Positions 1-64,000 of a DNA stretch of 64,000 bases are shown here, piece after piece. The notes under the pieces were generated by a model that did not search any database, was not told the origin of the DNA, and saw only the letters and a program-made list of their open reading frames with translations. The stretch is from a virus, in IMG/VR virus record IMGVR_UViG_3300046170_000371, positions 1 through 64,000 of that record. The stretch is one strand, 5' to 3'. A program made the translations under genes and the position numbers. Within the stretch, counting starts at the first letter, position 1. The number at the start of each line of letters is the position of its first letter.

Positions 1-1
1 T

Positions 2-136
2 CTTAAGCAAGTAGAAGATGGCGAAGCTGAAAACGGTATGTACTGGCTCCGTGATGCCGGTAAGTTTCAAGCAATGTTGAATGTTTTCCAGACCATCTCT
101 ATGGGTCCTGACGACTTCATTACTTCTCCTGAGTAA
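2..136 (+). CDS. C-terminal end of a gene cut by the window start
   Basis: The frame is open from base 2 and closes at the TAA at 134-136, giving 44 residues that end in a short acidic tail (ITSPE). The visible part is polar with a few aromatic residues (MYWLRDAGKF). No family is recognised and the start lies outside the window. A hairpin terminator follows within 10 bases, so this closes a transcription unit ahead of the SSB-like gene. Confidence 0.6.
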   Translation, partial: LKQVEDGEAENGMYWLRDAGKFQAMLNVFQTISMGPDDFITSPE

Positions 137-145
137 CAGCCTTTA

Positions 146-173
146 GCACCCTAACGGGTGCTTTAGTTCTTTA
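146..173 (+). terminator. Hairpin with T-rich tail
   Basis: GCACCC-TAAC-GGGTGC is a 6-bp perfect stem with a TAAC loop, followed by a T-rich stretch. It is the first copy of a hairpin family with the same loop that recurs between genes in this genome. Confidence 0.65.
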
Positions 174-192
174 TGTTCATTATCTTTCATTC

Positions 193-618
193 ATGACTAC
201 CACCAAAACCTATGCTCAGTTCAACACTCTCACCATCGTGGGACGTGTATATCACAAAGAGGATTACACTTACCAAGGTAAGGAGCTGACTAAGCTTATC
301 CTCGCTACTGAGCTCAAGAATGACGGTGAGTCTTACCGTGTCGAGTTCACCATTGACGACCGTCAAATGGCTGAGTACTTCACCAAGGGACGTTATGTCA
401 CTGTGACTGGTCACCTCAACGGCGTCGAAGAAATCTTCTTTGACAAGAAGGTTGGTAAGACCCGTCGTCACACCATGCCACTCCTTAAACTCTCTAAGGT
501 TCAGGTTATGCCTGGTGGCTACGGCGCTGTAAAGAAGCAGGATTCTGCTCCTACTGATGACATCATCGACATGGCTCCTGAACTAGAAACTACTGTCACT
601 TCTGAAGCTGCGTTCTAA
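193..618 (+). CDS. Single-stranded DNA-binding protein (OB-fold)
   Basis: This 141-residue protein begins with an SSB-like strand (LTIVGRVYHKEDYTYQGKEL), continues with KLILATEL and ends in an acidic tail closing on Phe (SEAAF), the layout of bacterial and phage SSBs whose C-terminal tip contacts replication partners. It is expected to coat single-stranded DNA during phage replication. A second, larger OB-like protein lies at 20038-20694, so the phage may use two SSB types. The ATG at 193 follows an AT-rich leader. The family assignment rests on motif appearance only. Confidence 0.65.
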   Translation: MTTTKTYAQFNTLTIVGRVYHKEDYTYQGKELTKLILATELKNDGESYRVEFTIDDRQMAEYFTKGRYVTVTGHLNGVEEIFFDKKVGKTRRHTMPLLKLSKVQVMPGGYGAVKKQDSAPTDDIIDMAPELETTVTSEAAF

Positions 619-626
619 CGCACTAC

Positions 627-656
627 ACCATCACCCTAACGGGTGGTGGTTTTTTA
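627..656 (+). terminator. Strong rho-independent terminator
   Basis: A 10-bp stem (ACCATCACCC / GGGTGGTGGT, one G-T pair) with a TAAC loop is followed by six T residues. It ends the SSB-like transcript and sits against the end of the convergent minus-strand gene at 661-1401. Confidence 0.8.
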
Positions 657-660
657 CTTT

Positions 661-1401
661 TCAGTCGAAGCCTCGACCGATGTTCCATAGGTTAGGCATC
701 TCTGAATATGACACTGGACCTGCTTTACTAGCTGGACCAAACTTCTTCTTAAATGAATTAGTTAATGACTTAATTAAAGCGGTACCTTCTCTATCCCCCT
801 TCGCTCTATTGACATACTTATTCTCTGGAGCAATATTGAAATCTGCTGTACTTAACGTTGGATATGCATTGTGTGGGAATATATGACCACCATCTAACCC
901 CATTGTCAGCCTTGAGCCTGTCAAATGGTCGTATCCATTGTTTAACTTCATGCCATAACCCACTGCACGGTTTAACCGTTGCTCTTTTGGCATACCTGTC
1001 ATTGCATCTCCTCGCAGTCCTGGCTTTGCAAGCTCGCTAACTGCACCATCAGACAACATGTCTGTTAATGCCATTCTTGTCTGTCTATCCCCTCTTGATT
1101 CAGCAATTGGACCTTGCTCACCTTCACCCATACCTGGACGTTGGTTAACAATCGGTCCATTCATTTCTGAATCAATTGCCATAAGCAAAGCATTCAGGTT
1201 GTCACGCTTGTTACTGTTACCACGTTCTGTACGTTGTTTAACAGCAAGCTTGCCACCCCTTACTTCACTAATGTCGTAGTGGTCCCCTATTGCTTCTTGA
1301 ACTAGAGATGTTTTCTCTAACTCATCTAATAGTTTTTCTGAGATAATTCCACTTGCTACTAATGCAGCTTTGGTCTTATCCTCATCAAGAGAATAGCCCA
1401 C
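661..1401 (-). CDS. Possible HNH/beta-beta-alpha-metal nuclease-like protein, conserved phage hypothetical
   Basis: A 246-residue protein with a GTG start, alone on the minus strand among plus-strand genes. Residues about 165-205 carry DGGHIFPH, then FNIAPEN and NRAKGDREG. That spacing of His, Asn and Asn resembles a beta-beta-alpha-metal nuclease finger, but no Cys pairs or full HNH consensus are present. The N-terminal part is charged and the C-terminus is Phe/Trp rich. The inverted orientation and flanking terminator suggest a late-acquired cargo gene. Nuclease function is an inference. Confidence 0.5.
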   Translation of the reverse strand: MGYSLDEDKTKAALVASGIISEKLLDELEKTSLVQEAIGDHYDISEVRGGKLAVKQRTERGNSNKRDNLNALLMAIDSEMNGPIVNQRPGMGEGEQGPIAESRGDRQTRMALTDMLSDGAVSELAKPGLRGDAMTGMPKEQRLNRAVGYGMKLNNGYDHLTGSRLTMGLDGGHIFPHNAYPTLSTADFNIAPENKYVNRAKGDREGTALIKSLTNSFKKKFGPASKAGPVSYSEMPNLWNIGRGFD

Positions 1402-1469
1402 TCGTATCTATAACTATGCTTCTTAGGCATTAGTTATTATCATTATCTTTCCTATGTTAACTACTATTT

Positions 1470-1997
1470 ATGATTAAACGAATTGGAAGTGACCTCTTCC
1501 GTGGTGTGCAAATCACACCCCCCGATGACTCAATTGTCGTTCAAGTCTTTGACGTTGATGACACTTTGACTCGCAAACCTGACGGGTTTGACAACACTGG
1601 TATGACTAAAGACCAGTTCTTTGATGCCGCTCGTGACTTTCCACCTGAGCAAGCAATCGTTGACCTAGCTCAAATGTTTCACCGTATGGGTGACGCAATC
1701 GCTATTGCTACTGCTCGTCCTATCGAGCGATTAGAAGAAACTATCGCTTGGCTTGACAAATATAATGTGCCTTATGACACAGTTATGCTCAGCCTTGGTA
1801 ATGAGCCATCTAGCATATGTAAGCAGGCTATGTTACAGCGACTGCAAACTATTTACAATCAAGTAGGGACCTTATTCGATGACTCCATCTATAACATCCA
1901 AGGTGCCCAACTTCAGGGTATATCTACAGTACACGTTAGAACTAATGATGAATACTGGGATGCACATCCTGAACAAGTATATGCCTATGGACTATGA
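1470..1997 (+). CDS. HAD-superfamily phosphatase (polynucleotide 3'-phosphatase-like)
   Basis: This 175-residue protein has the HAD nucleophile motif FDVDDTLTRKP near residue 28 (DxDxT), motif II in IAIATARP near residue 77, and an acidic motif LFDDSIYN near residue 136. It is a complete HAD core without an extra kinase domain. By analogy with phage T4 Pnkp-like phosphatases it could act on 3'-phosphate nucleic-acid ends or on nucleotides, but the substrate cannot be read from sequence. It overlaps the next small ORF by four bases (ATGA). Confidence 0.7.
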   Translation: MIKRIGSDLFRGVQITPPDDSIVVQVFDVDDTLTRKPDGFDNTGMTKDQFFDAARDFPPEQAIVDLAQMFHRMGDAIAIATARPIERLEETIAWLDKYNVPYDTVMLSLGNEPSSICKQAMLQRLQTIYNQVGTLFDDSIYNIQGAQLQGISTVHVRTNDEYWDAHPEQVYAYGL

Positions 1998-2140
1998 ACA
2001 AACATCAAAAGAAACTAGTAAAACTCTTTGAGCAAGCAGACGCTTGTACCTCACGTAAGGATTCCAAGAAACTTATACTCAAAGCAGAGAAGTTGCGAGC
2101 TAAATTATTAGCAAAGCAGCTATTATCTGATGCCTCCTAA
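1994..2140 (+). CDS. Small basic hypothetical protein (48 aa)
   Basis: The ATG overlaps the stop of the HAD gene (ATGA), so translation is probably coupled. The product is Lys-rich and helical in character (KKLVKLF, KLILKAEKLRAKLL). No family is recognised. Confidence 0.55.
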   Translation: MNKHQKKLVKLFEQADACTSRKDSKKLILKAEKLRAKLLAKQLLSDAS

Positions 2141-2213
2141 GACAATCCTCTTTGGCTTATCCATGTTCGCACTTGGCGAAATCATGGGAATACTCATACC
2201 TACTATTCACTAA
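2130..2213 (+). CDS. Tiny hydrophobic membrane peptide (27 aa)
   Basis: Encodes MPPKTILFGLSMFALGEIMG and a few more residues: one possible transmembrane helix and little else. It overlaps the previous ORF by 11 bases and its TAA directly abuts the next ATG, which supports translation. Function is unknown. Confidence 0.45.
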   Translation: MPPKTILFGLSMFALGEIMGILIPTIH

Positions 2214-2693
2214 ATGTTTAAAACTATAATTGCCACATTGGCTGGACTAGCACTTGCTGTTCCGGCTTCAGCTTCTTCATGGGCTGATGTCAACGAACTA
2301 CAAGAGTTGGTAACAGGCACTGGCACTAAGATACAAAAGCTTGACTGTCCTGAAGGGCAGATGGGCTTTTATCAATTTGACAAAGATAGGAATATTGACC
2401 GACTTGTTTACTGTAAAAACAACGTTGATATGACTGACTCTGACGCTGTATGGGAAGTACTAGTACACGAAGCAACTCATGTCATGCAAGCCTGCTATGG
2501 CGGACCTGTCATGAAAGATTCCTACGTACCCCGTGTGCTCCGTGAACTGCAGGAAACTGCTCCTCACTACTATGCAACCCTTCAGAAATACAGAGGCGAC
2601 CACAAGCGCGTAGAGATTGAAGCCTTCTGGATGGAGCTACGTACTCCTCAAGTAGCCGCTGATTGGATGCTCACTTACTGTTACACCGAATAA
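2214..2693 (+). CDS. Secreted zincin-like protein with an HEATH motif
   Basis: This 159-residue protein has an N-terminal signal peptide (MFKTIIATLAGLALAVPASA, cleavage after about residue 20) and a zinc-metallopeptidase signature, VLVHEATHVMQAC (HExxH), near residue 83. Cys residues at several positions suggest disulfides in the periplasm. A later Glu-rich stretch (KRVEIEAFWMEL) could supply the third zinc ligand, as in gluzincins. It may act on envelope or secreted proteins during infection. Proteolytic activity is inferred from the motif. Confidence 0.65.
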   Translation: MFKTIIATLAGLALAVPASASSWADVNELQELVTGTGTKIQKLDCPEGQMGFYQFDKDRNIDRLVYCKNNVDMTDSDAVWEVLVHEATHVMQACYGGPVMKDSYVPRVLRELQETAPHYYATLQKYRGDHKRVEIEAFWMELRTPQVAADWMLTYCYTE

Positions 2694-2860
2694 TGAAAAG
2701 ACCTACATGGGAAGTACTTATTGTCCCGGCTACTGGCTGTGGACAAAGCTTTTGGGAGACAATCGAAGCCCAAAATGGTGTTCAAGCTAAACAAATTATG
2801 AAATCACGTTTTCCTTCTAACTGGACGATAGGTAATAACCCTAGACGTCTTGACGACTGA
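2693..2860 (+). CDS. Small hypothetical protein (55 aa)
   Basis: Starts in a TAATG overlap with the zincin-like gene. The middle reads FWETIEAQNGVQAKQIMKSR with a basic C-terminal half, the layout of a small nucleic-acid or protein adaptor. No family is named with confidence. It is followed directly by a GCGCCC hairpin. Confidence 0.55.
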   Translation: MKRPTWEVLIVPATGCGQSFWETIEAQNGVQAKQIMKSRFPSNWTIGNNPRRLDD

Positions 2861-2865
2861 CTACT

Positions 2866-2892
2866 GCGCCCTATTGGGCGCTTTGTCGTTTG
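2866..2892 (+). terminator. GCGCCC-TATT-GGGCGC intergenic hairpin
   Basis: A 6-bp GC stem with a TATT loop and the tail CTTTGTCGTTT. It is a family member of the TAAC-loop hairpins. After it comes GTGTCCTTTGTATATATTGA directly before the next ATG, matching the sequence after the hairpin at 4699. Confidence 0.6.
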
Positions 2893-2912
2893 GTGTCCTT
2901 TGTATATATTGA

Positions 2913-3293
2913 ATGCCACTAACGACTGCAGGAACTGAAGTAGAGAATTTCATTGAGTATCAATTAGAACAAGAAGGCTATAACGTCGAAACACAAGTTG
3001 CTGCTGCTGGCATCAACGTTGACTGGAGCCGTATCGATATTGTTCTACCTGACCGTAATGAAGCTATATCTCTCAAATATCAGGACGTAGCTGGTACTGC
3101 TGAAGAGAAGATTCTCTATGAAGCAGAATCACTATCCCTAATGTGTCATGCACATGACTATGCACGAGGCACCATCGTTTTAACTGGTGGTGGTTGGTCT
3201 CCTGTTAAGTATCTATGGTTCTTAACTGAGTACAACCCTCCCTCAAATGTCCGTGTTATCTCTTATGATGACTTTGTACTTGAGTATATTTAA
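2913..3293 (+). CDS. PD-(D/E)XK-like nuclease domain protein
   Basis: A 126-residue protein. The segment RIDIVLPDRNEAISLKYQ (about residues 46-63) has an acidic residue followed by a second acidic position and Lys, as in the D...(D/E)xK core of restriction-endonuclease-like folds. An upstream helix (GTEVENFIEYQLEQEGYNV) carries the Glu usually found in helix 1. Short nucleases of this fold are common in cyanophages and could degrade host DNA or resolve replication intermediates. It is three bases from the methylase gene downstream, so the two could form a nuclease-methylase pair, which is speculative. Confidence 0.5.
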   Translation: MPLTTAGTEVENFIEYQLEQEGYNVETQVAAAGINVDWSRIDIVLPDRNEAISLKYQDVAGTAEEKILYEAESLSLMCHAHDYARGTIVLTGGGWSPVKYLWFLTEYNPPSNVRVISYDDFVLEYI

Positions 3294-3295
3294 TA

Positions 3296-3811
3296 ATGCC
3301 AGCTGCCTCATTGGCGGCTTTAACTGCATCAACTGGTAATCGTAAAGATACGTGGAATTCACCCGCTGAAATTGTAGATAAAGTCGTTCAATTCTTTGAC
3401 GGTCCTGTTGAATTAGATCCTTGTTCCAACGACCGTGACAACCCTAATGTCCCTTGCCTGCGTTGCTTTACTGAAGAAGACGATGGTTTAGCTCACCAAT
3501 GGAATGCTAACTCCGTCTTCGTTAATCATCCGTATAGCGATAGCAAGCACTGGATTCCTTATGCCCGACGTCAGTTTGACGAAGGCAACGTACAGGAGAT
3601 GATTCTCCTCATTAAATTAGACATCAGTACCAAGTGGTTCCGCTCTATTGCGGACAGACCATGGATTGCTATAAGTAAACGTCTCCGGTTTGGCGACAGT
3701 AAAGGAGCAGCACCTTTCCAATCAGCTCTCATTTACCTCGGTAATAACCCTGGACGCTTCCATGCAATCTTTGGTGACCTTGGACCTATGTACATCTCTA
3801 TTGCGCCCTAA
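3296..3811 (+). CDS. Phage DNA N6-adenine methyltransferase (Dam-like)
   Basis: A 171-residue protein matching the phage N-6-adenine-methyltransferase layout: WNSPAEIVDKVVQFFDG at the start, ELDPCSNDRDN, EEDDGLAHQWNANSVFVNHPY (the DPPY-type catalytic position reads NHPY), then ILLIKLDISTKWFRS and RLRFGDSKGAAPF. It would methylate adenine in phage DNA, perhaps as protection from restriction. The TAA stop lies inside the loop of the following hairpin. A second, more divergent member is at 27053-27723. Confidence 0.75.
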   Translation: MPAASLAALTASTGNRKDTWNSPAEIVDKVVQFFDGPVELDPCSNDRDNPNVPCLRCFTEEDDGLAHQWNANSVFVNHPYSDSKHWIPYARRQFDEGNVQEMILLIKLDISTKWFRSIADRPWIAISKRLRFGDSKGAAPFQSALIYLGNNPGRFHAIFGDLGPMYISIAP

Positions 3812-3822
3812 CGGGCGCTTTA
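3803..3822 (+). terminator. GCGCCC-TAAC-GGGCGC hairpin overlapping a stop codon
   Basis: The 16-base hairpin starts inside the methylase gene, and the TAAC loop supplies its TAA stop. A short TTTATT tail follows, and the sequence TATGTCCATCGGTACATTCAT leads directly into the next start. Confidence 0.6.
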
Positions 3823-3849
3823 TTGCTGTATGTCCATCGGTACATTCAT

Positions 3850-4692
3850 ATGATTGTCTCCTCCCCCCTCGCCACTATTGATATTGAAAATGACGAAGAC
3901 TATATTGGCTGTGACTACTACGGACGTGTAAGTTATGCCAGCTTAGTAATCGCTCATACCTCTCAAGTAACATCTACCAATAGTCGCACTACCTATAACC
4001 CTGGCACACTCGTAATTGTTGCTGCTCAAGGTGATGACCGTAATATCTATGCATTCCTTGCTACAGCTATTGAGGTTCTCTCCGATAAGACTGCAATCCA
4101 TTACTGGCCAACCGAACGTCCTAACCCTGTTAATAAGCTGAAGGTGCTCACACCCATCATGCTTTTACCTGACACATGCTATTCAAGCATGACTCAGGGT
4201 GGACTACGCCTTATTGAACGTGCAGTTTGTGCTCGATACTTACGTGATGAAGCACAGATTGTTACTCCCCTCCCTAAACCAGAAGTAGAACCACAGCCTG
4301 ACACTGTTGTTCGCCTAATCAAAGAAACGACTGGCAAGATTGGATATGTCTACATCCTACGCAACCGCTTAGGTGAAGGCTACAAGATTGGTATTACTGC
4401 CAACATTCATCAACGCTTTAAAGCTCTTGAGGTTGGTACCAAAGCTGATTGTATTGGCTATTGGTCTTCTGAAAACTATAAGAACCTAGAATCTTTTCTC
4501 CACGGACTATTCACACCTGCTCGCGTACCGCAGTCTGAGTGGTTCATGCTCTCACCACATCAACTGGAATTCTCAATTGCGTGGCTTGATGAGAATAGTA
4601 CACCTATTGATATTGACTATCCCGTCACTGTTGACAAAGGCAACTGGTTCAAGCGTTTAATTCAACGAGTAATCTCTTTCATTAAAGACTGA
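3850..4692 (+). CDS. T5orf172/GIY-YIG-type domain protein with long N-terminal region
   Basis: A 280-residue protein from the ATG at 3850. The N-terminal 150 residues are unrecognised. The C-terminal part, about residues 165-250, is a T5orf172-type domain: GYVYILRNRLGEGYKIGIT, then ARVPQSEWF and a His-containing helix. The same domain makes up the separate protein at 8707-9090. These domains belong to the GIY-YIG nuclease clan, where Tyr-Val-Tyr and Tyr-Lys-Ile-Gly form the core. Endonuclease activity is plausible, and many relatives are selfish or regulatory, but nothing here shows the target. Confidence 0.6.
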   Translation: MIVSSPLATIDIENDEDYIGCDYYGRVSYASLVIAHTSQVTSTNSRTTYNPGTLVIVAAQGDDRNIYAFLATAIEVLSDKTAIHYWPTERPNPVNKLKVLTPIMLLPDTCYSSMTQGGLRLIERAVCARYLRDEAQIVTPLPKPEVEPQPDTVVRLIKETTGKIGYVYILRNRLGEGYKIGITANIHQRFKALEVGTKADCIGYWSSENYKNLESFLHGLFTPARVPQSEWFMLSPHQLEFSIAWLDENSTPIDIDYPVTVDKGNWFKRLIQRVISFIKD

Positions 4693-4698
4693 CAACAT

Positions 4699-4722
4699 GC
4701 GCCCTAACGGGCGCTTTGTCCC
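4699..4722 (+). terminator. GCGCCC-TAAC-GGGCGC hairpin
   Basis: Perfect 6-bp stem with a TAAC loop and the tail CTTTGTCCCTTTG, followed by GTGTCCTTTATTGGTACACA and the next ATG. The same hairpin-plus-TGTCC arrangement occurs at 2866 and, in looser form, at 3803 and 7863. Confidence 0.65.
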
Positions 4723-4745
4723 TTTGTGTCCTTTATTGGTACACA

Positions 4746-4982
4746 ATGTCCGAATTCAACTTCGAGATGGTGTCTTTTCCAAGATGCCAAATCGACCAAA
4801 TTCTCATTCAAATGCAACGTGCTGAGACTTTCTGTCGTAAAGCACGCTCTGCCTCCCGTCATCCTGACATGGAGGAGCTTATGGCTGAGCCTACTGAGTT
4901 TTACTCAGGTGCATCTGGATACGCTGGTGCCACCATGCGTGATGTAATCCAGCAGCTTGAATCTCATTTACCGCTGCAATAA
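4746..4982 (+). CDS. Hypothetical protein (78 aa)
   Basis: Starts at the ATG 30 bases after the hairpin and ends before a strong terminator, so it is a single-gene unit. The protein is helical with an acidic middle (DMEELMAEPTEF) and a Gly-rich turn (SGASGYAGATM). No family is recognised. Confidence 0.6.
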   Translation: MSEFNFEMVSFPRCQIDQILIQMQRAETFCRKARSASRHPDMEELMAEPTEFYSGASGYAGATMRDVIQQLESHLPLQ

Positions 4983-4987
4983 CTCTC

Positions 4988-5017
4988 AGGCGTCTATCAT
5001 CGTAGGCGCCTTTTTTC
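4988..5017 (+). terminator. Rho-independent terminator upstream of the pilin gene
   Basis: A stem of AGGCG pairing with CGCCT, with partial inner pairing, is followed by six T residues. It isolates the pilin pair from upstream transcription, implying that the pilin gene has its own promoter in the AT-rich 5018-5055 stretch. Confidence 0.7.
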
Positions 5018-5055
5018 ACGCTTAAATATAACTAACCAAACAAGAAAACTATAAA

Positions 5056-5454
5056 ATGACTAACGCATTTCTCCAGTCCGTCCTCGCTAAGAAAGCCAAC
5101 TCTAAGAAACAAAACGGCTTCACCCTTATCGAGCTGATGGTTGTCGTCGCAATCGTCGGCATCCTATCTGCTGTCGGACTACCTGAACTGACTAAAGCTC
5201 AAGACAAAGCTAAAGATAACGTTGCTGTAGCTACTCTCACCAACGCTGCTAAAGAATGTGCTCTGTCACTCATCCTCAATGGTGATGACACTGACTACAT
5301 CACTGATGAGACTGCTGGCACTGGCTGGGCAGCACAAGGTGTAACTGGCAGCTGTGATGCAGACGAAGTCCTCACAGCTAAGTCTGAAACAGAGACTGAA
5401 TGGACCATCACCTTTGTTGGCTCCACTCCTGGTACTGCAACTGAGGTTGAGTGA
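5056..5454 (+). CDS. Type IV pilin (prepilin) PilA-like protein
   Basis: A 132-residue protein with a textbook class III prepilin signal: a basic leader (KKANSKKQNG) then the cleavage site G|FTLIELMVVVAIVGILSAVG, with Phe+1, Glu+5 and a long hydrophobic N-terminal helix. The mature part is short, with two Cys residues (KECALS and GSCDAD) positioned for the pilin D-loop disulfide. The host prepilin peptidase PilD would cleave and methylate it, and the host pilus machine could assemble it. It overlaps the next gene by one base (TGATG) and is preceded by a terminator and an AT-rich leader. A phage copy of a structural pilin is unusual and probably host-derived. Confidence 0.88.
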   Translation: MTNAFLQSVLAKKANSKKQNGFTLIELMVVVAIVGILSAVGLPELTKAQDKAKDNVAVATLTNAAKECALSLILNGDDTDYITDETAGTGWAAQGVTGSCDADEVLTAKSETETEWTITFVGSTPGTATEVE

Positions 5455-6018
5455 TGAACTTAGCATCTACCATCGTTAGTGTTGCAATCATGGGAGCTTC
5501 GGCTCCTTCTATGATGCAAATGTCTATTGCTCCATATGAAGCACAACTTAAAGCAAAGAACTTAGGCATTGCTGAAACAGCTGCTGTTGTCTTTGCCTCT
5601 ACTTACGAAGGTACCCTTGATATCCCTGTCGATACAGAGACTTGCACATCAGAAGCACGAGAAGGTACTGCTAATGCTTATAGCGTTACCTGTACTCACG
5701 GCACTGACAAGTATGTACAAAGTGTTACTCGTGCTTTCCGTCTTGCTGTACCTGACACTGACTTAGACAACGGTGATGGTGCATCAACATCACGTGAGTA
5801 CGCTTACGAAACTCCTACACGCTTCTCTGGACTCTCCTGTCCCTTACTACGATGAATGGGGTACTAATGGTTATAACGACCAGTACTACAGCGTTTTAAA
5901 TGGCGCTTGTATCCCTATTCCTGTATGGACTCAAACTGCTTATCAGTTTTCTAGTCCAGATGCATGGCTCTATGACGTTAATAACTACAACGGATGGGGT
6001 ATACATCCTGACTACTAA
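5454..6018 (+). CDS. Pilin-partner / minor-pilin-like secreted protein (frameshifted in this sequence)
   Basis: The start ATG overlaps the pilin stop. Residues 1-30 are a hydrophobic segment (LASTIVSVAIMGASAPSMMQ) followed by a helical AxxAxxAAV pattern (AKNLGIAETAAVVFAS), similar to the N-terminal helix of a pseudopilin without the GFTLIE signal. The middle has Cys-containing strands. After an indel near 5826-5835 the protein continues in the next frame to GWGIHPDY, giving about 187 residues. I recall a protein of this style next to pilin genes in marine picocyanobacteria, so the two genes were probably acquired as a pair. Role in pilus assembly is inferred. Confidence 0.65.
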
Positions 6019-6179
6019 TGAATATTATTCAAACATTAAGAGAAGCTTACGAGGATTGGCTATGGAAGTACGGTCCTGACCGTCGCGACCTTGCTAAAAC
6101 TCGTTTAGCTTTACATAAGCAAGCAATAGCTGATGGTCAACCTGGCCCTTACCTAGAGCCTGAAAATTATAACTTTTAA
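6018..6179 (+). CDS. Small hypothetical protein (53 aa)
   Basis: TAATG overlap with the pilin-partner gene. It is charged (EDWLWKYGPDRRDLAKTRLA) with a Pro-rich end (GPYLEPENYNF). The coupling suggests co-expression with the pilin pair, but no family is recognised. Confidence 0.5.
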   Translation: MNIIQTLREAYEDWLWKYGPDRRDLAKTRLALHKQAIADGQPGPYLEPENYNF

Positions 6180-6184
6180 ATAAT

Positions 6185-6349
6185 ATGTGCTCACTACTAA
6201 TGACTATGTTTATAGTAGGCGCAGTTGAAGTCACACCTGGTGTGATGGCTGTTGACCTACTTGACACTGACAAAGTTTCATTAAACAATGGCTCTGCTGT
6301 TGAAACTATTTATATGAAAACTGATGATTATCTCGACTGCTGGGGATGA
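6185..6349 (+). CDS. Small hypothetical protein with hydrophobic N-terminus (54 aa)
   Basis: Starts six bases after the previous stop. The first 20 residues (MCSLLMTMFIVGAVEVTPGV) are hydrophobic, with an early Cys, and the rest is acidic. It may be membrane-attached or secreted. Unrecognised. Confidence 0.45.
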   Translation: MCSLLMTMFIVGAVEVTPGVMAVDLLDTDKVSLNNGSAVETIYMKTDDYLDCWG

Positions 6350-6426
6350 CTTCCCCTTTAATGACCTCGATAGACTGAATGACGAGGAAGAAGCACTGCC
6401 TGATATCCCACCATTCCCTTCTATCC

Positions 6427-6621
6427 ATGGACAAGCAACACCTCCAAGAACAAATACTAGACGAAATAGACGACGTCGTATACAGGTATCACGTACTACC
6501 TCACTCTGGCTTACTGCCTGACTACTTCATTCACTATTGGGATTTAGCAGAGCTTGTCTCTGCTTACTTTGATGAACCCTTTTATAAGCCTCAAAGGTCT
6601 TCTGAAGACCAGGTAAAATAG
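6427..6621 (+). CDS. Hypothetical protein (64 aa)
   Basis: An acidic, Tyr-rich helical protein (EIDDVVYRYHVL, FIHYWDLAELVSAYF). The preceding stretch 6346-6426 is open in another frame with an acidic Pro-rich reading (LNDEEEALPDIPPFPS), so the gene may start earlier if an indel is present. Confidence 0.5.
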   Translation: MDKQHLQEQILDEIDDVVYRYHVLPHSGLLPDYFIHYWDLAELVSAYFDEPFYKPQRSSEDQVK

Positions 6622-6644
6622 AGTAATACTGAATCTCTATTACT

Positions 6645-6707
6645 ATGGGTAAGAAGAACAAAGGTAAATACAATAAGCTTGACTACCACGGTAAGCATAG
6701 AAGCTGA
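6645..6707 (+). CDS. Possible very small basic peptide (20 aa)
   Basis: Encodes a Lys-rich peptide (MGKKNKGKYNKLDYHGKHRS) between two better-supported genes. Only its codon fit and position support it. Confidence 0.3.
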   Translation: MGKKNKGKYNKLDYHGKHRS

Positions 6708-6715
6708 CCGAAAAG

Positions 6716-6968
6716 ATGGCTAAGCAGTACGGTATTGACGTTTCCTGAATACGGCAATACCGGCCGTCCTGGTGAAAACTACAATAACAAGAAAACTTAC
6801 GACGACCTTAAAAAAGATATCTCTAGTGCTGCTGCAAACGACTACGACGTACGCCGTTCACTAGAAGCAGCTTCATTGTCTGGCAATAAAAAAGCACAGA
6901 AGATTGGCAGCATTAGTAATGCTTCCGAAGCTTACGCTGCTACTCGCTTTATGGAGAAAAACCCATAA
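6716..6968 (+). CDS. Hypothetical protein, one frameshift (about 83 aa)
   Basis: Begins MAKQYGIDV and continues in the next frame as PEYGNTGRPGENYN after one extra T in the run at about 6740. The corrected protein is polar with an Ala/Ser helix (SLEAASLSGNKKAQKIGSI). It precedes a similarly polar protein. Unrecognised, possibly a small structural or DNA-associated protein. Confidence 0.5.
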
Positions 6969-6976
6969 GAAAGCGT

Positions 6977-7297
6977 ATGGCTAATGGCGGTGCTTACGAC
7001 GGTGCTAATGACCAAGGCGGTGTAACCAGCTACTGGGTCAATAAAGACCGCGACAAACTTAAAGATAGTATGTCTGCTCCTGAACAGCAGAAAGCTGCTT
7101 CAGGTAGCGATGAGCCTTACGAAGAAAGCTCTCAGCTTAGTGATGCTCGTAAAACTGTTGACGAGTTTGATAACAAAGACTATGACATCTATAAGTCTGG
7201 TGCTGGTGAAGCACAGCGCAAAGAAGCATCTCAGCAATTCTTAGGCAAATATAAACTTGACCTTAAACAGAAAGCTAATTTCAAGCCAACTATTTGA
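6977..7297 (+). CDS. Hypothetical polar protein (106 aa)
   Basis: Gly/Asn-rich N-terminus (MANGGAYDGANDQGGV), then a highly charged helical region (SQLSDARKTVDEFDNKDYD). It ends just before a strong terminator, so 6018-7297 may be one transcript with the pilin genes. No family is recognised. Confidence 0.6.
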   Translation: MANGGAYDGANDQGGVTSYWVNKDRDKLKDSMSAPEQQKAASGSDEPYEESSQLSDARKTVDEFDNKDYDIYKSGAGEAQRKEASQQFLGKYKLDLKQKANFKPTI

Positions 7298-7317
7298 TGA
7301 TTAGCGTAGCATGCAAA

Positions 7318-7342
7318 GCCCAGTCATGCACTGGGTTTTTTA
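7318..7342 (+). terminator. Strong rho-independent terminator
   Basis: CCCAGT-CATGC-ACTGGG, a perfect 6-bp stem followed by six T residues. It closes the transcript carrying 6977-7297. Confidence 0.85.
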
Positions 7343-7632
7343 ATGTCTGCTATTAAAAAGCTACAGTAACTACGCTGTATTCCTATATAACTAGAAATTA
7401 AATACCCTAGAGGGGTGTAATAAAAAAGAGATATATAAGGGATTAGTGTAGCTTGCGTAGTTTTTTCTAAAAACCCTGTACCCCAACTGTGCCTGTTTTT
7501 GGGTGGTACCAACGGTATACAAGCAAAAAAGCACCCCGCAGAACTGCTACATAACTGTACTTCTGTAAAACTGTACATACATATGTCCTTGTGAGGACAG
7601 TTCCCACAGATATCGTGCTCAATCCGGCTCAT
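7324..7632 (-). CDS. Possible small Cys-rich protein on the minus strand
   Basis: The N-terminal half looks coding: MSRIEHDICGNCPHKDICMY has a CxxC...C pattern suited to zinc binding, followed by two more Cys-rich turns. The C-terminal half is read through the repeat-rich segment at 7360-7470 and a terminator, so the true end may be earlier. It diverges from the ribbon-helix-helix gene at 7654. Confidence 0.35.
   Translation of the reverse strand: MSRIEHDICGNCPHKDICMYSFTEVQLCSSSAGCFFACIPLVPPKNRHSWGTGFLEKTTQATLIPYISLFYYTPLGYLISSYIGIQRSYCSFLIADIKKPSA
7362..7470. repeat. CTACGC/GCGTAG repeat region, similar to 34433-34541
   Basis: An AT-rich stretch contains GCTACAGTAACTACGCT, then a short GC palindrome (CCCTAGAGGGG), then AGGGATTAGTGTAGCTTGCG and TAG. 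A second copy of the last block (GGGATTAGCGTAGTTAGCGT and AG) lies beside the integrase at 34519-34541. The iterated GTAG elements on both sides look like protein-binding sites or part of an origin. No function is proven. Confidence 0.5.
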
Positions 7633-7653
7633 CACAACGTTGTGTTTTATGCT

Positions 7654-7831
7654 ATGGGTACAATTGCTGAGGCACTAGTTGAAACGCGTAACGGTCCTCA
7701 TGCCACCAGACATACACAAACGGCTCAAGCTGCTTGGGTTTGACAAAGATAAGACAATGAACGACCTAATTCTTACAGCTGTACATAAGTACTTAAGTGA
7801 AGCTGCGGTCCAAATAGAGCATCCTGAATGA
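7654..7831 (+). CDS. Ribbon-helix-helix (Arc/CopG-like) regulator, one frameshift
   Basis: After one extra base near 7676 the protein reads MGTIAEA.. then KRVTVLMPPDIHKRLKLLGF and KTMNDLILTAVHKYLSEA. This is the beta-strand plus two-helix signature of Arc/MetJ/CopG DNA-binding proteins; length is about 58 residues. Such proteins bind operators as dimers and often repress their own promoter. It is divergent from the minus-strand Cys-rich ORF and adjacent to the GTAG repeats, which could be its operators. A TTG at 7679 is an alternative start if there is no indel. Confidence 0.6.
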
Positions 7832-7862
7832 CGACTGTACAAATGTATTGAACTATTGGATT

Positions 7863-7885
7863 GCGCCTTATCAGGCGCTTTTTTC
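7863..7885 (+). terminator. GCGCC-TTATCA-GGCGC terminator
   Basis: A 5-bp GC stem with a run of six T residues. A CATGTCC element follows shortly before the next gene, as at other hairpins. Confidence 0.7.
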
Positions 7886-7914
7886 TTGCATGTCCAATAC
7901 ATGGCTACAACCAC

Positions 7915-8277
7915 ATGGTCCTCTACGAACTGGACTCCGAACCGGGGACGAAAGTCATTCGGTCGCCTAAATCAGACGAGCCTCTCGACGGATGCACCCT
8001 TCCACAAAGGGCAGCGGCGATTGAAGAGCTCCACGATTGGTCACTCAACTTCGACACTGGTGTTAATCCCTATTGCTTGTTCCTTGACATCATCGGCTAC
8101 TCAGCTGACCGATGGGGCTGCTATGCCTACTGTCACGACCTCAAAGACTGCGGAGAAATCTTTGGCTACAAAGAACTCTGCTTATTAGCTGATGCTCTCA
8201 AAATATTTGAAGACAACGGCTATGACCAGGTGTATGCCTGGTGTGACGCTTTAAATGAAAGCGAGCACGAAGACTAA
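7915..8277 (+). CDS. Hypothetical acidic protein (120 aa)
   Basis: From the ATG at 7915 the protein is acidic with several Cys residues (GCTLPQRAAAIEELHDW, CYAYCHDLKDCG). It may fold with metal or disulfides. No family is recognised. It stands alone between two hairpins. Confidence 0.6.
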   Translation: MVLYELDSEPGTKVIRSPKSDEPLDGCTLPQRAAAIEELHDWSLNFDTGVNPYCLFLDIIGYSADRWGCYAYCHDLKDCGEIFGYKELCLLADALKIFEDNGYDQVYAWCDALNESEHED

Positions 8278-8294
8278 GTGCTAGTTATATGATT

Positions 8295-8316
8295 GGGAGT
8301 ACGTAATTGTACTCCC
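8295..8316. terminator. Perfect 8-bp inverted repeat
   Basis: GGGAGTAC-GTAATT-GTACTCCC. There is no T-run, so it is either a weak terminator or an operator or leader hairpin for the RlpA-like gene 43 bases downstream. Confidence 0.5.
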
Positions 8317-8358
8317 TATCTGTTAACTTAAGGTTTAGTAAATAATGATACTTATTAA

Positions 8359-8703
8359 ATGTTTATTAAATCTATCTCTGCTATCGCTGCTGCTGCCCTG
8401 CTCAGTGTTGGCTCATCCGTCCAGGCAGGAGGCTCAATGCTTTCTTCCTGGTACGGTGGATATTTCCACGGCAGAACCACAGCCAACGGTGAAACTTACG
8501 ATATGTACGGACATACCGCCGCACATAAGTCGCTACCTTTCGGTACAAAACTACGTGTTTGCTACCAAGGATGCGTGGATGTACGTATTAATGATCGCGG
8601 CCCCTACATTGGTGCTCGTGAGCTTGATTTATCGTACGGAGCAGCACAAGCAATCGGACTAACACATCCTGGCGTTGATTACGTCAGCTTTACTTATATC
8701 TAA
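8359..8703 (+). CDS. Secreted RlpA-like double-psi beta-barrel protein
   Basis: A 114-residue protein with a signal peptide (about residues 1-23, ending SVQAGG) followed by a compact RlpA/expansin-like double-psi beta-barrel: SSWYGGYFHGRTTANGE, KSLPFGTKLRVC, VRINDRGPY with the conserved Asp of the family, and RELDLSYGAAQAIGL. RlpA proteins are septal lytic transglycosylases acting on denuded peptidoglycan. The phage version has the barrel only, with no SPOR domain. It could help open or remodel the host wall. Enzymatic activity is inferred from the family. Confidence 0.82.
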   Translation: MFIKSISAIAAAALLSVGSSVQAGGSMLSSWYGGYFHGRTTANGETYDMYGHTAAHKSLPFGTKLRVCYQGCVDVRINDRGPYIGARELDLSYGAAQAIGLTHPGVDYVSFTYI

Positions 8704-8706
8704 TGC

Positions 8707-9090
8707 ATGACTACTGGCTACATATATGTCATTGAGAACATTGTTCGAGACTTGGGAGGGTTTAAAGTTGGTATAACAACTAAGCCCTCACGTCGCTTTA
8801 AAGAGCTATCTATTGGCTTAAAAGCACTAGTTGTAGGACTGTGGGAAACCACTGACTACAAGCTCATAGAACGCAGTCTCCACGCTCAATACACTGACGC
8901 TAGAGTTCCTCAATCTGAATGGTTTGCTTTAACCACTAAAGAACTTGTAGACGTCATTAAATATTTGAACTCTATTGCGAATAACTTGCAGTTAATGCAT
9001 GACTTTCAACCACTGCACCCTACTATTGTTCCAACAATCAAACGTGTAAATTATCAAGCACCTTTGCCTAGTTGGCTGCACAGTTGTTAG
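8707..9090 (+). CDS. Stand-alone T5orf172/GIY-YIG-type protein
   Basis: A 127-residue protein: GYIYVIENIVRDLGGFKVGIT, then RRFKELS, a His in RSLHAQYTDARVPQSEWF, the same order as in the C-terminus of 3850-4692. The ARVPQSEWF block is identical in both, so the two are paralogues. Role unknown; nuclease-clan membership is inferred. Confidence 0.6.
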   Translation: MTTGYIYVIENIVRDLGGFKVGITTKPSRRFKELSIGLKALVVGLWETTDYKLIERSLHAQYTDARVPQSEWFALTTKELVDVIKYLNSIANNLQLMHDFQPLHPTIVPTIKRVNYQAPLPSWLHSC

Positions 9091-9117
9091 TGTTCGCTGA
9101 TATATTAAATATAGTTG

Positions 9118-9134
9118 GGAGCATTCCCTGCTCC
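9118..9134 (+). promoter_or_regulatory. Leader hairpin before the small basic gene
   Basis: GGAGCA-TTCCC-TGCTCC stem, 27 bases upstream of the 9161 start and just before a strong Shine-Dalgarno (CAGGAGA). It could end upstream transcription or stabilise the mRNA 5' end. Confidence 0.4.
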
Positions 9135-9160
9135 TGACTGTTACTAAACAGGAGAAAAGA

Positions 9161-9292
9161 ATGTCTAAAACTATTAAACGTGAATCGACTAAAGGATTTA
9201 TTCAACACCTTGAACACCAGCTGAAAGAACGTAAAGAAGCACGAGACTTCGAACGAGATTATAAAATTAGAACACAAGATTTAGACCTTTAA
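9161..9292 (+). CDS. Small charged protein (43 aa)
   Basis: Supported by one of the few clear Shine-Dalgarno sequences in the window (AGGAGA, 5 bases before ATG). The product is a charged helix (HLEHQLKERKEARDFERDY). No family is recognised. Confidence 0.6.
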   Translation: MSKTIKRESTKGFIQHLEHQLKERKEARDFERDYKIRTQDLDL

Positions 9293-9317
9293 GTATATTT
9301 ACTTGTGTTCATTTGTA

Positions 9318-9338
9318 AACAATCAGGCTATGATTGTT
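9318..9338 (+). promoter_or_regulatory. Inverted repeat in the psbA leader
   Basis: AACAATCA-GGCTA-TGATTGTT, a perfect 8-bp inverted repeat about 60 bases upstream of the psbA start. It may be an operator or an mRNA 5' structure controlling psbA. Confidence 0.45.
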
Positions 9339-9395
9339 AAGTAAGGTTAACCACACCTGAGTATTACCCAATAAACAAAACACCGCATTAATTCA

Positions 9396-10482
9396 ATGGC
9401 TTCAACAGTATTACAACGTCAATCTGGCGTTACTTCTAACTGGGAGCAGTTTTGCAAGTGGGTAACATCAACAGACAACCGCCTCTATGTGGGTTGGTTT
9501 GGCGTGTTGATGATTCCTACGTTGCTTGCTGCAACCATCTGCTTCATTATCGCCTTCGTTGGCGCACCCCCTGTAGATATCGATGGCATTCGTGAACCAG
9601 TTGCTGGATCGCTCCTTTACGGAAATAACATTATTTCAGGAGCAGTTGTCCCGTCTTCAAACGCAATCGGACTGCACTTCTATCCCGTCTGGGAAGCAGC
9701 CACTCTTGACGAATGGCTCTATAACGGCGGACCATTCCAGCTCGTTATCTTTCACTTCCTTATCGGTATCTTCGCTTACATGGGACGCGAATGGGAACTT
9801 AGCTACCGACTAGGTATGCGCCCCTGGATTTGCGTTGCTTACTCTGCACCCGTTGCAGCAGCATCCGCAGTCTTCCTCGTCTATCCCTTCGGTCAGGGTT
9901 CTTTCTCTGACGCAATGCCACTTGGCATCTCTGGCACATTCAACTACATGTTGGTGTTCCAAGCAGAGCACAACATCCTCATGCACCCCTTCCACATGCT
10001 GGGAGTAGCAGGTGTATTCGGTGGCTCACTGTTCTCTGCAATGCACGGCTCACTCGTTACCAGTTCATTGGTGCGTGAAACCACTGAAACTGAATCACAA
10101 AACTATGGCTACAAGTTCGGACAAGAAGAAGAGACCTACAACATCGTTGCCGCTCATGGCTACTTTGGTCGACTTATCTTCCAATACGCTTCTTTTAACA
10201 ACAGCCGTAGCCTTCACTTCTTCCTTGCTGCTTGGCCAGTGGTTGGTATCTGGTTTACAGCTCTTGGTGTTAGCACCATGGCTTTTAACCTCAATGGTTT
10301 CAACTTCAACCAGTCAATTGCAGACGGTCAGGGTCGAGTCCTCAACACGTGGGCAGACGTACTGAACCGCGCTGGTCTTGGGATGGAAGTGATGCATGAG
10401 AGAAATGCTCACAACTTCCCACTAGATTTGGCAGCTGCTGAATCTACACCCTGTGGCACTGATTGCACCTTCTATTGGTTGA
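9396..10482 (+). CDS. psbA: Photosystem II D1 protein, frameshift in the C-terminal extension
   Basis: A near-complete D1 of 361 residues after correction. Tyr161 (in [11 protein letters not shown]), Asp170, His190 and His198, and the manganese-cluster ligands His332, Glu333, His337, Asp342 and Ala344 ([14 protein letters not shown]) are all present. Residue 130 is Glu (MGREWEL), as in high-light D1:2 forms. One extra C in ACACCCTG near 10450 shifts the frame just after ESTP. Removing it restores VALIAPSIG and the stop at 10482; left in place, the frame runs to 10553. The shift lies after Ala344, inside the tail removed by the CtpA protease. It keeps PSII working during infection and leads an operon with psbD and hli. 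Confidence 0.97.
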
Positions 10483-10485
10483 TTA

Positions 10486-10665
10486 ATGCAGGAGCTGGGT
10501 TTTTCATCAGACGTACCGCTAGAGATTGCGGTAGCTGGCACTCAAATCTATGAAATAGACGGTGCTGGCACTAAATGGGCACCCACTAAAGGAACCCGCA
10601 AATATAACGCTGATGCTTTCATTGTCATCCGCAAACCTACACCTGTTATATCTTCGAATGCTTGA
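10486..10665 (+). CDS. Small hypothetical protein between psbA and psbD (59 aa)
   Basis: The ATG lies four bases after the corrected psbA stop, which supports 10482 as the true end of psbA. The protein begins [20 protein letters not shown] and ends with a short Val/Ile-rich strand. It overlaps the next ORF by eight bases. Unrecognised. Confidence 0.55.
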
Positions 10666-10867
10666 ACTGATTACTTATTACGTTATTGGTGGCGCACTGC
10701 TTATCGGTGCACCAGCAATCTTCTTTCTGATTGTTTTCATGCCTGCCCTGCAGAACACTAAAGGGCGCATGGTTGGTTACAAAGACCACAAAACATACGG
10801 TGATATCTCGTCTTATGAGAACGCACCTTCAGATCAAACGACCTTTTATCTGGAGTTATCACAATGA
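10658..10867 (+). CDS. Single-pass membrane protein, possibly PsbM-like
   Basis: A 69-residue protein with one transmembrane helix ([20 protein letters not shown]) and a polar C-terminal extension. The helix pattern, small residues then Pro then FFLIV, resembles the PSII subunit PsbM, but the extension is longer than in PsbM. It is translationally coupled to psbD (ATGA), consistent with a photosystem role. Other small membrane proteins fit equally well. Confidence 0.5.
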
Positions 10868-11919
10868 CAACCGCAACATTAACCGCACCTAAAAGAGGAT
10901 ACTTTGACCTTATTGACGACTGGCTTAAACGCGATCGCTTCGTCTTTATTGGCTGGTCTGGACTCCTACTTCTACCTACTGCTTATCTGGCCATTGGTGG
11001 CTGGCTTACTGGCACGACCTTTGTCACAAGCTGGTATACCCATGGGTTGGCGTCTTCTTACCTTGAGGGCGCTAATTTTCTCACGTCAGCTGTGTCAACG
11101 CCTGCTGATGCTATGGGTCATTCTCTTCTTTTACTTTGGGGTCCTGAGTCTCAGGGCGACTTCGTCCGCTGGTGTCAACTTGGAGGGCTTTGGGCCTTTG
11201 TTGCTCTCCACGGTGCATTTGCACTGATTGGTTTCATGCTTCGGCAATTCGAAATCAGCAGACTTGTCGGCATCCGTCCGTACAACGCAATTGCATTCTC
11301 TGGACCTATCGCTGTATTCGTCAGCGTATTCCTTATCTATCCACTAGGACAGAGCAGCTGGTTCTTCGCACCATCATTTGGTGTCGCAGCAATCTTTCGC
11401 TTCCTTCTGTTCCTACAAGGCTTCCATAACTGGACGCTCAATCCATTCCACATGATGGGAGTAGCTGGCATCCTCGGTGGTGCTCTGCTATCTGCCATTC
11501 ATGGCGTAACTGTAGAGAACACACTGTATGAAGACGGCGAACAGGCTAATACCTTTAAGGCATTTGATAGCACGCAAGAAGAGGAGACTTATTCGATGGT
11601 TACTGCCAATCGCTTTTGGTCGCAAATCTTCGGTATTGCTTTCAGTAATAAGCGCTGGCTTCACTTCTTTATGCTGTTTGTACCTGTTATGGGGCTATGG
11701 ACTAGCTCCATTGGTATTATCGGTCTGGCTCTTAATCTTCGTGCTTACGATTTTGTAAGCCAAGAGATACGAGCAGCAGAAGACCCTGAGTTTGAGACGT
11801 TCTACACGAAGAACATCTTGCTTAACGAAGGTCTGCGTGCATGGCTTGCACCAGTTGACCAACCTCACGAAAACTTCATCTTCCCAGAAGAAGTATTACC
11901 ACGAGGTAACGCACTATGA
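10864..11919 (+). CDS. psbD: Photosystem II D2 protein
   Basis: An intact D2 of 351 residues: [19 protein letters not shown] near the start, [53 protein letters not shown] with the chlorophyll and iron ligand His residues, and the standard C-terminus [17 protein letters not shown]. It pairs with D1 in the PSII core. It is coupled to the upstream membrane ORF by an ATGA overlap. No indel is seen. Confidence 0.98.
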
Positions 11920-11928
11920 TTCAGTCAA

Positions 11929-12165
11929 ATGATTAAACTTGCTCTACTATTAATCATTGCCTCACCAACAATGGCGGAAACTGAAGCACTTGCTAAATGG
12001 CCCACCTATTGTATTCGTTCAGTTGAAGAGAATTCTGACGGAACATACCTATTAGATATGCCTGGATGGCCTTATGGTATGGATGATCGTCCCTTTCTAG
12101 TTACAACTTTACAATATATAGATGATACTCCTCAATGCACACCAGACGACCCGCGAATGCAATGA
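11929..12165 (+). CDS. Small secreted protein (78 aa)
   Basis: Signal peptide MIKLALLLIIASPTMA, then an acidic Pro/Trp-rich region (DMPGWPYGMDDRPF) with Cys residues. Ten bases after psbD and in the same operon. Unrecognised. Confidence 0.55.
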   Translation: MIKLALLLIIASPTMAETEALAKWPTYCIRSVEENSDGTYLLDMPGWPYGMDDRPFLVTTLQYIDDTPQCTPDDPRMQ

Positions 12166-12410
12166 TTAAATCACTACTCACTTTTATGTTCGCTGCTCTG
12201 ATGTGGGTGCAAGTCCCACAGTGGAGCGATGACTGGAGTAAGTGCGCTGTTGATGTGCCTGACGTTCAATGTCATTGGTACATCACAGCACCCGACAGCA
12301 CCATGGGCGTTGGCTTTAGCTGGGCTAATGCACCGTGGTTCTCTGCCGAAGGGCTAAGAGATGTTGGTAACTTAAAGAATACTGTTGAGTCTTTACAGAA
12401 AACATTATGA
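12162..12410 (+). CDS. Small secreted or membrane-anchored Trp-rich protein (82 aa)
   Basis: ATGA overlap with the previous gene. Hydrophobic N-terminus (MIKSLLTFMFAALMWVQV), then a Trp-rich region with two Cys (SDDWSKCAVDVPDVQCHWYI). No family name is known to me. Confidence 0.55.
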   Translation: MIKSLLTFMFAALMWVQVPQWSDDWSKCAVDVPDVQCHWYITAPDSTMGVGFSWANAPWFSAEGLRDVGNLKNTVESLQKTL

Positions 12411-12577
12411 TTGAAACAATCAGCTTAAATGTGATGGAATTTGACCAACAACAACTAAACGATATTCGTGCTGCAGTTGTCTATTACATGCAGAGAAATA
12501 TATCTATCAGAAACCCCCGCTACGAGGAATATGAAGATATACTTAAGACACTTAACAAAACATTACATACAAAATGA
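12407..12577 (+). CDS. Small hypothetical protein (56 aa)
   Basis: ATGA overlap on both sides, linking it to the secreted protein upstream and hli downstream. Helical, Tyr-rich (AAVVYYMQRN, NPRYEEYEDILKTL). Unrecognised. Confidence 0.5.
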   Translation: MIETISLNVMEFDQQQLNDIRAAVVYYMQRNISIRNPRYEEYEDILKTLNKTLHTK

Positions 12578-12765
12578 CTACAGTTACAGAAGACGGCGGC
12601 AGAACAAATATCTACGCCAAAGAACCCACTATGTACTCACAGGAGATTACCGTGACCCACAACGAAAAAGCTGAAATGTTGAACGGCCGTTTAGCTATGC
12701 TCGGAGTAATTGCTGCCATCGGCGCATACGCAGTTACCGGACAGTTGATTCCTGGAATCTTCTGA
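12574..12765 (+). CDS. hli: High-light-inducible protein
   Basis: 63 residues with the Hlip chlorophyll-binding motif EKAEMLNGRLAMLGVIAAIG (ExxNGRxAMxG), a single helix and a short tail. Hlips bind chlorophyll and protect PSII under light stress. It ends the photosystem operon just before a hairpin. Confidence 0.95.
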   Translation: MTTVTEDGGRTNIYAKEPTMYSQEITVTHNEKAEMLNGRLAMLGVIAAIGAYAVTGQLIPGIF

Positions 12766-12792
12766 TTAAGTTAAACAATTGAATAGCCTTAT

Positions 12793-12840
12793 GCGCCCTA
12801 ACGGGCGCTATATTTATGAAGTGCCCGGCGATTGGGCTTG
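12793..12840 (+). terminator. Tandem hairpins after hli
   Basis: GCGCCC-TAAC-GGGCGC, then 15 bases later GCCC-GGCGATT-GGGC. The second sits where a promoter or leader for the next unit would be. The same two-hairpin order occurs at 13200. Confidence 0.6.
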
Positions 12841-12862
12841 AACACATATATCTCACAATCAA

Positions 12863-13030
12863 ATGGATATCTCACGCGAACAGCTTGACGAATTGACCAG
12901 TGTCATTGAAGACACAGTTGAGTACGCTTGCGACCAACAGATGCTGTCAGGCGAACTCGCTTGGACAGTCATTGAGTGCCTGGCTACAGCAAAGATTGCT
13001 GAGCTCAAAGGGGAGCTGGCTGCAGCTTGA
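12863..13030 (+). CDS. Small hypothetical protein (55 aa)
   Basis: Acidic helical protein with two Cys (VEYACDQQMLSGELAWTVIE). Its stop overlaps the TTG start of the next gene. Unrecognised. Confidence 0.5.
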   Translation: MDISREQLDELTSVIEDTVEYACDQQMLSGELAWTVIECLATAKIAELKGELAAA

Positions 13031-13191
13031 TTGACACTGTAAAACTTGCAGACCTCTTCATGCACTTTGTAGAGCAGCTGCTTATTCAGCACGAAGCTGA
13101 AGACCCTTTGCGTGTCTATCAACTAGTAGCTGATAGATGCCAAGCACAAGCAAACCGTTTAGCAGCTGAAGACCCAGACCGCAATCGTTAA
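13027..13191 (+). CDS. Small hypothetical protein, TTG start (54 aa)
   Basis: TTGA overlap with the previous gene. Acidic and helical (HFVEQLLIQHEAEDPLRVYQ). Ends right before the next hairpin. Unrecognised. Confidence 0.45.
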   Translation: MIDTVKLADLFMHFVEQLLIQHEAEDPLRVYQLVADRCQAQANRLAAEDPDRNR

Positions 13192-13199
13192 CCACCTAT

Positions 13200-13240
13200 G
13201 CGCCCTAACGGGCGCTGTATTTCACTGTGCCCTTATGGGC
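13200..13240 (+). terminator. Tandem hairpins
   Basis: GCGCCC-TAAC-GGGCGC, then GCCC-TTAT-GGGC 13 bases later, 24 bases before the next ATG. It repeats the organisation at 12793. Confidence 0.6.
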
Positions 13241-13263
13241 TTATTCACTTACATATCACACAC

Positions 13264-13914
13264 ATGACCGTAACCTCTGCTCCTACATCCAACGCACTTG
13301 CTACCGAGCTCATCACCGAGATGGTTGGTAGCTCCAGCAGCGTTGACATGATGATTGGCATTGGCCTCAACAAAGAATCAGATGCTGTGTTCTTCCAGTA
13401 TCTGGGCGAAGAGCAGACTCCATCTGCCTTGATGCTTCCCTCTGGCAAGCCACTCACTCGTCTCGCCAACGTTCGTCTTGTTGGACTGACTGTTGCTGAC
13501 GGCGTCGGTGCATTCAATGCCACCAAGCTCAACGTCTACATCGAGTCCACTGCAGGTCGGCAAGTAATGCTTACCTCAGGTCTCAACACACTGTGGTCTC
13601 AGTACCTGGTGTCTGGCTTAATGGCTTGCTTCAACGAGTTCTCTCTTGACCAGACCTTCACCCTTGACACTTGGAAAGGTACTTCACAGATGCGTCCTTG
13701 CTTCTCTGCTATCCGTCAAGCGGGTAACAAGATGTCCTGTCAGATGCTGACTGACCAGCTCAAGGAAGCTAAGGCTGACCGTGACGCAGACCGCACTATC
13801 AAAATCATGCGTGACGCTGTTGAGATTATCAACAACTCTGTCACTGGTGGTGCTGTACAGCCTGTGTCTGTGTCTGAGCCTACTACCACTATCGAGGAAG
13901 CACTCGACTTCTGA
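13264..13914 (+). CDS. Conserved hypothetical protein (216 aa)
   Basis: Starts at ATG 13264 after the tandem hairpins. Moderately hydrophobic beta-strand-like core (RLANVRLVGLTVADGVGAF, NVYIESTAGRQVML) and a charged helical C-terminal third (LKEAKADRDADRTIKIMRDA). No signal peptide. Position at the head of a long early/middle operon suggests a DNA or regulatory role, but nothing specific is visible. Confidence 0.65.
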   Translation: MTVTSAPTSNALATELITEMVGSSSSVDMMIGIGLNKESDAVFFQYLGEEQTPSALMLPSGKPLTRLANVRLVGLTVADGVGAFNATKLNVYIESTAGRQVMLTSGLNTLWSQYLVSGLMACFNEFSLDQTFTLDTWKGTSQMRPCFSAIRQAGNKMSCQMLTDQLKEAKADRDADRTIKIMRDAVEIINNSVTGGAVQPVSVSEPTTTIEEALDF

Positions 13915-14088
13915 ATGCTTAGCTCAGCTGCGACTGAGTTACATGCAGCACATCGGTATCTAACTGGTGTGTTGCTTCATCTCAGTATTGATTCCGAGCA
14001 TATGACTGCTCGAAGACTCATTGAACTCATTGAGTATTTCCATAACCATCCAACTGAATACCTGGAGCTAATTCATGCCACCGATTGA
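13915..14088 (+). CDS. Small hypothetical protein (57 aa)
   Basis: Immediately follows the 216-aa gene. His-rich helices (ELHAAHRYLTGVLLHLS). Overlaps the next gene by 14 bases. Unrecognised. Confidence 0.5.
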   Translation: MLSSAATELHAAHRYLTGVLLHLSIDSEHMTARRLIELIEYFHNHPTEYLELIHATD

Positions 14089-14299
14089 CAAAGTACCTGA
14101 CTATGACGTGCTCGATGTCGTATTGCTGTGCCACGCAGCATTGGCCCAAGACTCACCAGAGTTTCCTACGGTCTATCTCAACCAGATACTCAACATCATG
14201 TTTGCTTATCTCACTATGGACCAGCGAAAGGAAGTCGAAGTCTACCTTGCTGAGAAGAAGTATCTGCCACCTTTGAAATTACATTTACCTAACACTTGA
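14075..14299 (+). CDS. Hypothetical protein (74 aa)
   Basis: Helical protein (DYDVLDVVLLCHAALA, MDQRKEVEVYLAEKK). Its TGA overlaps the next ATG by one base. Unrecognised. Confidence 0.55.
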   Translation: MPPIDKVPDYDVLDVVLLCHAALAQDSPEFPTVYLNQILNIMFAYLTMDQRKEVEVYLAEKKYLPPLKLHLPNT

Positions 14300-14466
14300 T
14301 GAAAGACTACGACGTTGTCTATATAGATAAAGAAGGTGACAAGCAAGACTTTGTAGTCACCGCTACTGATACACGAGTAGCGATTAGCAACACAATCGAG
14401 CTCTGCCCTGATTGTCGTCGTGTTATTCGCTGCTCACCTAAACCAATGTTTGAAGATGACAATTAA
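14299..14466 (+). CDS. Small protein with a CPDC motif (55 aa)
   Basis: C-terminal half contains LCPDCRRVIRC, a possible half zinc finger. Overlaps the next gene by 11 bases. Unrecognised. Confidence 0.5.
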   Translation: MKDYDVVYIDKEGDKQDFVVTATDTRVAISNTIELCPDCRRVIRCSPKPMFEDDN

Positions 14467-14647
14467 CCATCACGTAATCCTGACTGATAAAGAGCAATTG
14501 ATTGCCGTCCAAGCAATTGATTTCTTCTATCGCTACTTCAAAGGAACAATTGAATCTGATGACTTTGAACAAGGTCGTCTAGCTGCTCGTGAATACGGGC
14601 ACGAATCAATCAGTGATCTTGCTACCAAACTTGCTACCTCAAACTAA
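14456..14647 (+). CDS. Small hypothetical protein (63 aa)
   Basis: Starts at ATG 14456. Helical with aromatic cluster (AIDFFYRYFKGTIESDDF). TAATG junction with the next gene. Unrecognised. Confidence 0.5.
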   Translation: MTINHHVILTDKEQLIAVQAIDFFYRYFKGTIESDDFEQGRLAAREYGHESISDLATKLATSN

Positions 14648-14826
14648 TGTTCAAACTCAACACTGAAATGGAAGCAATCCCTGTGACTGCTCCCGAAATG
14701 CGTACTGTCTTCAATCCAAACACAATGGAGTCAGACACACATCTCGGCTATCAAGCTGAGATTCAGTACAAACGTAAGCCACCCTGCTACACGTTTGATT
14801 TATGTGCGGTCGACTTGACACAGTAA
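14647..14826 (+). CDS. Small hypothetical protein (59 aa)
   Basis: TAATG overlap upstream and a 25-base overlap downstream. Polar, with Cys near the end (KRKPPCYTFDLCAV). Unrecognised. Confidence 0.45.
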   Translation: MFKLNTEMEAIPVTAPEMRTVFNPNTMESDTHLGYQAEIQYKRKPPCYTFDLCAVDLTQ

Positions 14827-14957
14827 ATGTCGGTGAACCTGTCATGATTTCATATCATATGGGTATGAAGTGTTACCAACACGCTCGACATTTAGTAATA
14901 TCAAATGATGAGAACTGTATCGGTGGTTTTTATTACACCGACGGAACACCTGCTTAA
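14802..14957 (+). CDS. Small hypothetical protein (51 aa)
   Basis: Met/His-rich start (NVGEPVMISYHMGMKCYQHA). The long overlap with the previous ORF makes it less certain. Unrecognised. Confidence 0.4.
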   Translation: MCGRLDTVNVGEPVMISYHMGMKCYQHARHLVISNDENCIGGFYYTDGTPA

Positions 14958-14960
14958 TCA

Positions 14961-15308
14961 ATGATGAAAACTTACGAACTGTATGTATTTACTCAAGAGT
15001 CTTGTGCCCCTTGCACACGTCTCAAGGACCACGTCCAAACTCTCACGGAAGCTGAGCAAGCTGAACTGCACTTTGTGCCTCTTAAGACGGCCTCAGGCGC
15101 TCGTACGGCGCTTGCAGAGGAGTTATCGGTGGACCTCACACCAACGCTCGTTGTCGTACATGAGGAGGTCGCTTGCCAACTCGATGCCGATGGCGACGAA
15201 GACTGCGACTATGTCGAGCAATCAGTTGAAAGATTCGTTGGAGCTAACAGCATCATCGAACATCTACAAGCAACGCTAGACGCTTACACTTATGCACACC
15301 CTGAATGA
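14961..15308 (+). CDS. Thioredoxin/glutaredoxin-like protein
   Basis: A 115-residue protein with a CAPC redox motif near residue 14 (YVFTQESCAPCTRLKDHV) and the cis-Pro region DLTPTLVVV near residue 62: a short thioredoxin fold. An extra acidic loop with a Cys pair (LDADGDEDCDY) is inserted. Location 1.2 kb upstream of the RNR genes suggests it reduces the C-terminal Cys pair of NrdA. ATGA coupling to the next gene. Confidence 0.72.
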   Translation: MMKTYELYVFTQESCAPCTRLKDHVQTLTEAEQAELHFVPLKTASGARTALAEELSVDLTPTLVVVHEEVACQLDADGDEDCDYVEQSVERFVGANSIIEHLQATLDAYTYAHPE

Positions 15309-15679
15309 CAACAGCTAAATATGGAGTAATCCATTATCCAAAAGATAGTTATAGAGAAATCTGTGTCCCGGATGGCGCTGACAATATAGATATTGAAAGT
15401 CCTTATGCCTGGTACGAAGTAGATGATGATGCTATCTACATGGAAGTCCTTAACTTAAATCCAACCGATTACTGGGTTGGCTATTTCTTCTATAACGATA
15501 TGGAAGGTGCTGAAGATGCTTGTCCTGTTGAATGTAATACAAGAGAACATCTAGATGCTCACTGGCAATCTAATAGTGGAGGTGGTCACTATGACTGCAT
15601 TCGCTATGAACACCGAGTAAATGGTGATGTGATTGACACAATCAACCACAATTATTACGACCTTTATAACGAAGAATGA
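15305..15679 (+). CDS. Hypothetical acidic protein (124 aa)
   Basis: Asp/Glu/Tyr-rich protein (DIESPYAWYEVDDDAIYMEV) with three Cys and a His cluster (SNSGGGHYDCIRYEHR). Part of the operon leading to RNR. Unrecognised. Confidence 0.55.
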   Translation: MTTAKYGVIHYPKDSYREICVPDGADNIDIESPYAWYEVDDDAIYMEVLNLNPTDYWVGYFFYNDMEGAEDACPVECNTREHLDAHWQSNSGGGHYDCIRYEHRVNGDVIDTINHNYYDLYNEE

Positions 15680-15876
15680 CCCAATACGAACGCGAAGAAC
15701 TTATATTTGATTTAGCCCAACACAGAGTAAAGCAGTTATCACAAGCAGGGATATTCGCTATGGCGGTAGACCAAATGTGTGCACTACTTTCTCGTGAAAC
15801 TGATGAGCAACTGCTTAAAGTCTCACTGGGATATGAACCAACAAAAGATAAGAGTAAATCTGGTAAAGGATTTTAA
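15676..15876 (+). CDS. Hypothetical protein (66 aa)
   Basis: ATGA overlap upstream, abuts the IF-1 ATG. Helical (FDLAQHRVKQLSQAGIFAMA) with a Lys-rich tail. Unrecognised. Confidence 0.5.
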   Translation: MTQYEREELIFDLAQHRVKQLSQAGIFAMAVDQMCALLSRETDEQLLKVSLGYEPTKDKSKSGKGF

Positions 15877-16101
15877 ATGGCTAAAGCTAATGTAATATCA
15901 GCACGGGGTTCAATCCTTCGTGAAGATGGCAATGGATACTTTCGTGTTGAACTTGAAGACCCTGCAGGACATGTATGTCTATGCCGTGCTTCAGGTAAAC
16001 TAATTACACGTAAGATTCAACTACTTGTTGGTGACAGTGTCACCGTAGAACTCAGTCCTTACGACCTTGAACGTGGTCGTATTACCCTCAGAGAAAAATA
16101 A
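15877..16101 (+). CDS. infA: Translation initiation factor IF-1
   Basis: A 74-residue protein matching IF-1 end to end in length and fold: GNGYFRVELEDPAGHVCLCR, ASGKLITRKIQLLVGDSVTV and ELSPYDLERGRITLREK. The PAGHxCLCRAxGKL block is typical of cyanobacterial rather than E. coli IF-1, so it was probably taken from a host. IF-1 binds the 30S A site and promotes initiation; a phage copy could bias initiation or replace a limiting host factor. It abuts MazG downstream without a gap. I know of no described cyanophage IF-1, but could not search. Confidence 0.9.
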   Translation: MAKANVISARGSILREDGNGYFRVELEDPAGHVCLCRASGKLITRKIQLLVGDSVTVELSPYDLERGRITLREK

Positions 16102-16542
16102 ATGTCACTACTAGAACAAGCACGCAAGTTCCGCGAAATCTTTAGTCAAGAAGTATTGCCTAATATTTCACGTTATGGTTTCATCAAAAAGAAACTATGG
16201 GATATGCAATCACGATTAATCAGAGAAGAAGCTGGTGAGTTTCTTGTAGCTGCTGATGAATGCTTTGCTGACCCCGAAGACCCTAGACGGCGAGAGGAGT
16301 TAGTCAAAGAATTATCAGATCTTGTCTTTGTTTGCTATCAGTTTGCTGCTACTTATAACATTGATTTAGATAAGGCAATGACCCTCGTCTTTGAATCTAA
16401 TCTCAGTAAACTAGATGAACAAGGAAAGCCAATCTACCGCGAAGACGGCAAGGTTTTAAAAGGACCTAACTATCAGCCACCAGACTTAGCTGATTGTCTC
16501 CCTCAACCACAACTTAACTACTACGATACAAATGGAAAATAA
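16102..16542 (+). CDS. mazG: MazG-like nucleotide pyrophosphohydrolase
   Basis: A 146-residue protein with the all-alpha NTP-PPase metal motif: REEAGEFLVAADE (ExxE) near residue 35 and ELSDLVFVCYQFA (ExxD) near residue 72. C-terminal KGPNYQPPDL is a common tail in phage MazG relatives. Cyanophage MazG proteins hydrolyse nucleotide triphosphates; a role in altering (p)ppGpp has been proposed and disputed. The stop overlaps the NrdA start (TAATG). Confidence 0.85.
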   Translation: MSLLEQARKFREIFSQEVLPNISRYGFIKKKLWDMQSRLIREEAGEFLVAADECFADPEDPRRREELVKELSDLVFVCYQFAATYNIDLDKAMTLVFESNLSKLDEQGKPIYREDGKVLKGPNYQPPDLADCLPQPQLNYYDTNGK

Positions 16543-17954
16543 TGTCATTGCCCGGACTGGAAGAGTTCAAAACTGGATTGATGACCCTGAGTTCACGACT
16601 GCCTGTCAGCTGCACAGTCTTTGTTGTTGAAGACAGTATGGAAGGACCCAACGGCATCGAAGCCAGCTGGCGATTTGTCAGCCATGCTCTACGATTTGGA
16701 GCAGGAGTTGCAGTCCATCTCTCTAAGATTAGACCTGCTGGCACAGATAACGGGTCAGGACTCGTTGCGAGTGGCCCGTGCTCATTTGGAAAAATCTATA
16801 GTTGTCCTTAACGAACAACTCAGACGCGGAGGCGTATACAAAAACGGAGCAGTAGTTCTGCACCTTGACCTCAATCATCCAGACATCCTGGACTTTATTG
16901 ATATGCCTAGGAATGAAATCCCTTGGGCTAAACGCTGTATTGACTTGTCTCCTGTTATGTGGGACATGGCAAACCCTGTCGTTAAAGAAGCAATCCTTAA
17001 AGGCATTGCACGTGGTGACATCTGGCTTGCCAAAATCAAAAGAGATCAAAAAGGCGAACGGATTTACGCGAACGTGTGCCTCGAAGTCTTCCTTAAGAGC
17101 CGTGGCACTTGTCTCTTAGAACACATCAACGTAAGTGCTTGTACTCCAGAAGAACTTGCCTGCTGCATTTACTGCAGGCATGGCAGAGCTTTGTGCACTG
17201 CATCCAACGACTGGTGTTGAGAAAACTGGCGAGTATCTTTCTCAAGAAGAAGACCGTCAAGTTGGTCTCGGCATGCTTGGACTAGCCAACTTGCTTGCGC
17301 TGGAAGGAGTTACCTATGCTGAATTTGGTGAAGCATTGACTGCTAATAACTATCCTGAAGGCGATTACATTACGACTCCAGCTGCACGTAAAATAGTTAC
17401 ACAGCTTCAAGCAGGAATTGATGCAGCAGCAGAAGTAGCACGAGCCGCCAACATGGACCGTGCCTTCGCTATTGCTCCCACTGCCTCTTGTAGTTACCGT
17501 TACACAGACCGAGCTGGCTATACCACCGCCCCCGAACTTGCACCGCCAATCGGGCGCACAGTGGATAGGGACAGCTCTACATTCGGTGTCGAAACTTTCG
17601 ACTACGGAGATGTTGAAACAGCTGAATCTGTTGGCTGGGACAACTATCGCCGTGTAGTTGATGGAATCATGGAAATGATTAATCGCACTGGCCTAGCGCA
17701 TGGCTATAGCTTCAACTCATGGAGCGACGTTGTTCAGTACGACGACGACTTTATTGAAGCATGGCTTGATTCTCCACAGACTTCGCTGTACTACAGCTTG
17801 CAAGTCATGCAGAACACGCAAGGCAAAAGATGATGCACTAGCAGCACTTGACGGTAACTTCGGTGAGATGTTCGGCTTTAATGACGACGACGCCGATGAT
17901 GACATCATTAATGTATTTAATGACCCAGCAGCCTGTGTTGGCTGCGCTGAATAA
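16542..17954 (+). CDS. nrdA: Class I ribonucleotide reductase alpha subunit (three frameshifts)
   Basis: After removal of one extra base near 16800, 17160 and 17828, the protein is 469 residues, shorter than E. coli NrdA and without an ATP cone. Visible catalytic features: SGPCSFGK (first redox Cys), YANVCLEVFL (Asn, thiyl-radical Cys and Glu) near residue 177, GTCLLEHINVSAC (second redox Cys), SLYYSLQVMQNTQG near residue 415 with the adjacent Tyr pair diagnostic of class I, and a C-terminal CVGC. This fits the compact cyano-podo/siphovirus RNR group that I recall being reassigned from class II to class I. It supplies dNTPs with the NrdB downstream. Confidence 0.88.
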
Positions 17955-17971
17955 ACCCTATACCTAATCCA

Positions 17972-18704
17972 ATGAAAGCAGAAACTCCTTACATTCATCT
18001 TCACCAGCGCAAGCGTACCTGGACTCCTGTCCAAGTATCTGCTGGTCAGCTACTTAATGGTGGCGAAGAAGTCATTCAACGAGCACTAGCACTTCGTTGC
18101 CTTGAAATCCCAGTGGGTGACTTTATTAGCGATGCTATGAAAGGTGACCTACCTGATGTGAAAGGTTGCAAGGAGTTGCTTGCTTCTAACGTTGTTGATG
18201 AAGAAAACCATGATATTGCCCTTAACTATGCAGCTGCTGCACATGGAGTTTCCTCCCGGTTTGAGAAGGAAGCTGCACACATTTGCAAGACCTGGCTTGA
18301 GCTGGACCGTCATCCAGTTCTCAAAGCTGTTGTACTGGAAAGATCCGTCTTCTTTGTCTTACTGCCCATCTTCCGATTCCTCGGAGATACAGGATTACGC
18401 ACCACAAGCGCTGACATCAGCCGAGACGAGCAAACCCACGTTGCTGCCAACACGCTTGTATGTGAAGCGCTCGGTCTTAAATCTGACAAGACCCTCAACA
18501 ATCTCCGCCGCGCTACGGTCGCGTGGTGCCTTCAGTCCCTCAAAGGGGGAAGCTGATCACAAGCATCTGTCCAGTAACTTCTGGCTTGCAAGTTCAGATT
18601 CTCTCTACACAAGAGGGAAAGCTGAAGGTCTAGCTGAAACACGTGCAAGCCGTATGCCTGCATTCTTCGAGACTGCCAATCAAAACTTACCACAATATGC
18701 TTAA
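17972..18704 (+). CDS. nrdB: Class I ribonucleotide reductase beta subunit (one frameshift)
   Basis: About 243 residues after one extra base near 18545. Ferritin-like metal ligands: DEENHD (ExxH) near residue 76, ERSVFFVLLPIF (Glu) and SRDEQTHVAAN (ExxH) near residue 151. The residue four positions after the first His is Leu, where E. coli NrdB has the radical Tyr122, so a tyrosyl radical at the usual site is unlikely and a different metal or radical form is implied. Shorter than typical NrdB. It lies 17 bases after NrdA and overlaps the next small gene by 8 bases. Confidence 0.8.
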
Positions 18705-18981
18705 GAAAAAAGAATTAGCTAAACGCTTATATAAAGCTTACGAATTACATCTCGCTTCATTAGATACATCAGCACTGTATGATTTAACTGAAGAGCTATC
18801 AAGTGGTTGCATCGTCAATCACTTGAATGATGTGACTGTTGATGAGCTAAAAACTTATGTGAGACAAACATTCATTCACTCTCACCCTCCTATGTACTTG
18901 ATTAGTCCAAGCACTACTCCTCAAGTCACTACCTCTAAGCGTAGCGCTGTACTAACTAAACTAAAATCTATTTTTAAATGA
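18697..18981 (+). CDS. Hypothetical protein (94 aa)
   Basis: Basic at both ends ([34 protein letters not shown]), helical in the middle (TVDELKTYVRQTF). ATGA coupling to the next gene. Unrecognised. Confidence 0.55.
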   Translation: MLKKKELAKRLYKAYELHLASLDTSALYDLTEELSSGCIVNHLNDVTVDELKTYVRQTFIHSHPPMYLISPSTTPQVTTSKRSAVLTKLKSIFK

Positions 18982-19368
18982 CACCTATACTTGAATTTAC
19001 TGGCAAAGATAAACAAAAGATTCAAATCCTTGAGCAAGAACTTGACCTAGAAAAATTTGATGACAAAGGATTGCCTGCTGATACCCATATGGTTACATAT
19101 GAAATCGAAGACAAGACTTTAATTGATGCTGTCCGTGCTTACAATAAGGTTGATATCTTTGATGCTTACTTTGATAAGCTTAAAGGACACTGGCAAAGTA
19201 GTAAAGATACAGTCTGGCTACGGCAATGTCCGACCAAACTTATACGGCAAGATTAAATCGACGATGACTAAACAAGACTACATTGACAAACTCGTTACTA
19301 TTGTTAAGCAGAAAGCAGAACACTGTACTGTCAAACAACTGCGAGTCTTAATTAACTCCTATAAATAA
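18978..19368 (+). CDS. Hypothetical protein with probable frameshift (about 129 aa)
   Basis: Begins [20 protein letters not shown]. The frame as given stops at 19256, but the next frame from about 19186 gives a better strand ([20 protein letters not shown]) that runs into [20 protein letters not shown] and ends at 19368. The alternative is two genes, 18978-19256 and 19264-19368 (34 aa). Unrecognised. Confidence 0.45.
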
Positions 19369-20001
19369 TGCACGACGCTAAACTTATCTGGGTTACACCA
19401 GATGCTGAGGCACTAATCGCTAAGATTGCCCGTGTCTCTAATCCTAAGAATGAAGATAACCCTGACTCTGAACGTCTACTGCGTTATCTAATTAAACACA
19501 AGCACTGGTCACCATTTGAAATGGCGTCTATGTGCGTAGAGATTCACACTACACGTGCTATTCTCACCACAGATTCTGCGTCACCGTAGCTTCTCTTTCC
19601 AAGAGTTCTCACAACGGTACGCTATTCCTACTGATACCTTTGCGACTGTGCTGCCAAAGCTCAGACGTCAAGATGAAGAGAACAGGCAGAACTCTATTGA
19701 TGACCTTGCAAGTGAAACTGCTGAGTACTATGAAGACCGTATTGATGCTCACTTCCGTCAAGGAGTTGAGCTGTATGAGTCTTTGCTTCACTCTGGTGTA
19801 GCTAAAGAATGTGCACGTTCTGTCCTGCCTATTAACACTGTGACTCGTCTGTATATGTCAGGCACTATTCGTAGCTGGCTTCATTACATTGACCTACGCG
19901 GTGACAACGGTACGCAGCGAGAGCATATGTCAATTGCTCGTAGTGTTGGTGAAATTCTTGATACTCAACTTCCAAATATTGCTCGCGCAATGTGGGGTTA
20001 A
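19368..20001 (+). CDS. thyX: Flavin-dependent thymidylate synthase (one frameshift)
   Basis: The ThyX signature [14 protein letters not shown] (RHRxxSxxxxSxRY) is clear, preceded by [19 protein letters not shown] and followed by [20 protein letters not shown]. One extra base near 19565 splits the gene between TTRA and QILRHRS. Corrected length is 210 residues. ThyX makes dTMP from dUMP with FAD and methylene-tetrahydrofolate, completing the dNTP block with RNR and MazG. Confidence 0.92.
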
Positions 20002-20037
20002 GTGCTTATATTAGAGGCTGACCAATGACTATAAATA

Positions 20038-20694
20038 ATGAACTTTATTGCAGCAACCGTTGAACTACGAGACTTCGTTGCAAATCCGATCAACGCTTAT
20101 GGGCTTGACTATAGCGGTGCTGATGCTGTTATCCCCTCTGGCAATAGTGCTGGAGAGGTCAAGCTTCGACTCCTCTGCTATAACCGTCCAGGCCCAAAAC
20201 TAGAAACGTTTGGTGGATGGAAACAAGGCACCCGTGCGTTGATTACTGGCAACCTTGTATTCAGCGATGACACTAGTCAGCCTATGGATTTGATTGTTAC
20301 TACGATTGAACCTAATATTCCTCAAGATATGTTCTGTAACCAAGTCGTTCTTGGTAATGCATTCTTTGGTTCAGATGAAATCAAAGAACGTAAGAACTCA
20401 CAAATCGCTATTAAAATTGGAACCACGCTTGATAATAGCGATGTAACTACGTGGCTATTTATGGAAACTCATGATTCGAGAAAAAGCAAACTTACTGAGC
20501 GAGTCCGCAAAGGGCGTCCTATCTGCGTCCAAGGATATCTGCGTGAGTATCGCAAAGAGGGTGACACTTCCCCTTATCGAGCAATCGTTGCGAACGACTT
20601 CACGACTAGAAAAGACCGTGAGCAAGGAAGCCGAAAAGCAACGACAGGCTCTGCGAAAGGATACGCAGAAGTGGACCCAGTCCCAGACTACTGA
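20038..20694 (+). CDS. Tandem OB-fold single-stranded DNA-binding-like protein
   Basis: A 218-residue protein with two OB-like units: residues about 2-105 (FIAATVELRDFVANPINAYG ... LITGNLVF) and 110-200 (NQVVLGNAFFGSDEIKERKN ... ICVQGYLREYRKEG). The order strand - turn - strand - GxLxxY is SSB-like. It sits between ThyX and the replication genes, so it probably binds single-stranded DNA at the fork. Confidence 0.6.
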   Translation: MNFIAATVELRDFVANPINAYGLDYSGADAVIPSGNSAGEVKLRLLCYNRPGPKLETFGGWKQGTRALITGNLVFSDDTSQPMDLIVTTIEPNIPQDMFCNQVVLGNAFFGSDEIKERKNSQIAIKIGTTLDNSDVTTWLFMETHDSRKSKLTERVRKGRPICVQGYLREYRKEGDTSPYRAIVANDFTTRKDREQGSRKATTGSAKGYAEVDPVPDY

Positions 20695-20738
20695 TGACTG
20701 TGAACCAGTCGGATTAACTGATTAACTGTACCCTAAAT

Positions 20739-20760
20739 GGCTCGCGTGCGGGCCTTTTTT
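20739..20760 (+). terminator. Rho-independent terminator
   Basis: GGCTCG-CGTG-CGGGCC stem with one G-T pair, followed by six T residues. Ends the nucleotide-metabolism operon. Confidence 0.75.
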
Positions 20761-20774
20761 AATGCCAAAAATTT

Positions 20775-20948
20775 TCAAGCCGGTTTCAACGGAATGTTTG
20801 GCACATGTTCTCTCATATGTTCATCGTATCTGTAGTCAGGCACCTGTGATGGTGTCGGTCTAAGTATTGACGGCCATGCAGATTCATTCTCACCTGCTCG
20901 TGCAATTAGTTCCATTACATCGTTAGGTATAGTTCCTGCTAATCTCAT
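20775..20948 (-). CDS. Small minus-strand hypothetical protein (57 aa)
   Basis: Starts at ATG 20948 (MRLAGTIPNDVMELIARAGE) and ends with TGA at 20775-20777. Pro-rich C-terminal half (LRPTPSQVPDYRYDE). It fills the gap between two plus-strand operons and meets the terminator at its end. Unrecognised but with coherent composition. Confidence 0.5.
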   Translation of the reverse strand: MRLAGTIPNDVMELIARAGENESAWPSILRPTPSQVPDYRYDEHMREHVPNIPLKPA

Positions 20949-21011
20949 ATTTAGTTAGCTCACATTTATCTATTGTATTACTTATATTTGTAGAGTCTAA
21001 ATAATAAAAAT

Positions 21012-21752
21012 ATGACGCTACAAGTTCTACCCCCAGAAATGCTGGAGGGTCCTAAAGACAAAATTGAAACTAAAGAAGCACAACCTTATTGGAAACCTAG
21101 CTCACTTAAAGATGGCGAATCAGAAGAGTTCCGACTACTCGGTTGCTACGACACAGGTCATGCAATTGTCGGCTGGCAATATGCATCAGAGAAACGCCGT
21201 GATAATGGTGAACTCGGTTTTGCTGGCTACGTCGTTACTCGCTCTCATCCTGGGCAGCCTGATGACATCGCACGTGAAACCGACTGGTCTAAACCAGACC
21301 GACCCAAGATTGACGGCACCTTCGTTAAGCCACGGCGGTTCCTTGCTTGGGTAGCAACTAGTGCAGCACGAGGTCGTTTAGAGGTACTATTCATTGAACA
21401 AAAATCACTACGAGAACAACTCACAGAAATCCTTCAAGAGATTGAAGACTACACTTGGACTGAAGAAGGACTTGCTAATTTTTCGATTAAGATTAGTCGC
21501 AAGGGAGCCGGTCTGGAAACTTCATACAGCATCCTTCCAAAAGTCCGTAAAGTACCAGATAAAATTAAATCGTCTTGGGAAAAAGAGAAAGACACTATCT
21601 GGCTACCTAACTTCTTTGAAGGCAAAGACCCTTTCGACGGTAAGCAAGTTGACGCTAAAGGTCTTCCAGCTGGTGGAACCGACAAACGCGGAGCCCACGT
21701 AACACCTACTACTGCTAAGAAAAAAGTTGAAGAAAGTCAAGCCGAGTTCTAG
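21012..21752 (+). CDS. Conserved hypothetical replication-region protein, SSB-like tail (246 aa)
   Basis: Starts MTLQVLPPEMLEG after an AT-rich leader. The core (EFRLLGCYDTGHAIVGWQYA ... RRFLAWVATSAARGRLEVLF) is beta-rich, and the C-terminus is Lys-rich then acidic, ending EESQAEF. That acidic tip ending in Phe resembles gp2.5 and gp32-type SSBs, and position before the exonuclease and primase supports a DNA-binding role. No family match is claimed. Confidence 0.55.
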   Translation: MTLQVLPPEMLEGPKDKIETKEAQPYWKPSSLKDGESEEFRLLGCYDTGHAIVGWQYASEKRRDNGELGFAGYVVTRSHPGQPDDIARETDWSKPDRPKIDGTFVKPRRFLAWVATSAARGRLEVLFIEQKSLREQLTEILQEIEDYTWTEEGLANFSIKISRKGAGLETSYSILPKVRKVPDKIKSSWEKEKDTIWLPNFFEGKDPFDGKQVDAKGLPAGGTDKRGAHVTPTTAKKKVEESQAEF

Positions 21753-21924
21753 TAACTACCGACCGCATCTCGTTAATGAAGATGCAGAAACTGTATACGT
21801 TGCAGTTAATAGTTGGGGTGGATCTGTTTCCGCTCCTCATTGGGTTAAGAGACATTACCCTGGTTACAAATGTGAAAATGTCTCACCTGAAACACTAGAA
21901 AAAAAGCTAACTAAAAATGATTGA
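21727..21924 (+). CDS. Small hypothetical protein, start uncertain
   Basis: The reading EDAETVYVAVNSWGGSVSAP and HWVKRHYPGYKCENVSPETL is protein-like. No ATG is in frame; the TTG at 21727 overlaps the previous gene by 26 bases. Unrecognised. Confidence 0.45.
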   Translation: MKKVKPSSSNYRPHLVNEDAETVYVAVNSWGGSVSAPHWVKRHYPGYKCENVSPETLEKKLTKND

Positions 21925-22102
21925 ACTTACTGTAAACAAAAACGAATTAGGACTGCATGAAGCTGTTGCCACACTTCAGCTTCCACCAATGACTGTCAGC
22001 CGTGCAAAAGCTGACCGTGATGACCTGGAGTATGAACTCCGCCGTGCCTTCGAAGAACTTGTTGGCGAAATCGTAACCAAACAACTTAAGGATGAATTCT
22101 AA
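21917..22102 (+). CDS. Small hypothetical protein (61 aa)
   Basis: Begins MIELTVNKNELGLHEAVATL, ends with an acidic helix and KDEF. Short overlaps at both ends (ATGATTGA and TAATG). Unrecognised. Confidence 0.5.
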   Translation: MIELTVNKNELGLHEAVATLQLPPMTVSRAKADRDDLEYELRRAFEELVGEIVTKQLKDEF

Positions 22103-22470
22103 TGACCAACATTAATACCGAAGGCTTGCCACCTGAAATGCAAGCACGCATCGCAGACATTATTGAGAAAGCAAAAGCTAATGCCATTACTCCTGGAACT
22201 CCTGGGCTTGTTCCTACTGTGTCTAACCCTGTACCACAGCCTCCGGCTCCTGTCCAACGTCCTCCCTCGTTGATGGACCATGTCATTGCACTGCGTCAAG
22301 AAGTTGACCAGCTTCGTCAACAAGTAGCAGCTGTAGGTCAAGTATCAGAAGCTGTAGGTAATGCAGTGGGGCAGATGTATGCGATGTTTCAACAGCAAAC
22401 CACACTTACAGATACGAGCTCAACGTATAGCCAGAACTTCCAGGAGCAGGTGACTGACGAGGACTACTAA
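22102..22470 (+). CDS. Hypothetical protein with Pro-rich linker and coiled coil (122 aa)
   Basis: N-terminal helix, Pro-rich linker (VPQPPAPVQRPPSL, about residues 44-58), then a coiled coil (VIALRQEVDQLRQQVAAVGQ) and an acidic end (VTDEDY). Probably an oligomeric adaptor in the replication operon. TAATG junctions on both sides. Confidence 0.55.
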   Translation: MTNINTEGLPPEMQARIADIIEKAKANAITPGTPGLVPTVSNPVPQPPAPVQRPPSLMDHVIALRQEVDQLRQQVAAVGQVSEAVGNAVGQMYAMFQQQTTLTDTSSTYSQNFQEQVTDEDY

Positions 22471-23240
22471 TGTCTGATGAAAATCTAGGTCCTAAAGAAA
22501 AACCGTACCGTATACAGACAGCACAAGGCTACCGAAAATACTTATGTTCCGGCCTCTACATGCCGTCTGTTACTACGGTTCTTTCAGCTACTGAGACAGA
22601 AAAATCTAAGGCAGGCTTACGCACCTGGCAAAAAAATAACCCTGGTGCATTAGAAGCTGCTTCTAAACGTGGCTCTGCTATTCACTTAGGTTGTGAAAAC
22701 TACCTACGCGGAATGGACCCAGGTGTTCCTGATGAGTATCAAGATTTCTGGTCAGGATTAACACCATATCTTGATTGGTTTGATACAATCCATTGGAGCG
22801 AACGTCCACTTCGCCCTGACTGGAATCACTTGCGTAGTGATGACAGAGAAGTTGCATATGTCTGGAGCACTGAGCATTTATATGCTGGTTGTCCTGACTT
22901 GATTGGAGAAATCGGTGGTGTCAAAATCATTGCTGACTTCAAGACAAGCAACGGTCCATACATGAACTGCTTCCCAGAGAAGGGTGACCGTATGGGATTC
23001 GGTGGATTCAGGAAGTACCAAAAGTGTGCACAACAAATGGCGGCTTACCGCCTTGCATTATTTGAGCGTACTGGTTATAAATGTGATGTTGCTTTGATTA
23101 TTGTCTCTACCCCAGAGATATCACAAGGCATCTTTATTGATAGCGACCAGCTTGATAGATTCGAAGCGAAGTTCCTGACACGATGTAAACAATTTCATAG
23201 CATAGGAGATGACGAAGAAGATACTGAAGATTGCAGTTAA
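22470..23240 (+). CDS. RecB-like PD-(D/E)XK exonuclease
   Basis: A 256-residue protein. Motifs of RecB/Cas4-type phage exonucleases: SKRGSAIHLGCENYL (helix with His) near residue 70, YAGCPDLIGEIGGVKIIADF and KTSNGP (D...DxK) near residue 137-158, and QMAAYRLALFERTG (QxxxY) near residue 193. Likely processes DNA ends in recombination or host DNA breakdown. It overlaps the primase-helicase start by 32 bases. Confidence 0.78.
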   Translation: MSDENLGPKEKPYRIQTAQGYRKYLCSGLYMPSVTTVLSATETEKSKAGLRTWQKNNPGALEAASKRGSAIHLGCENYLRGMDPGVPDEYQDFWSGLTPYLDWFDTIHWSERPLRPDWNHLRSDDREVAYVWSTEHLYAGCPDLIGEIGGVKIIADFKTSNGPYMNCFPEKGDRMGFGGFRKYQKCAQQMAAYRLALFERTGYKCDVALIIVSTPEISQGIFIDSDQLDRFEAKFLTRCKQFHSIGDDEEDTEDCS

Positions 23241-25441
23241 CAAAAACTGTGTCAACAAAGAGAACCCTCAGCTTGTAGCTAGGGGTTGGAAAAATGTACT
23301 AGTAGATGTTGACTATCTACTTGGTTGGGTTGACAAAGGCTACGGCTGGTGTTCAACCCATTTCATTGAGCGTTACCGGAATGCAGACAATGCAGCCGGT
23401 AGCAACCTTGTCGTTATTGATATTGATGGTGACACAACACTCGATGCATTCTGGGCTACTCAGACTGCACGTGACTGGTGCTTAGCCACCTATACATCTG
23501 CAAGTCATAGCGACAAAGAGCATAGGTTCCGTGCTCTGTTTCCACTGGAGACTGATTTGGAATCAGCATCACAACACCGTGGTGCTTACTGGTTGATTGT
23601 CAACCGATTGCTAGCAGACCTTGGACTTGAATCACTTAAAGATAACTGTGGTCAAAAGCCTGAGCGCCTTTGGTATGGCAGCTCAAGTACTACTAGCCGT
23701 GTTAATGATGGCGCGATGGTTCCCGCTTTCTTGCTGGCTGATATTGACTACGAAGAGCCTGCGGATTTCGTACGTACTGATTGCGAAGACATTGATGTAC
23801 GACGCTGTCAGTGGCTCCTACGTGAGTTCCTGGAGCCTACTAGCGACGATGAGTACGAGTCTTACTACGTGCCCGTCATGGCTGCCTGCGCTGGTGTAGG
23901 TGGCGTCTTATTTGATGACTGGGTTGACTGGGTTATCCGTGGTCATCATGGTCACAAAGAAGAAAACATTAGACCTTTTAAATGGAAAGGTCTCGGTAAG
24001 TATGCAGGTCATACTAAACTGTATTCGCTTGCAAAGAAGCAAGATGCTAACTGGACTAGACACCTACCACCTGACCTTAAGTTTGGTGCTGTAGGTGGCG
24101 CTGTTGGTTATACAGAAACAGATCCACTTGTTAGTTTTGATGATGTCATTTCCCATGCTAAAGGAGAAAACCATATGGAGTTTGAACCAGAACCGTTACC
24201 TGACTCGAAAGAGGTCAAGAAGCGGGGCCGTCCAAAGAAAAGTAGTGAAGATGCTGCTAAGGAGCGTGAAGCTGACGTAGAGAAAGTAAGAACTATTCTC
24301 ACTGACCTACGTAAGAATGAGCTGACTAACGCTATTGAGTACACCGATGCTCAAGGTAAAACGATTGCACTTCAAGGTAATGACCTTGACTTGATGACTA
24401 CCAAGATGGCATGCGAGTACGGGATATTCATTCCTGAGCCACGCATTAAATCTGCTATTCAATATGCAGCGCAGAAGAATAGCTACTGTCCTATCCGTCG
24501 TTACCTTGACCACTGTGCAGCTCACGCAAAGCCTCACAAAGATTGGGACAAGGTTGGTGAAATCTTCCTAGGTAACAAGCACAGCATTGCTACTCTCGCT
24601 ATGCAACGCATGATGATTGGTGCAGTTGCTCGTGCTTATAACCCTGGCTGCTCTATGTCATGGCTACCCATCCTTGTGGGTGCTCAAGGTGTAGGTAAGT
24701 CTATGTTCTCTCGCAACCTAGTCCCTGACTTGTTGTTTGCAGAGATTACTACTCCACTAGATACACTCATCAAAGAGCAGTACAGACTGCACGTTGCTTG
24801 GTTACTAGAGCTACCTGAGATTGATAACTACTTCAACATCAGGAACATTGAGAACTTCAAGAACCTTGTGACCTAGCAGGGTAGATGAAGTGCGTTACCC
24901 ATACGCATCACTGCCATCTAAGTTGCCACGTCGCTTCGTGATGATTGGTACTACTAACCGTAACCAGTTCCTTGTAGACAGCACAGGCAACAGACGTTTC
25001 GTCCCACTAGAAATTGGTGGTGGCTTTCAGATTCCTTGGAAGCAACTAGCTGAAGAGCGTGACAGCCTCTGGGCTGCTGCAGTTCAAGCGTTCCGTAGTG
25101 GTGAAGGTTACGAGTTCAACAGTGGTGAGATTGCTGCTATCTCTGAGTACATTCAAGAGTTCGGTGACCCTGACCCCTGGATGGATAAGGTTGCTAGTTA
25201 CGTAGCAATCCGTGAGGAAGTTACAGCTGCTGATGTTCTTACACATGCACTAGAGCTTGACCCACGCAACCAAGGTCGTAGGGAAGCAAGACGTATTGCT
25301 GATGTATTGCAGACAATGGGATGGCGACGACTAGTCACCTCCCGTAAAGACCCAGTCACTGGTAAGTCTAAGTCTGTACGTGTATGGCAACGTCCTAAAG
25401 ATGACCCTCTGACTGAAGACCATATCCTTAATGACTTCTAA
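23209..25441 (+). CDS. Primase-helicase: AEP-like primase fused to VirE/D5-type ATPase (one frameshift)
   Basis: 743 residues after one extra base near 24873 (ACCTAGCAGG). N-terminal primase-like part: LVVIDIDGD (acidic pair), SASHSDKEHRFRALF and ERLWYGSSST. A Lys/Arg linker (VKKRGRPKKSSED) follows. The C-terminal helicase has Walker A VGAQGVGKS near residue 495, Walker B VAWLLELPEID, then MIGTTNRNQFLVDSTGNRRF with the sensor Asn and arginine finger. It would unwind the fork and make primers for the phage polymerase. The start could be slightly later, as it overlaps the exonuclease. Confidence 0.82.
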
Positions 25442-25590
25442 TGTATTGGACTTTTATAAATCACAACGATGGTGACGAGGTCACTGTCGAAGCGGAAGGG
25501 TTTGACGAAGCTTGTCACATCATGTTTGGAGATGATACTTATGATTATCATTCTTACGAACTAAGTGAAAGCTCTGACGACCATCCTTAA
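25441..25590 (+). CDS. Small acidic protein (49 aa)
   Basis: TAATG overlap with the primase-helicase. Very acidic (NDGDEVTVEAEGFDEACHIM), possibly a DNA-mimic-like or regulatory peptide. Unrecognised. Confidence 0.5.
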   Translation: MYWTFINHNDGDEVTVEAEGFDEACHIMFGDDTYDYHSYELSESSDDHP

Positions 25591-25642
25591 CTCACATAAA
25601 TAACCCTTTTTCACTACACTTTAACTACAGAATAAAAATATA

Positions 25643-25873
25643 ATGAATTCAAATGACATCAAAGTTGGCTTGCGTGTAGACATTGACGGCAGGACTGCAC
25701 TCGTTGTTGGTCGCCCTGAGTACTACACACCACGCGCCAAGCTTGTTCGTATCAAGTATGAAAATAGCACTCGCTATGAATACAAACTGAGCCATCAAAT
25801 GCAAGCACTGCCTATTGCTCAGCAGTATCCACACCACGGTGGTACCCATGTAAAACCTGAAGGAGAATTCTGA
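25643..25873 (+). CDS. Hypothetical small beta-rich protein (76 aa)
   Basis: Starts after an AT-rich leader. Reads VGLRVDIDGRTALVVGRPEY, SH3-like in style, and ends EGEF. Overlaps the HNH gene by one base (TGATG). Unrecognised. Confidence 0.5.
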   Translation: MNSNDIKVGLRVDIDGRTALVVGRPEYYTPRAKLVRIKYENSTRYEYKLSHQMQALPIAQQYPHHGGTHVKPEGEF

Positions 25874-26680
25874 TGGCTGAAGCTCAACCCTCTAAGAAGC
25901 GTGGCGGTCACGCTTACGGTAGACGTGTAACTCAACTCTCTAACACTGCGGAAGAGGGTGAGCTTTGTCTATATACAGGTCACTCGTTAGGTAGGTTCTC
26001 TACTCACAGCATGCGATACGACAGTCACCAAGCGTGTACTCGTTGTGTTGCATCTGCTCGTGAAGGTCGTATGTCATTTGACATTGACCGCTTGTTAAAG
26101 AAGCACCGCAAACGTGCTCTTAAGTTCTGGTCTCAAGTTGATATCAGGTAACCCTGACGATTGCTGGATGTGGAACGGCTGCATCAACAAACGCACCAAG
26201 CAACCACAGTTCTCATGGCGTCGACATGGTCTCGCTAGTTCGACTCAACATCACCCACAACGTGTTGCTATGTGGTTCACTTGGGGAGATTTAGGCTATA
26301 CAGGAGTCAAAACTACTTGCGGCGAAAAGTATTGCTGCAATCCATTTCATCTCATTCCACAGCACGTCGGTGTCTTTGTTGACCACGACAGCTACCTAGA
26401 AAGCTTTGAGCTTGCTTGTGAAATCCATACGCTTAAGCAACAGATTGCTGAGTATGTATTAGAAGAAGCACTCAAAGAACAAGAACGTCTTGACGCAACA
26501 TCAGAACTCAACGCTCGTGAAGACTTGATGCTTAACCCTGACACAGGGTTTGGCGAACGCTTTGAAGCTGTCATGACTGACATGCTTGCAGGTAGACACG
26601 CTTCTCAAGTCAACATTCATCAAGAAGGTTTACATCGTGGTCCAACAGATAATGATGAAAACCCCACGGAAGAATTTTAA
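25873..26680 (+). CDS. HNH-family endonuclease (one frameshift)
   Basis: 268 residues after one extra base near 26147. N-terminal Cys/His region (LCLYTGHSLG, QACTRCVASA) and then the phage HNH variant: CWMWNGCIN, HPQRVAMWFTWGD, CGEKYCCNPFHLI. The C-terminal 130 residues are a charged helix. HNH enzymes of this type are often homing nucleases or packaging-associated. The frameshift splits the N-terminal part from the nuclease core. Function beyond DNA cleavage is open. Confidence 0.65.
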
Positions 26681-26712
26681 TTTACTTAACATCAAACAAG
26701 AGTCATTGAATT

Positions 26713-27132
26713 ATGTCTAGACGAACTGACCTACTACAAAATCTTCTCCAATCTGATAAGTTTGGCGATGAGAAATCACAAGAGCAAAAGTTTCTTGCAG
26801 CTACTGCAGAGCTTATCTTGACTGACCTTATCAACATTGCAATCAAAGGTGTAGAAGCACAAGGGGCAGGCTCGTTGGTTATCAATCTCATGAACGACTC
26901 CACGACATTTATGTCAGGGAGTTCTATTGAAGCTGATATCTATACTGCTGAGCAAGAAGAGGATGCTGACATCCTTGAGTTTTTGCGTGGACTGATGGAA
27001 GAAATCGACACTAATGACTGGTCAACAAACGTATTAATTACCTTGATTAGTGATGCTGGAACAAGAACATTTGCTGTCGAAGCAGGAGGGAGCCAAGAGA
27101 GCTTCAGCGCGATCGCAGCAGAATTTATCTGA
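26713..27132 (+). CDS. Hypothetical acidic protein (139 aa)
   Basis: Helical start (SRRTDLLQNLLQSDKFGDEK), then a Val/Ile-rich part and an acidic stretch (EQEEDADILEFLRGLMEEID). Unrecognised. Its end overlaps the methylase start in another frame. Confidence 0.5.
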   Translation: MSRRTDLLQNLLQSDKFGDEKSQEQKFLAATAELILTDLINIAIKGVEAQGAGSLVINLMNDSTTFMSGSSIEADIYTAEQEEDADILEFLRGLMEEIDTNDWSTNVLITLISDAGTRTFAVEAGGSQESFSAIAAEFI

Positions 27133-27723
27133 CAAACTCAAAGCTTCTGGATTAAAGCTACCGTTGTACCCAACGCCACAGCTCATTGAGCGTGCGCGTG
27201 AAGTCATGGGTAGCATTGACTTTGACCCTACCTCTGACCCTGTACAGCAGGTGCTGGTAGATGCAACTTCAGTTCCATCATTAGAAAGCAATCCACTCAA
27301 AGAGCATTGGCACGGGAACGTATGGGTTGCACCTAAGGGTGCGGTACGTAACTCCCGTATCTGGTTAAACAAAACCATTAACGAGTATCGCAATGGCTAT
27401 ATCAATAGCTTTGTATTCTTTACCAGTGCATCTGAAATCATTAGAGCGAACACCAGTTATCTGGGACTACCCAGTCTGCATACCTTTCAAACGTATCAAG
27501 CAACTGCGTGCTACGTCTAATGGGTTTGAACCTGTCTGCCCATCTACTTGGAATGCCATTGTCTATGGTCCACCACTAGATACTATGATGAATGACATTG
27601 ACAAAGTCACATTGTTTCATAACAAGTTCCGTGATAGTCGGTCGTGTTATTTACAATGAATATGCAGGAGATAGCTGGGCTAAAGACCTAGAGTATTACG
27701 AAGAAAGCAAGGGGAACATCTAA
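27053..27723 (+). CDS. Second Dam-like phage N6-adenine methyltransferase-related protein (two frameshifts)
   Basis: 222 residues after extra bases near 27465 and 27635. LPLYPTPQLIERAREVMGSI and DFDPTSDPVQ match the start of the phage N-6-adenine-methyltransferase family, EHWHGNVWVAPKG sits where the DPPY-type motif is expected (here APKG, so the catalytic motif is altered), and FVFFTSASEIIR plus VCIPFKRI follow. It may be inactive or have another specificity. The start at 27053 overlaps the previous gene by 80 bases and is uncertain. Confidence 0.55.
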
Positions 27724-28134
27724 TGAGCAAAGCATATAACCCCTAGCTACATGTACAACTTCCCATCTGGATTAAACATCATCCCGTGCCGATTGATTCA
27801 ACGTGATGGCACTTTGATGTGGAAGCACGCTCTGCTCTATCAAGGTCAGCTTAGTTTGCCTGCTACAGAAGCACACGAGCAGCACATAATAAAAACTGCT
27901 CAGCGCCTAGAGGAACTGAACAGTTGGGTGTCTCGTGATTTAGAACCATGGAATGGAATCAAAATCATTGCTTGGTATGCTCCTCACATTGAAGAGCTAG
28001 CCGAAGGTATTGGTGTTTATTTCAAGCACTCACAGTATGATACTAATCAAATATCTGATATCTTATCTGCACATATTCAAAGTCATGAGACCTTGAATGC
28101 TAACGATAGATACGTATATTTTAAGCGCTGTTGA
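27723..28134 (+). CDS. Hypothetical protein (136 aa, one frameshift)
   Basis: Starts MSKAYNP in a TAATG overlap; one extra C in AACCCCTAG at about 27740 gives a false stop, and the next frame continues SYMYNFPSGLNIIPCRLIQR. Helical middle and a Tyr-rich end. Unrecognised. Ends just before a hairpin. Confidence 0.5.
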
Positions 28135-28136
28135 TT

Positions 28137-28156
28137 GCGCCCTAACGGGCGCTTTA
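28137..28156. terminator. GCGCCC-TAAC-GGGCGC hairpin between convergent genes
   Basis: Perfect 6-bp stem between the plus-strand 28134 stop and the minus-strand 28160 stop, with a short TTTATAA tail. It can act in either direction. Confidence 0.65.
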
Positions 28157-28159
28157 TAA

Positions 28160-28498
28160 CTATAGCGAATCTATTAGACGGTTCAAATACCACCTAGCTT
28201 TCTCTGCATCTTGCTTAGGATCATCCTTAAGCCAGAGACGCAGCAAATACTTTAGTGCCTGTGCTTGCAGCATACCTGCCTTAACTTCAGGTGCATCTTG
28301 AATAGCATCTTCAATGATGTCAATAGCTTCTTGACTGCCACGTGTGTAATGTGCAGGGCTATTAACTTTGTCTGACTTCTTGTACTCGCTGAAAGTAATC
28401 ACATCATCTGCAATATGAAAGGGAACAGTTTTCTTATTAGCAATACGTTCCCAGTTATCGTAATCCTCAAGGTTCTGCTTAAACTTTTCGTAGTCCAT
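28160..28498 (-). CDS. DUF3310 (SaV-like) protein
   Basis: 112 residues from ATG 28498. C-terminal region KVNSPAHYTRGSQEAIDIIE and ALKYLLRLWLKDDPKQDAEKARWYL is the DUF3310 signature (VNxPxHY ... KYLxR ... DxxKAxWYL). Present in many phages; molecular role unclear, sometimes linked to nucleotide kinases. Inverted relative to its neighbours and bounded by a hairpin, so an inserted unit. Confidence 0.8.
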   Translation of the reverse strand: MDYEKFKQNLEDYDNWERIANKKTVPFHIADDVITFSEYKKSDKVNSPAHYTRGSQEAIDIIEDAIQDAPEVKAGMLQAQALKYLLRLWLKDDPKQDAEKARWYLNRLIDSL

Positions 28499-28553
28499 AT
28501 GTAGTCGCAACTATGTGTTTCACTACCTAATATAGGAGTGAAAGTACTATTTT

Positions 28554-29120
28554 GTGGATATGATTGCACCATTAGGAGACCCGACTTATATTAAAAATAA
28601 AGAGAAATACTTTATGTCTATTGCTAAGACTGTAGGACTTGCTTCAACGCATCCTAAGTCTCCTGGCGGCTGCATTCTCGTACGTGACCGAGAGATTATT
28701 GGAGATGGACGTTCCATTCTCACAGCATCCAAAGTTGAAATTGATTGCCTGACATATGCCATTGCAACATGCTCTAAGCGAGGGACACCTACTGCTGGAG
28801 CGACCGTCTATACAACACGCTATCCCTTCTCTGCCTCAGTCTTTCAGTGTTACCTCATGGGTATTAAAAAGATTGTTGTCCTTGCACATGAATGGGAAGC
28901 TTATTACAAAGATGAATTCCGTCGAGCTGCACGGCTTGGACGTGAACTAAGCATCGCTATCGAACCCCTCTTTGATGAGGAAGACCCACGCTTTGGGGTT
29001 AACAAAGCACCTAAACGCAAACTTGAAAAAGAACTCTACGACGCATCAACTTTTGTTGTCGATGAGTATGACCCAAAAACTACTACTGAAAATCTAGATG
29101 ACTACCAACCTACTGTTTGA
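28554..29120 (+). CDS. dCMP deaminase-like protein with degenerate zinc motifs
   Basis: 188 residues from GTG 28554 (ATG at 28560 possible), with AGGAG 15 bases upstream. The layout follows dCMP/CMP deaminases: GGCILVRDREIIGDGRS, SKVEIDCLTYAI and YTTRYPFSASVFQCYLMGIK with KIV. The expected HAE reads VEI and the expected PCxxC reads PFSAS, so the canonical zinc ligands are missing and catalysis is doubtful. It may be a regulatory or structural relic. It overlaps the exonuclease gene by 23 bases. Confidence 0.6.
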   Translation: MDMIAPLGDPTYIKNKEKYFMSIAKTVGLASTHPKSPGGCILVRDREIIGDGRSILTASKVEIDCLTYAIATCSKRGTPTAGATVYTTRYPFSASVFQCYLMGIKKIVVLAHEWEAYYKDEFRRAARLGRELSIAIEPLFDEEDPRFGVNKAPKRKLEKELYDASTFVVDEYDPKTTTENLDDYQPTV

Positions 29121-29628
29121 CATTGAATCCACTGGCCTGCTTCGTCGCGGCTCCACCATCCATTGCATTGTTGTGCGTGACATGAGCACAGCTAACGACC
29201 CTATTGTCTTTGACTACAAGCCTGAGCGTGCTGTCGTTCAAGGCATCAAGCAGCTTGAGAATGCTGATGCACTCATTGGTCACAACATTGCTGGCTATGA
29301 CATCCCACTTATCAAAGAGCAGTTCCCTGACTTCGACTTCCAAGGTGAAGTGCTTGACACTCTTGTCATGTCTCGCTTGTACTATCCAAACATCAGTGAC
29401 CGCGATTATGAGCGTCGTCCTGATGGCATGCCTCAGCGTTTGTATGGACGTCATTCACTCGAAGCATGGGGCTATCGCTTAAAGTGTTTCAAGGGAGACT
29501 TTGCTAAGAACGAAAGCAACGACTGGAGTACTTACACCCCTGAGATGCTTGATTACTGCATCCAAGATACGCAAGTCACACTGCGTTTATACGAACTACT
29601 ACAACGAAGAATGGAGACTTATGCCTGA
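29098..29628 (+). CDS. 3'-5' exonuclease part of a split family A DNA polymerase
   Basis: 176 residues with the proofreading motifs: Exo I LLFDIESTGLL (DxE) near residue 8, Exo II IGHNIAGYDIPL near residue 60, and Exo III YCIQDTQVTLRLYEL near residue 155. It equals the N-terminal half of T7 gp5 but ends with its own TGA. The polymerase ORF starts at an ATG eight bases upstream of that stop, so the two could be coupled and assemble in trans. A split polymerase is, as I recall, a reported hallmark of this cyanophage lineage. Confidence 0.85.
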   Translation: MTTNLLFDIESTGLLRRGSTIHCIVVRDMSTANDPIVFDYKPERAVVQGIKQLENADALIGHNIAGYDIPLIKEQFPDFDFQGEVLDTLVMSRLYYPNISDRDYERRPDGMPQRLYGRHSLEAWGYRLKCFKGDFAKNESNDWSTYTPEMLDYCIQDTQVTLRLYELLQRRMETYA

Positions 29629-30923
29629 TTACATCAAACTCGAAATGGATATGGCCATGCTTATGGCTCAGCAAGAAGCATCAGGGTTTCGCTTTGATAT
29701 GGATGCTGCAGTGCGTGTTCGTGCACAGCTCCAGGATGAGTTTGATTCTATTACTGATGCTATTGCCAAAATATATCTGTACGTACCAGGTAAAGTCTTT
29801 ACTCCCAAGCGTGCAGATAAGAAGCGTGGCTACGTAGCAGGTGCTCCTATGACACGTCTGACTGACTTCAATCCGACGTCACGTCAGAACATTGCATGGG
29901 CATTGCAGACCTTCCGTGGTGCTCGTTTTACAAGGGTTACAGAGACTGGTAAGCCTAAAGGTTGATGAAGCAACTCTCTCTGAGGTGCGGGACATTGCAC
30001 TGTCTGCTGGTAATCAGCAGCTGCATGACGAGTGTGAGATGTTTATCCGTTTGTTGACACTGCAGAAGTGGCTGGGTCAGCTGTCCGAGGGAACCAACTC
30101 TTGGTTCAACTCTATTGAGGGGGACGGCTGTATCCACCACAGCTGCACACTGTCAACACAGACGGGACGTAACGCTCACCGTGGTCCCAACTTGGGCCAG
30201 GTCGTCTCTGCACCATGGGCACGTGAACTATTTGTTCCACACCCTGGTCACATCATGGTGGGTGCTGACTTAGAAGGACTGGAATTAAGACTGCTTGGGC
30301 ACTACCTAGCAGCCTTTGATGAAGGCTCCTTCGCTGAGGTTGTTGTCAACGGCGACATCCATCAACAGAACGCTGACCGTGTGGGGTGTACACGTACACA
30401 AGTCAAGACCCTCACGTATGCGTTCATATACGGTGCAGGTGACGTGAAGCTGGGACATAGTCTTCAGCCTGAGCTGTCAGATGCACAGAAGAAAACACTT
30501 GGCGGTGAGTTACGCCGCAAATTCCTTGACGCTATCCCTGGATTGGAGCCATTAGTAGATGCAGTTAAACTTAAAGTTCGGTCAACTGGTCGCCTTAGGG
30601 GCCTTGATGGGCGTCCTATATTCTGTCGTGCTGAGCACAGTAGTCCCAACTTCTTACTTCAGTCTGCCGGAGCAATCATCTCCAAGCGATGGGTGGTGAT
30701 TGGGCAGCAACTGTTAGATGATGCAGGGCTTACGTATGACCGTGACTACACTCGCTGTGCTTACGTGCACGATGAAGTACAGATGTCTGTCGTGCCTGCT
30801 GAAGTTGACCGTATGAAGATGCTGTTAGAAGCAGCAGCACCTGAAGCTGGTAAGTACTACAACCTGCGTGTGCCTATTGCTGCAGCTGCAGACCATGGTT
30901 CCTCATGGCAAGAGACCCACTAA
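29621..30923 (+). CDS. Family A DNA polymerase catalytic part (split gene, one frameshift)
   Basis: 433 residues after one extra G near 29957. Motif A MVGADLEGLELRLLGHYLA, motif B RTQVKTLTYAFIYGAGDVKL and motif C YVHDEVQ are all present and T7-like. The residue equivalent to E. coli Pol I Phe762 (T7 Tyr526) is Tyr. It lacks its own exonuclease domain, which is the preceding gene. The ATG at 29621 overlaps the exonuclease stop. It is the replicative polymerase, acting with the primase-helicase. It ends in a TAATG junction with the GIY-YIG gene. Confidence 0.92.
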
Positions 30924-31441
30924 TGAAGTACTTTGTATATGTATATAGCGCAGACAACGGAACTGCGTATTACGTTGGTAAAGGTTCTCTTAAGCGTGTC
31001 TTTATGAAGCACGATGTTCCAGTACCTAGGCCCGAGCTAATACAAAAGTTCTCGTTTGCTACCGAGCAAGAGGCGTGGGAAACAGAGATACAACTGATTA
31101 GTTTGTTTGGACGTCAGCAAGATGGCGGTACATTACTGAACTTATCTACAGGTGGTAAATCCGGAATGGCTGGTGTGGTTCAAAGCGAATGTCTCAAACA
31201 GCGACGTTCTTTAATAACTAAAAAATACCATGCTACTAACGGACACCCTTCCCTAGGACTTACTGGTAGTAAATCCCTTAATAGTCGTGCATACATTATT
31301 AACTTTCCAGATGGAAATGTTGTTGAAATTGTAGGCTTAAATGCCTTTTGTAGAGAACATAATCTTGACCCAAGTGCGATGTGTAGAGTATCTAAAGGTA
31401 AGGCTACTCATCACAAAGGTTTCACTTGTTCTAGAATATAA
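30923..31441 (+). CDS. GIY-YIG homing endonuclease
   Basis: 172 residues. YFVYVYSADNGTAYYVGKGS gives the GIY-YIG core, with the catalytic-region Arg/Lys (LKRVFMKH) and Glu (EQEAWETEIQLISLFGRQ). The C-terminal half contains NUMOD-like DNA-binding repeats (SGMAGVVQ, GLTGSKSLNSRA, VGLNAFCREHNLDPSAMCRV). It sits directly after the polymerase gene, a classic homing target, and before the riboswitch. Confidence 0.82.
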   Translation: MKYFVYVYSADNGTAYYVGKGSLKRVFMKHDVPVPRPELIQKFSFATEQEAWETEIQLISLFGRQQDGGTLLNLSTGGKSGMAGVVQSECLKQRRSLITKKYHATNGHPSLGLTGSKSLNSRAYIINFPDGNVVEIVGLNAFCREHNLDPSAMCRVSKGKATHHKGFTCSRI

Positions 31442-31444
31442 ATA

Positions 31445-31501
31445 CGTTGAACCGCACATATTGCGGTCGCAAGTAGTCTGATGAAAGCAGACGAAGCAAC
31501 G
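31445..31501 (+). ncRNA. Glutamine riboswitch (downstream-peptide motif)
   Basis: The 57-base segment folds as a three-way junction: P1 CGTTG/CAACG, hairpin CCGCA-CATAT-TGCGG, the conserved linker TCGCAAGTA, hairpin GTCTG-ATGAAAG-CAGAC, then GAAG and the P1 closing strand. This matches the glnA/downstream-peptide class of glutamine aptamers from cyanobacteria and marine phage metagenomes. It lies 20 bases upstream of a small-protein start, the location typical of this class. Ligand binding is inferred from consensus. Confidence 0.85.
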
Positions 31502-31520
31502 GGAAACGTACCACATCACT

Positions 31521-31715
31521 ATGGAGTTTCCAATGACCCAATTACAAGCCCGTGCTGTCGAAAATGCTCGCAAAGAGTACCGTCGTGCACAGAACGAACT
31601 GCGTGTACACCGTCTGTCTGAGACGCGTTACCGTGGTATCCCCACAGTTAAAGCCGACACTCCTCAAGAGCGTCACGGCTGTTTCACATATCGTGGCGTA
31701 AGTTACTGCCACTAA
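31521..31715 (+). CDS. Small riboswitch-controlled protein, PirA/downstream-peptide-like
   Basis: 64 residues from ATG 31521 (ATG 31533 possible). N-terminal basic helix AVENARKEYRRAQNELRVH and C-terminal CFTYRGVSYCH. This combination resembles the small cyanobacterial proteins found under glutamine riboswitches, including PirA, which interacts with PII to control arginine synthesis. Placed under a glutamine sensor, it would respond to nitrogen status of the infected cell. A terminator follows, so it is a single-gene unit. The PirA link is my inference. Confidence 0.6.
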   Translation: MEFPMTQLQARAVENARKEYRRAQNELRVHRLSETRYRGIPTVKADTPQERHGCFTYRGVSYCH

Positions 31716-31738
31716 TTGACAATCAAATAAGTGTATAT

Positions 31739-31763
31739 CCCTCCTATCGGAGGGTCTTTTTTT
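31739..31763 (+). terminator. Rho-independent terminator
   Basis: CCCTCC-TATC-GGAGGG stem, then seven T residues after a C. Ends the riboswitch transcript. Confidence 0.85.
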
Positions 31764-31831
31764 GTTCTTTTTTAACATATAATAATCTAAGCGATGAGTA
31801 TAAATCGCTATACATACGTATTAAATCTATT

Positions 31832-32204
31832 ATGAAATCTATTATTGCCGTTGCAGCTCTGTCTGCTTTGTCTGCCCCTGCTTTCGCTGGTCCTTATGCC
31901 AACATCGAAAACAATGCAGGCTGGGTTGGTGACGACTTCACCGCAGCTGTGACTGAAGTTCACGCTGGCTATGAGTTTGAAGCTAGCGATTCTGTTAGCC
32001 CTATATGTACAGGCAGGTCCTGCTTTCATCTCTATTGAAGATGAAGACTTGGAGACCGAAGTGTCTGGTAAGTTTGGTGTTACTGCCGATGTCTCAGAAT
32101 CATTCGAACTCTACGGAGAAGTCGCATTCCTCACGGAAGACCAAGAATTTGACGTGGATACCCTTACATTGGGTACCAAGGTTGGTGCCACCTACCGCTT
32201 CTGA
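31832..32204 (+). CDS. Outer-membrane beta-barrel-like protein (one frameshift)
   Basis: 123 residues after one extra C near 32001. Signal peptide MKSIIAVAALSALSAPAFAG, then alternating strands (HAGYEFEA, LYVQAGPAFISIED, FELYGEVAFLTED) and a C-terminal strand ending in Phe (VGATYRF), the signature recognised by the BAM machine. Small porin-like proteins of this kind occur in cyanophages and their hosts. It may alter the host surface, for example to block superinfection; that role is speculation. Its own terminator follows. Confidence 0.72.
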
Positions 32205-32220
32205 TAAATAAACAACTGTT

Positions 32221-32247
32221 CCCCCTCTAACGAGGGGGTATTTTTTT
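32221..32247 (+). terminator. Strong rho-independent terminator
   Basis: CCCCCTC-TAAC-GAGGGGG, a perfect 7-bp stem with the recurrent TAAC loop, then TA and seven T residues. Marks the change from plus-strand to minus-strand genes. Confidence 0.9.
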
Positions 32248-32255
32248 GTTCTTTT

Positions 32256-32570
32256 TTAACTGTAGATATCTTTGTAAACGTTATCTAGCTGTGGTCTAAA
32301 CCCTTCGCTCTTGCGTTTGTTCGCACCAATCTCTCGGTTACGTTCAATCTGTGCACCTAAGCCAACGCCCATACCACCTGTGCCTGGTGTTTGTGGTGTT
32401 GATGCTTGTGGACGCTTCGCTTGATAAGCACGGTCACCACGATATGCACGTGTCCTGCTTACTGCTTGAGCACGCTCGTTATATGCACCACTACCGTTGT
32501 AGTCACTTTTGTCTTGGTCGCTAAGCCTGCGCCTATCAACGGGTCCATTCTTGACACCAAACTTCTGCAC
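32256..32570 (-). CDS. Hypothetical basic Gly/Arg-rich protein (104 aa)
   Basis: Polar and basic, low complexity (VSRTRAYRGDRAYQAKRPQA, GTGGMGVGLGAQ). Possibly a virion or DNA-associated protein. Unrecognised. Confidence 0.55.
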   Translation of the reverse strand: MQKFGVKNGPVDRRRLSDQDKSDYNGSGAYNERAQAVSRTRAYRGDRAYQAKRPQASTPQTPGTGGMGVGLGAQIERNREIGANKRKSEGFRPQLDNVYKDIYS

Positions 32571-32583
32571 GGCACTACCTTCG

Positions 32584-32781
32584 TTATGTATCTATTGTAC
32601 TGAAGTAATCATCCCTAGGCTGTACATTGCCATCACAAATGAGCTTGTCTAAGTAATCTCTATCCGATTGCTCTAGTTCAACATAGTTGTCATAGAGCCA
32701 CTGCCATGCACTGTGCCATTCATCTAATGAGTTGCATGCAGTACTGCCAAACGCAATGCGCTTAGCTTCTTTGACATTCAC
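32584..32781 (-). CDS. Small hypothetical protein, GTG start (65 aa)
   Basis: GTGA overlap with the gene upstream. Trp/Asp-rich helices (DEWHSAWQWLYDNYVELE). Unrecognised. Confidence 0.5.
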   Translation of the reverse strand: MNVKEAKRIAFGSTACNSLDEWHSAWQWLYDNYVELEQSDRDYLDKLICDGNVQPRDDYFSTIDT

Positions 32782-32988
32782 AGACCCACTTCTTGGTTAA
32801 GCTTTTGCACTGCTTTAGCTACAGGCATCAGCGTAGCCATCAGCTTCTTAGGCGTCTCTGTTTCAATTAATGCAATCTTACTTTCGAAGCTCTGTAATCT
32901 TTGCGTCTTTCTTTTTAGTTTTGTAGTCAGTGAACTTCATACCAAGCAGCAGTGCTAGGGCAGGTCCAATTATATACTCTAGTGCCAT
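32778..32988 (-). CDS. Small membrane-anchored coiled-coil protein (69 aa, one frameshift)
   Basis: MALEYIIGPALALLLGMKFT is one transmembrane helix; after one extra base near 32892 the protein continues ESKIALIETETPKKLMATLM as a helix. This layout fits holins, spanin-like proteins or small tail-associated membrane proteins. No assignment is made. Confidence 0.5.
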
Positions 32989-33022
32989 ATCTATTTGTTA
33001 GCTAGCGATAGTCTAGCCTAAA

Positions 33023-33349
33023 TTATCCAATCATAAGACCATCATCATCAAGGTCTTCATTCTCATAGCTCTCGTCATCAATGTCAGTTGGCATAGGGTC
33101 GTCTGACATCATCAGCAGGTCCATAAAGGTCTCTTCACTAATGATTTCAGGCAGACCATTCTGGTGCTCGTCAATCTTAAACATGATGCCGTTAGCCATC
33201 AGTGTCTGCTGCACTCCGTTCTTCTGCTCCATGCGTGACTTAAGCAGTCGCAAGCATGTCTTCTCCAATGCTGGGCGGCTCATACGATTGACTTCGTATC
33301 GTGCTCGTGTCAGAGCAAAGCGTTGTTCTATCGATAGTGCTGCGTTCAT
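33023..33349 (-). CDS. nblA: NblA-like phycobilisome degradation adaptor
   Basis: 108 residues. The first 50 (LSIEQRFALTRARYEVNRMS, then a Leu-rich helix with RMEQKN) follow the NblA pattern: Leu-Ser/Thr-x-Glu-Gln-x-Phe, an acidic helix, MS and a second helix. NblA recruits the Clp protease to phycobilisomes. The C-terminal 55 residues are an acidic extension ending DDDGLMIG, not present in the 6-kDa host proteins. Functional nblA genes are reported in the related marine cyanophage lineage. Assignment is by pattern. Confidence 0.55.
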   Translation of the reverse strand: MNAALSIEQRFALTRARYEVNRMSRPALEKTCLRLLKSRMEQKNGVQQTLMANGIMFKIDEHQNGLPEIISEETFMDLLMMSDDPMPTDIDDESYENEDLDDDGLMIG

Positions 33350-33689
33350 CTAATTCTTCCTCAAATCTTTTGTTTGAAATCCATTCTTCAATCAATTCCT
33401 TTGCAGTCTCATTATAAAAAGACTGCTGTTGAAACCATACTAACCAAGGTTGAGAACCTTTGGAGTGATTACACTCAAGGCAGCATGGCAGCAAGTTACT
33501 GCGTAGGCTGTCTCCACCCTTTGACTTTGGCTTTATGTGGTCCAGTGTGGTTGCTCGATGACACCTGCAGTATCCGCAGAGTCCACCCCATCCATACTTA
33601 ATTGACTTTTTAAATCTGCGCTTGGCACTTTGCTTAGATAAGCAAGTGAGGTCGTACATAAGGTCCGACCAGTCTTCAGCAATTCCCAT
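33346..33689 (-). CDS. HNH endonuclease
   Basis: Clear HNH core: CGYCRCHRATTLDHIKPKSK (first Cys pair and catalytic His), then NLLPCCLECNHSKGSQ (Asn, second Cys pair and His). The frame stays open to 33240, overlapping nblA by 110 bases out of frame, which is unlikely; a TAG directly before the nblA ATG in another frame (at about 33350) is probably the true stop if one base is missing. Likely a homing or free-standing nuclease. Confidence 0.75.
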
Positions 33690-33755
33690 AGTTGTTATTA
33701 GGCAACTGCCTTAACTATAGTTATGTAACGTCTCCTATGTGTCTATGTAGTGCGA

Positions 33756-33996
33756 TTAATTGCACTTCTTAGCAACTAGTTGGTCCATCTTATCTTCAAT
33801 CCTAATGAGATGGTCCTCCATACGTAGCATTGCTGCTGTGAACTCCTGCTTTGGAGTGTATGTTTCAACTAACTTTAGCTCAAGCTTAGTCTACCTTGCT
33901 GTCTAACAAAGTCACACGATGATTTACTTTATTAAAAAGCACAGCAGTACCTGTAACTACAGCAATAATAACGGGCACGAATGTTTCAATCATCAT
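33756..33996 (-). CDS. Small membrane protein with coiled coil, holin-like (79 aa, one frameshift)
   Basis: MIETFVPVIIAVVTGTAVLF is a transmembrane segment; after one extra base near 33890 the frame continues LELKLVETYTPKQEFTAAML and RMEDHLIRIEDKMDQLV. One TM plus a coiled coil fits the haemolysin-XhlA-like holin pattern. Function inferred. Confidence 0.5.
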
Positions 33997-34189
33997 TTTC
34001 CACAGCCTTATAGCTAGTTGAGATAGACCATCCGTCTTCACCAAACGTGCCGGTCTCTTTGGTTTCCCATTTGTCTTCAGCCTTTTCAACAGGCTGCGTT
34101 TCAATCCACTCTTCTTCTGCCGCATCAAGCTTATGCGGAAGGGTGGTGTAGAACTTCTTTGCTTGTATGGCACGCTGAATTCTCTCCAA
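33986..34189 (-). CDS. Hypothetical acidic protein, start uncertain
   Basis: Reads KKFYTTLPHKLDAAEEEWIE, then GTFGEDGWSISTSYKAVE. Upstream in the same frame to about 34240 the sequence still looks coding (DGKWIFRFDTRSDLERI), so the real start is earlier than the TTG at 34189. It may be a non-ATG start, or an indel in the A7 run near 34252 may hide it. Unrecognised. Confidence 0.45.
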   Translation of the reverse strand: MERIQRAIQAKKFYTTLPHKLDAAEEEWIETQPVEKAEDKWETKETGTFGEDGWSISTSYKAVENDD

Positions 34190-34242
34190 GTCTGAGCGTG
34201 TGTCAAACCTGAAGATCCATTTCCCATCACTGGGAATATTGC

Positions 34243-34392
34243 CTAGTCCTTTTTTTCAGAGCCGGGCTTCATGGTGTTCACTGCACTAAGCACAAGCTGA
34301 ATCATGCTGTTCGACTTCAATGGAGTCAGAGCAATGATTTCACTAGCAGCTGCAAGAACAATCCAGAAGATTGCTGATTCTAGGATAGCCAT
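34243..34392 (-). CDS. Small membrane protein, holin-like (49 aa)
   Basis: MAILESAIFWIVLAAASEII is one transmembrane helix followed by ALTPLKSNSMIQLVLSAVNT, a second amphipathic segment, and a KPGSEKK end. Small proteins with this SEIIALxPLKSNS pattern are common in cyanophages, to my memory. Function unknown; a holin is one option. Confidence 0.55.
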   Translation of the reverse strand: MAILESAIFWIVLAAASEIIALTPLKSNSMIQLVLSAVNTMKPGSEKKD

Positions 34393-34432
34393 TGTATTAA
34401 TGAGGACTAACGTTATCTTTATTTTAACTACT

Positions 34433-34541
34433 AAACTACGCTAACTACAGTAGTTTTCTATATATCTATTATTTAATCCTACGTAGCTCCTATATATCTA
34501 TTATTTAAAAACAGTATATAGGGATTAGCGTAGTTAGCGTA
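34433..34541. repeat. Repeat-rich region beside the integrase
   Basis: Contains an inverted repeat (AAACTAC ... GTAGTTT), an 18-bp direct repeat CTATATATCTATTATTTA at 34458-34475 and 34490-34507, and GGGATTAGCGTAGTTAGCGT followed by AG, shared in near-identical form with 7440-7460. It overlaps the integrase 3' end. Candidate integrase arm sites or replication signals. Confidence 0.55.
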
Positions 34542-35333
34542 GCTTTTGTAGCGCTGCTTGTAGTAAGTGGAGGCGTGTCTTCCCGTACTGAGCAGTGGTA
34601 GAAGCTTTAGCGTGACCAGTAAGAATATCAATCATATATTCCTCAATGCCTGCGTCTCTACAACGAGTGTGAAAACTATGGCGAAGCGTATGTGCTGCTT
34701 CAAACTTAGGTAGCTGCATATTCTTTCTAAAGTTTTCGCTCCAGCTAGCGCCAGGGCGTAACGCTTTTGATTGACGAAAGTTACCTATCACCCGAGTACA
34801 GGCAGGGTGGATGGGCACCTTCCTTCTTGATGGTCTGTTTTTTAAGTCGCGGTTCTCTTGGTCTGTAAATGTGAAGTATGGAATGTCTGCATCTTGCACG
34901 ATGTTCTGTGGGTCAAGCCCTGCTACTTCACCGATGCGTGCGCCTGTAAACCAAAGGATTACAAAGTATGGGTCGTCGTGATACTGCTTGTAGTAATCCC
35001 ACTCGTAGAACTCTGGGTCCCTGCTTTCAATTACAAGCCCATCGTCTGCATCTAACCAAGGGTTATCAGCTTTTGTACCAGGCACCAGCTTCATCTTTCT
35101 ACCTTTATTCCAGATGGCTTTAAGACTGCTGAGCCTTGTCTTTGTTGTGCTTTCACACACCCGCTCTAACCAGTAGATGCGTTGGTCAAGCACTACTTCA
35201 TCTGTGACTTGGTCAATCGTTAGTTCTCCAATAGGTCCGACTGGCTTTGAGCCAGTTGGCATACGGTGGAGTCTGTGATTTTGTAAAGCTTCTTAAGCTT
35301 TGCGGCAAGGGTTTGCACCTTCATAGGGTTCAT
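34534..35333 (-). CDS. int: Tyrosine recombinase (phage integrase), one frameshift
   Basis: About 266 residues from ATG 35333 (MNPMKVQTLAAKLKKLYKIT) after adding one base near 35265; without it the frame starts at 35262. Catalytic residues: FTGARIGEVAGL (Arg I), HTLRHSFHTR (HxxR), LTGHAKASTTAQY (His and the Tyr nucleophile). The N-terminal SAM-like domain is in the frameshifted part. It would integrate the phage at a host tRNA gene, and a tRNA-like segment lies 70 bases upstream. The gene is complete apart from the indel. Confidence 0.9.
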
Positions 35334-35367
35334 TTGGGATATAAGCAACGCCTATCAACAACCTATT

Positions 35368-35391
35368 AAAAAACCCCACGATGTGTGGGGT
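35368..35391 (-). terminator. Minus-strand rho-independent terminator
   Basis: CCCCAC/GTGGGG stem with six T residues on the minus strand. It lies between the tRNA-like segment and the integrase start, and would end transcription coming from 35.5-36.6 kb before int. Confidence 0.8.
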
Positions 35392-35401
35392 AGGTGATGG
35401 G

Positions 35402-35462
35402 GAACGGAGAGGGTCGGATTCGAACCCACTCCTTTGGCGTAGCTAAGCGTAGATTAGCACGT
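35402..35462 (-). other. Candidate attP: tRNA 3'-end-like sequence
   Basis: On the minus strand, GTGGGTTCGAATCCGACC forms a T-arm with loop TTCGAAT (one stem mismatch), followed by CCTCTCCG, a tRNA-Ser/Leu-like acceptor 3' strand. Upstream is CTACGCTTAGCTACGC, where a class II variable arm would lie. No matching 5' acceptor (GGAGAGG) is found, so this is a 3' fragment, as expected for a phage attachment site that rebuilds the host tRNA on integration. The terminator at 35368 follows it. Confidence 0.6.
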
Positions 35463-35492
35463 CAAGTACCCTCGTCTAATCAGCTGTACTTA

Positions 35493-35864
35493 TCAGTCTG
35501 GTTGCTTGGAGTACTGCTTGCCCTTGGCTGTATCAGCACGTTTCTTAGCAGTGGTGCGTGCGTACTCTTTGTCGCTCATACCGTCACGCTTCTTCTTCGG
35601 GAGGTAACGCTCACCTGTTGCGCCTTTACCTTCGGTGCTGTTCTTGCCTGACTTAGTACCCCAATCTTCCTTGGTCCACTTTTTCATCTTGTTATCTTTG
35701 GCAGAAGGTTTACTACCTTCGTAGCCACCACCACTGTCTTTGTAGTACTTGGTTGCAAGCTGCATAGCACGAGCAGAGTGCTTGCCACCCATCTTTGCTT
35801 TCGCTCTTGATTTAGCGGCAGCCCATTTCTTTGGGTCTTTCTTTGTTGCTACTCCATCAGCCAT
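35493..35864 (-). CDS. DUF5872-like Lys-rich small protein (123 aa)
   Basis: Starts MADGVATKKDPKKWAAAKSR. The C-terminal half has KKWTKEDWGTKSGKN, GERYLPKK and SDKEYARTTAKKRA, a pattern seen in DUF5872 proteins of phages and giant viruses. Strongly basic; likely DNA-binding or virion-associated. Overlaps the next small gene by 8 bases. Confidence 0.6.
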   Translation of the reverse strand: MADGVATKKDPKKWAAAKSRAKAKMGGKHSARAMQLATKYYKDSGGGYEGSKPSAKDNKMKKWTKEDWGTKSGKNSTEGKGATGERYLPKKKRDGMSDKEYARTTAKKRADTAKGKQYSKQPD

Positions 35865-35940
35865 GCTTACACCCACAATCTTTTTTTACTTTTGCTTTCT
35901 TCTTATCGAGGAAAGCTTGTGCTTGTTGCTTCTTAGTCAT
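35857..35940 (-). CDS. Very small Lys-rich protein (27 aa)
   Basis: MTKKQQAQAFLDKKKAKVKK and CGC near the end. Its start is similar to the next gene (KQKAQAFFEKKK), so the two are paralogues. Overlaps at both ends support translation. Confidence 0.4.
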   Translation of the reverse strand: MTKKQQAQAFLDKKKAKVKKDCGCKHG

Positions 35941-36091
35941 CGGACTTGCCGTTCTTCTTTTCGAAGTGCTTGCGTAGTCCTTCAGGCATCTTAGATGAAT
36001 CAGTAGACTTTTTCTCGTCTCCTTCTTTCATCTTGCCTTTAGTTTCTTCTTTCTTCTTTTCGAAGAATGCTTGTGCTTTTTGTTTAGACAT
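35933..36091 (-). CDS. Small Lys/Glu-rich protein (52 aa)
   Basis: MSKQKAQAFFEKKKEETKGK, then Ser/Lys-rich and MPEGLRKHFEKKNGKSDD. Paralogous N-terminus with the 27-aa gene downstream. Possibly a DNA-condensing or virion protein. Unrecognised. Confidence 0.5.
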   Translation of the reverse strand: MSKQKAQAFFEKKKEETKGKMKEGDEKKSTDSSKMPEGLRKHFEKKNGKSDD

Positions 36092-36094
36092 GGA

Positions 36095-36394
36095 TTAACA
36101 TTTCCAACGACGACGTGCTGCTTTACCGCGTTCACCAGTCCAACCACGTGAGCGTGCACAGAATGATTTCTTGCGAGCACCTGCTTTAGTACCAGGTTTA
36201 CCATTAGGTGCTGGAGCTTTTAAATTGCTACCAGTCCTTTTATTAATAGATGCACGACCTTTAGCAGTCAGTCCTGCGCCTTCTTTAACGGATAGTTTGT
36301 GTCCGCCTTTGACGGTCATACCATCCATAGCACCTTTCTTTTTACTCTTGCCGTGAGCTTGTGCTTTAGATTTTGCGGCAGCTCTATCAGCCAT
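36095..36394 (-). CDS. DUF6321-like basic protein (99 aa)
   Basis: Contains GAGLTAKGRASINKRTGSNL and SFCARSRGWTGERGKAARRR, ending WKC, which matches a family of small basic proteins in phages and giant viruses (I recall DUF6321). Very basic, with two Cys. Probably a nucleic-acid binder. Confidence 0.6.
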   Translation of the reverse strand: MADRAAAKSKAQAHGKSKKKGAMDGMTVKGGHKLSVKEGAGLTAKGRASINKRTGSNLKAPAPNGKPGTKAGARKKSFCARSRGWTGERGKAARRRWKC

Positions 36395-36426
36395 AGATAA
36401 CAAGTGTGATGCTTTATATAGTTTAA

Positions 36427-36645
36427 CTAAAAATCTTCTTCTTTTTCTTTTTTCTCTTGCACTTTTGTAATGCCGTAGCTTGCTAGTACTGTTGTAACAA
36501 GAGAGCTTATAAATGCTGAGTCAACACTTTTTGCCATGCCAAAGTAACTAGCAGTAAGCACAGCAAGCGACCAGGTCAATACGCCTGCTGGAATGATGTT
36601 ATGAAATAATTGCCTTATTATATTATTCTTTTTGGGACTGTCCAT
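36427..36645 (-). CDS. Putative holin (72 aa, two TM segments)
   Basis: From ATG 36645: charged start, TM1 (IIPAGVLTWSLAVLTASYFG), TM2 (SAFISSLVTTVLASYGIT), then a charged tail KVQEKKEKEEDF. Small size, two TM helices and a charged C-terminus are the class II holin layout. The endolysin is 1.9 kb away on the other strand. Confidence 0.55.
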   Translation of the reverse strand: MDSPKKNNIIRQLFHNIIPAGVLTWSLAVLTASYFGMAKSVDSAFISSLVTTVLASYGITKVQEKKEKEEDF

Positions 36646-36698
36646 TAGAATACACTGAGGAAAAGATACAATAGTTAAAGCAACTTGTATGCAAATGT

Positions 36699-37079
36699 AT
36701 GAAGCGCTTACTTCTATTATTGCTGATTGCTGCACCTGTTAGCGCTCAATCAGTTACTCCTAATTTCACTACTGGTTCAATGACGCAGACAGTGACTGCT
36801 ACTCAAGAAGTTACTGAAACTATTGCTATTGAACGCTTCGGTGGTGCGGTTTCAACGTGGAATGGAGATAATGTGCAACCTACAGGAGACGCTACTGCTA
36901 CGTCTCCAGCAACCATTGATTTAACAGGCAGTAGTACTCAATTTTATGTCGTTGATCCGAGTCAGCCGTGGCAACTAGAAATCATTACAAGAGCAGCAGG
37001 ATTAGTAGAGACAGAGGATGTGACAAGAACAATCGAAACAAACACTACTACCAATACTTTGTCGGTATTCTCGCAGTAA
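36699..37079 (+). CDS. Secreted Thr-rich hypothetical protein (126 aa)
   Basis: Signal peptide MKRLLLLLLIAAPVSA, then a Thr/Ser/Val-rich beta-type chain (TTGSMTQTVTATQEVTETIA). It overlaps the next gene by about 110 bases. To my memory, cyanophages often carry such a pair near their late genes. Function unknown. Confidence 0.6.
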   Translation: MKRLLLLLLIAAPVSAQSVTPNFTTGSMTQTVTATQEVTETIAIERFGGAVSTWNGDNVQPTGDATATSPATIDLTGSSTQFYVVDPSQPWQLEIITRAAGLVETEDVTRTIETNTTTNTLSVFSQ

Positions 37080-37528
37080 TTTTCTGTAGCCCTGTATTTG
37101 CTGAAGGTAATACAAGTGTTGCTGCTAATCCAGTGGCGGCAATCAGTGGTTCAGTCGCTAACCAAGCGGTACAAATTAATCAAGGCTCTTTAAGCACACA
37201 ATCATTTGCAACAGGGCCACTACTGTAATGGTCCTGTAATTAGTATTACACCTTATTACTTGCAGACTGAATCGTTTACTTCTGTGTATGCGACTAATAG
37301 AAACTATGGTGGGCAGATAAGTTTGTCGATGCCACTTGATGGCAGTTCAGTTGAACTGTGTAAAGCACTAGCTCGTCAGAGGTTAGAGAAAGGGTCGGCT
37401 TGACTATGAGCTTGTGCGTATTAAAGAGTGCATCAATATACATCAGAGTGGATACTTGATACATCCCTGAAAGTCCGTTCTATTCTATTTGCGCCGACGT
37501 TCTAGTTGCCGCTGACGTGCCCAAGTAA
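36968..37528 (+). CDS. Secreted cyanophage protein (185 aa, three frameshifts)
   Basis: GTG start, TM/signal region FVGILAVIFCSPVFA, then VANQAVQINQGSLSTQSFAT. After extra bases near 37220, 37393 and 37464 it continues VISITPYYLQTESF, LDGSSVELCKALARQRLEKG and LIHPESPFYSICADV. The corrected frame returns exactly to phase at the TAA 37526-37528. Cys residues suggest disulfides in the periplasm. It converges with the minus-strand gene at 37485. Confidence 0.6.
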
Positions 37529-38050
37529 CTACTCTCTTGCCACGACGCTTCTGTATCTTATTGAGAATGACTTTCAATAGTGGCTTTATAAGCTTCAAAA
37601 GGTAATCAAAAAAAGTTTTAGCTACTAGAGCACCACCGACTGACGCTACTGCTGCGACAGTTGCTGTTGTTGCTGTGACAATCATTACTTCATTCGTAGG
37701 TAACGGTAGTTCAACTTCAATAATTGGAACGATGATTGCGTTACCTTCTGGCTCAACTTCAGTAAGAACTTCTGGTAGTTCAGGCAGGGGAGGTAGTGGT
37801 GGTGCTGGGGAGGTGACGGAGTGGTACAGGTGGAGGTGGCTGTACTGACTGCGGAGGATTACTTTGCTCTTGCTCTACTGGCTTCACTAGGTTGAGATGT
37901 TTGTGGAACACCTGGTTCAGCTATATCTTTTACTCGTGGTGGTATAGGCACCCATCTTGGTGGCTCAACCAACGGCAAATCTAATGTTGGAGCAGGTAAC
38001 TGAAATGCGTTTGGTAAAGGTATTGGTGGTAGCAGTGGTGCTACTTCCAT
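37485..38050 (-). CDS. Proline-rich protein with C-terminal membrane helix and basic tail (187 aa, two frameshifts)
   Basis: N-terminal Pro-rich stretch (MEVAPLLPPIPLPNAFQLPA, PPRWVPIPPRV), then further Pro-rich sequence in the two other frames, leading in frame into MIVTATTATVAAVASVGGAL (TM), FDYLLKLIKPLLKVIL and a basic tail (KRRGKRVVTWARQRQLERRR). Extra bases near 37866 and 37805. I recall similar Pro-rich plus TM proteins in cyanophages, near lysis or internal virion genes. Confidence 0.6.
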
Positions 38051-38178
38051 CTATCCATTGGGTCTTCATCACCCTCGCAGATAGCAACTGCTCGTTTGTA
38101 AAAATAGCAGTCTGTCTTATCTGCTTCTTCTAAAGCTTCTCTTACCTTCTCCCAATTCTTTCGTTCTGCTTCACTCAT
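38041..38178 (-). CDS. Small hypothetical protein (45 aa)
   Basis: Charged helix MSEAERKNWEKVREALEEAD, then Cys-containing CYFYKRAVAICEGDEDP. Overlaps both neighbours by a few bases. Unrecognised. Confidence 0.5.
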   Translation of the reverse strand: MSEAERKNWEKVREALEEADKTDCYFYKRAVAICEGDEDPMDRWK

Positions 38179-38447
38179 TCGTTCGTTTTAATAAAGTCCA
38201 TTTCAGCGTGCATCAGGTCACTGAGGTTAGACACCTGAGCGCAGCAGTTTTTGATGAGCCCACGTTGATTAGGCGTGAGGTTCTCTGCTTCAATTACATC
38301 TTCTGATAACACATTAGAGATATCACCAAGTGCCATAACGATGGCTGGCATTCCCCATTTTTCTACAAGCGACGACATCGCAGAGAGCAGTGGGTTTGAC
38401 CCTGTCTCTACAATTTTCCAGAAGTTAGCTCTTTCTTCAGTCGTCAT
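38175..38447 (-). CDS. Hypothetical protein (90 aa)
   Basis: Helical protein (NFWKIVETGSNPLLSAMSSL, then MPAIVMALGDISNVLSED) with two adjacent Cys (LIKNCCAQVSN). No TM of full length. Diverges from the endolysin gene. Confidence 0.55.
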   Translation of the reverse strand: MTTEERANFWKIVETGSNPLLSAMSSLVEKWGMPAIVMALGDISNVLSEDVIEAENLTPNQRGLIKNCCAQVSNLSDLMHAEMDFIKTNE

Positions 38448-38507
38448 AATGTAGCCCTATGTTAATACTATTCTAAAGTAGAATGTGTCAATAGAGTTAT
38501 ATTTATT

Positions 38508-39224
38508 ATGCCTGAGATTTCCGTAGATGAGTTCGTCAATTTCTTTAAATATTATAAGGATGAACCACATCAGCGAGCAGGAGTTAAAGAGCTCTATCGT
38601 TATCTTGATTTAATTAGCAAGGATGATACATCATCTTGGATTAAAATCTATCGTGAAGGACCAAAGAAATCAGCACCAGTCAAAGCTGCTGATGAAGTTC
38701 ATGTAACTAAAGCACAGCTCGCTGCAATCTGGGGATGCTCTGCTGATTTAATTCACGACTATGAGATTGATGAAATGAACTCGTGCTTGGAGAAGTATGA
38801 GATTACAACTGCTCCACGCATCCGTCACTTCTTATCACAGACAGGACACGAGAGTGGTGGGGGGCGTTATAAGAAAGAGCTTGCTAGTGGGGAAGCGTAT
38901 AACGGAAGAGATGACTTAGGTAATACCTCGCCTGGTGATGGACCTAAATACAAAGGTGCTGGTTACATCCAGCTCACTGGCAAGTACAACTACTCGCGCT
39001 TGGCTGAATACTTAGATGACCCTCGTGTGATGGAAGGCGTTGAGTATGTAGCAGAAAACCTGCCGTTTACATCAGCAGGTTACTGGTGGGAAGATAATAA
39101 GATGAACGAACTAATTGATAGTGGTGCTGATGTAGTAGCTGTAACCCGCCGAGTGAATGGCGGGACTAACGGGCTAGCTGATAGAGAACATTACTACCAG
39201 CGTTGCCTTCAGCAGATTCAGTAA
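38508..39224 (+). CDS. GH19 chitinase-like endolysin
   Basis: 238 residues. N-terminal 95 residues are unassigned. The C-terminal domain is GH19: HFLSQTGHESGGGRYKKELA with the catalytic Glu near residue 122, GDGPKYKGAGYIQLTGKYNY, and TRRVNGGTNGLADREHYYQR. Phage GH19 enzymes cut the peptidoglycan glycan strand for lysis. No signal peptide is visible, so a holin is needed. Only this gene and the 36.7-37.5 kb pair are on the plus strand in the late region. It overlaps the fibre gene end by 7 bases. Confidence 0.9.
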   Translation: MPEISVDEFVNFFKYYKDEPHQRAGVKELYRYLDLISKDDTSSWIKIYREGPKKSAPVKAADEVHVTKAQLAAIWGCSADLIHDYEIDEMNSCLEKYEITTAPRIRHFLSQTGHESGGGRYKKELASGEAYNGRDDLGNTSPGDGPKYKGAGYIQLTGKYNYSRLAEYLDDPRVMEGVEYVAENLPFTSAGYWWEDNKMNELIDSGADVVAVTRRVNGGTNGLADREHYYQRCLQQIQ

Positions 39225-42200
39225 CCGCTGCTTTCTTCTTCTTCTTCTTCTTCTTCTGTCTCTTCCGGCACTTCATAGTTGCCGTGATAGATGGTGCCAC
39301 CGTCAGGCATATAGAAGGTTTCACCGTTCATATCGTGCGTGTGGTGGTCATCAACTGAACTTGCGGCATTAGCAGCAGCTGCTGTGTAATACAGAGGATA
39401 GTAGCCATCAAGAGCGAATGGTTCTGCGGCATTAACTGCGGCAAGCACCGTTGCTGTTAAGCGGTCGGTCTCTTCTGCTGTCAGTGTTGCTCCACCCATC
39501 AAGCGATAGAAGCTAGATGCGATTGAAGTGCGACGAGCGTTGACATTCTGTGGGAAAGCAGCGAAAGCAGCAGCAATATCTTGCGACATCTGTACGTGCT
39601 TAGGGTCATTTGCATTAAGAGCAGTGAACTCTTTAATTGCAAAGAACTCTTCACCGTTGCGACCAGTAGAGCACCACTCGTTGTTACTGTTTTCAAGCGT
39701 GATGGTGTCAGTACCGTTGGTTGAAACGAAAGTACCCACCCCTGATTTCTCAGGGCCGACTACCTTCAGTCCTGCTTCTGTCCAATCACCAGTAGTGTTG
39801 GTAAGAGTAATAGTTGGACCTGCGGGGTCAGCGTCTTCAGTTAGTTCACCTGTTGGGAAGAATTCACCAGCCATAGCATCTTTAGCAATAGCGATGTAGA
39901 TGTATTTATTACCTGATACTTCGAGGTCGCTCTTACCGTCACCAAGGTCAAACTTCCAACCGTCAGAAGTGAAGTAAAAATACTGGCGCGAGTAGTTTTC
40001 TCCATCGCCTTCCTTATCTGCTTCGTCAGCAGCCAATGTAGGATCATTTGCGCCTTGAGTGACTCCTCGTGTTGAGTCAAACATCCGCCAAGCACCTCCA
40101 TCAGTTGTATTCTTGATCATCACAAACTCGGGCTCGAAACCCACACCGGTAACTTCACCACCACTGTCGCCTGTATATGTACCACATTTAATCTTGCCAG
40201 GTGTGTCAGCAAACAAATAGGCGACATATTCTTCACCATCTGCATTTGTTTGATTAGCTTGACCAACAGTAAACTCATCGGCAGTTGGTTCAGTACTGTT
40301 CCAGTATGTACCATCATTTGTAAATTCACTGTTGGTATTAAGTCTTCCGTAGTAACTTGCTCCAAGAGATTTATGATAAACCGTCCAAGACGTACTACCA
40401 CTTGAATAGTTTTTGACAAGCATCATGCCCGGTTCTGTTGAGAGCTGATGACTTACACTTTGTGCGGGTGCATTATTGCCAACATAAGTAACAACATCGA
40501 AGAAGCCTGGCGCTGCTTTAAAATTCCAGGCAACGTAATTTAAACCACTACTATTAGTAGGTCCGCTGTTTCCTGTAGTAAACCCAGTATCATCAAAACC
40601 TTTGCGATGCGCCGAATTACTCCAACCATTATTACTAAGGTTGGTGTACATTCCAAGGTTTTGGATTGTATTCATTAACACGTGATTTTCCACACCACTT
40701 CTGCACTTAATCCAAACCGCACTTCTTACAGTGTTATCAATACCTGTTGTAATTTTGTGATCTGCACCAGTACCGCTGTAAACCGTGGTGCTAAACGCAG
40801 GAGTCTCAGCACCAAATGTGCTTGTTGCATTTTCACCTTGTACTGTGTCACCAGCCTTAAAGTTGTTTAAGTCTTGAGCGTCGGTAAGGGTAAGGGTTGT
40901 TGAGGCGTCATTACCTGTGGCTGAATACATCACACGGTCAGTTTTATTAGTTGCAACTGCAACAAACTTACTGTCTCCGTACGCTACTGAAAACCAACTA
41001 TTATTTCCTGATGGTGTTCCTGCATTCCACTTAATACCGTCATCCGAATACATCGTTCCACCGGAACCAACTGCTACGAACCTACCGTTTCCGTAGGTAA
41101 CACGAGTCCAAGATAATTTACCTCCGGGTGTTGGGTCTGCTGAGTACCAAGTGATGGCATCAGTAGACCACATTGCCTGGTAATCTCCGTCGGCTGCAAC
41201 AGCAACAAACTTTCCGTTTCCGTAGGCTATGCTATAAAAAGCATTTAATTCTGGTACATCAACATAAGTCCAACTATTACCTTTGTCAGTTGAATACATC
41301 ACACGTCGGTCGCCACCGGCGGCAACGGCAACAAACTTTCCGTCGGCGTAGATTAGATCTTGCCAACTATTAGTGTCAACTACAGGACCTGAAGACCAAC
41401 TAGCACCATTATTAGTTGACTTCATAGTAAGTCCATCAGAGTAAGCAAGTGCTAAAAACACACCTTCTCCGAAAGCAACACAACCCCACCGCCCTGAGGT
41501 ATTTGCTGCAGCTTTTTCAAGCCAAAGAGTACCGTTACTGCTATACATTGTGCGATTAGAACCAGTGTTTGCAACTGCTACAAACGTATTGTTTCCGTAG
41601 GCTAATGAATACCAGCCTTCCAAGGGACATGTCACTGGAGTCCAATCAGTACCGTTAATTGAATACATTGATCGCTGGTCACCACCGCTTCCAACTGCTA
41701 CAAATCTCCCGCCGGCATAAACTATTGCTCGCCAGTCTCCTGAATCTTGTTTTAATGAAGTCCAACCACCAGGTACATCAACAACAGTATCAATCGCACT
41801 AGATTCTGGGGTGTAACTAGCAACAGCGCCAGTATCATCAACCATTACTAATGCATCGTTAGCAATAAAAGTATCAAGATTAAGAGAGCTAGAAACTGTT
41901 AGTTCAGTTTCAGTTGTTGCTGTGATTGGTCCAGCAGCTCCTTCAGGATTAGGCAGTTGTGGAAGCAACGCATTGCTTTCCTTGACTGAGGTACCAGCAG
42001 TATTCTCAGCTTTAACGATGGCAGAAACTGCAGTACCCATTGGTAAGTCAGTATCAGGGTCATTGCCAGTTGAGAACAAGCTTGGGAACTTAATGCTGTA
42101 ATCTTTATTACTTACATTGACGAAGCCTGGGTCACTAGCTTGAATGCCAATGACTTGCGCTTTATCAGAAATGATTTGGAGTTTTGCATATGCTTCATTT

Positions 42201-45200
42201 TGAGTTCCTGTTACAGGAATAACAGGTGCAATGCTAAAAGCAGTATCGCTATTGTTATCAGCAATCCAACGACCAGATACATTTGATAGTTCAATCTCAG
42301 TACCAGTAATTTGACTGATAGTACCTTCTGCTGTATTCGTAGGACCTTCAACAACAGTTCCGATTTGCTCTGTCCAATCTCCAGAGACATTGGTGAGTGT
42401 CATTGAATTGTTATCTACATCAACCTCATCAACGATTGCGGTTGCTGCGAATTCACCAGCCATAGCGTCTTCTGCAATGGCGACGTAGATGTATTCACCA
42501 TTAGTTCCATTGAAAGAAGCATTTGAGCTTTTTACTGTGAAGCCAGTTGGAGTCCAAGCAAAATAATCACTCCAAGGGTTTGTGTAATAATCAGAATCAC
42601 CTTGATTGCTATTTGGAACTAAACCATTGATATTTCTTTCTCTATCAAAAATCATCCAATCTGAGCTGGAGAATTTAGCACTCTTGAACATTACCCAACC
42701 GGGTTTGAAACCAACGTCAACAGTAGTGTCAGTTGAACCTTGCCCTATGTACTGACCGCACTTAATCCTGCCAGGCGTGTCAGCAAATAAATAGGCGACA
42801 TATTCTTCATTGGCATAATTTACTCGGTCAGTATCACCAACAGAAAACGTTTTGGCGTTCATGTCCATAGTTGGGTTACCGGTTGTTGCCCAATATGACT
42901 CCGGTCCCGACTTGCTGAGAGTGCTATTTAATATTAAAGCGTATTGATAAGTGAAACCTGAGTCTTTATGCCATACTGCCCACGGGGAAGTTGAAGTAGT
43001 AGATTTAACTATAATACAGCCAGGGGTTGAATTTAAGTTGTGTGGAATATTTGCGTAGTCATTCGTTCCTTCCCACGTAACAATATCCATGAAGCCTGGC
43101 GCTGCACGGAAGTTCCAACCAACATAGGTTAGTCCTGAAGTATTTACTCTTCCATTAGTCCCAAGGGTAAATCCTTGGCTATCAAAAGATAGTAAGGTAT
43201 TGCCTCTGCTCGTGCTTGCTTCGGTAATTTCTGAAGATAGAGCCTGTAATGGACCTCTCAAGGTGTCGTATAGAAAATGTCCAAAATTACCTTCTCTATT
43301 TTTGATCCAAACTAAAGCCTTGGCGGTATTATCTATTCCATTGTTTACCGGGGTTTCTGCACTGTTGCCGTTCCAAAGCGTAGTGGCAAACGCAGGAGAT
43401 AAAGCAAATGTTGCTGATGTATCAGAACCTTCAATTGCATCACCTGGCTTGAAATACTGCAGGTCATCATTTGATGCTTCAAAAGCTAGTTCGGTTTGAG
43501 AATTACCACCTGGACCTTCTGCAATGGCGACGTAGATGTACTCGCCATTAAGTTCGTTAGGTGTACCTGCATCATAAATAGTGAACCCTGTGTCGGTTAG
43601 TTCAACTTTAGAAGTAACAGCTTCAGCCTTGGGGTCATTGGCAAGCAGTGTTGCAATGTCTGTGCTGGCATTCCCGTTAGGTCTCGCCGTATCCCATATC
43701 ATCCAGCTGCTTGACGAATCAACTCTCTTGTACAAGACCCAGCCCGGCTTGAATCCAACATCTATTGACACCTGCGAACCAGTACCATTAAACAAACCGC
43801 ACTTAATACCAGCATCGGGGTTGTCTGCAAACAAGTAAGCGACATATTCTACGTTTACCTTGTTTGAGCTAGGCGCTGAAGCATAAACGGAGAAATATGT
43901 ATCTGTTTGCTCTGCACTAGGTGCAAATTCAGAGTATCTGCCAAATGCTTGATTCATATTTAAAAATCCGTTTTCTGATTGAACACCATCATCATTTGCC
44001 GCATCTTTATGCCACACACACCATTCACCCGAGGCACTGGAGGACTTGCAAATAATCACGCCAGGAGCTGAATTCAATTGATGTGGTATCTGTCTATTTA
44101 AACCAGTATTCCCATCGCCTGTATAGGTAACAACATCCATGAAGCCTGCGCCTGCTTTAAAGTTCCAGGCGACGTAATTATTGCCTGAGATATTTGTCCC
44201 ACTAAAGCCATTCAGCAATTCAAACCCATCTTGTTGGGGAGCCAAAAAGCCTGTGTTGTTCTCAGCTTTGTCGCTATTGTTGCTTATCAAGTAAGTAGAA
44301 TGATCTGAAGAACTTAAATGGTGATTGATACTGCTACCATCTCTATTCTTTATCCAAAGTAGAGTGTCAGCAGTGTTATCAATACCAGTAGTAATTGTTT
44401 GAGCAGAGCTATTACCTGAATAAAGCGTAGAGCTAAACCCACCGATAGGCGGGGTTACAGTAACACTTGCGATATTAGTTGTAGTTGGAGTGTAAGAAGC
44501 AGGCTCAAATTCCCCGCTGCCATCTTGCTTGACTGTGCCATCTGTCATGAAGACATCGCCAGTCAGTTTATCTAAATCTTTTTCAGTAGCAACTGTCAGT
44601 TGTGTACCAGCAATGTCACCAACTTCTTCTGCAATAGCGACGAAGATGCAATTTATAGAAGAACCACCGAGACCTTCATTGTGAGCGAAGCCTGTATCTG
44701 TAGACCAAATTCTTAAATCTTGTGTCTCTGCGCTATCTGTGTTTGCATTTAAGCCTGGCTGATTACTACTATTATTTGCCAGCCCTCGGGTTAAATCAAA
44801 GATGTTCCAATTAGCAGCGGTACCGCTATTTGAGTTAGAGGCTTTCCAAAGAACCCAACCAGCTTTGAATCCACAGTCCACTTCAATCGTTTCGCTGACG
44901 CCTGCTCCACCGGTAAACGTACCGCACTTAATACCAGCGTCGGGGTTGTCAGCAAACAGGTAGGCGATGTAATCTGTATCTAAATTGTTAGTAGTGTTTT
45001 TTGTACCAACACTAAATACAGTGTCAGTAGGTTCTTGATGCCATCGCGATGGATTAGTTTTGGCTTCATCGGTTTTATTAAGACAAATATATTGGGTATA
45101 GCCTAAGTCTTTGTGATAGACCTCCCAATCCATGCCTGCTGCATTCCGTGCTTTTACAATGATGACCCCTGGCGCTGTGCCTAAACTATGAGGCACATCT

Positions 45201-46279
45201 TGGGGAATATCAGTGCCGCCCGCGCCCGGTGGATGGCTACCTACGTATTCAACAATATCGAAGAAACCTGTACCTGCTTGAAAGTTCCAGGCGGCAAAGT
45301 CAACTGTATTGTTGCCTCCATTAGTCCAACCTGATCTATTACCAAGAACAGCACCTTCGTCAGTAAAAGATTCAACATCTTGCGAAGAAGCACTGAGATT
45401 ATAGACTTCTGCGTTAGTATTATGCGTACTAAGATTATATTCATTTCCTCTGACTGTATCTACTAAAGCGTGACCATAGGTAGAAGTTCTTGCTTTAAAC
45501 CACATCAATGATTTGGCAGTGTTATCAATACCAGTTTTAAGAACTTGAGTGGCAGCATTGCCTGTATAAAGCGTGGTACTAAATCCACCACCAGGTACTT
45601 CAATATTTTCTACATCAGTAATCGTATCTGAGTTGACTGCAAAATCAAATGTAGTTCCAGAGAGTTTAGCTTTTACCGCATAGGTGGGGTCTGGTTTCCC
45701 ATCTAATGCCATTACTGTTGTATATGGGAACTCTTTACCTGTATAACGATTTGCACCATCATAAATTTCAGTTAGTACTACTTCATTAATAACAGGAGCA
45801 ACTTCAACAGATGTTACGGGACCACTAAAACCAGTATTACTTGCCGTTGTACCAAGAGCATCTGTTGTTGTACAAGTACAGCCAATAAATTTACCAATGT
45901 CTGATTCTGGCACACTATATGTTGATGCCTGTTGTCCAACAATATCTACTAAATTTGTACCAATTAAGTCATCGGCATAATGCCACTGATATGTGAATGG
46001 ATAGCCACCATCTGGTTCTTTACCACCAGTTACAACAGGCTGAGCTGTAGCTGCTTCATTAATAAGCGGAGGGTTAGGAGAAACAACGACTGTAATTTCT
46101 AATGGGTCAATGACTGAATTAATGAAATCAGCACCAGTAATCTTGTAGGTAGAGTCACTGCGATTTACCAAGAGGTAATCAGTTGTTTCAAGGGTAGCCA
46201 TTAGTGTGTCCGTGGTTTGTGTATAAGTCGTGTCAGTACGATTGACGAGAAATTCATCAGTCGGTTGTAGTTCAGCCAT
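39218..46279 (-). CDS. Giant tail fibre / adhesin (2353 aa) with lectin-like and propeller-like repeats
   Basis: N-terminus has two copies of a short module (DEFLVNRTDTTYTQT, DYLLVNRSDSTYKIT), then an Ig-like domain near residues 95-160. Four lectin-like repeats (DUF7483-style) begin near residues 231, 613, 963 and 1828, each opening FSTTLY(T/S)GN and GIDNT, then (W/F)IKNR and YVAWNFKAG. Residues about 1510-1790 form a propeller-like series of FVAVA and MYSTD units, 7-8 in number. The C-terminus has a FRLMGG-like region, a His cluster and a poly-Glu tail. No indel over 7 kb. Likely host recognition. Confidence 0.85.
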   Translation of the reverse strand: MAELQPTDEFLVNRTDTTYTQTTDTLMATLETTDYLLVNRSDSTYKITGADFINSVIDPLEITVVVSPNPPLINEAATAQPVVTGGKEPDGGYPFTYQWHYADDLIGTNLVDIVGQQASTYSVPESDIGKFIGCTCTTTDALGTTASNTGFSGPVTSVEVAPVINEVVLTEIYDGANRYTGKEFPYTTVMALDGKPDPTYAVKAKLSGTTFDFAVNSDTITDVENIEVPGGGFSTTLYTGNAATQVLKTGIDNTAKSLMWFKARTSTYGHALVDTVRGNEYNLSTHNTNAEVYNLSASSQDVESFTDEGAVLGNRSGWTNGGNNTVDFAAWNFQAGTGFFDIVEYVGSHPPGAGGTDIPQDVPHSLGTAPGVIIVKARNAAGMDWEVYHKDLGYTQYICLNKTDEAKTNPSRWHQEPTDTVFSVGTKNTTNNLDTDYIAYLFADNPDAGIKCGTFTGGAGVSETIEVDCGFKAGWVLWKASNSNSGTAANWNIFDLTRGLANNSSNQPGLNANTDSAETQDLRIWSTDTGFAHNEGLGGSSINCIFVAIAEEVGDIAGTQLTVATEKDLDKLTGDVFMTDGTVKQDGSGEFEPASYTPTTTNIASVTVTPPIGGFSSTLYSGNSSAQTITTGIDNTADTLLWIKNRDGSSINHHLSSSDHSTYLISNNSDKAENNTGFLAPQQDGFELLNGFSGTNISGNNYVAWNFKAGAGFMDVVTYTGDGNTGLNRQIPHQLNSAPGVIICKSSSASGEWCVWHKDAANDDGVQSENGFLNMNQAFGRYSEFAPSAEQTDTYFSVYASAPSSNKVNVEYVAYLFADNPDAGIKCGLFNGTGSQVSIDVGFKPGWVLYKRVDSSSSWMIWDTARPNGNASTDIATLLANDPKAEAVTSKVELTDTGFTIYDAGTPNELNGEYIYVAIAEGPGGNSQTELAFEASNDDLQYFKPGDAIEGSDTSATFALSPAFATTLWNGNSAETPVNNGIDNTAKALVWIKNREGNFGHFLYDTLRGPLQALSSEITEASTSRGNTLLSFDSQGFTLGTNGRVNTSGLTYVGWNFRAAPGFMDIVTWEGTNDYANIPHNLNSTPGCIIVKSTTSTSPWAVWHKDSGFTYQYALILNSTLSKSGPESYWATTGNPTMDMNAKTFSVGDTDRVNYANEEYVAYLFADTPGRIKCGQYIGQGSTDTTVDVGFKPGWVMFKSAKFSSSDWMIFDRERNINGLVPNSNQGDSDYYTNPWSDYFAWTPTGFTVKSSNASFNGTNGEYIYVAIAEDAMAGEFAATAIVDEVDVDNNSMTLTNVSGDWTEQIGTVVEGPTNTAEGTISQITGTEIELSNVSGRWIADNNSDTAFSIAPVIPVTGTQNEAYAKLQIISDKAQVIGIQASDPGFVNVSNKDYSIKFPSLFSTGNDPDTDLPMGTAVSAIVKAENTAGTSVKESNALLPQLPNPEGAAGPITATTETELTVSSSLNLDTFIANDALVMVDDTGAVASYTPESSAIDTVVDVPGGWTSLKQDSGDWRAIVYAGGRFVAVGSGGDQRSMYSINGTDWTPVTCPLEGWYSLAYGNNTFVAVANTGSNRTMYSSNGTLWLEKAAANTSGRWGCVAFGEGVFLALAYSDGLTMKSTNNGASWSSGPVVDTNSWQDLIYADGKFVAVAAGGDRRVMYSTDKGNSWTYVDVPELNAFYSIAYGNGKFVAVAADGDYQAMWSTDAITWYSADPTPGGKLSWTRVTYGNGRFVAVGSGGTMYSDDGIKWNAGTPSGNNSWFSVAYGDSKFVAVATNKTDRVMYSATGNDASTTLTLTDAQDLNNFKAGDTVQGENATSTFGAETPAFSTTVYSGTGADHKITTGIDNTVRSAVWIKCRSGVENHVLMNTIQNLGMYTNLSNNGWSNSAHRKGFDDTGFTTGNSGPTNSSGLNYVAWNFKAAPGFFDVVTYVGNNAPAQSVSHQLSTEPGMMLVKNYSSGSTSWTVYHKSLGASYYGRLNTNSEFTNDGTYWNSTEPTADEFTVGQANQTNADGEEYVAYLFADTPGKIKCGTYTGDSGGEVTGVGFEPEFVMIKNTTDGGAWRMFDSTRGVTQGANDPTLAADEADKEGDGENYSRQYFYFTSDGWKFDLGDGKSDLEVSGNKYIYIAIAKDAMAGEFFPTGELTEDADPAGPTITLTNTTGDWTEAGLKVVGPEKSGVGTFVSTNGTDTITLENSNNEWCSTGRNGEEFFAIKEFTALNANDPKHVQMSQDIAAAFAAFPQNVNARRTSIASSFYRLMGGATLTAEETDRLTATVLAAVNAAEPFALDGYYPLYYTAAAANAASSVDDHHTHDMNGETFYMPDGGTIYHGNYEVPEETEEEEEEEESSGY

Positions 46280-46291
46280 TGTTATCTCCTA

Positions 46292-46624
46292 TCAAACGAG
46301 GGTAGGAATGGCAGACCAGTCGTCTCCAATCCGTACGCCTTCTGTTTCTACTGCGATGCCGTATCCGGGATATGCCTTTACTGCGAGGTTAAAAGTGTTG
46401 TCGCCGTTATCAATTTGAGTTAAGCCGTCGCCAGCACCGCCGCCACCGCCTGGAGCACCAGCACCAGCGATACGAACGATATTGTCACCAGCGTCTTTGA
46501 TAAACAGTACGGGGTCGGTCTCACTGTAGTTAACAGCAAGTTCACCGTATTCCATCTGCGCTGCGGTTGGTTCTTTTGCCTGACCACCGTCCAGCACATT
46601 ACTGCGCTTTAGTTGAATTTTCAT
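46292..46624 (-). CDS. Tail fibre N-terminal-type protein (110 aa)
   Basis: MKIQLKRSNVLDGGQAKEPT, EYGELAVNYSETDPVLFIKD: the start resembles the attachment domain of many cyanophage fibres. A Gly-rich linker (GAPGGGGGAGDG) follows, then a short strand region. Probably a fibre adaptor. Confidence 0.6.
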   Translation of the reverse strand: MKIQLKRSNVLDGGQAKEPTAAQMEYGELAVNYSETDPVLFIKDAGDNIVRIAGAGAPGGGGGAGDGLTQIDNGDNTFNLAVKAYPGYGIAVETEGVRIGDDWSAIPTLV

Positions 46625-46687
46625 CTCTGCCTCGCTAAAAAGCTATACCACGAATAATAATCCGTTGTATTTATTCTAGCGATTTAA

Positions 46688-46894
46688 TTAATATGTTCCG
46701 CCGTCAATTGCTTCAGAGTATGAGATTACTCCTGAGTCATCTTCAACAATAACGAATGTTCCTTCACGTCCAGGCTTAGCTAACTTACCTGCTTCTGCTT
46801 GAATAAAGTTAGAGAAATCTGCAACAGTAATTTTACGGTTACTTGAATCTGTAACTCTATATAGAGGCAGGAGGTCTGTATTCTGTAGTGCCAT
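46688..46894 (-). CDS. Small fibre-associated protein (68 aa)
   Basis: MALQNTDLLPLYRVTDSSNR followed by ITVADF matches the N-terminal module of the giant fibre and of 46897-47883 (MALLNTDYFVVQRP). A one-module protein, perhaps a connector. Confidence 0.55.
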   Translation of the reverse strand: MALQNTDLLPLYRVTDSSNRKITVADFSNFIQAEAGKLAKPGREGTFVIVEDDSGVISYSEAIDGGTY

Positions 46895-46896
46895 AA

Positions 46897-47883
46897 TCAA
46901 GCATCTCCGAAAGTGCTAAAGTCCTTAACTAAATAATAAGTATCTACATAACCAGGCGTGGCTGCTGTAGTAATAGATGTTGATTTAACAGAACCATTCT
47001 CTTGAAGTAGAACCGCACCTTTCTGTACAGTCGTTCCATCTTTGATTGATACAGTTGTTTCAGACTTGCCGAAGTCAGGGTCACCGTCTACTGCCGTATC
47101 ATCTACTAACTCAGTAGTTACTTCAATCGGGTCTTCACCTTTCAGAGAAGACAAAGTGCTATCAGAAATATCTTCAAGCTCTTGATTGATGTTAATAATC
47201 TCTTGATTGATATTAGTAATGTTCTCAGTCAGGCTTCCTGTAAGACCTTGACCGTCACCAATGATGACTTCAATGCCATCAATATTGGTTTCAATTTCTA
47301 CAATGTTGTCGTTAGATGCTTTCAGTAAACTGGCAGGGACTACAGCGTTGCCATTAGGTGAAGCAACTCCATCATTTGCTACAACATCTGATGCCACCGC
47401 AATAGAAGGAACTACACCAGAGCGAGTTGCCCTAGGTACTGACATTGTGGCATCTGTTGTTAATGCGTCGTATACAGAAATCTGTGGTGATTCTTCTACA
47501 TTATCGTCAACTGAGATTGGCTGAATACCAATGATTTCTTCTACACCATGGTCTCCAGTATCACTCTTAATTAAATCCCAGCTGTTAGAACCCCCATTCC
47601 AAATAGCACGGTCACCTTGTTCTACATTTTCACCTAGGATGTTAGCTACCCAAGTACCTGCTCCAGTAACAGGGTTGTTGTTGATGTAAAGGTCACCGTT
47701 CTGTACACCTGTGCCATCAAGGCTAGGGTCTTGACCGTTATCACGGAAGTCCCTAGAACCTTTGTAGCTGATTGTTTCACCAGCAGCGATAAATTCTTTT
47801 AGCTTTTCTCCACTCAGTTTGTAATGCTTGTTAGCATCTGTTGGACGTTGAACAACAAAATAGTCAGTATTTAATAGAGCCAT
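46897..47883 (-). CDS. Tail fibre/baseplate protein (328 aa)
   Basis: N-terminal module MALLNTDYFVVQRPTDANKH, then GDLYINNNPVTGAGTWVAN, a coiled coil (NITNINQEIININQELEDIS) and a C-terminal strand domain (GKSETTVSIKDGTTVQKGAV). Typical trimeric fibre layout. No indel seen. Confidence 0.65.
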   Translation of the reverse strand: MALLNTDYFVVQRPTDANKHYKLSGEKLKEFIAAGETISYKGSRDFRDNGQDPSLDGTGVQNGDLYINNNPVTGAGTWVANILGENVEQGDRAIWNGGSNSWDLIKSDTGDHGVEEIIGIQPISVDDNVEESPQISVYDALTTDATMSVPRATRSGVVPSIAVASDVVANDGVASPNGNAVVPASLLKASNDNIVEIETNIDGIEVIIGDGQGLTGSLTENITNINQEIININQELEDISDSTLSSLKGEDPIEVTTELVDDTAVDGDPDFGKSETTVSIKDGTTVQKGAVLLQENGSVKSTSITTAATPGYVDTYYLVKDFSTFGDA

Positions 47884-47889
47884 GATTTC

Positions 47890-48492
47890 TTAAGGAGCAG
47901 GGGGGAGGCTATTGATGTCAAGTGTGACTTCGGTTAAGCCATCACGATCAGTTAATTCAATAGGGTCAATTGAAGTAAAGGACTGAGTGGTCCCTCTACT
48001 ATTATAGTCTTGTAGTGTTACATTTAAATTTTGACGGATGCTTTCTGGTACATCTTCTAGTCCGCCAAAAGCAAACGTTAGAACTGATGCATGGTCATTG
48101 ACATCGTACAAAACAGTAACAGGGTTGCCTGATACTGATGTTAATAATGGTGGAATATCAAAGCCTTCAACTGATGCAAGGATGCGTTCAGAAGGAGCAT
48201 CAATTTCAGGTGCCAGTGAAATGTCTAATGTAATTTCAACAGCGCTAGGTGTACCGTCTACTACAAGTGGAATAGCACTAATCAGCAAGAATTCTGCTGT
48301 ATCAGGTGGAGGTGGAATAATAATTCCATCGCCACAAGGTAATTCATCTGGTTCAGAAACACGCCACGTTGGTGGACCTTGTGCAACGTTTGGATTGATG
48401 CACAGATAATAACGATTAAACCGAGAGACATAATCTCCTGGAGTTGGAATTACCGGGTTAGGCTCCCATACTTCTAGATTTAATTCGCTCAT
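47890..48492 (-). CDS. Virion-associated beta-rich protein (200 aa)
   Basis: Starts MSELNLEVWEPNPVIPTPGD, includes YYLCINPNVAQGPPTWRV and Pro-rich IIIPPPPD, then two strand-rich modules (VVDGTPSAVEITLDI). Probably a tail component. Confidence 0.55.
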   Translation of the reverse strand: MSELNLEVWEPNPVIPTPGDYVSRFNRYYLCINPNVAQGPPTWRVSEPDELPCGDGIIIPPPPDTAEFLLISAIPLVVDGTPSAVEITLDISLAPEIDAPSERILASVEGFDIPPLLTSVSGNPVTVLYDVNDHASVLTFAFGGLEDVPESIRQNLNVTLQDYNSRGTTQSFTSIDPIELTDRDGLTEVTLDINSLPPAP

Positions 48493-48516
48493 CTGACAGA
48501 TGCTGTTTCTTCTATT

Positions 48517-48657
48517 TTACTCGTTTGTTGGAGGTGTATTATTTTTAGTCGTTTCATCCTCGCACTTTGCTTTTTTACAAATGCGTTTTGTTGGAGGACC
48601 ATTACCAGTAGCATTGCTGGGTTTATAATCTCTATACTGACGATTAAACTTGTTCAT
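48517..48657 (-). CDS. Small basic protein (46 aa)
   Basis: MNKFNRQYRDYKPSNATGNG, then KRICKKAKC. Overlaps the next gene by 14 bases. Unrecognised. Confidence 0.45.
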   Translation of the reverse strand: MNKFNRQYRDYKPSNATGNGPPTKRICKKAKCEDETTKNNTPPTNE

Positions 48658-48880
48658 TCTTTAGCTCTCCATAATTACTTAAAAAGTCATGCATGTTTTT
48701 TTCCATCTGCTTTGCGATGACTGAATGAAGCAGGTGTTCATATCTCATAAATAACTTAGTAACATTCTTGAGGCTTTCTTGTAAGACCTTGACGTCTTCA
48801 CATTGCTCTACCTCATCAAAGATAACTCGTTGCTTTAACTCAGCTTCTAGTGGTAAATCAAAATCAGATGCTTCAAACAT
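48644..48880 (-). CDS. Hypothetical helical protein (78 aa)
   Basis: Coiled-coil-like (EAELKQRVIFDEVEQCEDVK, SLKNVTKLFMRYEHLL). Unrecognised; possibly a chaperone for fibre assembly, with no direct evidence. Confidence 0.5.
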   Translation of the reverse strand: MFEASDFDLPLEAELKQRVIFDEVEQCEDVKVLQESLKNVTKLFMRYEHLLHSVIAKQMEKNMHDFLSNYGELKNEQV

Positions 48881-48882
48881 AA

Positions 48883-49086
48883 CTATTCTTTTATAGAGGC
48901 TCCTGTTATTAATGCTAGCGTTGTTGCAATCATGACGTTGAATGTATTCTCATAACGCTCACCTATCTTTGGACAAGAAGATAGTCCGCCTGATTTAGCG
49001 CAATAATAAAAGCCCACCCCAAAGAGGCAGGCTTGAAAGGTAAAAATTCCCGCTAACATCTGTAGTAGGAATTTTTGTTTATTCAT
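48883..49086 (-). CDS. Small two-TM membrane protein (67 aa)
   Basis: TM1 LQMLAGIFTFQACLFGVGFY, a polar Cys loop (AKSGGLSSCPKIGERY), TM2 FNVMIATTLALITGAS. A further holin candidate beside the fibre genes. Confidence 0.5.
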   Translation of the reverse strand: MNKQKFLLQMLAGIFTFQACLFGVGFYYCAKSGGLSSCPKIGERYENTFNVMIATTLALITGASIKE

Positions 49087-49092
49087 TAGTTA

Positions 49093-50749
49093 TCAGCTAA
49101 CGCGGATCATTACAACTGAACCATTCCGATACAGTTGATTAACTGCTACACCAGCAGATGCTGCGGCGCTATCGTTAGCAGCATCGGTAAGGCCAGAAGA
49201 GAAGACGACGTTCGCTACGCCTGTCGTTCCAGTGTGAGTGCCGTCATTAATCAAAGCACGAGCGTTAATCAACGTCGTCTGGTTTTGAATAGCAGCGGTG
49301 TCATTGGTCAGCGCAGTTGCCAGTTCTTCGAGAGTGTCGAGACCAGAAGGTGCGTTGCCTTTGAGGTTACCAATAGCAGTACCAACGAATGCGGTACTAG
49401 CAATCTGTGTGGTGTTTGTTCCAGCAGATGCGGTAGGAACAGTAGGTGCTCCAGTCAGAGCAGGACCAGCGAGGTCTGCCTTGAGGTCAAGTGCGGTTTG
49501 ACCAGCAGTTGAAACAGGCTTACCAGCATCAGTTGTGTTATCAACGTTGCCGAGACCCAAGGTGGTACGGGCTGCTGCGGCGTCTGCGTCATCAACCAAC
49601 GTTCCACCAAATGTGCTGACAGCAGAAGCATCAAGCTTTGCGGCAACAGCAGTAGCGGTGGTGGGGTCAGCTTCGAGAGTATCGATGCGACCAGACAGTG
49701 CAGCTTCAGCAGCGTCACTATCAGTCTCGTTCTGGTTTACATCAGCCTGTACAGCGGCAATGCTGTTAGTGATGGTGGTTGAGAAGTTAGCGTCATCACC
49801 CAATGCTGCTGCGAGCTCATTAAGAGTATTGATTGCGCCAGGAGCAGAATCAATCAGAGCAGCAACTGCGGCAGTGACGTATGCGGTCGTAGCCAGTTGA
49901 GTGGTGTTAGTACCAGCAGATGCAGTAGGTGCTGCAGGGAGTACCGGTGAAAGTTGGAGAAGCAATGTTTGCTTTCAACGCAATAGCGGTATCAGCATCA
50001 GATTCGTTCTGGTCCACATCAGACTGAACAGCAGCAAGTGCGGTAGCAGTGGTGGGGTCAGCTTCTAGTGTGTCAATACGAGCAGAGAGTGCTGCTTCGG
50101 CTGAATCACTATCACTTTCGTTTTGGTTGACATCAGCTTGAACTGCTGCGAGTGCCGTAGCAGTCGTAGGGTCAGCTTCAAGAGTATCGAGACGAGTAGA
50201 TAGAGCAGCTTCAGCATTATCAGAAGCGGTCTCATTAGCATCAACGTCAGCTTGTACAGCAGCAAGAGCAGTGGCTGTCGTTGGGTCTGCTTCTAGCGTG
50301 TCAAGACGACCAGACAATGCAGCTTCAGCAGCATCGCTAGCGGTTTCATTTGAATCAACGTCAGATTGAACTGCGGCGATTGAATTCGTCAGAGTTGTAA
50401 AAGCATTTGCATCATCATTGATGGCAGCTGCCAACTCATTCAAAGTGTCAAGAGCACCAGGTGCGCTATCAACTAGAGCAGCGACTGCTGTTGCAATAGC
50501 AGTATCTGCATAAGTACGAGTAGCAGCATCAGCTACTACAAGAGCGGTCGTGTTGAAATCATATACAAGCAAACCTTGGTCGCCAGTAAGGCAGCCGTTG
50601 GTTTTACCTGCGGTTGGGACCCAGCTACTATCTGCCAGTGCGGCATCAGCTTGGGCTTTTGTTGCGAAGAAGCGGGAGAGAATGTTGTAATCAGTACCCG
50701 CCCCTCGCAGGCTGAGCTGATCAACGCCCAGAGAGGTAACAGTGGTCAT
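49093..50749 (-). CDS. Tail fibre with coiled-coil and fibre repeats (551 aa, one frameshift)
   Basis: Starts MTTVTSLGVDQLSLRGAGTD. Four coil repeats (ETASDAAEAALSGRLDTLEA type) follow, then phage-fibre repeats SPTFTGTPxAPTASAGTNTT twice and a short C-terminal tip. One extra base near 49935 breaks it between FTGTP and APTASAG. Trimeric shaft expected. Confidence 0.75.
49654..50404. repeat. Coding tandem repeats of the fibre shaft
   Basis: Units of about 108 bases encode 36-residue coils ending in DTLEADPTTATA. Five units at intervals in 49654-50404; the same unit recurs in 50805-52300. These are protein repeats that can recombine. Confidence 0.65.
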
Positions 50750-50804
50750 AACTTATGCAATACAGAAAGATTGTCTAAAACTATTTTAACAAGATTAGGT
50801 AAAC

Positions 50805-52300
50805 TCAAGCTACAGTCAAAGTCTGTACATAGAGTTGACCGAAGCAAAGCCCAGCACGCAGATTACGTGCTTCCATTTCTGCTTCAACAGTATTTACGTT
50901 ATCTACTTGAGTTTGTAGATTCGCGTCTGCTGCGGCAAATGCGGTATTTGTAGCAGTCAGGTTTGTATTAGTTGTGGCGAGGTTAGTCGTCAGTGTGTTG
51001 TCAGCAGCAATACGAGCTGCTTCTTCAGCAGAGACTGCGTTCTGACGTGCTGTTGTTTCAGCAGAAATAGCAGATGCTCGGGCAGTTGCTTCCGCTGTAA
51101 TCGCAGCAGTGCGTGCCGTGGTTTCTGCTAGGTCAGCAGCAATACGAGCATTCTCTTCAGCTGTAATTAAACCAGCATTAGTAGCAGCGGCGGCTGTAAC
51201 AGCAGCGGCAGTTGTTGGGTCAGCCTCAAGAGTATCGAGGCGTCCACTTAGAGCGGTATCAGCTGAACTCCGAGCAGTTGATTCAGTTGTGATTTGATTG
51301 GTCAGTGCTGTTGTGACACTGGTATCACCAGAAGCAAGTGCGTCTCCAATCTCTTTAAGAGTATCGAGGGCACTGTCAGCACCGTTTACCAGATTAGAAA
51401 TACTGGTGTCGGTGTAGGTGTTAGCAGAACTAAGAGTAGAAGCATCACCAGCAATACGAGCAGCAGTCTCAGCTGTAAGTGCTGTAGCTGTTGTGTCGTC
51501 AGCTTCGAGAACATCTAAGCGTCCACTAAGCGCAGCATCAGCAGCATCACTGTCAACTTCATTCTGATTAACATCTGCTTGAACAGCAGCAACAGCAGTA
51601 GCGTTTGTTGTATCAGCTTCAAGAGCATCAACTCGTGTGCTTAATGCGTTATCAGCTGACTGACGAGAAGATGCTTCGGATGCTACAGCAGATAAACGAG
51701 CGTTCTCTTCAGTAGCAAGGTCAGCAGCAACAGCAGCAATCGCTGTATTAGCAGCAGTCTCGTTAGCGTCTACATCAGCTTGAACTGTGGCAATCGCTGT
51801 ATTGGCAGCAGTCTCATTAGCATCAACATCTGCTTGTACTGCGGCAACAGAAGCATTAATTGTTGTAATAAAGTCAGCGTCATCACCAATTGCTTCTGCC
51901 AACTCATTAAGAGTATTAAGCAAGTCAGGTGAGCCGCCTAGCAGATTACTGATTGCGGTATCGGTGTAAGTATTAGCAGAGGCAAGGGTTGTACTATCGC
52001 CTGTTGCTAGTGTAGTTTCTACAGTCGTAATAGCAGAAGCACGGTTGCTCTCAGCAGGTAGCAATAGCAGCTTCAAGTGCTACACGGATTGCTTCACGCG
52101 CTGTCTCGTTAGAAGCTAGCAGCAACACTACGGCTACTAGTAGCGTTCGTCGAAAGTTCTACAAGGTGTCCACCAGGTGTTACACCATCGTGAATGCGAA
52201 GTGCTTTAAGTCCAGTGTCTACAGTGACCTCCCGCTCAGCGCCCACAAAGACTTGGGCTTCAGCAGTTGGGCCACCACGTAATTTAAGTTGGTCAGCCAT
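50805..52300 (-). CDS. Tail fibre with Ala-rich coiled coil (about 497 aa, two frameshifts)
   Basis: N-terminal VFVGAEREVTVDTGLKALRI followed by HDG resembles the major-tropism-determinant N-terminal domain. A long Ala-rich coil follows (AVQADVDANETAANTAIATV, ITAEENARIAADLAETTART) and a short tip LCFGQLYVQTLTVA. Extra bases near 52110 and 52062. Shares repeats with 49093-50749. Confidence 0.72.
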
Positions 52301-52302
52301 AA

Positions 52303-52821
52303 TTAATTCAAGTCGTAAAGTGCGCTTTCAAGATTGAGGTCATAGAAACCATCGGCTGGTTCGTGACCGCCAAGGTCTAGGTTTGGACGATGTTCAATAA
52401 CAAACGTTGCCCAAGAACCAGTAGGTGCTGAAGAAAAACAAGCAACAGGTCCAGCGCCATACTCTTTATATGTAGGAGCTTGACTAGGACGTGTAGGAAA
52501 GATGTACTCAGCATCAACGGTTGTTGAGTTGTGTGCTGTCAGTGCCATACGTTTGACACCACGGTGGTAGTCAATACGGAAGGTGACGTTACCGTCGTAA
52601 TCACCACGGATTTCTACATCGGAACTAGCAGGGATGACAATATCAATGTCATCACAAGCACGGGTGATGTGCATTTTAAATACACGAATGTACTCAACGT
52701 TGTTTGCTTTCTTGTCCCACCACTTAGGGAATAGAAAAGTATCATCAAAGCCTACTTCATCAGAGGAGAACTCCGATGCTGTATCAGCTGAGTGAATACC
52801 TCTAACTTTTAATGTGGCCAT
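52303..52821 (-). CDS. Virion protein (172 aa)
   Basis: Beta-rich protein (DDIDIVIPASSDVEIRGDYD, GNVTFRIDYHRG) ending GFYDLNLESALYDLN. Begins MATLKVRGIHSADTA. Tail or fibre component by location. Confidence 0.6.
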   Translation of the reverse strand: MATLKVRGIHSADTASEFSSDEVGFDDTFLFPKWWDKKANNVEYIRVFKMHITRACDDIDIVIPASSDVEIRGDYDGNVTFRIDYHRGVKRMALTAHNSTTVDAEYIFPTRPSQAPTYKEYGAGPVACFSSAPTGSWATFVIEHRPNLDLGGHEPADGFYDLNLESALYDLN

Positions 52822-52868
52822 TCGTTCGTATTAGACCGTCAATTCTATTGTATCGTTTGCTATTTACT

Positions 52869-53712
52869 TCATCGTGTTTCTAACTGAAGCTGACCACCGT
52901 TGTTGAAATCATTCCAAGTGGTATTGCCCGCTAGTACCAGCGCTCGCTTGTTAGAAGAATAGGTATTAAAGTTATTAGTAGAAGTACCGAGGCTTAGCCG
53001 TAGACCAGTACAGCCAGCTTGGATGTAGTCCGTGGTTGTGCCATTTGCGCCCCGCCTTAATTGAAACTGGATTCGCAATCCTAAAAAGTGCCAATTATTT
53101 TTACAGATGTTGTCACGCTCAGAACTGGTTAAGCCGTATCCGAACATCACTTTACTGCTACCGCGCAAACCCTGCATATAAGTGTAATCACCAAACTTCT
53201 GTGTTACCTTTTTAATTCTGATGTAGCCGTTCGGGTCCCGATAGCGTATTGCTGCGTGCTCTACTCGTGAATAGCAGTCGCGAGTTGTTGTTGTGTCGTG
53301 CGAATTAAACAGAAACCAAAGCCCAGTGACTTCTCTTAGCCAACTGCTGCGAGCATTGTTGTTTACATAGGTTCCGTCTGTCTTGCCGCTTTCAGCTCCA
53401 ATATCAAACCACCGTGCAGTTTGTTTTCCATTCGTGCTGGTTTGCATCCAATAAGCAAGTCCTTTTTGACTAGTGCCTCCCCAAGTTTGATCCCAGTGAT
53501 CATGGGTGCCGTTAACCTGAGAAGCATTGTCACTACCAATTGCTGTTTCACCCCACCAGTCAACACCACCCGTGCTCTGTCGATAGTTGCCAACGTGTAT
53601 TTCGTTGTTGCAAGGAATCGAACCACCTATGCCCGTTTTTGACTTGATTGCCCCAGTCTCTCGTTTCGTATTTCATACCGTGAGGGTATGTAAGAATTTG
53701 TTTTTGTGCCAT
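52869..53712 (-). CDS. Virion/fibre protein (280 aa, one frameshift)
   Basis: Starts MAQKQILTYPHGMKYETRDW; after one extra G near 53632 it continues GGSIPCNNEIHVGNYRQSTG and WFDIGAESGKTDGTYVNNNA. C-terminal strand-rich domain with LSLGTSTNNFNTY. TAATG overlap with the upstream gene. Fibre tip or receptor-binding role possible. Confidence 0.6.
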
Positions 53713-54438
53713 TATCCTTCAATGTAATAGTTACCATTTGATGATGTTATTTTAATCCCTGATTTACTTCCTGTGACGACTGTCGGTTTGTTGTAGATGT
53801 ATGCCTTAGAAGTCGTACTTGATTGATTCCAATCTGCGTTGGTTTGACTGGTTAGTGCGGTTTTCCACACTGTGGCTTCCATTACTATCTGTTCCTAAAA
53901 ACACATTGCCTGAATTGGTGTTATTAATAAAAATTTTACCTTTAAGGTTAAGTGCATTGGAACCGGCTAAAGTCAGTTTGCCTGTCATCTCATCACCAGT
54001 TTTCAATACGAAACCATCTGCTGTTCCGCCTTCTGGAGCCTTGAAGATTTTCAAGCGTGCTAGGTCACCTTCTGTTGCCTCACCAAAACCACTTACAGGT
54101 GAGACAGTAAATGTCACAGCTGTCTGTGATGGGTCGTCATTACCAGCAATACCTTCAATTAAATAAAGACCGTAGTCAGGATTGCCATCCTCAAAGAGCT
54201 GTAGCAACTGTCCATCTTCTACATCAGCATAAGTATGAGCAATACCTTCGTTGTCTACTTTAGATAACTGAACTATTGCGATATCAGGATCACCGTAATC
54301 TAAAGTTTTACCAGCAAGAGTGAGCAGCATGAACTCGCCATCTCTTGGAGCATTACTATATGTCGTTGAAGTAAACTGACCACGTTCAACACTAGGAGCA
54401 ATGGCATCAATCTCTTCTTCTAGTTCAACAGATTTCAT
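53712..54438 (-). CDS. Fibre protein module (241 aa, one frameshift)
   Basis: Coil start VELEEEIDAIAPSVERGQFT, then FEDGNPDYGLYLIEGIAG, the module LKIFKAPEGGTADGFVLKTG and DEMTGKL, and after an extra base near 53825 the end KAYIYNKPTVVTG. The same three blocks occur in 55205-57999, so it is a shorter paralogue. ATGA overlap with 54435-55154. Confidence 0.62.
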
Positions 54439-55154
54439 TTTGAAGGAAGTTCAATCTCTGTACAGAGCTTACGTGTTTTTGAAAATGATGCGTATGAACC
54501 TACTGAAAAACCAGGTCCATCAGTAATGAAAAACGTAACCCACTTATTAGTCTCAGCAAGTTGCTCAATTTCGTAAGGTCCTTGGTCGTTGATGTAATAA
54601 CTATTACCGTTCTCGAAGAATCCAGGCTGAGGTGGTCTAGTCCAATACTTACGGCTACCACTGCCAAAATTATATGTAGCAATGACGTGACCATCTGTTT
54701 CTTCTACTGCGGCGTAGTCATTTACTACTTTAAAGAACTGAGCACATAGGAATTCACTTCTAGCATCAGCTTCTCCAGCAAGAATTCCGTCTTGGATATC
54801 GACGTACTCTTTGTTTGTAATATGCTTTTCATCAGTGTCTGATTTCTCAATCTCTTTTGGCAGGAGTACTCCCTTGAGTCCTGTGCTTTCAAACTGTACA
54901 TCGTCGTTCCAGCTGTACTCAGCAGGTTCCTCGCAGTCATCTACTGTGTCACCGTGACGAAGCAGGAAACGAGGGTCATCTGCTTCACATACAACAGTCC
55001 AGTAGCCACCGATTGATGTAGCAGTGTCTGGTGTTGAACCTTCAGGCAGCAGGATCTGCGTCCAGTAATACGATTTACCATTCTCTGGATTATCGTATAG
55101 CTCACCATCAGGAATGATAGGTGGCCTGTAATCAGTTGCCTGCGGGAAAGCCAT
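54435..55154 (-). CDS. Fibre protein, N-terminal partner (239 aa)
   Basis: MAFPQATDYRPPIIPDGELY, then NPENGKSYYWTQI, NKEYVDIQDGILAGEADARS and a beta C-terminus. The N-terminus parallels 55205-57999 (MAFNFPDPAVSTTA). It may be translationally coupled with 53712-54438, giving two parts of a fibre that is one chain in the paralogue. Confidence 0.6.
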   Translation of the reverse strand: MAFPQATDYRPPIIPDGELYDNPENGKSYYWTQILLPEGSTPDTATSIGGYWTVVCEADDPRFLLRHGDTVDDCEEPAEYSWNDDVQFESTGLKGVLLPKEIEKSDTDEKHITNKEYVDIQDGILAGEADARSEFLCAQFFKVVNDYAAVEETDGHVIATYNFGSGSRKYWTRPPQPGFFENGNSYYINDQGPYEIEQLAETNKWVTFFITDGPGFSVGSYASFSKTRKLCTEIELPSK

Positions 55155-55204
55155 TACTTATACTTCTATGCTTATATTTATTTTAAATGATTACTTCTTT
55201 TCTG

Positions 55205-57999
55205 TTAACTAACGTGGTATTGCAAGTAAAGCCTATTAAGTCTTACCCAAACATCACGATTAGTGGAACTGTAATAGTGAATACTAATTCCTTTAATTCC
55301 ATTAAGAGTACGTTCTGTTATGTTGTTTTTTGATACATCATTCCATTGGTCCATCCAATATCCGTAAGTATTTTCATCTAAGCCAATAACGTGATAGCCA
55401 CCTTCTGATTGTAGGAGTGAGTCTTCCTCATATGTTTGAATATCATTTAAGAAATCGTAAGGCATAAAAAGACCGTACACGCTATTTTGATTAGAAGTCA
55501 GACTACCAGAGGAGTCTAAGGTATACGCTTTATGTTTATCAGTAACTCCAGAACTACTTGAGACAGACTGCATATTACCTCTTGATACCGTGAAGCTTAC
55601 CGTGCCTAGTGCAGGCTCTTCTGAAAATACGCCATCAAGCAAAGACACATAAACCTGCGTGTCCCGACTAGTAGAAATGCTGTAACTACCTACAGCAGCT
55701 GCGCTATTGTCTAGAGCAACGCCTACTTCCCAACGGTCCATGTCGTAAGATGAATGTCCAATTTTCTTGACGTCGGTAACGTTATACATAAGTACTGAGT
55801 CAGAAGCGGAACTACCACTCTTTATGACCTGAATTCGTCCACGAGGTGCTAGAGCAACTCCATTAATAGCAAGTCTAAGTTGTTGAGTCAGGCTAGTAGC
55901 TCCAGCACAATTATTATTAGTTGGAGTACTTGTCGTATAGTCAAGAAGGACCTTGTGATTGTGAACTATATCCATACTTCCGCCAGCAGTTTTTTCTAGT
56001 TCTTCAATTCTAGCTAGTAATGCTGTAATTTTATCATCAACATCATCAACATATCCTTTAGTAACTAGGTTCTTAGGTTCTGTGATAGCACCATAGTATA
56101 GAACTTGGCTTGTATTACCATCATTTACATTTGATCTTGTCCATTTAAGTGCGGCTTCAGCAGAACTCCCATATCCAGTATAAAGATTACCACCCGTTTC
56201 ATTCCAACTTATTCGGAGTCTATTAGGTCCCCATTCCATGGTGGCACCATAAATATTATTATCTAGATTAATGCGGGGGTAAGCATCACTGTCATCAGAT
56301 GGCTTATAGCCCTGAAGGATTGGAACCCGAAGCGTACCAGACATTTTATCACCAGACTTCAACACAAAGCCATCAGCTGTTCCACCAGATGGTGGGCTAA
56401 AGATTTTAAACCGTGCTTTAGCTTCTGCCGTATCCCCAACTCCTGTACGAACAAGTTTTACGTCAATAGACCAATAGTTATATGCAGGTGTGCTGTTGAC
56501 CCCTCCTCCTGACTTTGCTTCAGCTTTAATAATTTCATATAAACCATAGTCACTATCTCCTGATTCAAATACTTCTAATAGTTGTCCTGGCTCTACGTTG
56601 GCAAAACTATGAATAGTACCATCCTAGAATCTCTCTCATTAAGCACGATGTTTTCTACTGCAGCAAAGATATTTGCAGGGTCTCCTAAACCAGCATCAAA
56701 CGTATCTGTATTCATAGAATATGAACCACGTACTGATGCTACGCCAGTGTTGGTATAAGACCATTCACCACGTTCTACTGAAGGAGCAATGGCATCAATC
56801 TCTTCCTCTAGTTCAATGATTTCCTGCTGAAGAAATTCATCACGTTCATCAACATACTTTTTGTTGACAGCAACATCATCATCAGCTGTCTCAAAATCAG
56901 GTGTAGCGATACCTTTAATCCTTACTTTTCCTTCATCTCCAGGTGCAACCTTATCTTGGTTGCCAGGGAATCCACTGCCCAAAGTAACAGCAGGACCAGT
57001 GCCACCTGTAACAGTAACCATGTCACCATTACGATTACCAACCACGAATCGGTTTCTATGAGTATTGCCGTCGTCAATCTCTACACGAATACCAAATGGT
57101 CCTGAGGTGTCACTACCATAAGTTCCATCAGACCTGAGAATTCTAGGTGGCAGACTTTCAATATGGCTGAACCTATCAATAGAATCATCCCATTTCTCCT
57201 TACCACTAGAATCTAGTACAGGATCACCGTTGCTATCTTTAAGAGACTCACCTGAAACCATGAAATCAAGCTCAGCATTTTCCATAACCAGCGTACCGGT
57301 CATAGTATCGCCAGTCTTCTTTAGATAAAGGTCGCTCTTACTAATGCGATAGTGAACGATGTCGCCTTCGGTGTAGATAACACTTCTATTAAAGTCCACA
57401 TCAACGTCGTATCTTGTGCTATCCCCTTCACTAATTACCGCAGTTACTTTAAGCTCTCCATACAAAGTGTTACTCGCACCTTCTTTTTGATTTTCAGGAG
57501 TTAGTTGAATACTATCGCCTTCAATTGCTCGTTCCAGAAATCTATCATTTAAATCAAGAATAGCAAATCTAACAGTTTTCACATCAGGTGATAGATATGA
57601 ATCATCACCTGCGTCGTAAGCATTGGTTAGAATCGTTGCTGTACCATTTTCACCACTAAAATCATCTGGTGCTACAAGCTTATAGCTATTAACGAATGGG
57701 AAATATAAATCTTTTTCTTCTTCCTCTTCTTCGCTGCCTCCACCGCAGCTGCTACCTACTTCAAACCACTGTGTGCCGTCCCAAGCGTATTCAACTAGCG
57801 ATTCCTCGTGAATCCACAAGTCACCTTTCTGCGGTCCTTCTGGTGGAAGCAGGCTGATTGTTACTGGAGGGTTTGGTGCTTCTGCTGGTCCGCCAGTTAG
57901 TACCCATTTACCTGGGTCTGCTCTCCATTGATACTGAGCACCTGTTACTGGATTAGTAGCAGTTGTTGATACAGCTGGATCTGGAAAGTTAAAGGCCAT
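55205..57999 (-). CDS. Large fibre protein (about 931 aa, one frameshift)
   Basis: Starts MAFNFPDPAVSTTATNPVTG; QYQWRADPGKWVLTG, a poly-Glu linker, LYLKKTGDTMTGTLVMENAE, coil ELEEEIDAIAPSVERGEWSY, then after an indel near 56625 FANVEPGQLLEVFESGDSDY, SGDKMSGTLRVP, coil ITALLARIEELEKTAGGSMD and a C-terminal domain ending RLYLQYHVS. Multi-module trimeric fibre. Confidence 0.7.
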
Positions 58000-58000
58000 T

Positions 58001-59824
58001 TTAAACGCTCGCTAGTGCCATCAAAAGTGATAATTTAAGTTCATCAAAATCAGATGATAATGAAATGCTTTGACGCAACTCTTCAAATACTGATTGATAC
58101 TTAACAAGTCTATCTCTTACATCTATTTTATTATGTAAAGTTCGTCCATCGCTACTGTTCTCACCAAAGTCTGCTAGCACTATATTCTTAACTGCTGCTC
58201 CACTACGGTCAATAGAGAATACTTTGTCTGTGTCATCATAAACCCAGCAGAAGTCTTCATTACCTTTAAATGTAAACGCTACCTCACCCTCAGTATCTGT
58301 AGTTCCAAAACTAATAGTATTGTCGCTGTTGTCTGAAGGTTTAATTGTTATAGCATTACGCGCATCGCTAGCTTGTCGGGTGAAGTCTAATGCTCCTAAG
58401 GAAACATCTGCTTTCTGCATTTGGAATCGACCGTTAAGAACTCCACCTGTTTTAGGAATTAACCTATTGTTGATTTGATCTATCTTTGTATCAACTAATT
58501 GTTCTGTGATTAAGTTTGAAATATCTGGGATTGAACTTACAACTTCAGCTAATTGCTCTAATGTGACTTTACTATTAATGCTGGCAATCAGACTAGTATC
58601 AACTGCACCTAAGCTATTTTGTAGTTCAAGTAGTTCTAGTTCTAAGTCACTCTTAAAGTTATTAATCTTCTGCTCTAGTGCTTCCCTGGCTGATGATAAA
58701 TCAACAGTAGTGCTGTAAGAACTTAAATCTGGATCTGATACAACAACTCCTGAGACAGCTTCACTAATTGCTTGACGTAAGGTGCTTCTCTAATGTATAT
58801 ACAGCACCTGAGACTGATGTAATTTCAGACTGTAGTGATGTTTTTGCTTGTTGAATAGCTGATGCTCGTTCAGCAGTTTCAGTTGCGATTTGATTTTCTA
58901 TATTAGCAATCTGCGTGTCATACTGATATGAAACACTTGTCGGTACCCACTGACTGCTATCACCGTCTGAGTACCAGACACTTAGCTCAAGAGCATTGGT
59001 GTCATACCACATGCTGCCTGGTTGTAGCTCTTCTTCTGGTGGTGGATTAGGACCGAAGTTAATAGTGTTGTATTCAGTTGCTTCTCCAACACGCAGCAGC
59101 GCCCACAGCAGCCACTCGTTGAAATCCGATTGTACGTTCTGTTCGTTTAAATCTAACGGAGGTAGAACTGATGGGAAGTTGTCTGATGTCGGAAAATCAT
59201 CAGGCAGAATCCGTGCTCCACGTCCACCACCTGCTGTCAGTCTTCCTTTAAAAGCTAGCGGCAAAGTAGCAGTTGTTTGTGCTACATCTTCAGCACCCTT
59301 TACTGCTTCCCATACTCCAGCATCAGTCCATACATACAAGATGTTGTTGTATGTGTCATACCAAGTAGAACCAATGACTGGTTGCTGCTGCGGAACACTG
59401 TCGCCTACATATGCCAGTCCGTCACCACCGTTGGTCTGCCAGTACTGACCATCGATTGATACGAACAGACGTCCTTGTCTAGTATCAAACCATAGATTTC
59501 CATCGTCTAGGTAGTTCAGTCCAATTACCATCGATTGACCCGTCAAGGCTAATAATAATTTCCCAACCCGGTGGGTATGGTCCAATATCAATATTATTAC
59601 CAGCATTTAAACAGTCTGCTAAGTCTTCAATAGCAGCAATGATGCCAGCAAAGTTATGAGGATACGCTTTGCTTACACCACAACTAGTGACTAGCTAGTA
59701 CGTCTTTGACTGCCGCGACAATTCCACCGTAGCTTTCACGCTGCTGTAGACCTAATTTATAGTATTCGCCAGGCTGAGGTTTCCAAGTCTGAAAGCCTTC
59801 AGCATCATAAGTAGGAGTATCCAC
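58001..59824 (-). CDS. Cyanophage virion structural protein (about 607 aa, three frameshifts)
   Basis: GTG start: VDTPTYDAEGFQTWKPQPGE, then YPHNFAGIIAAIEDLADCLN, GYPPGWEII-type module, GNLWFDTRQGRLFVSIDGQY with WQTNGGDGLAYVG, GSTWYDTYNNILYVW, and a C-terminal coil (REALEQKINNFKSDLELELL) and strand domain. Extra bases near 59675, 59510 and 58770. The YWQTNGGDGL block is familiar from cyanophage structural proteins. Confidence 0.65.
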
Positions 59825-59859
59825 ACTAATTACAGCTTAACTTTCTACTATTGTATCCT

Positions 59860-61668
59860 CTAGAAGTTACTGTTTAATATGACATATGCGGTTTCTACTT
59901 CATCTAGGTTGAGACCCTGAGCTAATGCAAAGATGATTTCAATCGTTGTGATGCCTCCACGTTTGTATGAAGCACCAAACTCTGCAGCTACTTCTTCGAT
60001 TTCTTTAACAAGCTTTTCTTCAAAGGCTATTCTTGCATCTACAGTTGGATAGCTATTAGGCTCTTTTACTTTTAACTTGTCAATAAACATAGCAGCAATA
60101 CTATGCTTACACATTTTAAATCCCATCTTATGCTCTCTGCTTTCCCAGCTTTCCATTAAGCCAGCAGCAGAGTTTGTACCAATCGCATTGAAGTCACCTT
60201 TTACCCAGTACAGTCGGCAGTGGATATCGTCTTTGCCTGTTGATTTTACGCGTTCCATCGTCCTGTGTTTCTTGTGGTGCACGCAAGATTGCATGCGAAT
60301 GATTTGGACAACTACAGGTATATGTTGTAGCAGGGCGTAACGTATTGCCTGTTGTAAAGACTTCATCCATCCATGGGTCTACATCAGTATCTAAGTTCAT
60401 CCATGGTGAGTCTCCTGGCTTACCGAGTGCGTGATAGTAGTTACCGTCATACTCATCAATGCTTAGCTTTGTGAAACTATAGTCTGTAAATACAAGTGTT
60501 GAATCACCATCAGGTGGTGAGTACATCTTTAGTTCAGATGTGAAAGGGTACTGATGTGAACTCTAGTCTTGAGCCATCTACTTGGACACCAAGTATCTTG
60601 AATGGCAAGATGCTATAGGAAGCTAGGCTAACCTCAGTTGATACCAAATCACCTGTTAAATACTGCTTGCCAAAATACTTTTGATACAAGTCTTTCTGAA
60701 AAATATGTAAACCGCTGACTGTGTATGAAGCATCGTCCGATGTAAATATAGATGGCAATGATGTAATGTCATATAGCGTTGGTGGTAGAACCTCACTCTC
60801 AGGGGTCTAGAACCTCAATCTCTACATTGCTTACTTTATCTAATGAGCGTACTCCAAAGTAATAGGGAGCATCAATAAACTCAAAGTCTATAAAGGACGA
60901 TATAGGTTTCTCTACAAAAAAGTTTTTAATCCATACAATCTTTCCTACCAAGTCTTGCGGATTCTCAAACTCTTGGTTCAGCAAGATGGTTGATGTATCT
61001 ATACTTACTTTGACTTCTGTTGGCTCTTCAAACGTTTTACCTATATACAACGCAGGGTGCTCTTTCTCGTTAAGTACATAGTTCAGTGTTGCTTCAGTCT
61101 CACCATCTGTAATGCGTTCACCAATCATCTGCAGTAGTAAACGAGCGTCTGCACCTGGATTGCCTTTTACTCTTAGTTCTCTATTTGCTTTGTACTCTGG
61201 ATACTTGAGATCATCGTTGTAGACACCTGTGATTGTCCCTAGGTCTGGAGAGCTAACAGGCGTACGCTTCATCACATAATGATTACTACTATCTGCATTC
61301 TTTGTTGCAAACTTATAACCATCAAATACTACATCAACTTCGTACGGCGTACCTTGATATAGTTTGGATTGGATTTGCGAGTCTTTATATTCGCCAGAAA
61401 AATCGTCCACATCTTGCAGGCGGTACCAAGCAGCTTGGTTGTAATACTCATAACCTTTACGCCATTTAGTCCAGTTACTATCTAAATTATATTTCTCAAT
61501 AACTGAACGCTGTACGCTACTACCAAACCGCCGGTCACTTGGGTAGTAACCAGCTGCTCCTTTACTCTTGCCAATATCAGTTCGTGTGTTTACTCCTTTA
61601 AAAGCAAGCGACCTTGGATTACCAAAGCCGTTCTGCTTTCTCGGCATTAGTACCAGCCGCCTTGGCAA
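59860..61668 (-). CDS. Virion protein with CxCPxH / CxH zinc-binding-like cluster (about 601 aa, three frameshifts)
   Basis: Starts MPRRLVLMPRKQNGFGNPRS. Strand-rich N-terminal two thirds (ALYIGKTFEEPTEVKVSIDT, SFIDFEFIDAPYYFGVRSLD). After extra bases near 60790, 60535 and 60200 the C-terminal third has TTYTCSCPNHSHAILRAP and MGFKMCKHSIAAMF, a SWIM-finger-like spacing of Cys-Cys-Cys-His. I recall relatives in cyanophage virions. Role: tail or head-tail component that may bind zinc. Confidence 0.65.
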
Positions 61669-62114
61669 CCAAGGATTGGCGCATCTGTAATGTTAGCTGT
61701 AGAGTCACGTGCTACCCAAAGTGCTTTGCCTTTAGGAATATATAAAGCACGGCTATAAGGATCACTGCCTACTTGAGGAACTGGAGCCAGGATACGAGGC
61801 ATGTCTTCCCAGTGGACTACATTGCCAATAGTTGTTGCTGAAACTACCTTACCAATAAAGGCTGCTTGGTTAGGACGCAGATAGTCATTTGCACTACTGA
61901 GGTACAAGTTGACTGTATGTGCTGAATTGCCCCTAGCAATTGCATAGATATCTTCAATGATTGCTCCATCGGCTGAGGTCGAATCAACAATCAAAGCAGC
62001 AGTGTTGGTACCAGTAATGTCTAGTCCACTGTTTGTTGCAGTATCTAGATTGACTGCATAGTGCAGTACGTGGTCAACCAATAGTGGTTGCTTATTAGTA
62101 GCTGTAGCGGCCAT
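61647..62114 (-). CDS. Structural protein (155 aa)
   Basis: Beta-rich small protein (VDHVLHYAVNLDTATNSGLD, HTVNLYLSSANDYL, GKALWVARDSTAN). Layout of a small tail-tube or head-decoration protein. Overlaps the next gene by 22 bases. Confidence 0.55.
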   Translation of the reverse strand: MAATATNKQPLLVDHVLHYAVNLDTATNSGLDITGTNTAALIVDSTSADGAIIEDIYAIARGNSAHTVNLYLSSANDYLRPNQAAFIGKVVSATTIGNVVHWEDMPRILAPVPQVGSDPYSRALYIPKGKALWVARDSTANITDAPILGCQGGWY

Positions 62115-62656
62115 TACTTTTTACCTTTCTTTTTATTAATTTTAATCGGTGTTGAACCTGGAGGTTGGACACCATCAAGGTTTGCAAAGCCTTGAAGACC
62201 AAGAGTGCGATCGGTCTGCTCTGAGAGCATCATGCCGTTGTCTCCAGGCAGGGGTGTACCAGCACCAACCATTCCCATGAACTCATTTGACATGAGTCCA
62301 CGATTGCGTGCATCTTCACTCAGACGTACACCTTCCATAGGCTCTTGTGCAGCTCCTGAAGGCTGAGGCTGTGTGCCATATGCGATTGGTCCTTGATAAC
62401 CAGTACCACGCACATGGTTCTGCTGTTGACCAGAGTTTGCACTCGGTCCAATCAATCCCATGCGTCTATCCATTTCAACACCACTATCTCCATATGGATA
62501 CTGGTTAACACCGTCCATGCTTCCCAATTGTGGTGACATGTTTGTCACGTTCATTGGATTGTTCATCATCGGACCACCAGGCATGTATGACATATCCTTG
62601 GCAATCTTGAACCTATCTGGGTCCAGCATCCGTGCATTTGATTCTCTTTTATCCAT
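62114..62656 (-). CDS. Met/Gly/Pro/Asn-rich disordered protein (180 aa)
   Basis: Low-complexity (SYMPGGPMMNNPMNVTNMSP) with a Lys tail (KINKKKGKK). Probably a flexible virion component. Unrecognised. Confidence 0.5.
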   Translation of the reverse strand: MDKRESNARMLDPDRFKIAKDMSYMPGGPMMNNPMNVTNMSPQLGSMDGVNQYPYGDSGVEMDRRMGLIGPSANSGQQQNHVRGTGYQGPIAYGTQPQPSGAAQEPMEGVRLSEDARNRGLMSNEFMGMVGAGTPLPGDNGMMLSEQTDRTLGLQGFANLDGVQPPGSTPIKINKKKGKK

Positions 62657-63075
62657 CACATACCTCGGTTGTTAGAGTTCAAGTTTTGCTCAGCATTACC
62701 TGCAGCTTTCGCATACATCTGCATGCGACGGTCTAGAGCATCAGTTTCAAAAGCTTCTGGGTCTTGCTCAGGCTTTTCAGTTGCTGATACTTGATTATCT
62801 ACAGACCCAGTCTGATTAGCGTAGTCTTCCATAGGTGCATTGGAAGGTGCATCCTGTTGACTAAAGTTACTGTTCTTTCCTTGGATCATTTCCGCAGGCA
62901 TGATGTTCACGTTGCCATACTGATTACGTGATTGAGCAATTGCTCCACCTACACCTTCTTCCATGACAGCATCAATGCCTTGTACAAACGGGTTAGACCC
63001 TGATTGACGCTGTGCATTTTGAGCATCGATTGCATCTTGACGCTTATCACGACCCATCGTGATTTTCTGAGTCAT
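62656..63075 (-). CDS. Gln/Asn-rich hypothetical virion protein (139 aa)
   Basis: Polar low-complexity chain (DAIDAQNAQRQSGSNPFVQG) with helical C-terminus (DALDRRMQMYAKAAGNAEQN). Similar in style to its downstream neighbour. Unrecognised. Confidence 0.5.
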   Translation of the reverse strand: MTQKITMGRDKRQDAIDAQNAQRQSGSNPFVQGIDAVMEEGVGGAIAQSRNQYGNVNIMPAEMIQGKNSNFSQQDAPSNAPMEDYANQTGSVDNQVSATEKPEQDPEAFETDALDRRMQMYAKAAGNAEQNLNSNNRGM

Positions 63076-63110
63076 AACTATTTAGTAAATATCCTATGCC
63101 TATTCTACAC

Positions 63111-63611
63111 TTAACGCCACATTGTGCTGAGTGCCATTCGTGAGCCTACTGCTGTATCTGCAGGTCCAGGGACGGCCAGAATAAATTCAGAACCCGCACG
63201 TTCAAACGCATAACGACGTACCTCTGGACGACGATAATTAGGCACATACAAAGTCTCAGCCAATCTATCCACCTCGCGAAGGTAGATTTCACGGAAGTAC
63301 TCATCTCCTTTCAGTGGGTCAGATGTATTAATTGTTCGTTGAACGTCACCAGCAATCACTTCTTGCCGAGACGGGTTCAAGATACGACTGCCGTCTGGGT
63401 CAAAGTAATCGTCTGGAATTGCAGCACTTGCTTTCCAAGCAATGTCACAGCGTTTGATGTGATAAACAATCTCGTTATACCAAAGTTCATCTGGCACTAG
63501 AGCCATTGCTTCTTCTACACGAGCTCTGTCACCTGCAGGAATCTGTGCACCGGAATTAATTCCTAAGTGATATCTAACTTTTGATTTAAGATGCTCGTCT
63601 AATTCCATCAC
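63111..63611 (-). CDS. Conserved phage structural-region protein (166 aa)
   Basis: Helical, charged protein: ARVEEAMALVPDELWYNEIV, YHIKRCDIAWKASAA, DEYFREIYLREVDRLAETLY, ending SRMALSTMWR. Candidate head-tail connector or neck protein by size and position. ATGA-style overlap with the upstream gene. Confidence 0.5.
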   Translation of the reverse strand: MMELDEHLKSKVRYHLGINSGAQIPAGDRARVEEAMALVPDELWYNEIVYHIKRCDIAWKASAAIPDDYFDPDGSRILNPSRQEVIAGDVQRTINTSDPLKGDEYFREIYLREVDRLAETLYVPNYRRPEVRRYAFERAGSEFILAVPGPADTAVGSRMALSTMWR

Positions 63612-64000
63612 ATACCTAGCTTAGAAGGATTGTTGTAAATGCTTGCTAGTTCATTTGCTAGCTGCTGCCTATCATATTCATCAATATCTCCCCCTGCTTG
63701 AAGCTTACCCATAAGGCGAGCAGCAGGGCTTTCTGATTTCATGATTGAAGCCATGCCAGCACCTAATCCACCACCAAGGATTGCTCCTGTTAGTCCACCA
63801 GCTGCACGAAAGCCAGGACGCATTTTTGCCATGTTGCTTTTTTTGCCACCTGTCATCAGTTCACCAAGGGCATGTGGAAGCTGTCCTCCTGCTACACCCA
63901 TTGCTGAACCACCGATTGCTCCAAGCATTCCGGCAGTATTTTGTGCTTGTAGACGTTCTTGTTCGTCGTAAGCAGCTTTCATCATTAATGCTTCTTGTAG
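63608..64000 (-). CDS. Gly-zipper protein, 5' end beyond the window
   Basis: The frame is open to the right edge (LQEALMMKAAYDEQERLQAQ). Contains two Gly/Ala-zipper helices, GMLGAIGGSAMGVAGGQLPH and AAGGLTGAILGGGLGAGMAS, typical of membrane-inserting or ejected internal virion proteins. C-terminal helical region. Partial. Confidence 0.55.
   Translation of the reverse strand, partial: LQEALMMKAAYDEQERLQAQNTAGMLGAIGGSAMGVAGGQLPHALGELMTGGKKSNMAKMRPGFRAAGGLTGAILGGGLGAGMASIMKSESPAARLMGKLQAGGDIDEYDRQQLANELASIYNNPSKLGM

Follow-up and report, generated by a model that had tools for sequence, protein, structure and literature searches.

The locus described here lies in a window comprising bases 1–64,000 of an 87,159-bp virus record. 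It consists of a type IV pilin gene, a partner gene read in two frames and a third short gene, with the photosynthesis genes psbA and psbD nearby (Table 1). Comparison with the PHROG families identified genes for a DNA polymerase I, a DNA helicase/primase and an integrase in the window. The rest of the record encodes the large subunit of a terminase (PHROG 38) and a PHROG 20475 virion protein. A 311-aa sigma-70 factor with regions 1.2, 2, 3 and 4 (PHROG 351; L198, 4280–5215) is also encoded by this record outside the window.

Table 1. Coordinates of the pilin cassette and the neighbouring features in the window.
Feature	Position	Strand	Remarks
Terminator-like hairpin closing the upstream gene	4988..5011	+	10 pairs, T-rich tail
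Type IV prepilin, 132 aa	5056..5454	+	Cleavage expected between G21 and F22; Glu+5; two invariant Cys (C68, C100)
Partner, 5' part (leaderless pilin-like half, profile 1–131)	5454..5846	+	PHROG 3415
Partner, 3' part (shifted frame, profile 129–187)	5842..6018	+	Aromatic, Cys-containing C-terminal region
Third cassette gene, 53 aa	6018..6179	+	Start overlaps the stop of the partner (TAATG); in other phages, members of the family follow the partner directly
psbA	9396..10553	+	Frame broken close to the 3' end; part of a photosynthesis island that lies near the pilin pair in ACG-2014f as well
psbD	10864..11919	+	Same photosynthesis island as psbA

The first gene of the cassette is a genuine type IV pilin. 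As the first-pass annotation of this DNA had read it, the prepilin signal (class III) is complete, with a lysine-rich basic leader, the sequence ...KQNG↓FTLIELMVVVAIVG... (the arrow marks the Gly/Phe cleavage site) and Glu at +5. A 19-residue stretch of the protein has a mean hydropathy of 2.64. The family search proposed in that annotation gave a match to the Pfam family N_methyl (PF07963) with an E-value of 2.2e-10 and 40.1 bits against a cut-off of 21.2, and residues 6–129 matched PHROG 3433, named 'pilin', with an E-value of 1.4e-33. The paired cysteines that it had pointed out proved to be invariant in 12 of 12 aligned phage pilins and in 16 of 16 when the host pilins were added. The predicted structure has the long N-terminal helix (residues 24–75) and the four-stranded sheet of a type IV pilin, and the eight best rows of the VIA-align comparison were all type IV pilins. 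The pilin fold anticipated from the sequence was thus recovered, but with a mean pLDDT of 65.6, with Z scores of 7.2 to 5.2, which lie under the tool's caution level of 8, and with no match in the PDB at E<=0.001 when Foldseek was used alone. Among the matches listed for the pilin, one came from a Pelagibacteraceae single-cell contig (AG-430-N16, L082) and was 49% identical to the window pilin over residues 3–69.

The one-base TGATG overlap reported between the first two genes is present, the pilin stop TGA occupying 5452–5454 and the partner start ATG 5454–5456. The terminator reported upstream of the pilin does exist as a hairpin, but it is weak evidence, since the stretch has three hairpins of this kind, where shuffling leads one to expect 1.8.

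The second gene had been taken for a single open frame, and this reading had to be given up. Positions 1–131 of the PHROG 3415 profile ('unknown function') aligned at 5451–5852, and positions 129–187 aligned at about 5839–6015 in another frame, which places a break at ~5.84 kb. The two-frame reading was confirmed by tblastn and by the profile search. In each of the 13 other phage loci that were read, one uninterrupted frame encodes the partner, and L008–L010 have a shorter and different C-terminus. Beyond the break, the window protein is 89% identical in amino acids to that of the contig L002 despite the other frame, and synonymous change between the two is saturated; therefore, the break is either an error or a very recent event in a gene that was functional until then. 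An error in the sequencing or assembly of the contig is likely because the reading frame of psbA in this contig is interrupted as well, close to the 3' end, and we prefer it to a programmed +1 frameshift since the DNA polymerase and helicase genes of the window are split over several ORFs, too. The frameshift is an alternative raised by the letters at the breaks: three of the four have CCC (5840–5846 in the partner, 10445–10455 in psbA, and 31996–32004), and the one at 19180–19187 is without it, the breaks at 31996–32004 and 19180–19187 being those suggested by tblastn.

The members of the partner family start with MN(L/I), followed directly by a helix that is weakly hydrophobic, its maximum being 1.48 in the window, and have an invariant proline at position 18. 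The family alignment contained no prepilin leader, no GFxxxE and no Glu+5, and the partner had no match in Pfam. The intact partner of L002 was modelled from 10 sequences with a mean pLDDT of 56.3, giving a long N-terminal helix and three strands within residues 5–96, an outline like that of a pilin; the pLDDT was under 50 in residues 1–20, and the last 90 residues were of low confidence. In VIA-align, the best row for this model was the XcpGHIJK pseudopilin filament (9a1f_R; Z 6.0, rmsd 3.5 over 95 residues) and the third was PilA5, with unrelated pantothenate synthetases within 1 of the best. No match to the model was found in the PDB by Foldseek at E<=0.001, and the sequence profile of the partner returned nothing convincing from the PDB. 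The earlier description of this protein as minor-pilin-like therefore holds in part: a conserved family is encoded beside the pilin, but the leader, the GFxxxE motif and Glu+5 expected of a minor type IV pilin are absent. By its sequence, the partner reads as a leaderless pilin-like companion, for which 'minor pilin' expresses a resemblance only; that it acts as a minor subunit assembled together with the pilin is plausible.

Distant relatives of the partner were also seen in L130 and L132 (genomes G312 and G025) and in L131 (G071). Since L130 and L132 have a second leaderless pilin-like ORF nearby (MNLVALLIAA...GAP), the leaderless family may extend beyond the pilin pair.

A third gene, absent from the earlier reading, also belongs to the cassette. 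A profile made from five homologues, to which the window row did not contribute, found it with an E-value of 3.2e-12, and its family, whose members have 53–62 aa and share the motifs A..RL and PY, has further representatives in L002, L004, L007, L008–L010, L034, L041 and L042. It was not found at E<=1 in L003, L005, L006, L011 or in the seven host loci L143–L149, and the members scanned had no PHROG match at E<=0.1. ACG-2014f has a different 60-residue gene (PHROG 3533) at this position.

The search for the pair in other cyanophages, which had been suggested as a check, was successful. Among 50,697 phage records, the pilin matched 68, of which 49 were matched over at least 80% of the length and 49 were Synechococcus phages. 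The partner matched 49 records, each of a Synechococcus phage and each over 80% or more of the length, namely 45 of ACG-2014f and 4 of S-CAM7 (RefSeq duplicates included). Pilin and partner were adjacent in all five records whose annotation was read. The first gene is labelled 'pilin' in GenBank in four ACG-2014f records and 'hypothetical protein' in MT586120, and the second is a 'hypothetical protein' in all five. The pilin query in IMG/VR gave 28 loci. Ten of them scored 170–196 bits with the phage pilin profile, had a full-length pilin and, without exception, the partner, while the other 18 scored 41–53 bits with an N-terminal match and none had the partner. It should be noted that the phage profiles were built partly from those ten loci, among which L008–L010 are near-copies, L005 is an ACG-2014f isolate, and L006 and L007 are close to each other.

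The pilin pair is thus already present and partly annotated in sequenced cyanophages. The first-pass annotation knew of no described pilin cassette in cyanophages, and our literature search, which covered the titles and the beginnings of the abstracts of open-licence papers, found no description of cyanophage pilins either; the name 'pilin', however, already stands in PHROG 3433 and in GenBank. The main text of the genome paper of these phages (PMC5112629) contains no 'pilin', 'pili' or 'hypervariab', and the text of an ocean-wide survey of phage auxiliary genes (PMC11360552) contains none of the pilus words sought.

To place the window phage, it was compared with the ACG-2014f genome KJ019091 (Kyanoviridae). 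Eight ORFs of KJ019091 matched the window (tblastn, E<=1e-10; six-frame ORFs of at least 100 residues). Four of these are the pilin, the partner, psbA and psbD, and one is antisense to psbA. We conclude from the sequence that the window phage is not a T4-like cyanomyovirus and, since it differs in this from the T4-like carriers, that the pilin module has moved between phage lineages. L002 gave us only the impression of being T4-like; its next gene had a match solely to PHROG 455, of unknown function. The pilin pair of the window ends ~3.4 kb before psbA, and that of ACG-2014f lies ~1.2 kb behind psbD.

An assembly artefact, in which the window contig would be a chimera of one phage and a fragment of another cyanophage, seems very unlikely to us, although several observations speak for it. 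L002, the nearest relative, has only the cassette in common with the window (ORFs of at least 100 aa, 9.3 kb of L002), and the frame breaks indicate an error-prone contig. In addition, when pilin and partner were sought in the stretches examined of 32 contigs with a relative of the neighbouring Dam gene, no contig carried the cassette, and the SSB gene, used as another query for sister contigs, gave no matches. Meanwhile, the GC3 of the cassette (0.376) is the same as that of the other window genes (0.371), unlike that of L002 (0.426). The window cassette is also no copy of the L002 contig, as their nucleotide identity is 80% in the pilin and 72–77% in the partner. Even if the contig were a chimera, the cassette in complete isolate genomes would be unaffected.

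For the host counterpart, the phage-partner profile was run against an even sample of 400 genomes from the family to which the cyanobacterium with L088 belongs. We take this family to be picocyanobacterial because it contains G248, which we take to be Synechococcus WH7803. The profile matched 32 genomes at E<=1, a count that fell to 10 with E<1e-5 and to 7 with E<1e-20. Of two genera, one had the partner in 5 of 31 genomes and the other in 3 of 34, where one of the three is a 22-residue match with an E-value of 6e-4. In six of the seven genomes with E<1e-20, the gene immediately before the partner, in the same orientation, encodes a pilin, which gives a positive answer to the question of host adjacency raised with the first description. 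The match is confined to the C-terminal part (residues 105–187) in G305, and to the first ~104–110 partner residues, inside longer proteins, in G279 and G297. With phage-only profiles, the six host cassette pilins ranked first among the host ORFs tested (88.7–164.1 bits, the next being 82.4), the margin over other host pilins being small for G279 and G297. In G036, the cassette pilin is the sole match to the pilin profile at E<=1e-8, a profile that itself contains the G036 pilin. Among the named genomes, a partner search by peptide patterns found none, which reflects a limit of sensitivity, since the profile search over the 400 genomes did find the partner; in a pilin scan of the named genomes, the best 80 loci listed were mostly from unrelated bacteria.

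The gene lepA adjoins the cassette in G036, G273 and G164, and in G273 and G285 the cassette has a divergent histidine kinase gene on its other flank. A histidine kinase together with an OmpR-type regulator (Response_reg plus Trans_reg_C) is found next to the pilin in G206, G273 and G285. In G248, pilA1, pilE and further genes lie between the histidine kinase and lepA. Because of these shared neighbours, the host form looks like an alternative, compact operon of the pilA1 locus, as far as gene order can indicate it. The mark of a host-derived auxiliary gene, a close host homologue in the same operon, was found for the cassette. Two changes are needed on the partner tree and the pilin tree is unresolved, so the trees do not resolve the direction and number of transfers.

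The partner was also considered as a counterpart of PilE or of SynWH7803_1797. The operon of G248 comprises pilA1, pilE and a gene for a 666-aa protein, presumably SynWH7803_1797. Both candidates were rejected, as PilE of G248 is an N_methyl pilin and the partner profile had no match in G248 at E<=0.001. The earlier likening of the partner to that of picocyanobacterial pilins is thus right in that the same pair exists in 6 of the 400 genomes, but the partner is not homologous to WH7803 PilE.

The promoters of host pilA1 and of several cassettes contain a conserved 11-bp direct repeat of about CTAAGAACCTT-CTTAGGAAGC-TTTAG. It was found in the host loci L144–L146 and L158–L187, and degenerate copies were seen in the phage loci L002–L004, L006–L008, L032 and L034. 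With a matrix of six host sites, 23 of 30 pilin loci scored at least 23.8 (17 of 24 when the loci of the matrix are set aside), and the G279 and G297 cassettes (L161 and L162) remained below this value. In the phage upstream regions, the best site reached p<0.05 in seven of nine distinct phages, 94–112 nt before the ATG, with a combined p of 1e-7; the window (p 0.74) and L011, of which 96 nt of upstream sequence were scanned, showed no such site. None of 300 column-permuted matrices reached the combined statistic of 68.1 observed over the phages (permuted mean 19.0, maximum 41.2). The reverse-complement matrix also scored high, at 41.0, because the box is partly palindromic. The test is a post hoc one, since the repeat had been seen by eye in phage and host upstream regions before the host-only matrix was made, whereas the p-values of the locus scan (0.0088 at best) are conservative, as the background windows include the sites themselves.

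We regard the repeat as a candidate binding site of the adjacent two-component regulator of the OmpR/PhoB type. Cyanobacterial Pho boxes have been described as CTTA-N7-CTTA with an 11-bp period (PMC3037559) and as 8-bp repeats with a 3-bp linker (PMC1906773); the letters of the pilA1 repeat differ from them despite the same 11-bp period. PhoB is also no obvious binder of the repeat, given the report that PilA1 abundance does not respond to P depletion (PMC7994388).

Purifying selection acts on the pilin and the partner, to judge from their coding sequences: between the window and L002, dN/dS was 0.10 for the pilin and 0.11 for the first part of the partner, and the other phage pairs computed gave 0.12–0.35. 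These values bear on the possibility that the two are passenger genes, taken up together with the photosynthesis genes nearby and hardly useful to the phage, which we already disfavour and hold to be highly improbable. Such a capture would fit the position of the pair near psbA and psbD in the window and in ACG-2014f, and its patchy occurrence across phages. It agrees poorly, however, with the low dN/dS values, with the promoter repeats in most of the distinct phages, with the genes being found as a pair and with S-CAM7, where no photosystem gene is annotated within 6 kb of them.

The variability of the pilin was measured in ACG-2014f and not in the lineage of the window, for which no second cassette-bearing member was found. 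For this, the genes of the near-identical isolates KJ019091 and KJ019105 were paired by hand from the two annotation tables, with psbD taken from the start given in its shorter annotation. Some genes were left unpaired: two ORFs that only one of the genomes has between psbA and psbD, a giant gene whose length differs greatly between the two, an ORF of 168 bp ahead of the pilin that is annotated in a single genome, and genes that lie beyond the paired stretch or are cut by its ends. The 53 paired collinear genes had a median identity of 100% in amino acids and 99.5% in nucleotides. The pilin was the most variable of all (last of 53, 58.8% amino acid identity), followed by the partner (88.8%) and, third in rank, a gene with 93.4%, while the annotated tail fibre gene of the paired stretch was outside the 12 most variable.

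The third ACG-2014f isolate has a third allele, and a fourth has the first allele (98%). Among the three isolates KJ019091, KJ019105 and KJ019099 (L195, L233 and L035), the pilins are 51–64% identical in pairs, and only 26–39% in the C-terminal part, while psbD and other neighbours are 95–100% identical in amino acids. By the identity of the partner to that of the window, the 45 ACG-2014f records fall into classes of 28, 15 and 2. Between alleles A and C, 11 of the 21 partner differences are in residues 1–33, 1 is in residues 34–100 and 9 lie beyond; differences in the N-terminal helix would be expected if the swapped tract extends there or if the helix packs against the pilin. In the C-terminal part, alleles A, B and C are 25–40% like each other, with 25–36% between C and the other two, but A is 76% like S-CAM7, which belongs to another genus, C reaches 74–75% with L006/L007, 65% with the host locus L145 and 54% with the host locus L144, and B is 49% like host L143. 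For the window pilin, the same part is 87% like that of L002, and no other pilin exceeds 44%. The genome paper gives a cautious signal of positive selection for hli03, psbA and psbD in its lineage VI (PMC5112629), which we take to be ACG-2014f. As psbA and psbD both lie beside the pilin swap, hitchhiking may be the cause of their signal.

In our best explanation, which we find on balance probable, the cassette is a two-gene major-pilin operon, of the type seen in some picocyanobacteria at or close to the pilA1 locus, that was acquired by cyanophages and passed between their lineages, and that re-types the surface of the infected cell; the molecular part of this explanation is likely. The prepilin would be cleaved after G21 by the host PilD, the companion would be inserted through its uncleaved N-terminal helix and join the fibre, and the host PilB/PilC/PilQ would assemble both. 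The phage would depend on PilD and the pilus machine of the host, as the search for a T2SSE ATPase found none in the record, which may be incomplete. The infected cell would then display a pilus of the phage allele, instead of its own or mixed with it, and competing pilus-dependent phages would no longer recognise the re-typed surface, resulting in superinfection exclusion. The variable exposed domain, the shared alleles and the host-type repeats appear to fit such re-typing better than a role in motility or DNA uptake. A fold under constraint whose exposed part is highly variable also suits display on the cell surface where recognition keeps changing. As to the purpose, surface re-typing with superinfection exclusion is our tentative first guess, and protection from grazers or sinking comes second. 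A yet slightly more tentative extension is a swappable pilin-allele locus, in which the exposed part is exchanged between phage genera and hosts within a genome that otherwise hardly changes, copies of the host pilus repeat precede the gene in most carriers, and the re-typed host pili shut out competing phages, a superinfection exclusion through antigenic switching of a host organelle. It may be added that ACG-2014f has a block of sugar-nucleotide and glycosyltransferase genes, surface-directed by annotation, before the tail fibre gene and psbA.

The phage pilin might instead act as a poison subunit that stalls the host pilus machine, removing pili as receptors or stopping DNA uptake. Some other phages shut off type IV pili with small inhibitors, which provides a precedent. 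Moreover, WH7803 is the recorded host of the S-CAM7 isolate 0809CC03, and as WH7803 (G248) appears to be without this type of partner, the phage pair would be foreign in it. We consider this mode of action rather doubtful, given that both genes are under constraint, that the two-gene pair is conserved and that the same pair serves hosts, G036 having no other match to the pilin profile at E<=1e-8.

Alternatively, the phage could keep or restore pili so that the infected cell is neither eaten nor lost from the lit layer before lysis. The PilA1/PilE pili of WH7803 are reported to slow sinking and to help in evading grazers (PMC7994388), and both the purifying selection and the pilA1-type promoter repeats fit a working pilus. 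By itself, however, such protection does not explain the variable exposed domain, as drag needs length and not sequence, and we hold it to be unlikely. Surface re-typing stays our first guess.

Most known cyanophage auxiliary genes feed metabolism, while the pilin appears to supply the subunit of a surface organelle together with its companion. What we add is the operon of the pair in hosts, its apparent movement between phage lineages, the variable and shared pilin alleles, and the degenerate host-type promoter repeats. That the pilin is the most variable gene of its neighbourhood between two isolates of a well-sampled phage species, surpassing even the tail fibre gene there, points to a contest at the cell surface, which is testable with isolated phages, and viruses carrying it may re-dress the surface of infected cells. 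The repeat offers a candidate regulatory box for the marine Synechococcus pilus, which affects sinking and being eaten.

Compared with the window, ACG-2014f and S-CAM7 (Kyanoviridae) have the same two adjacent families, with 46–50% identity in the pilin and 67–72% in the partner, and ACG-2014f likewise has the pair near psbA and psbD. Unlike these phages, the window lacks the host-type promoter repeat and has a broken partner frame; ACG-2014f also differs from it in having few ORFs in common and another gene order around psbA.

The operons of G036, G273, G285 and G164 resemble that of the phages in their full-length homologues in the same order, adjacent or overlapping. They differ in lying beside lepA and/or a two-component system and in having no homologue of the third gene, as judged from the seven host loci searched.

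A pilin with a separately encoded partner is also known from Geobacter, whose pilin has a two-gene arrangement; PDB entries 9egp and 7tgg are named 'Geopilin domain 1 protein' (Geobacter). The phage pilin, however, is of full length with its own strands, and the phage partner has its own N-terminal helix.

The PilA1–PilE pair of WH7803 (PMC7994388) is similar to the phage pair as a major pilin with a partner, located between a histidine kinase and lepA. In contrast to the phage partner, PilE is an N_methyl pilin, and the WH7803 operon has further large genes. The pilA1 promoters carry the 11-bp repeat, of which the phage promoters have degenerate copies. Finally, the cyanophage genes with PhoB boxes, that is, pstS of P-SSM2 and genes of S-PM2d (PMC10976474), differ from the pilin in the letters of the repeat and in the neighbouring regulator, but they share with it a host-type direct repeat of the OmpR/PhoB class with an 11-bp period.

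Follow-up and report, generated by a model that had tools for sequence, protein, structure and literature searches.

A conserved, divergent translation initiation factor IF-1 in mid-size cyanophages

Bacterial IF-1 (InfA) binds the A site of the 30S subunit, where it works alongside IF2 and IF3 and, through helix 44, influences the fidelity checkpoint as the subunits join (PMC4611024; preprint PMC13345285). In the Clostridioides difficile factor, residues K39 and M42 contact G530, R41 and R46 contact the flipped-out A1492 and A1493, and H35, Y60, R64 and R66 are found on the S12 side (PMC10913371). Phage-encoded IF-1 as such is already published: Al-Shayeb et al. (2020, PMC7162821) described IF1 genes in huge phages, and in Jug phages the factor appears as ‘translation initiation factor 1A’ (PMC12363816). 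The huge phages (Lak, Jug) exceed 200 kb and often have other translation genes; their own IF-1 is proposed to redirect initiation in the host. Phages also encode ribosomal proteins, among them bS21 (Mizuno et al. 2019, PMC6375957), likewise a small 30S-associated protein but a different one from IF-1. We describe here a fixed, divergent IF-1 in sub-100-kb cyanophages in which both arginines contacting A1492 and A1493 are replaced; this is new, and no report of infA in cyanophages was found in the open-access literature.

The DNA analysed, referred to below as the window, makes 64,000 nt of an 87,159-base virus record (IMG/VR IMGVR_UViG_3300046170_000371) that carries psbA and psbD. The psbA gene is 82–83% identical to psbA of Synechococcus phages. 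Comparison with Synechococcus phage S-EIV1 (KJ410740) gave identities of 65% for the capsid, 49% for the portal and 55% for the terminase, and by these common genes we assign the phage to an S-EIV1-like lineage. S-EIV1 itself differs in having no infA and no match to the psbA, mazG and nrdAB genes of the window phage. The infA-bearing viruses form a large, mostly uncultured marine group that appears to infect blue-green bacteria; the hosts are probably picocyanobacteria. A search of this genome for other translation genes (tRNA, S21 and peptide deformylase) found none.

The infA gene is an intact ORF running from ATG to TAA. Its product begins with MAKANVIS, ends with GRITLREK and contains PAGHVCLCRASGKL. 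The earlier note, made by reading the DNA alone, had proposed a full-length IF-1 here, and the searches bear this out. The protein scores 64.6 bits (E 6e-18) against the infA equivalog model TIGR00008, a small margin over the NCBI cut-off of 61.15 bits, and it matches Pfam eIF-1a (PF01176) with E 2e-15. In a sequence search of the PDB the best matches were all bacterial IF-1s (E 9e-16). An AlphaFold2 model (mean pLDDT 83) had bacterial IF-1s as all of its top 12 PDB structure matches, with TM 0.75–0.87; among the best were the 30S-bound factors 9fco_I (TM 0.87, 1.4 Å) and 1hr0_W. TIGR00008 was also matched (E ≤ 0.001) by 28 out of 28 tested members of the cyanophage family. A chance ORF or an unrelated OB protein is ruled out by the HMM, PDB and fold searches, and the unrelated OB protein devoid of ribosome-binding residues, which the earlier note had named as the refuting outcome, was not what we found. 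The ORF is thus confirmed as a genuine phage IF-1, far beyond chance. With bacterial IF-1 it shares the length, the OB fold, the SGK and SPYDLxRGRI motifs and the equivalents of R64, R66 and R70; it differs by a two-residue insertion (PxGH) and by the changes R41 to I/V, R46 to Q/H and H35 to R. The IF-1s of large phages returned by the search of a phage collection were only 36–45% identical to it.

Table 1. Features of the infA region, in window coordinates
Feature	Position	Strand	Basis
Thioredoxin-like ORF, conserved neighbour upstream of infA	14961..15308	+	Pfam Thioredoxin_2, E 2.5e-5 (just under the Pfam cut-off)
Small ORF, 66 aa, directly upstream of infA	15676..15876	+	No Pfam/PHROG match
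AAAGGA, SD-like motif shortly before the infA ATG, within the end of the preceding ORF	15859..15876	+	Sequence
infA, encoding a 74-aa phage IF-1	15877..16101	+	TIGR00008, Pfam eIF-1a, predicted OB fold
mazG-like nucleotide pyrophosphohydrolase, starting directly after the infA stop	16102..16542	+	Pfam PRA-PH, PHROG 671, synteny
nrdA, class I RNR large subunit, in three frames in this record	16542..17833	+	ORF list, synteny
nrdB, RNR small subunit	17972..18556	+	Synteny; homologue in L237 matches PHROG 6799 RNR beta
thyX-like gene, frameshift-split here	19368..20001	+	Match to the FAD-dependent thymidylate synthase of S-EIV1
End of the infA gene run: terminator-like hairpin plus T tract	20739..20760	+	Consensus scan

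The gene is encoded together with the nucleotide-metabolism genes mazG, nrdA, nrdB and thyX (Table 1). The plus-strand run starts with the thioredoxin-like gene and two small ORFs, continues through infA and these four genes to a possible gene for an ssDNA-binding protein (our own reading; no PHROG match), and is closed by a terminator-like hairpin. As described in the earlier note, infA sits without gaps between a small ORF and mazG, and the two ribonucleotide reductase genes follow. The 66-aa ORF upstream is weakly conserved and was undetected in many relatives, while the thioredoxin-like gene precedes infA in almost every relative whose contig spans the region. A scan for sigma-70 promoters returned fewer sites than in shuffled sequence, and we claim no promoter.

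The arrangement recurs widely. Two scans of IMG/VR yielded about 60 contigs with close infA homologues, nearly all at 73–97% identity, and the order infA-mazG-nrdA-nrdB is kept across them. In one divergent relative (L237) mazG is not detectable and infA adjoins nrdA. A search with nrdB alone as bait, which is blind to infA, gave 59 contigs; in all 44 of those with at least 2.6 kb of upstream DNA infA was present 2.0–2.3 kb upstream of nrdB. With the portal gene alone as bait we obtained 12 contigs: infA was present in four out of the four that are 69–82 kb long and absent from the eight shorter fragments (28–49 kb), an expected result given the long distance between the portal gene and infA. 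Conversely, the portal gene is present in 15 of 16 tested infA-carrying contigs of 57–106 kb. The median dN/dS of infA is 0.079 (250 usable pairs). The gene is therefore a fixed, conserved gene of the lineage under strong purifying selection and not a stray capture.

In a tree built on 73 columns, too few for the deeper forks, the cyanophage sequences group as a single clade (SH-aLRT 99), separate from the other viral IF-1s sampled. Contamination with host DNA is excluded, since some 60 contigs have infA inside a phage operon, and recent capture from a host is unlikely given the deep divergence within this single phage clade. None of the cultured cyanophages in a phage collection of 50,697 records has infA. 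Elsewhere in IMG/VR, IF-1 genes are widespread (contigs L037–L044 and L141–L214), with 218 relatives in one scan. Five records of the phage collection (OR844994, OR847832, OR847427, OR846589 and OR848654), unannotated ‘phages’ of Staphylococcus, Listeria and Enterococcus with IF-1 matches of 50–53% identity, possibly represent host chromosome.

The earlier note called the phage factor cyanobacterial in type, and cyanobacterial ancestry is plausible. A presumed picocyanobacterial IF-1 sequence used as bait was 65–68% identical to the best-matching members of the phage family, and every other viral match was weaker, save two short partial ones. Synechococcus WH8102 and Prochlorococcus MED4 have a single infA each according to a published table (PMC6337551).

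The strong conservation and the place among metabolic genes are what one would expect of a plain top-up copy, doing the same job as host IF-1 and upholding the ratio of IF-1 to ribosomes as host expression collapses; several residues at the ribosome interface agree with it as well. The alignment to the C. difficile factor is gap-free from SGK to GD, and residues can thus be mapped directly. Retained in the window protein are K41, Y62, R66, R68 and R72 (C. difficile K39, Y60, R64, R66 and R70). Across the 62 family members K39 is replaced by R in 21, Y60 by F in 26 and R64 by K in two, whereas R66 and R70 are invariant (C. difficile numbering). What speaks against a simple duplicate is the pair of arginines facing A1492 and A1493. 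The window protein has Ile43 in place of R41 and Gln48 in place of R46. In the family, position 41 is Ile in 57 sequences and Val in five (62/62), and position 46 is Gln in 58 and His in three (all 61 sequences covering the site). All 80 cellular IF-1s compared, a set with no cyanobacteria, carry R or K at each of the two sites. The 81 other viral IF-1s mostly have R or K at both as well, some lacking one; Ile or Val at 41 occurs in none of them, and the two changes are never found together there. With these two arginines missing family-wide, the phage factor does not look like a plain host-like copy, and we judge the top-up reading, which has to take the residue changes as neutral or host-derived, to be unlikely.

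Separately, 12 of the 81 other viral IF-1s pair R41 with Gln46 and show the cyanophage change in part. The replacements may in part be inherited from the host lineage, since the comparison set has no cyanobacteria and the presumed host IF-1 carries Thr and Lys at positions 41 and 46, respectively. Positions R41 and R46 are outside the curated definition of the infA family; judged by sequence, membership in the IF-1 family stands, but functional equivalence does not follow from it.

The best reading, which we consider probable though well short of certain, is that of a factor for the 30S A site, adapted to alter initiation in the infected cell. The phage IF-1 would bind the A site of the infected cell's 30S subunits against uS12 and the 530 loop, docking via Lys41, Tyr62, Arg66, Arg68, Arg72 and the general OB surface, and there it would add to or compete with host IF-1. 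Helix 44 would probably be held differently from the way cellular IF-1 holds it, because Ile/Val and Gln/His replace R41 and R46 at the A1492/A1493 contacts. The initiation checkpoint and its selectivity would then probably be altered, or IF-1 released faster, in favour of the mostly SD-poor phage mRNAs. The data show the identity of the gene, its predicted fold, the selection on it, the fixed synteny and the replaced residues; the timing of expression, 30S binding, competition with host IF-1, the effect on start sites and the takeover of initiation suggested in the earlier note are inferred.

The phage genome is indeed SD-poor, with SD-like motifs before 16% of its genes versus a background of 8% at internal ATGs, and for this reason a shift in initiation could favour phage messages. 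A stronger version, in which a specialised IF-1 binds 30S subunits but lacks the normal hold on A1492/A1493, and by this means shifts the choice of start sites until SD-poor phage messages win out over those of the host, seems to us doubtful. The SD-like motif before infA is kept as AAGGA in the relatives L001 and L002 and not in more distant ones. A link between the phage IF-1 and leaderless starts, as put forward in the earlier note, did not find support: leaderless transcripts are invisible in DNA, and infA lies in the middle of a gene run with AAAGGA just upstream.

The lost contacts could also mean weak or no activity on the 30S subunit. A dominant-negative IF-1, occupying the A site without the flip of A1492 and A1493 and so blocking host initiation, would agree with the loss of both decoding-site contacts and the retention of the residues facing S12 and the 530 loop. 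We nevertheless hold such a shut-off factor to be quite improbable, given that the phage needs the same ribosomes, that no phage bypass factor was found and that the gene is selected much as a working factor would be. E. coli IF-1 is reported to have RNA chaperone and transcription antiterminator activities, and the OB fold with a basic loop (TRK), along with the many terminator-like hairpins in the genome, would suit a protein of this kind that is not mainly a translation factor. The C-terminal residues contacting S12 and 16S rRNA are, however, invariant or nearly so, and we give this explanation the least weight of all.

Returning to the tuned A-site factor, giant phages with IF-1 are hard to handle, whereas here infA is fixed in mid-size cyanophages. 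As the gene is fixed, no other translation gene among those sought is present and the lost contact pair is defined, a clean test is possible with one small protein, one binding site and one predicted effect on initiation.

Several further features of the genome were observed. A sigma-70-like factor (PHROG 351) is encoded at genome positions 68280–69215 (L128 4280–5215, minus strand) and suggests phage-specific promoters. An integrase-family gene, at 34534–35262 (−) of the window of this psbA-bearing cyanophage, hints at a life style that is temperate or was once so. Frameshifts split the end of psbA (10448), nrdA (16542–17833) and thyX (19368–20001), and the primase-helicase and DNA polymerase genes are split as well (24876–24890 and 29098–30923). 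Since most of the relatives checked have nrdA unsplit, as a single ORF of some 472 aa, the frameshifts suggest assembly indels.

The hairpin GCGCCC-TAAC-GGGCGC (16 bases), with a T-rich stretch after it, has seven plus-strand copies in the window (at 146, 2866, 3803, 4699, 12793, 13200 and 28137), five of them exact and two with two mismatches, against zero expected from shuffled sequence. At the corresponding places relatives have hairpins with other stems (GCCGGC, GCCGCC and GCCCCC), and the hairpins are usually near-identical inside a given genome, in the manner of concerted evolution.
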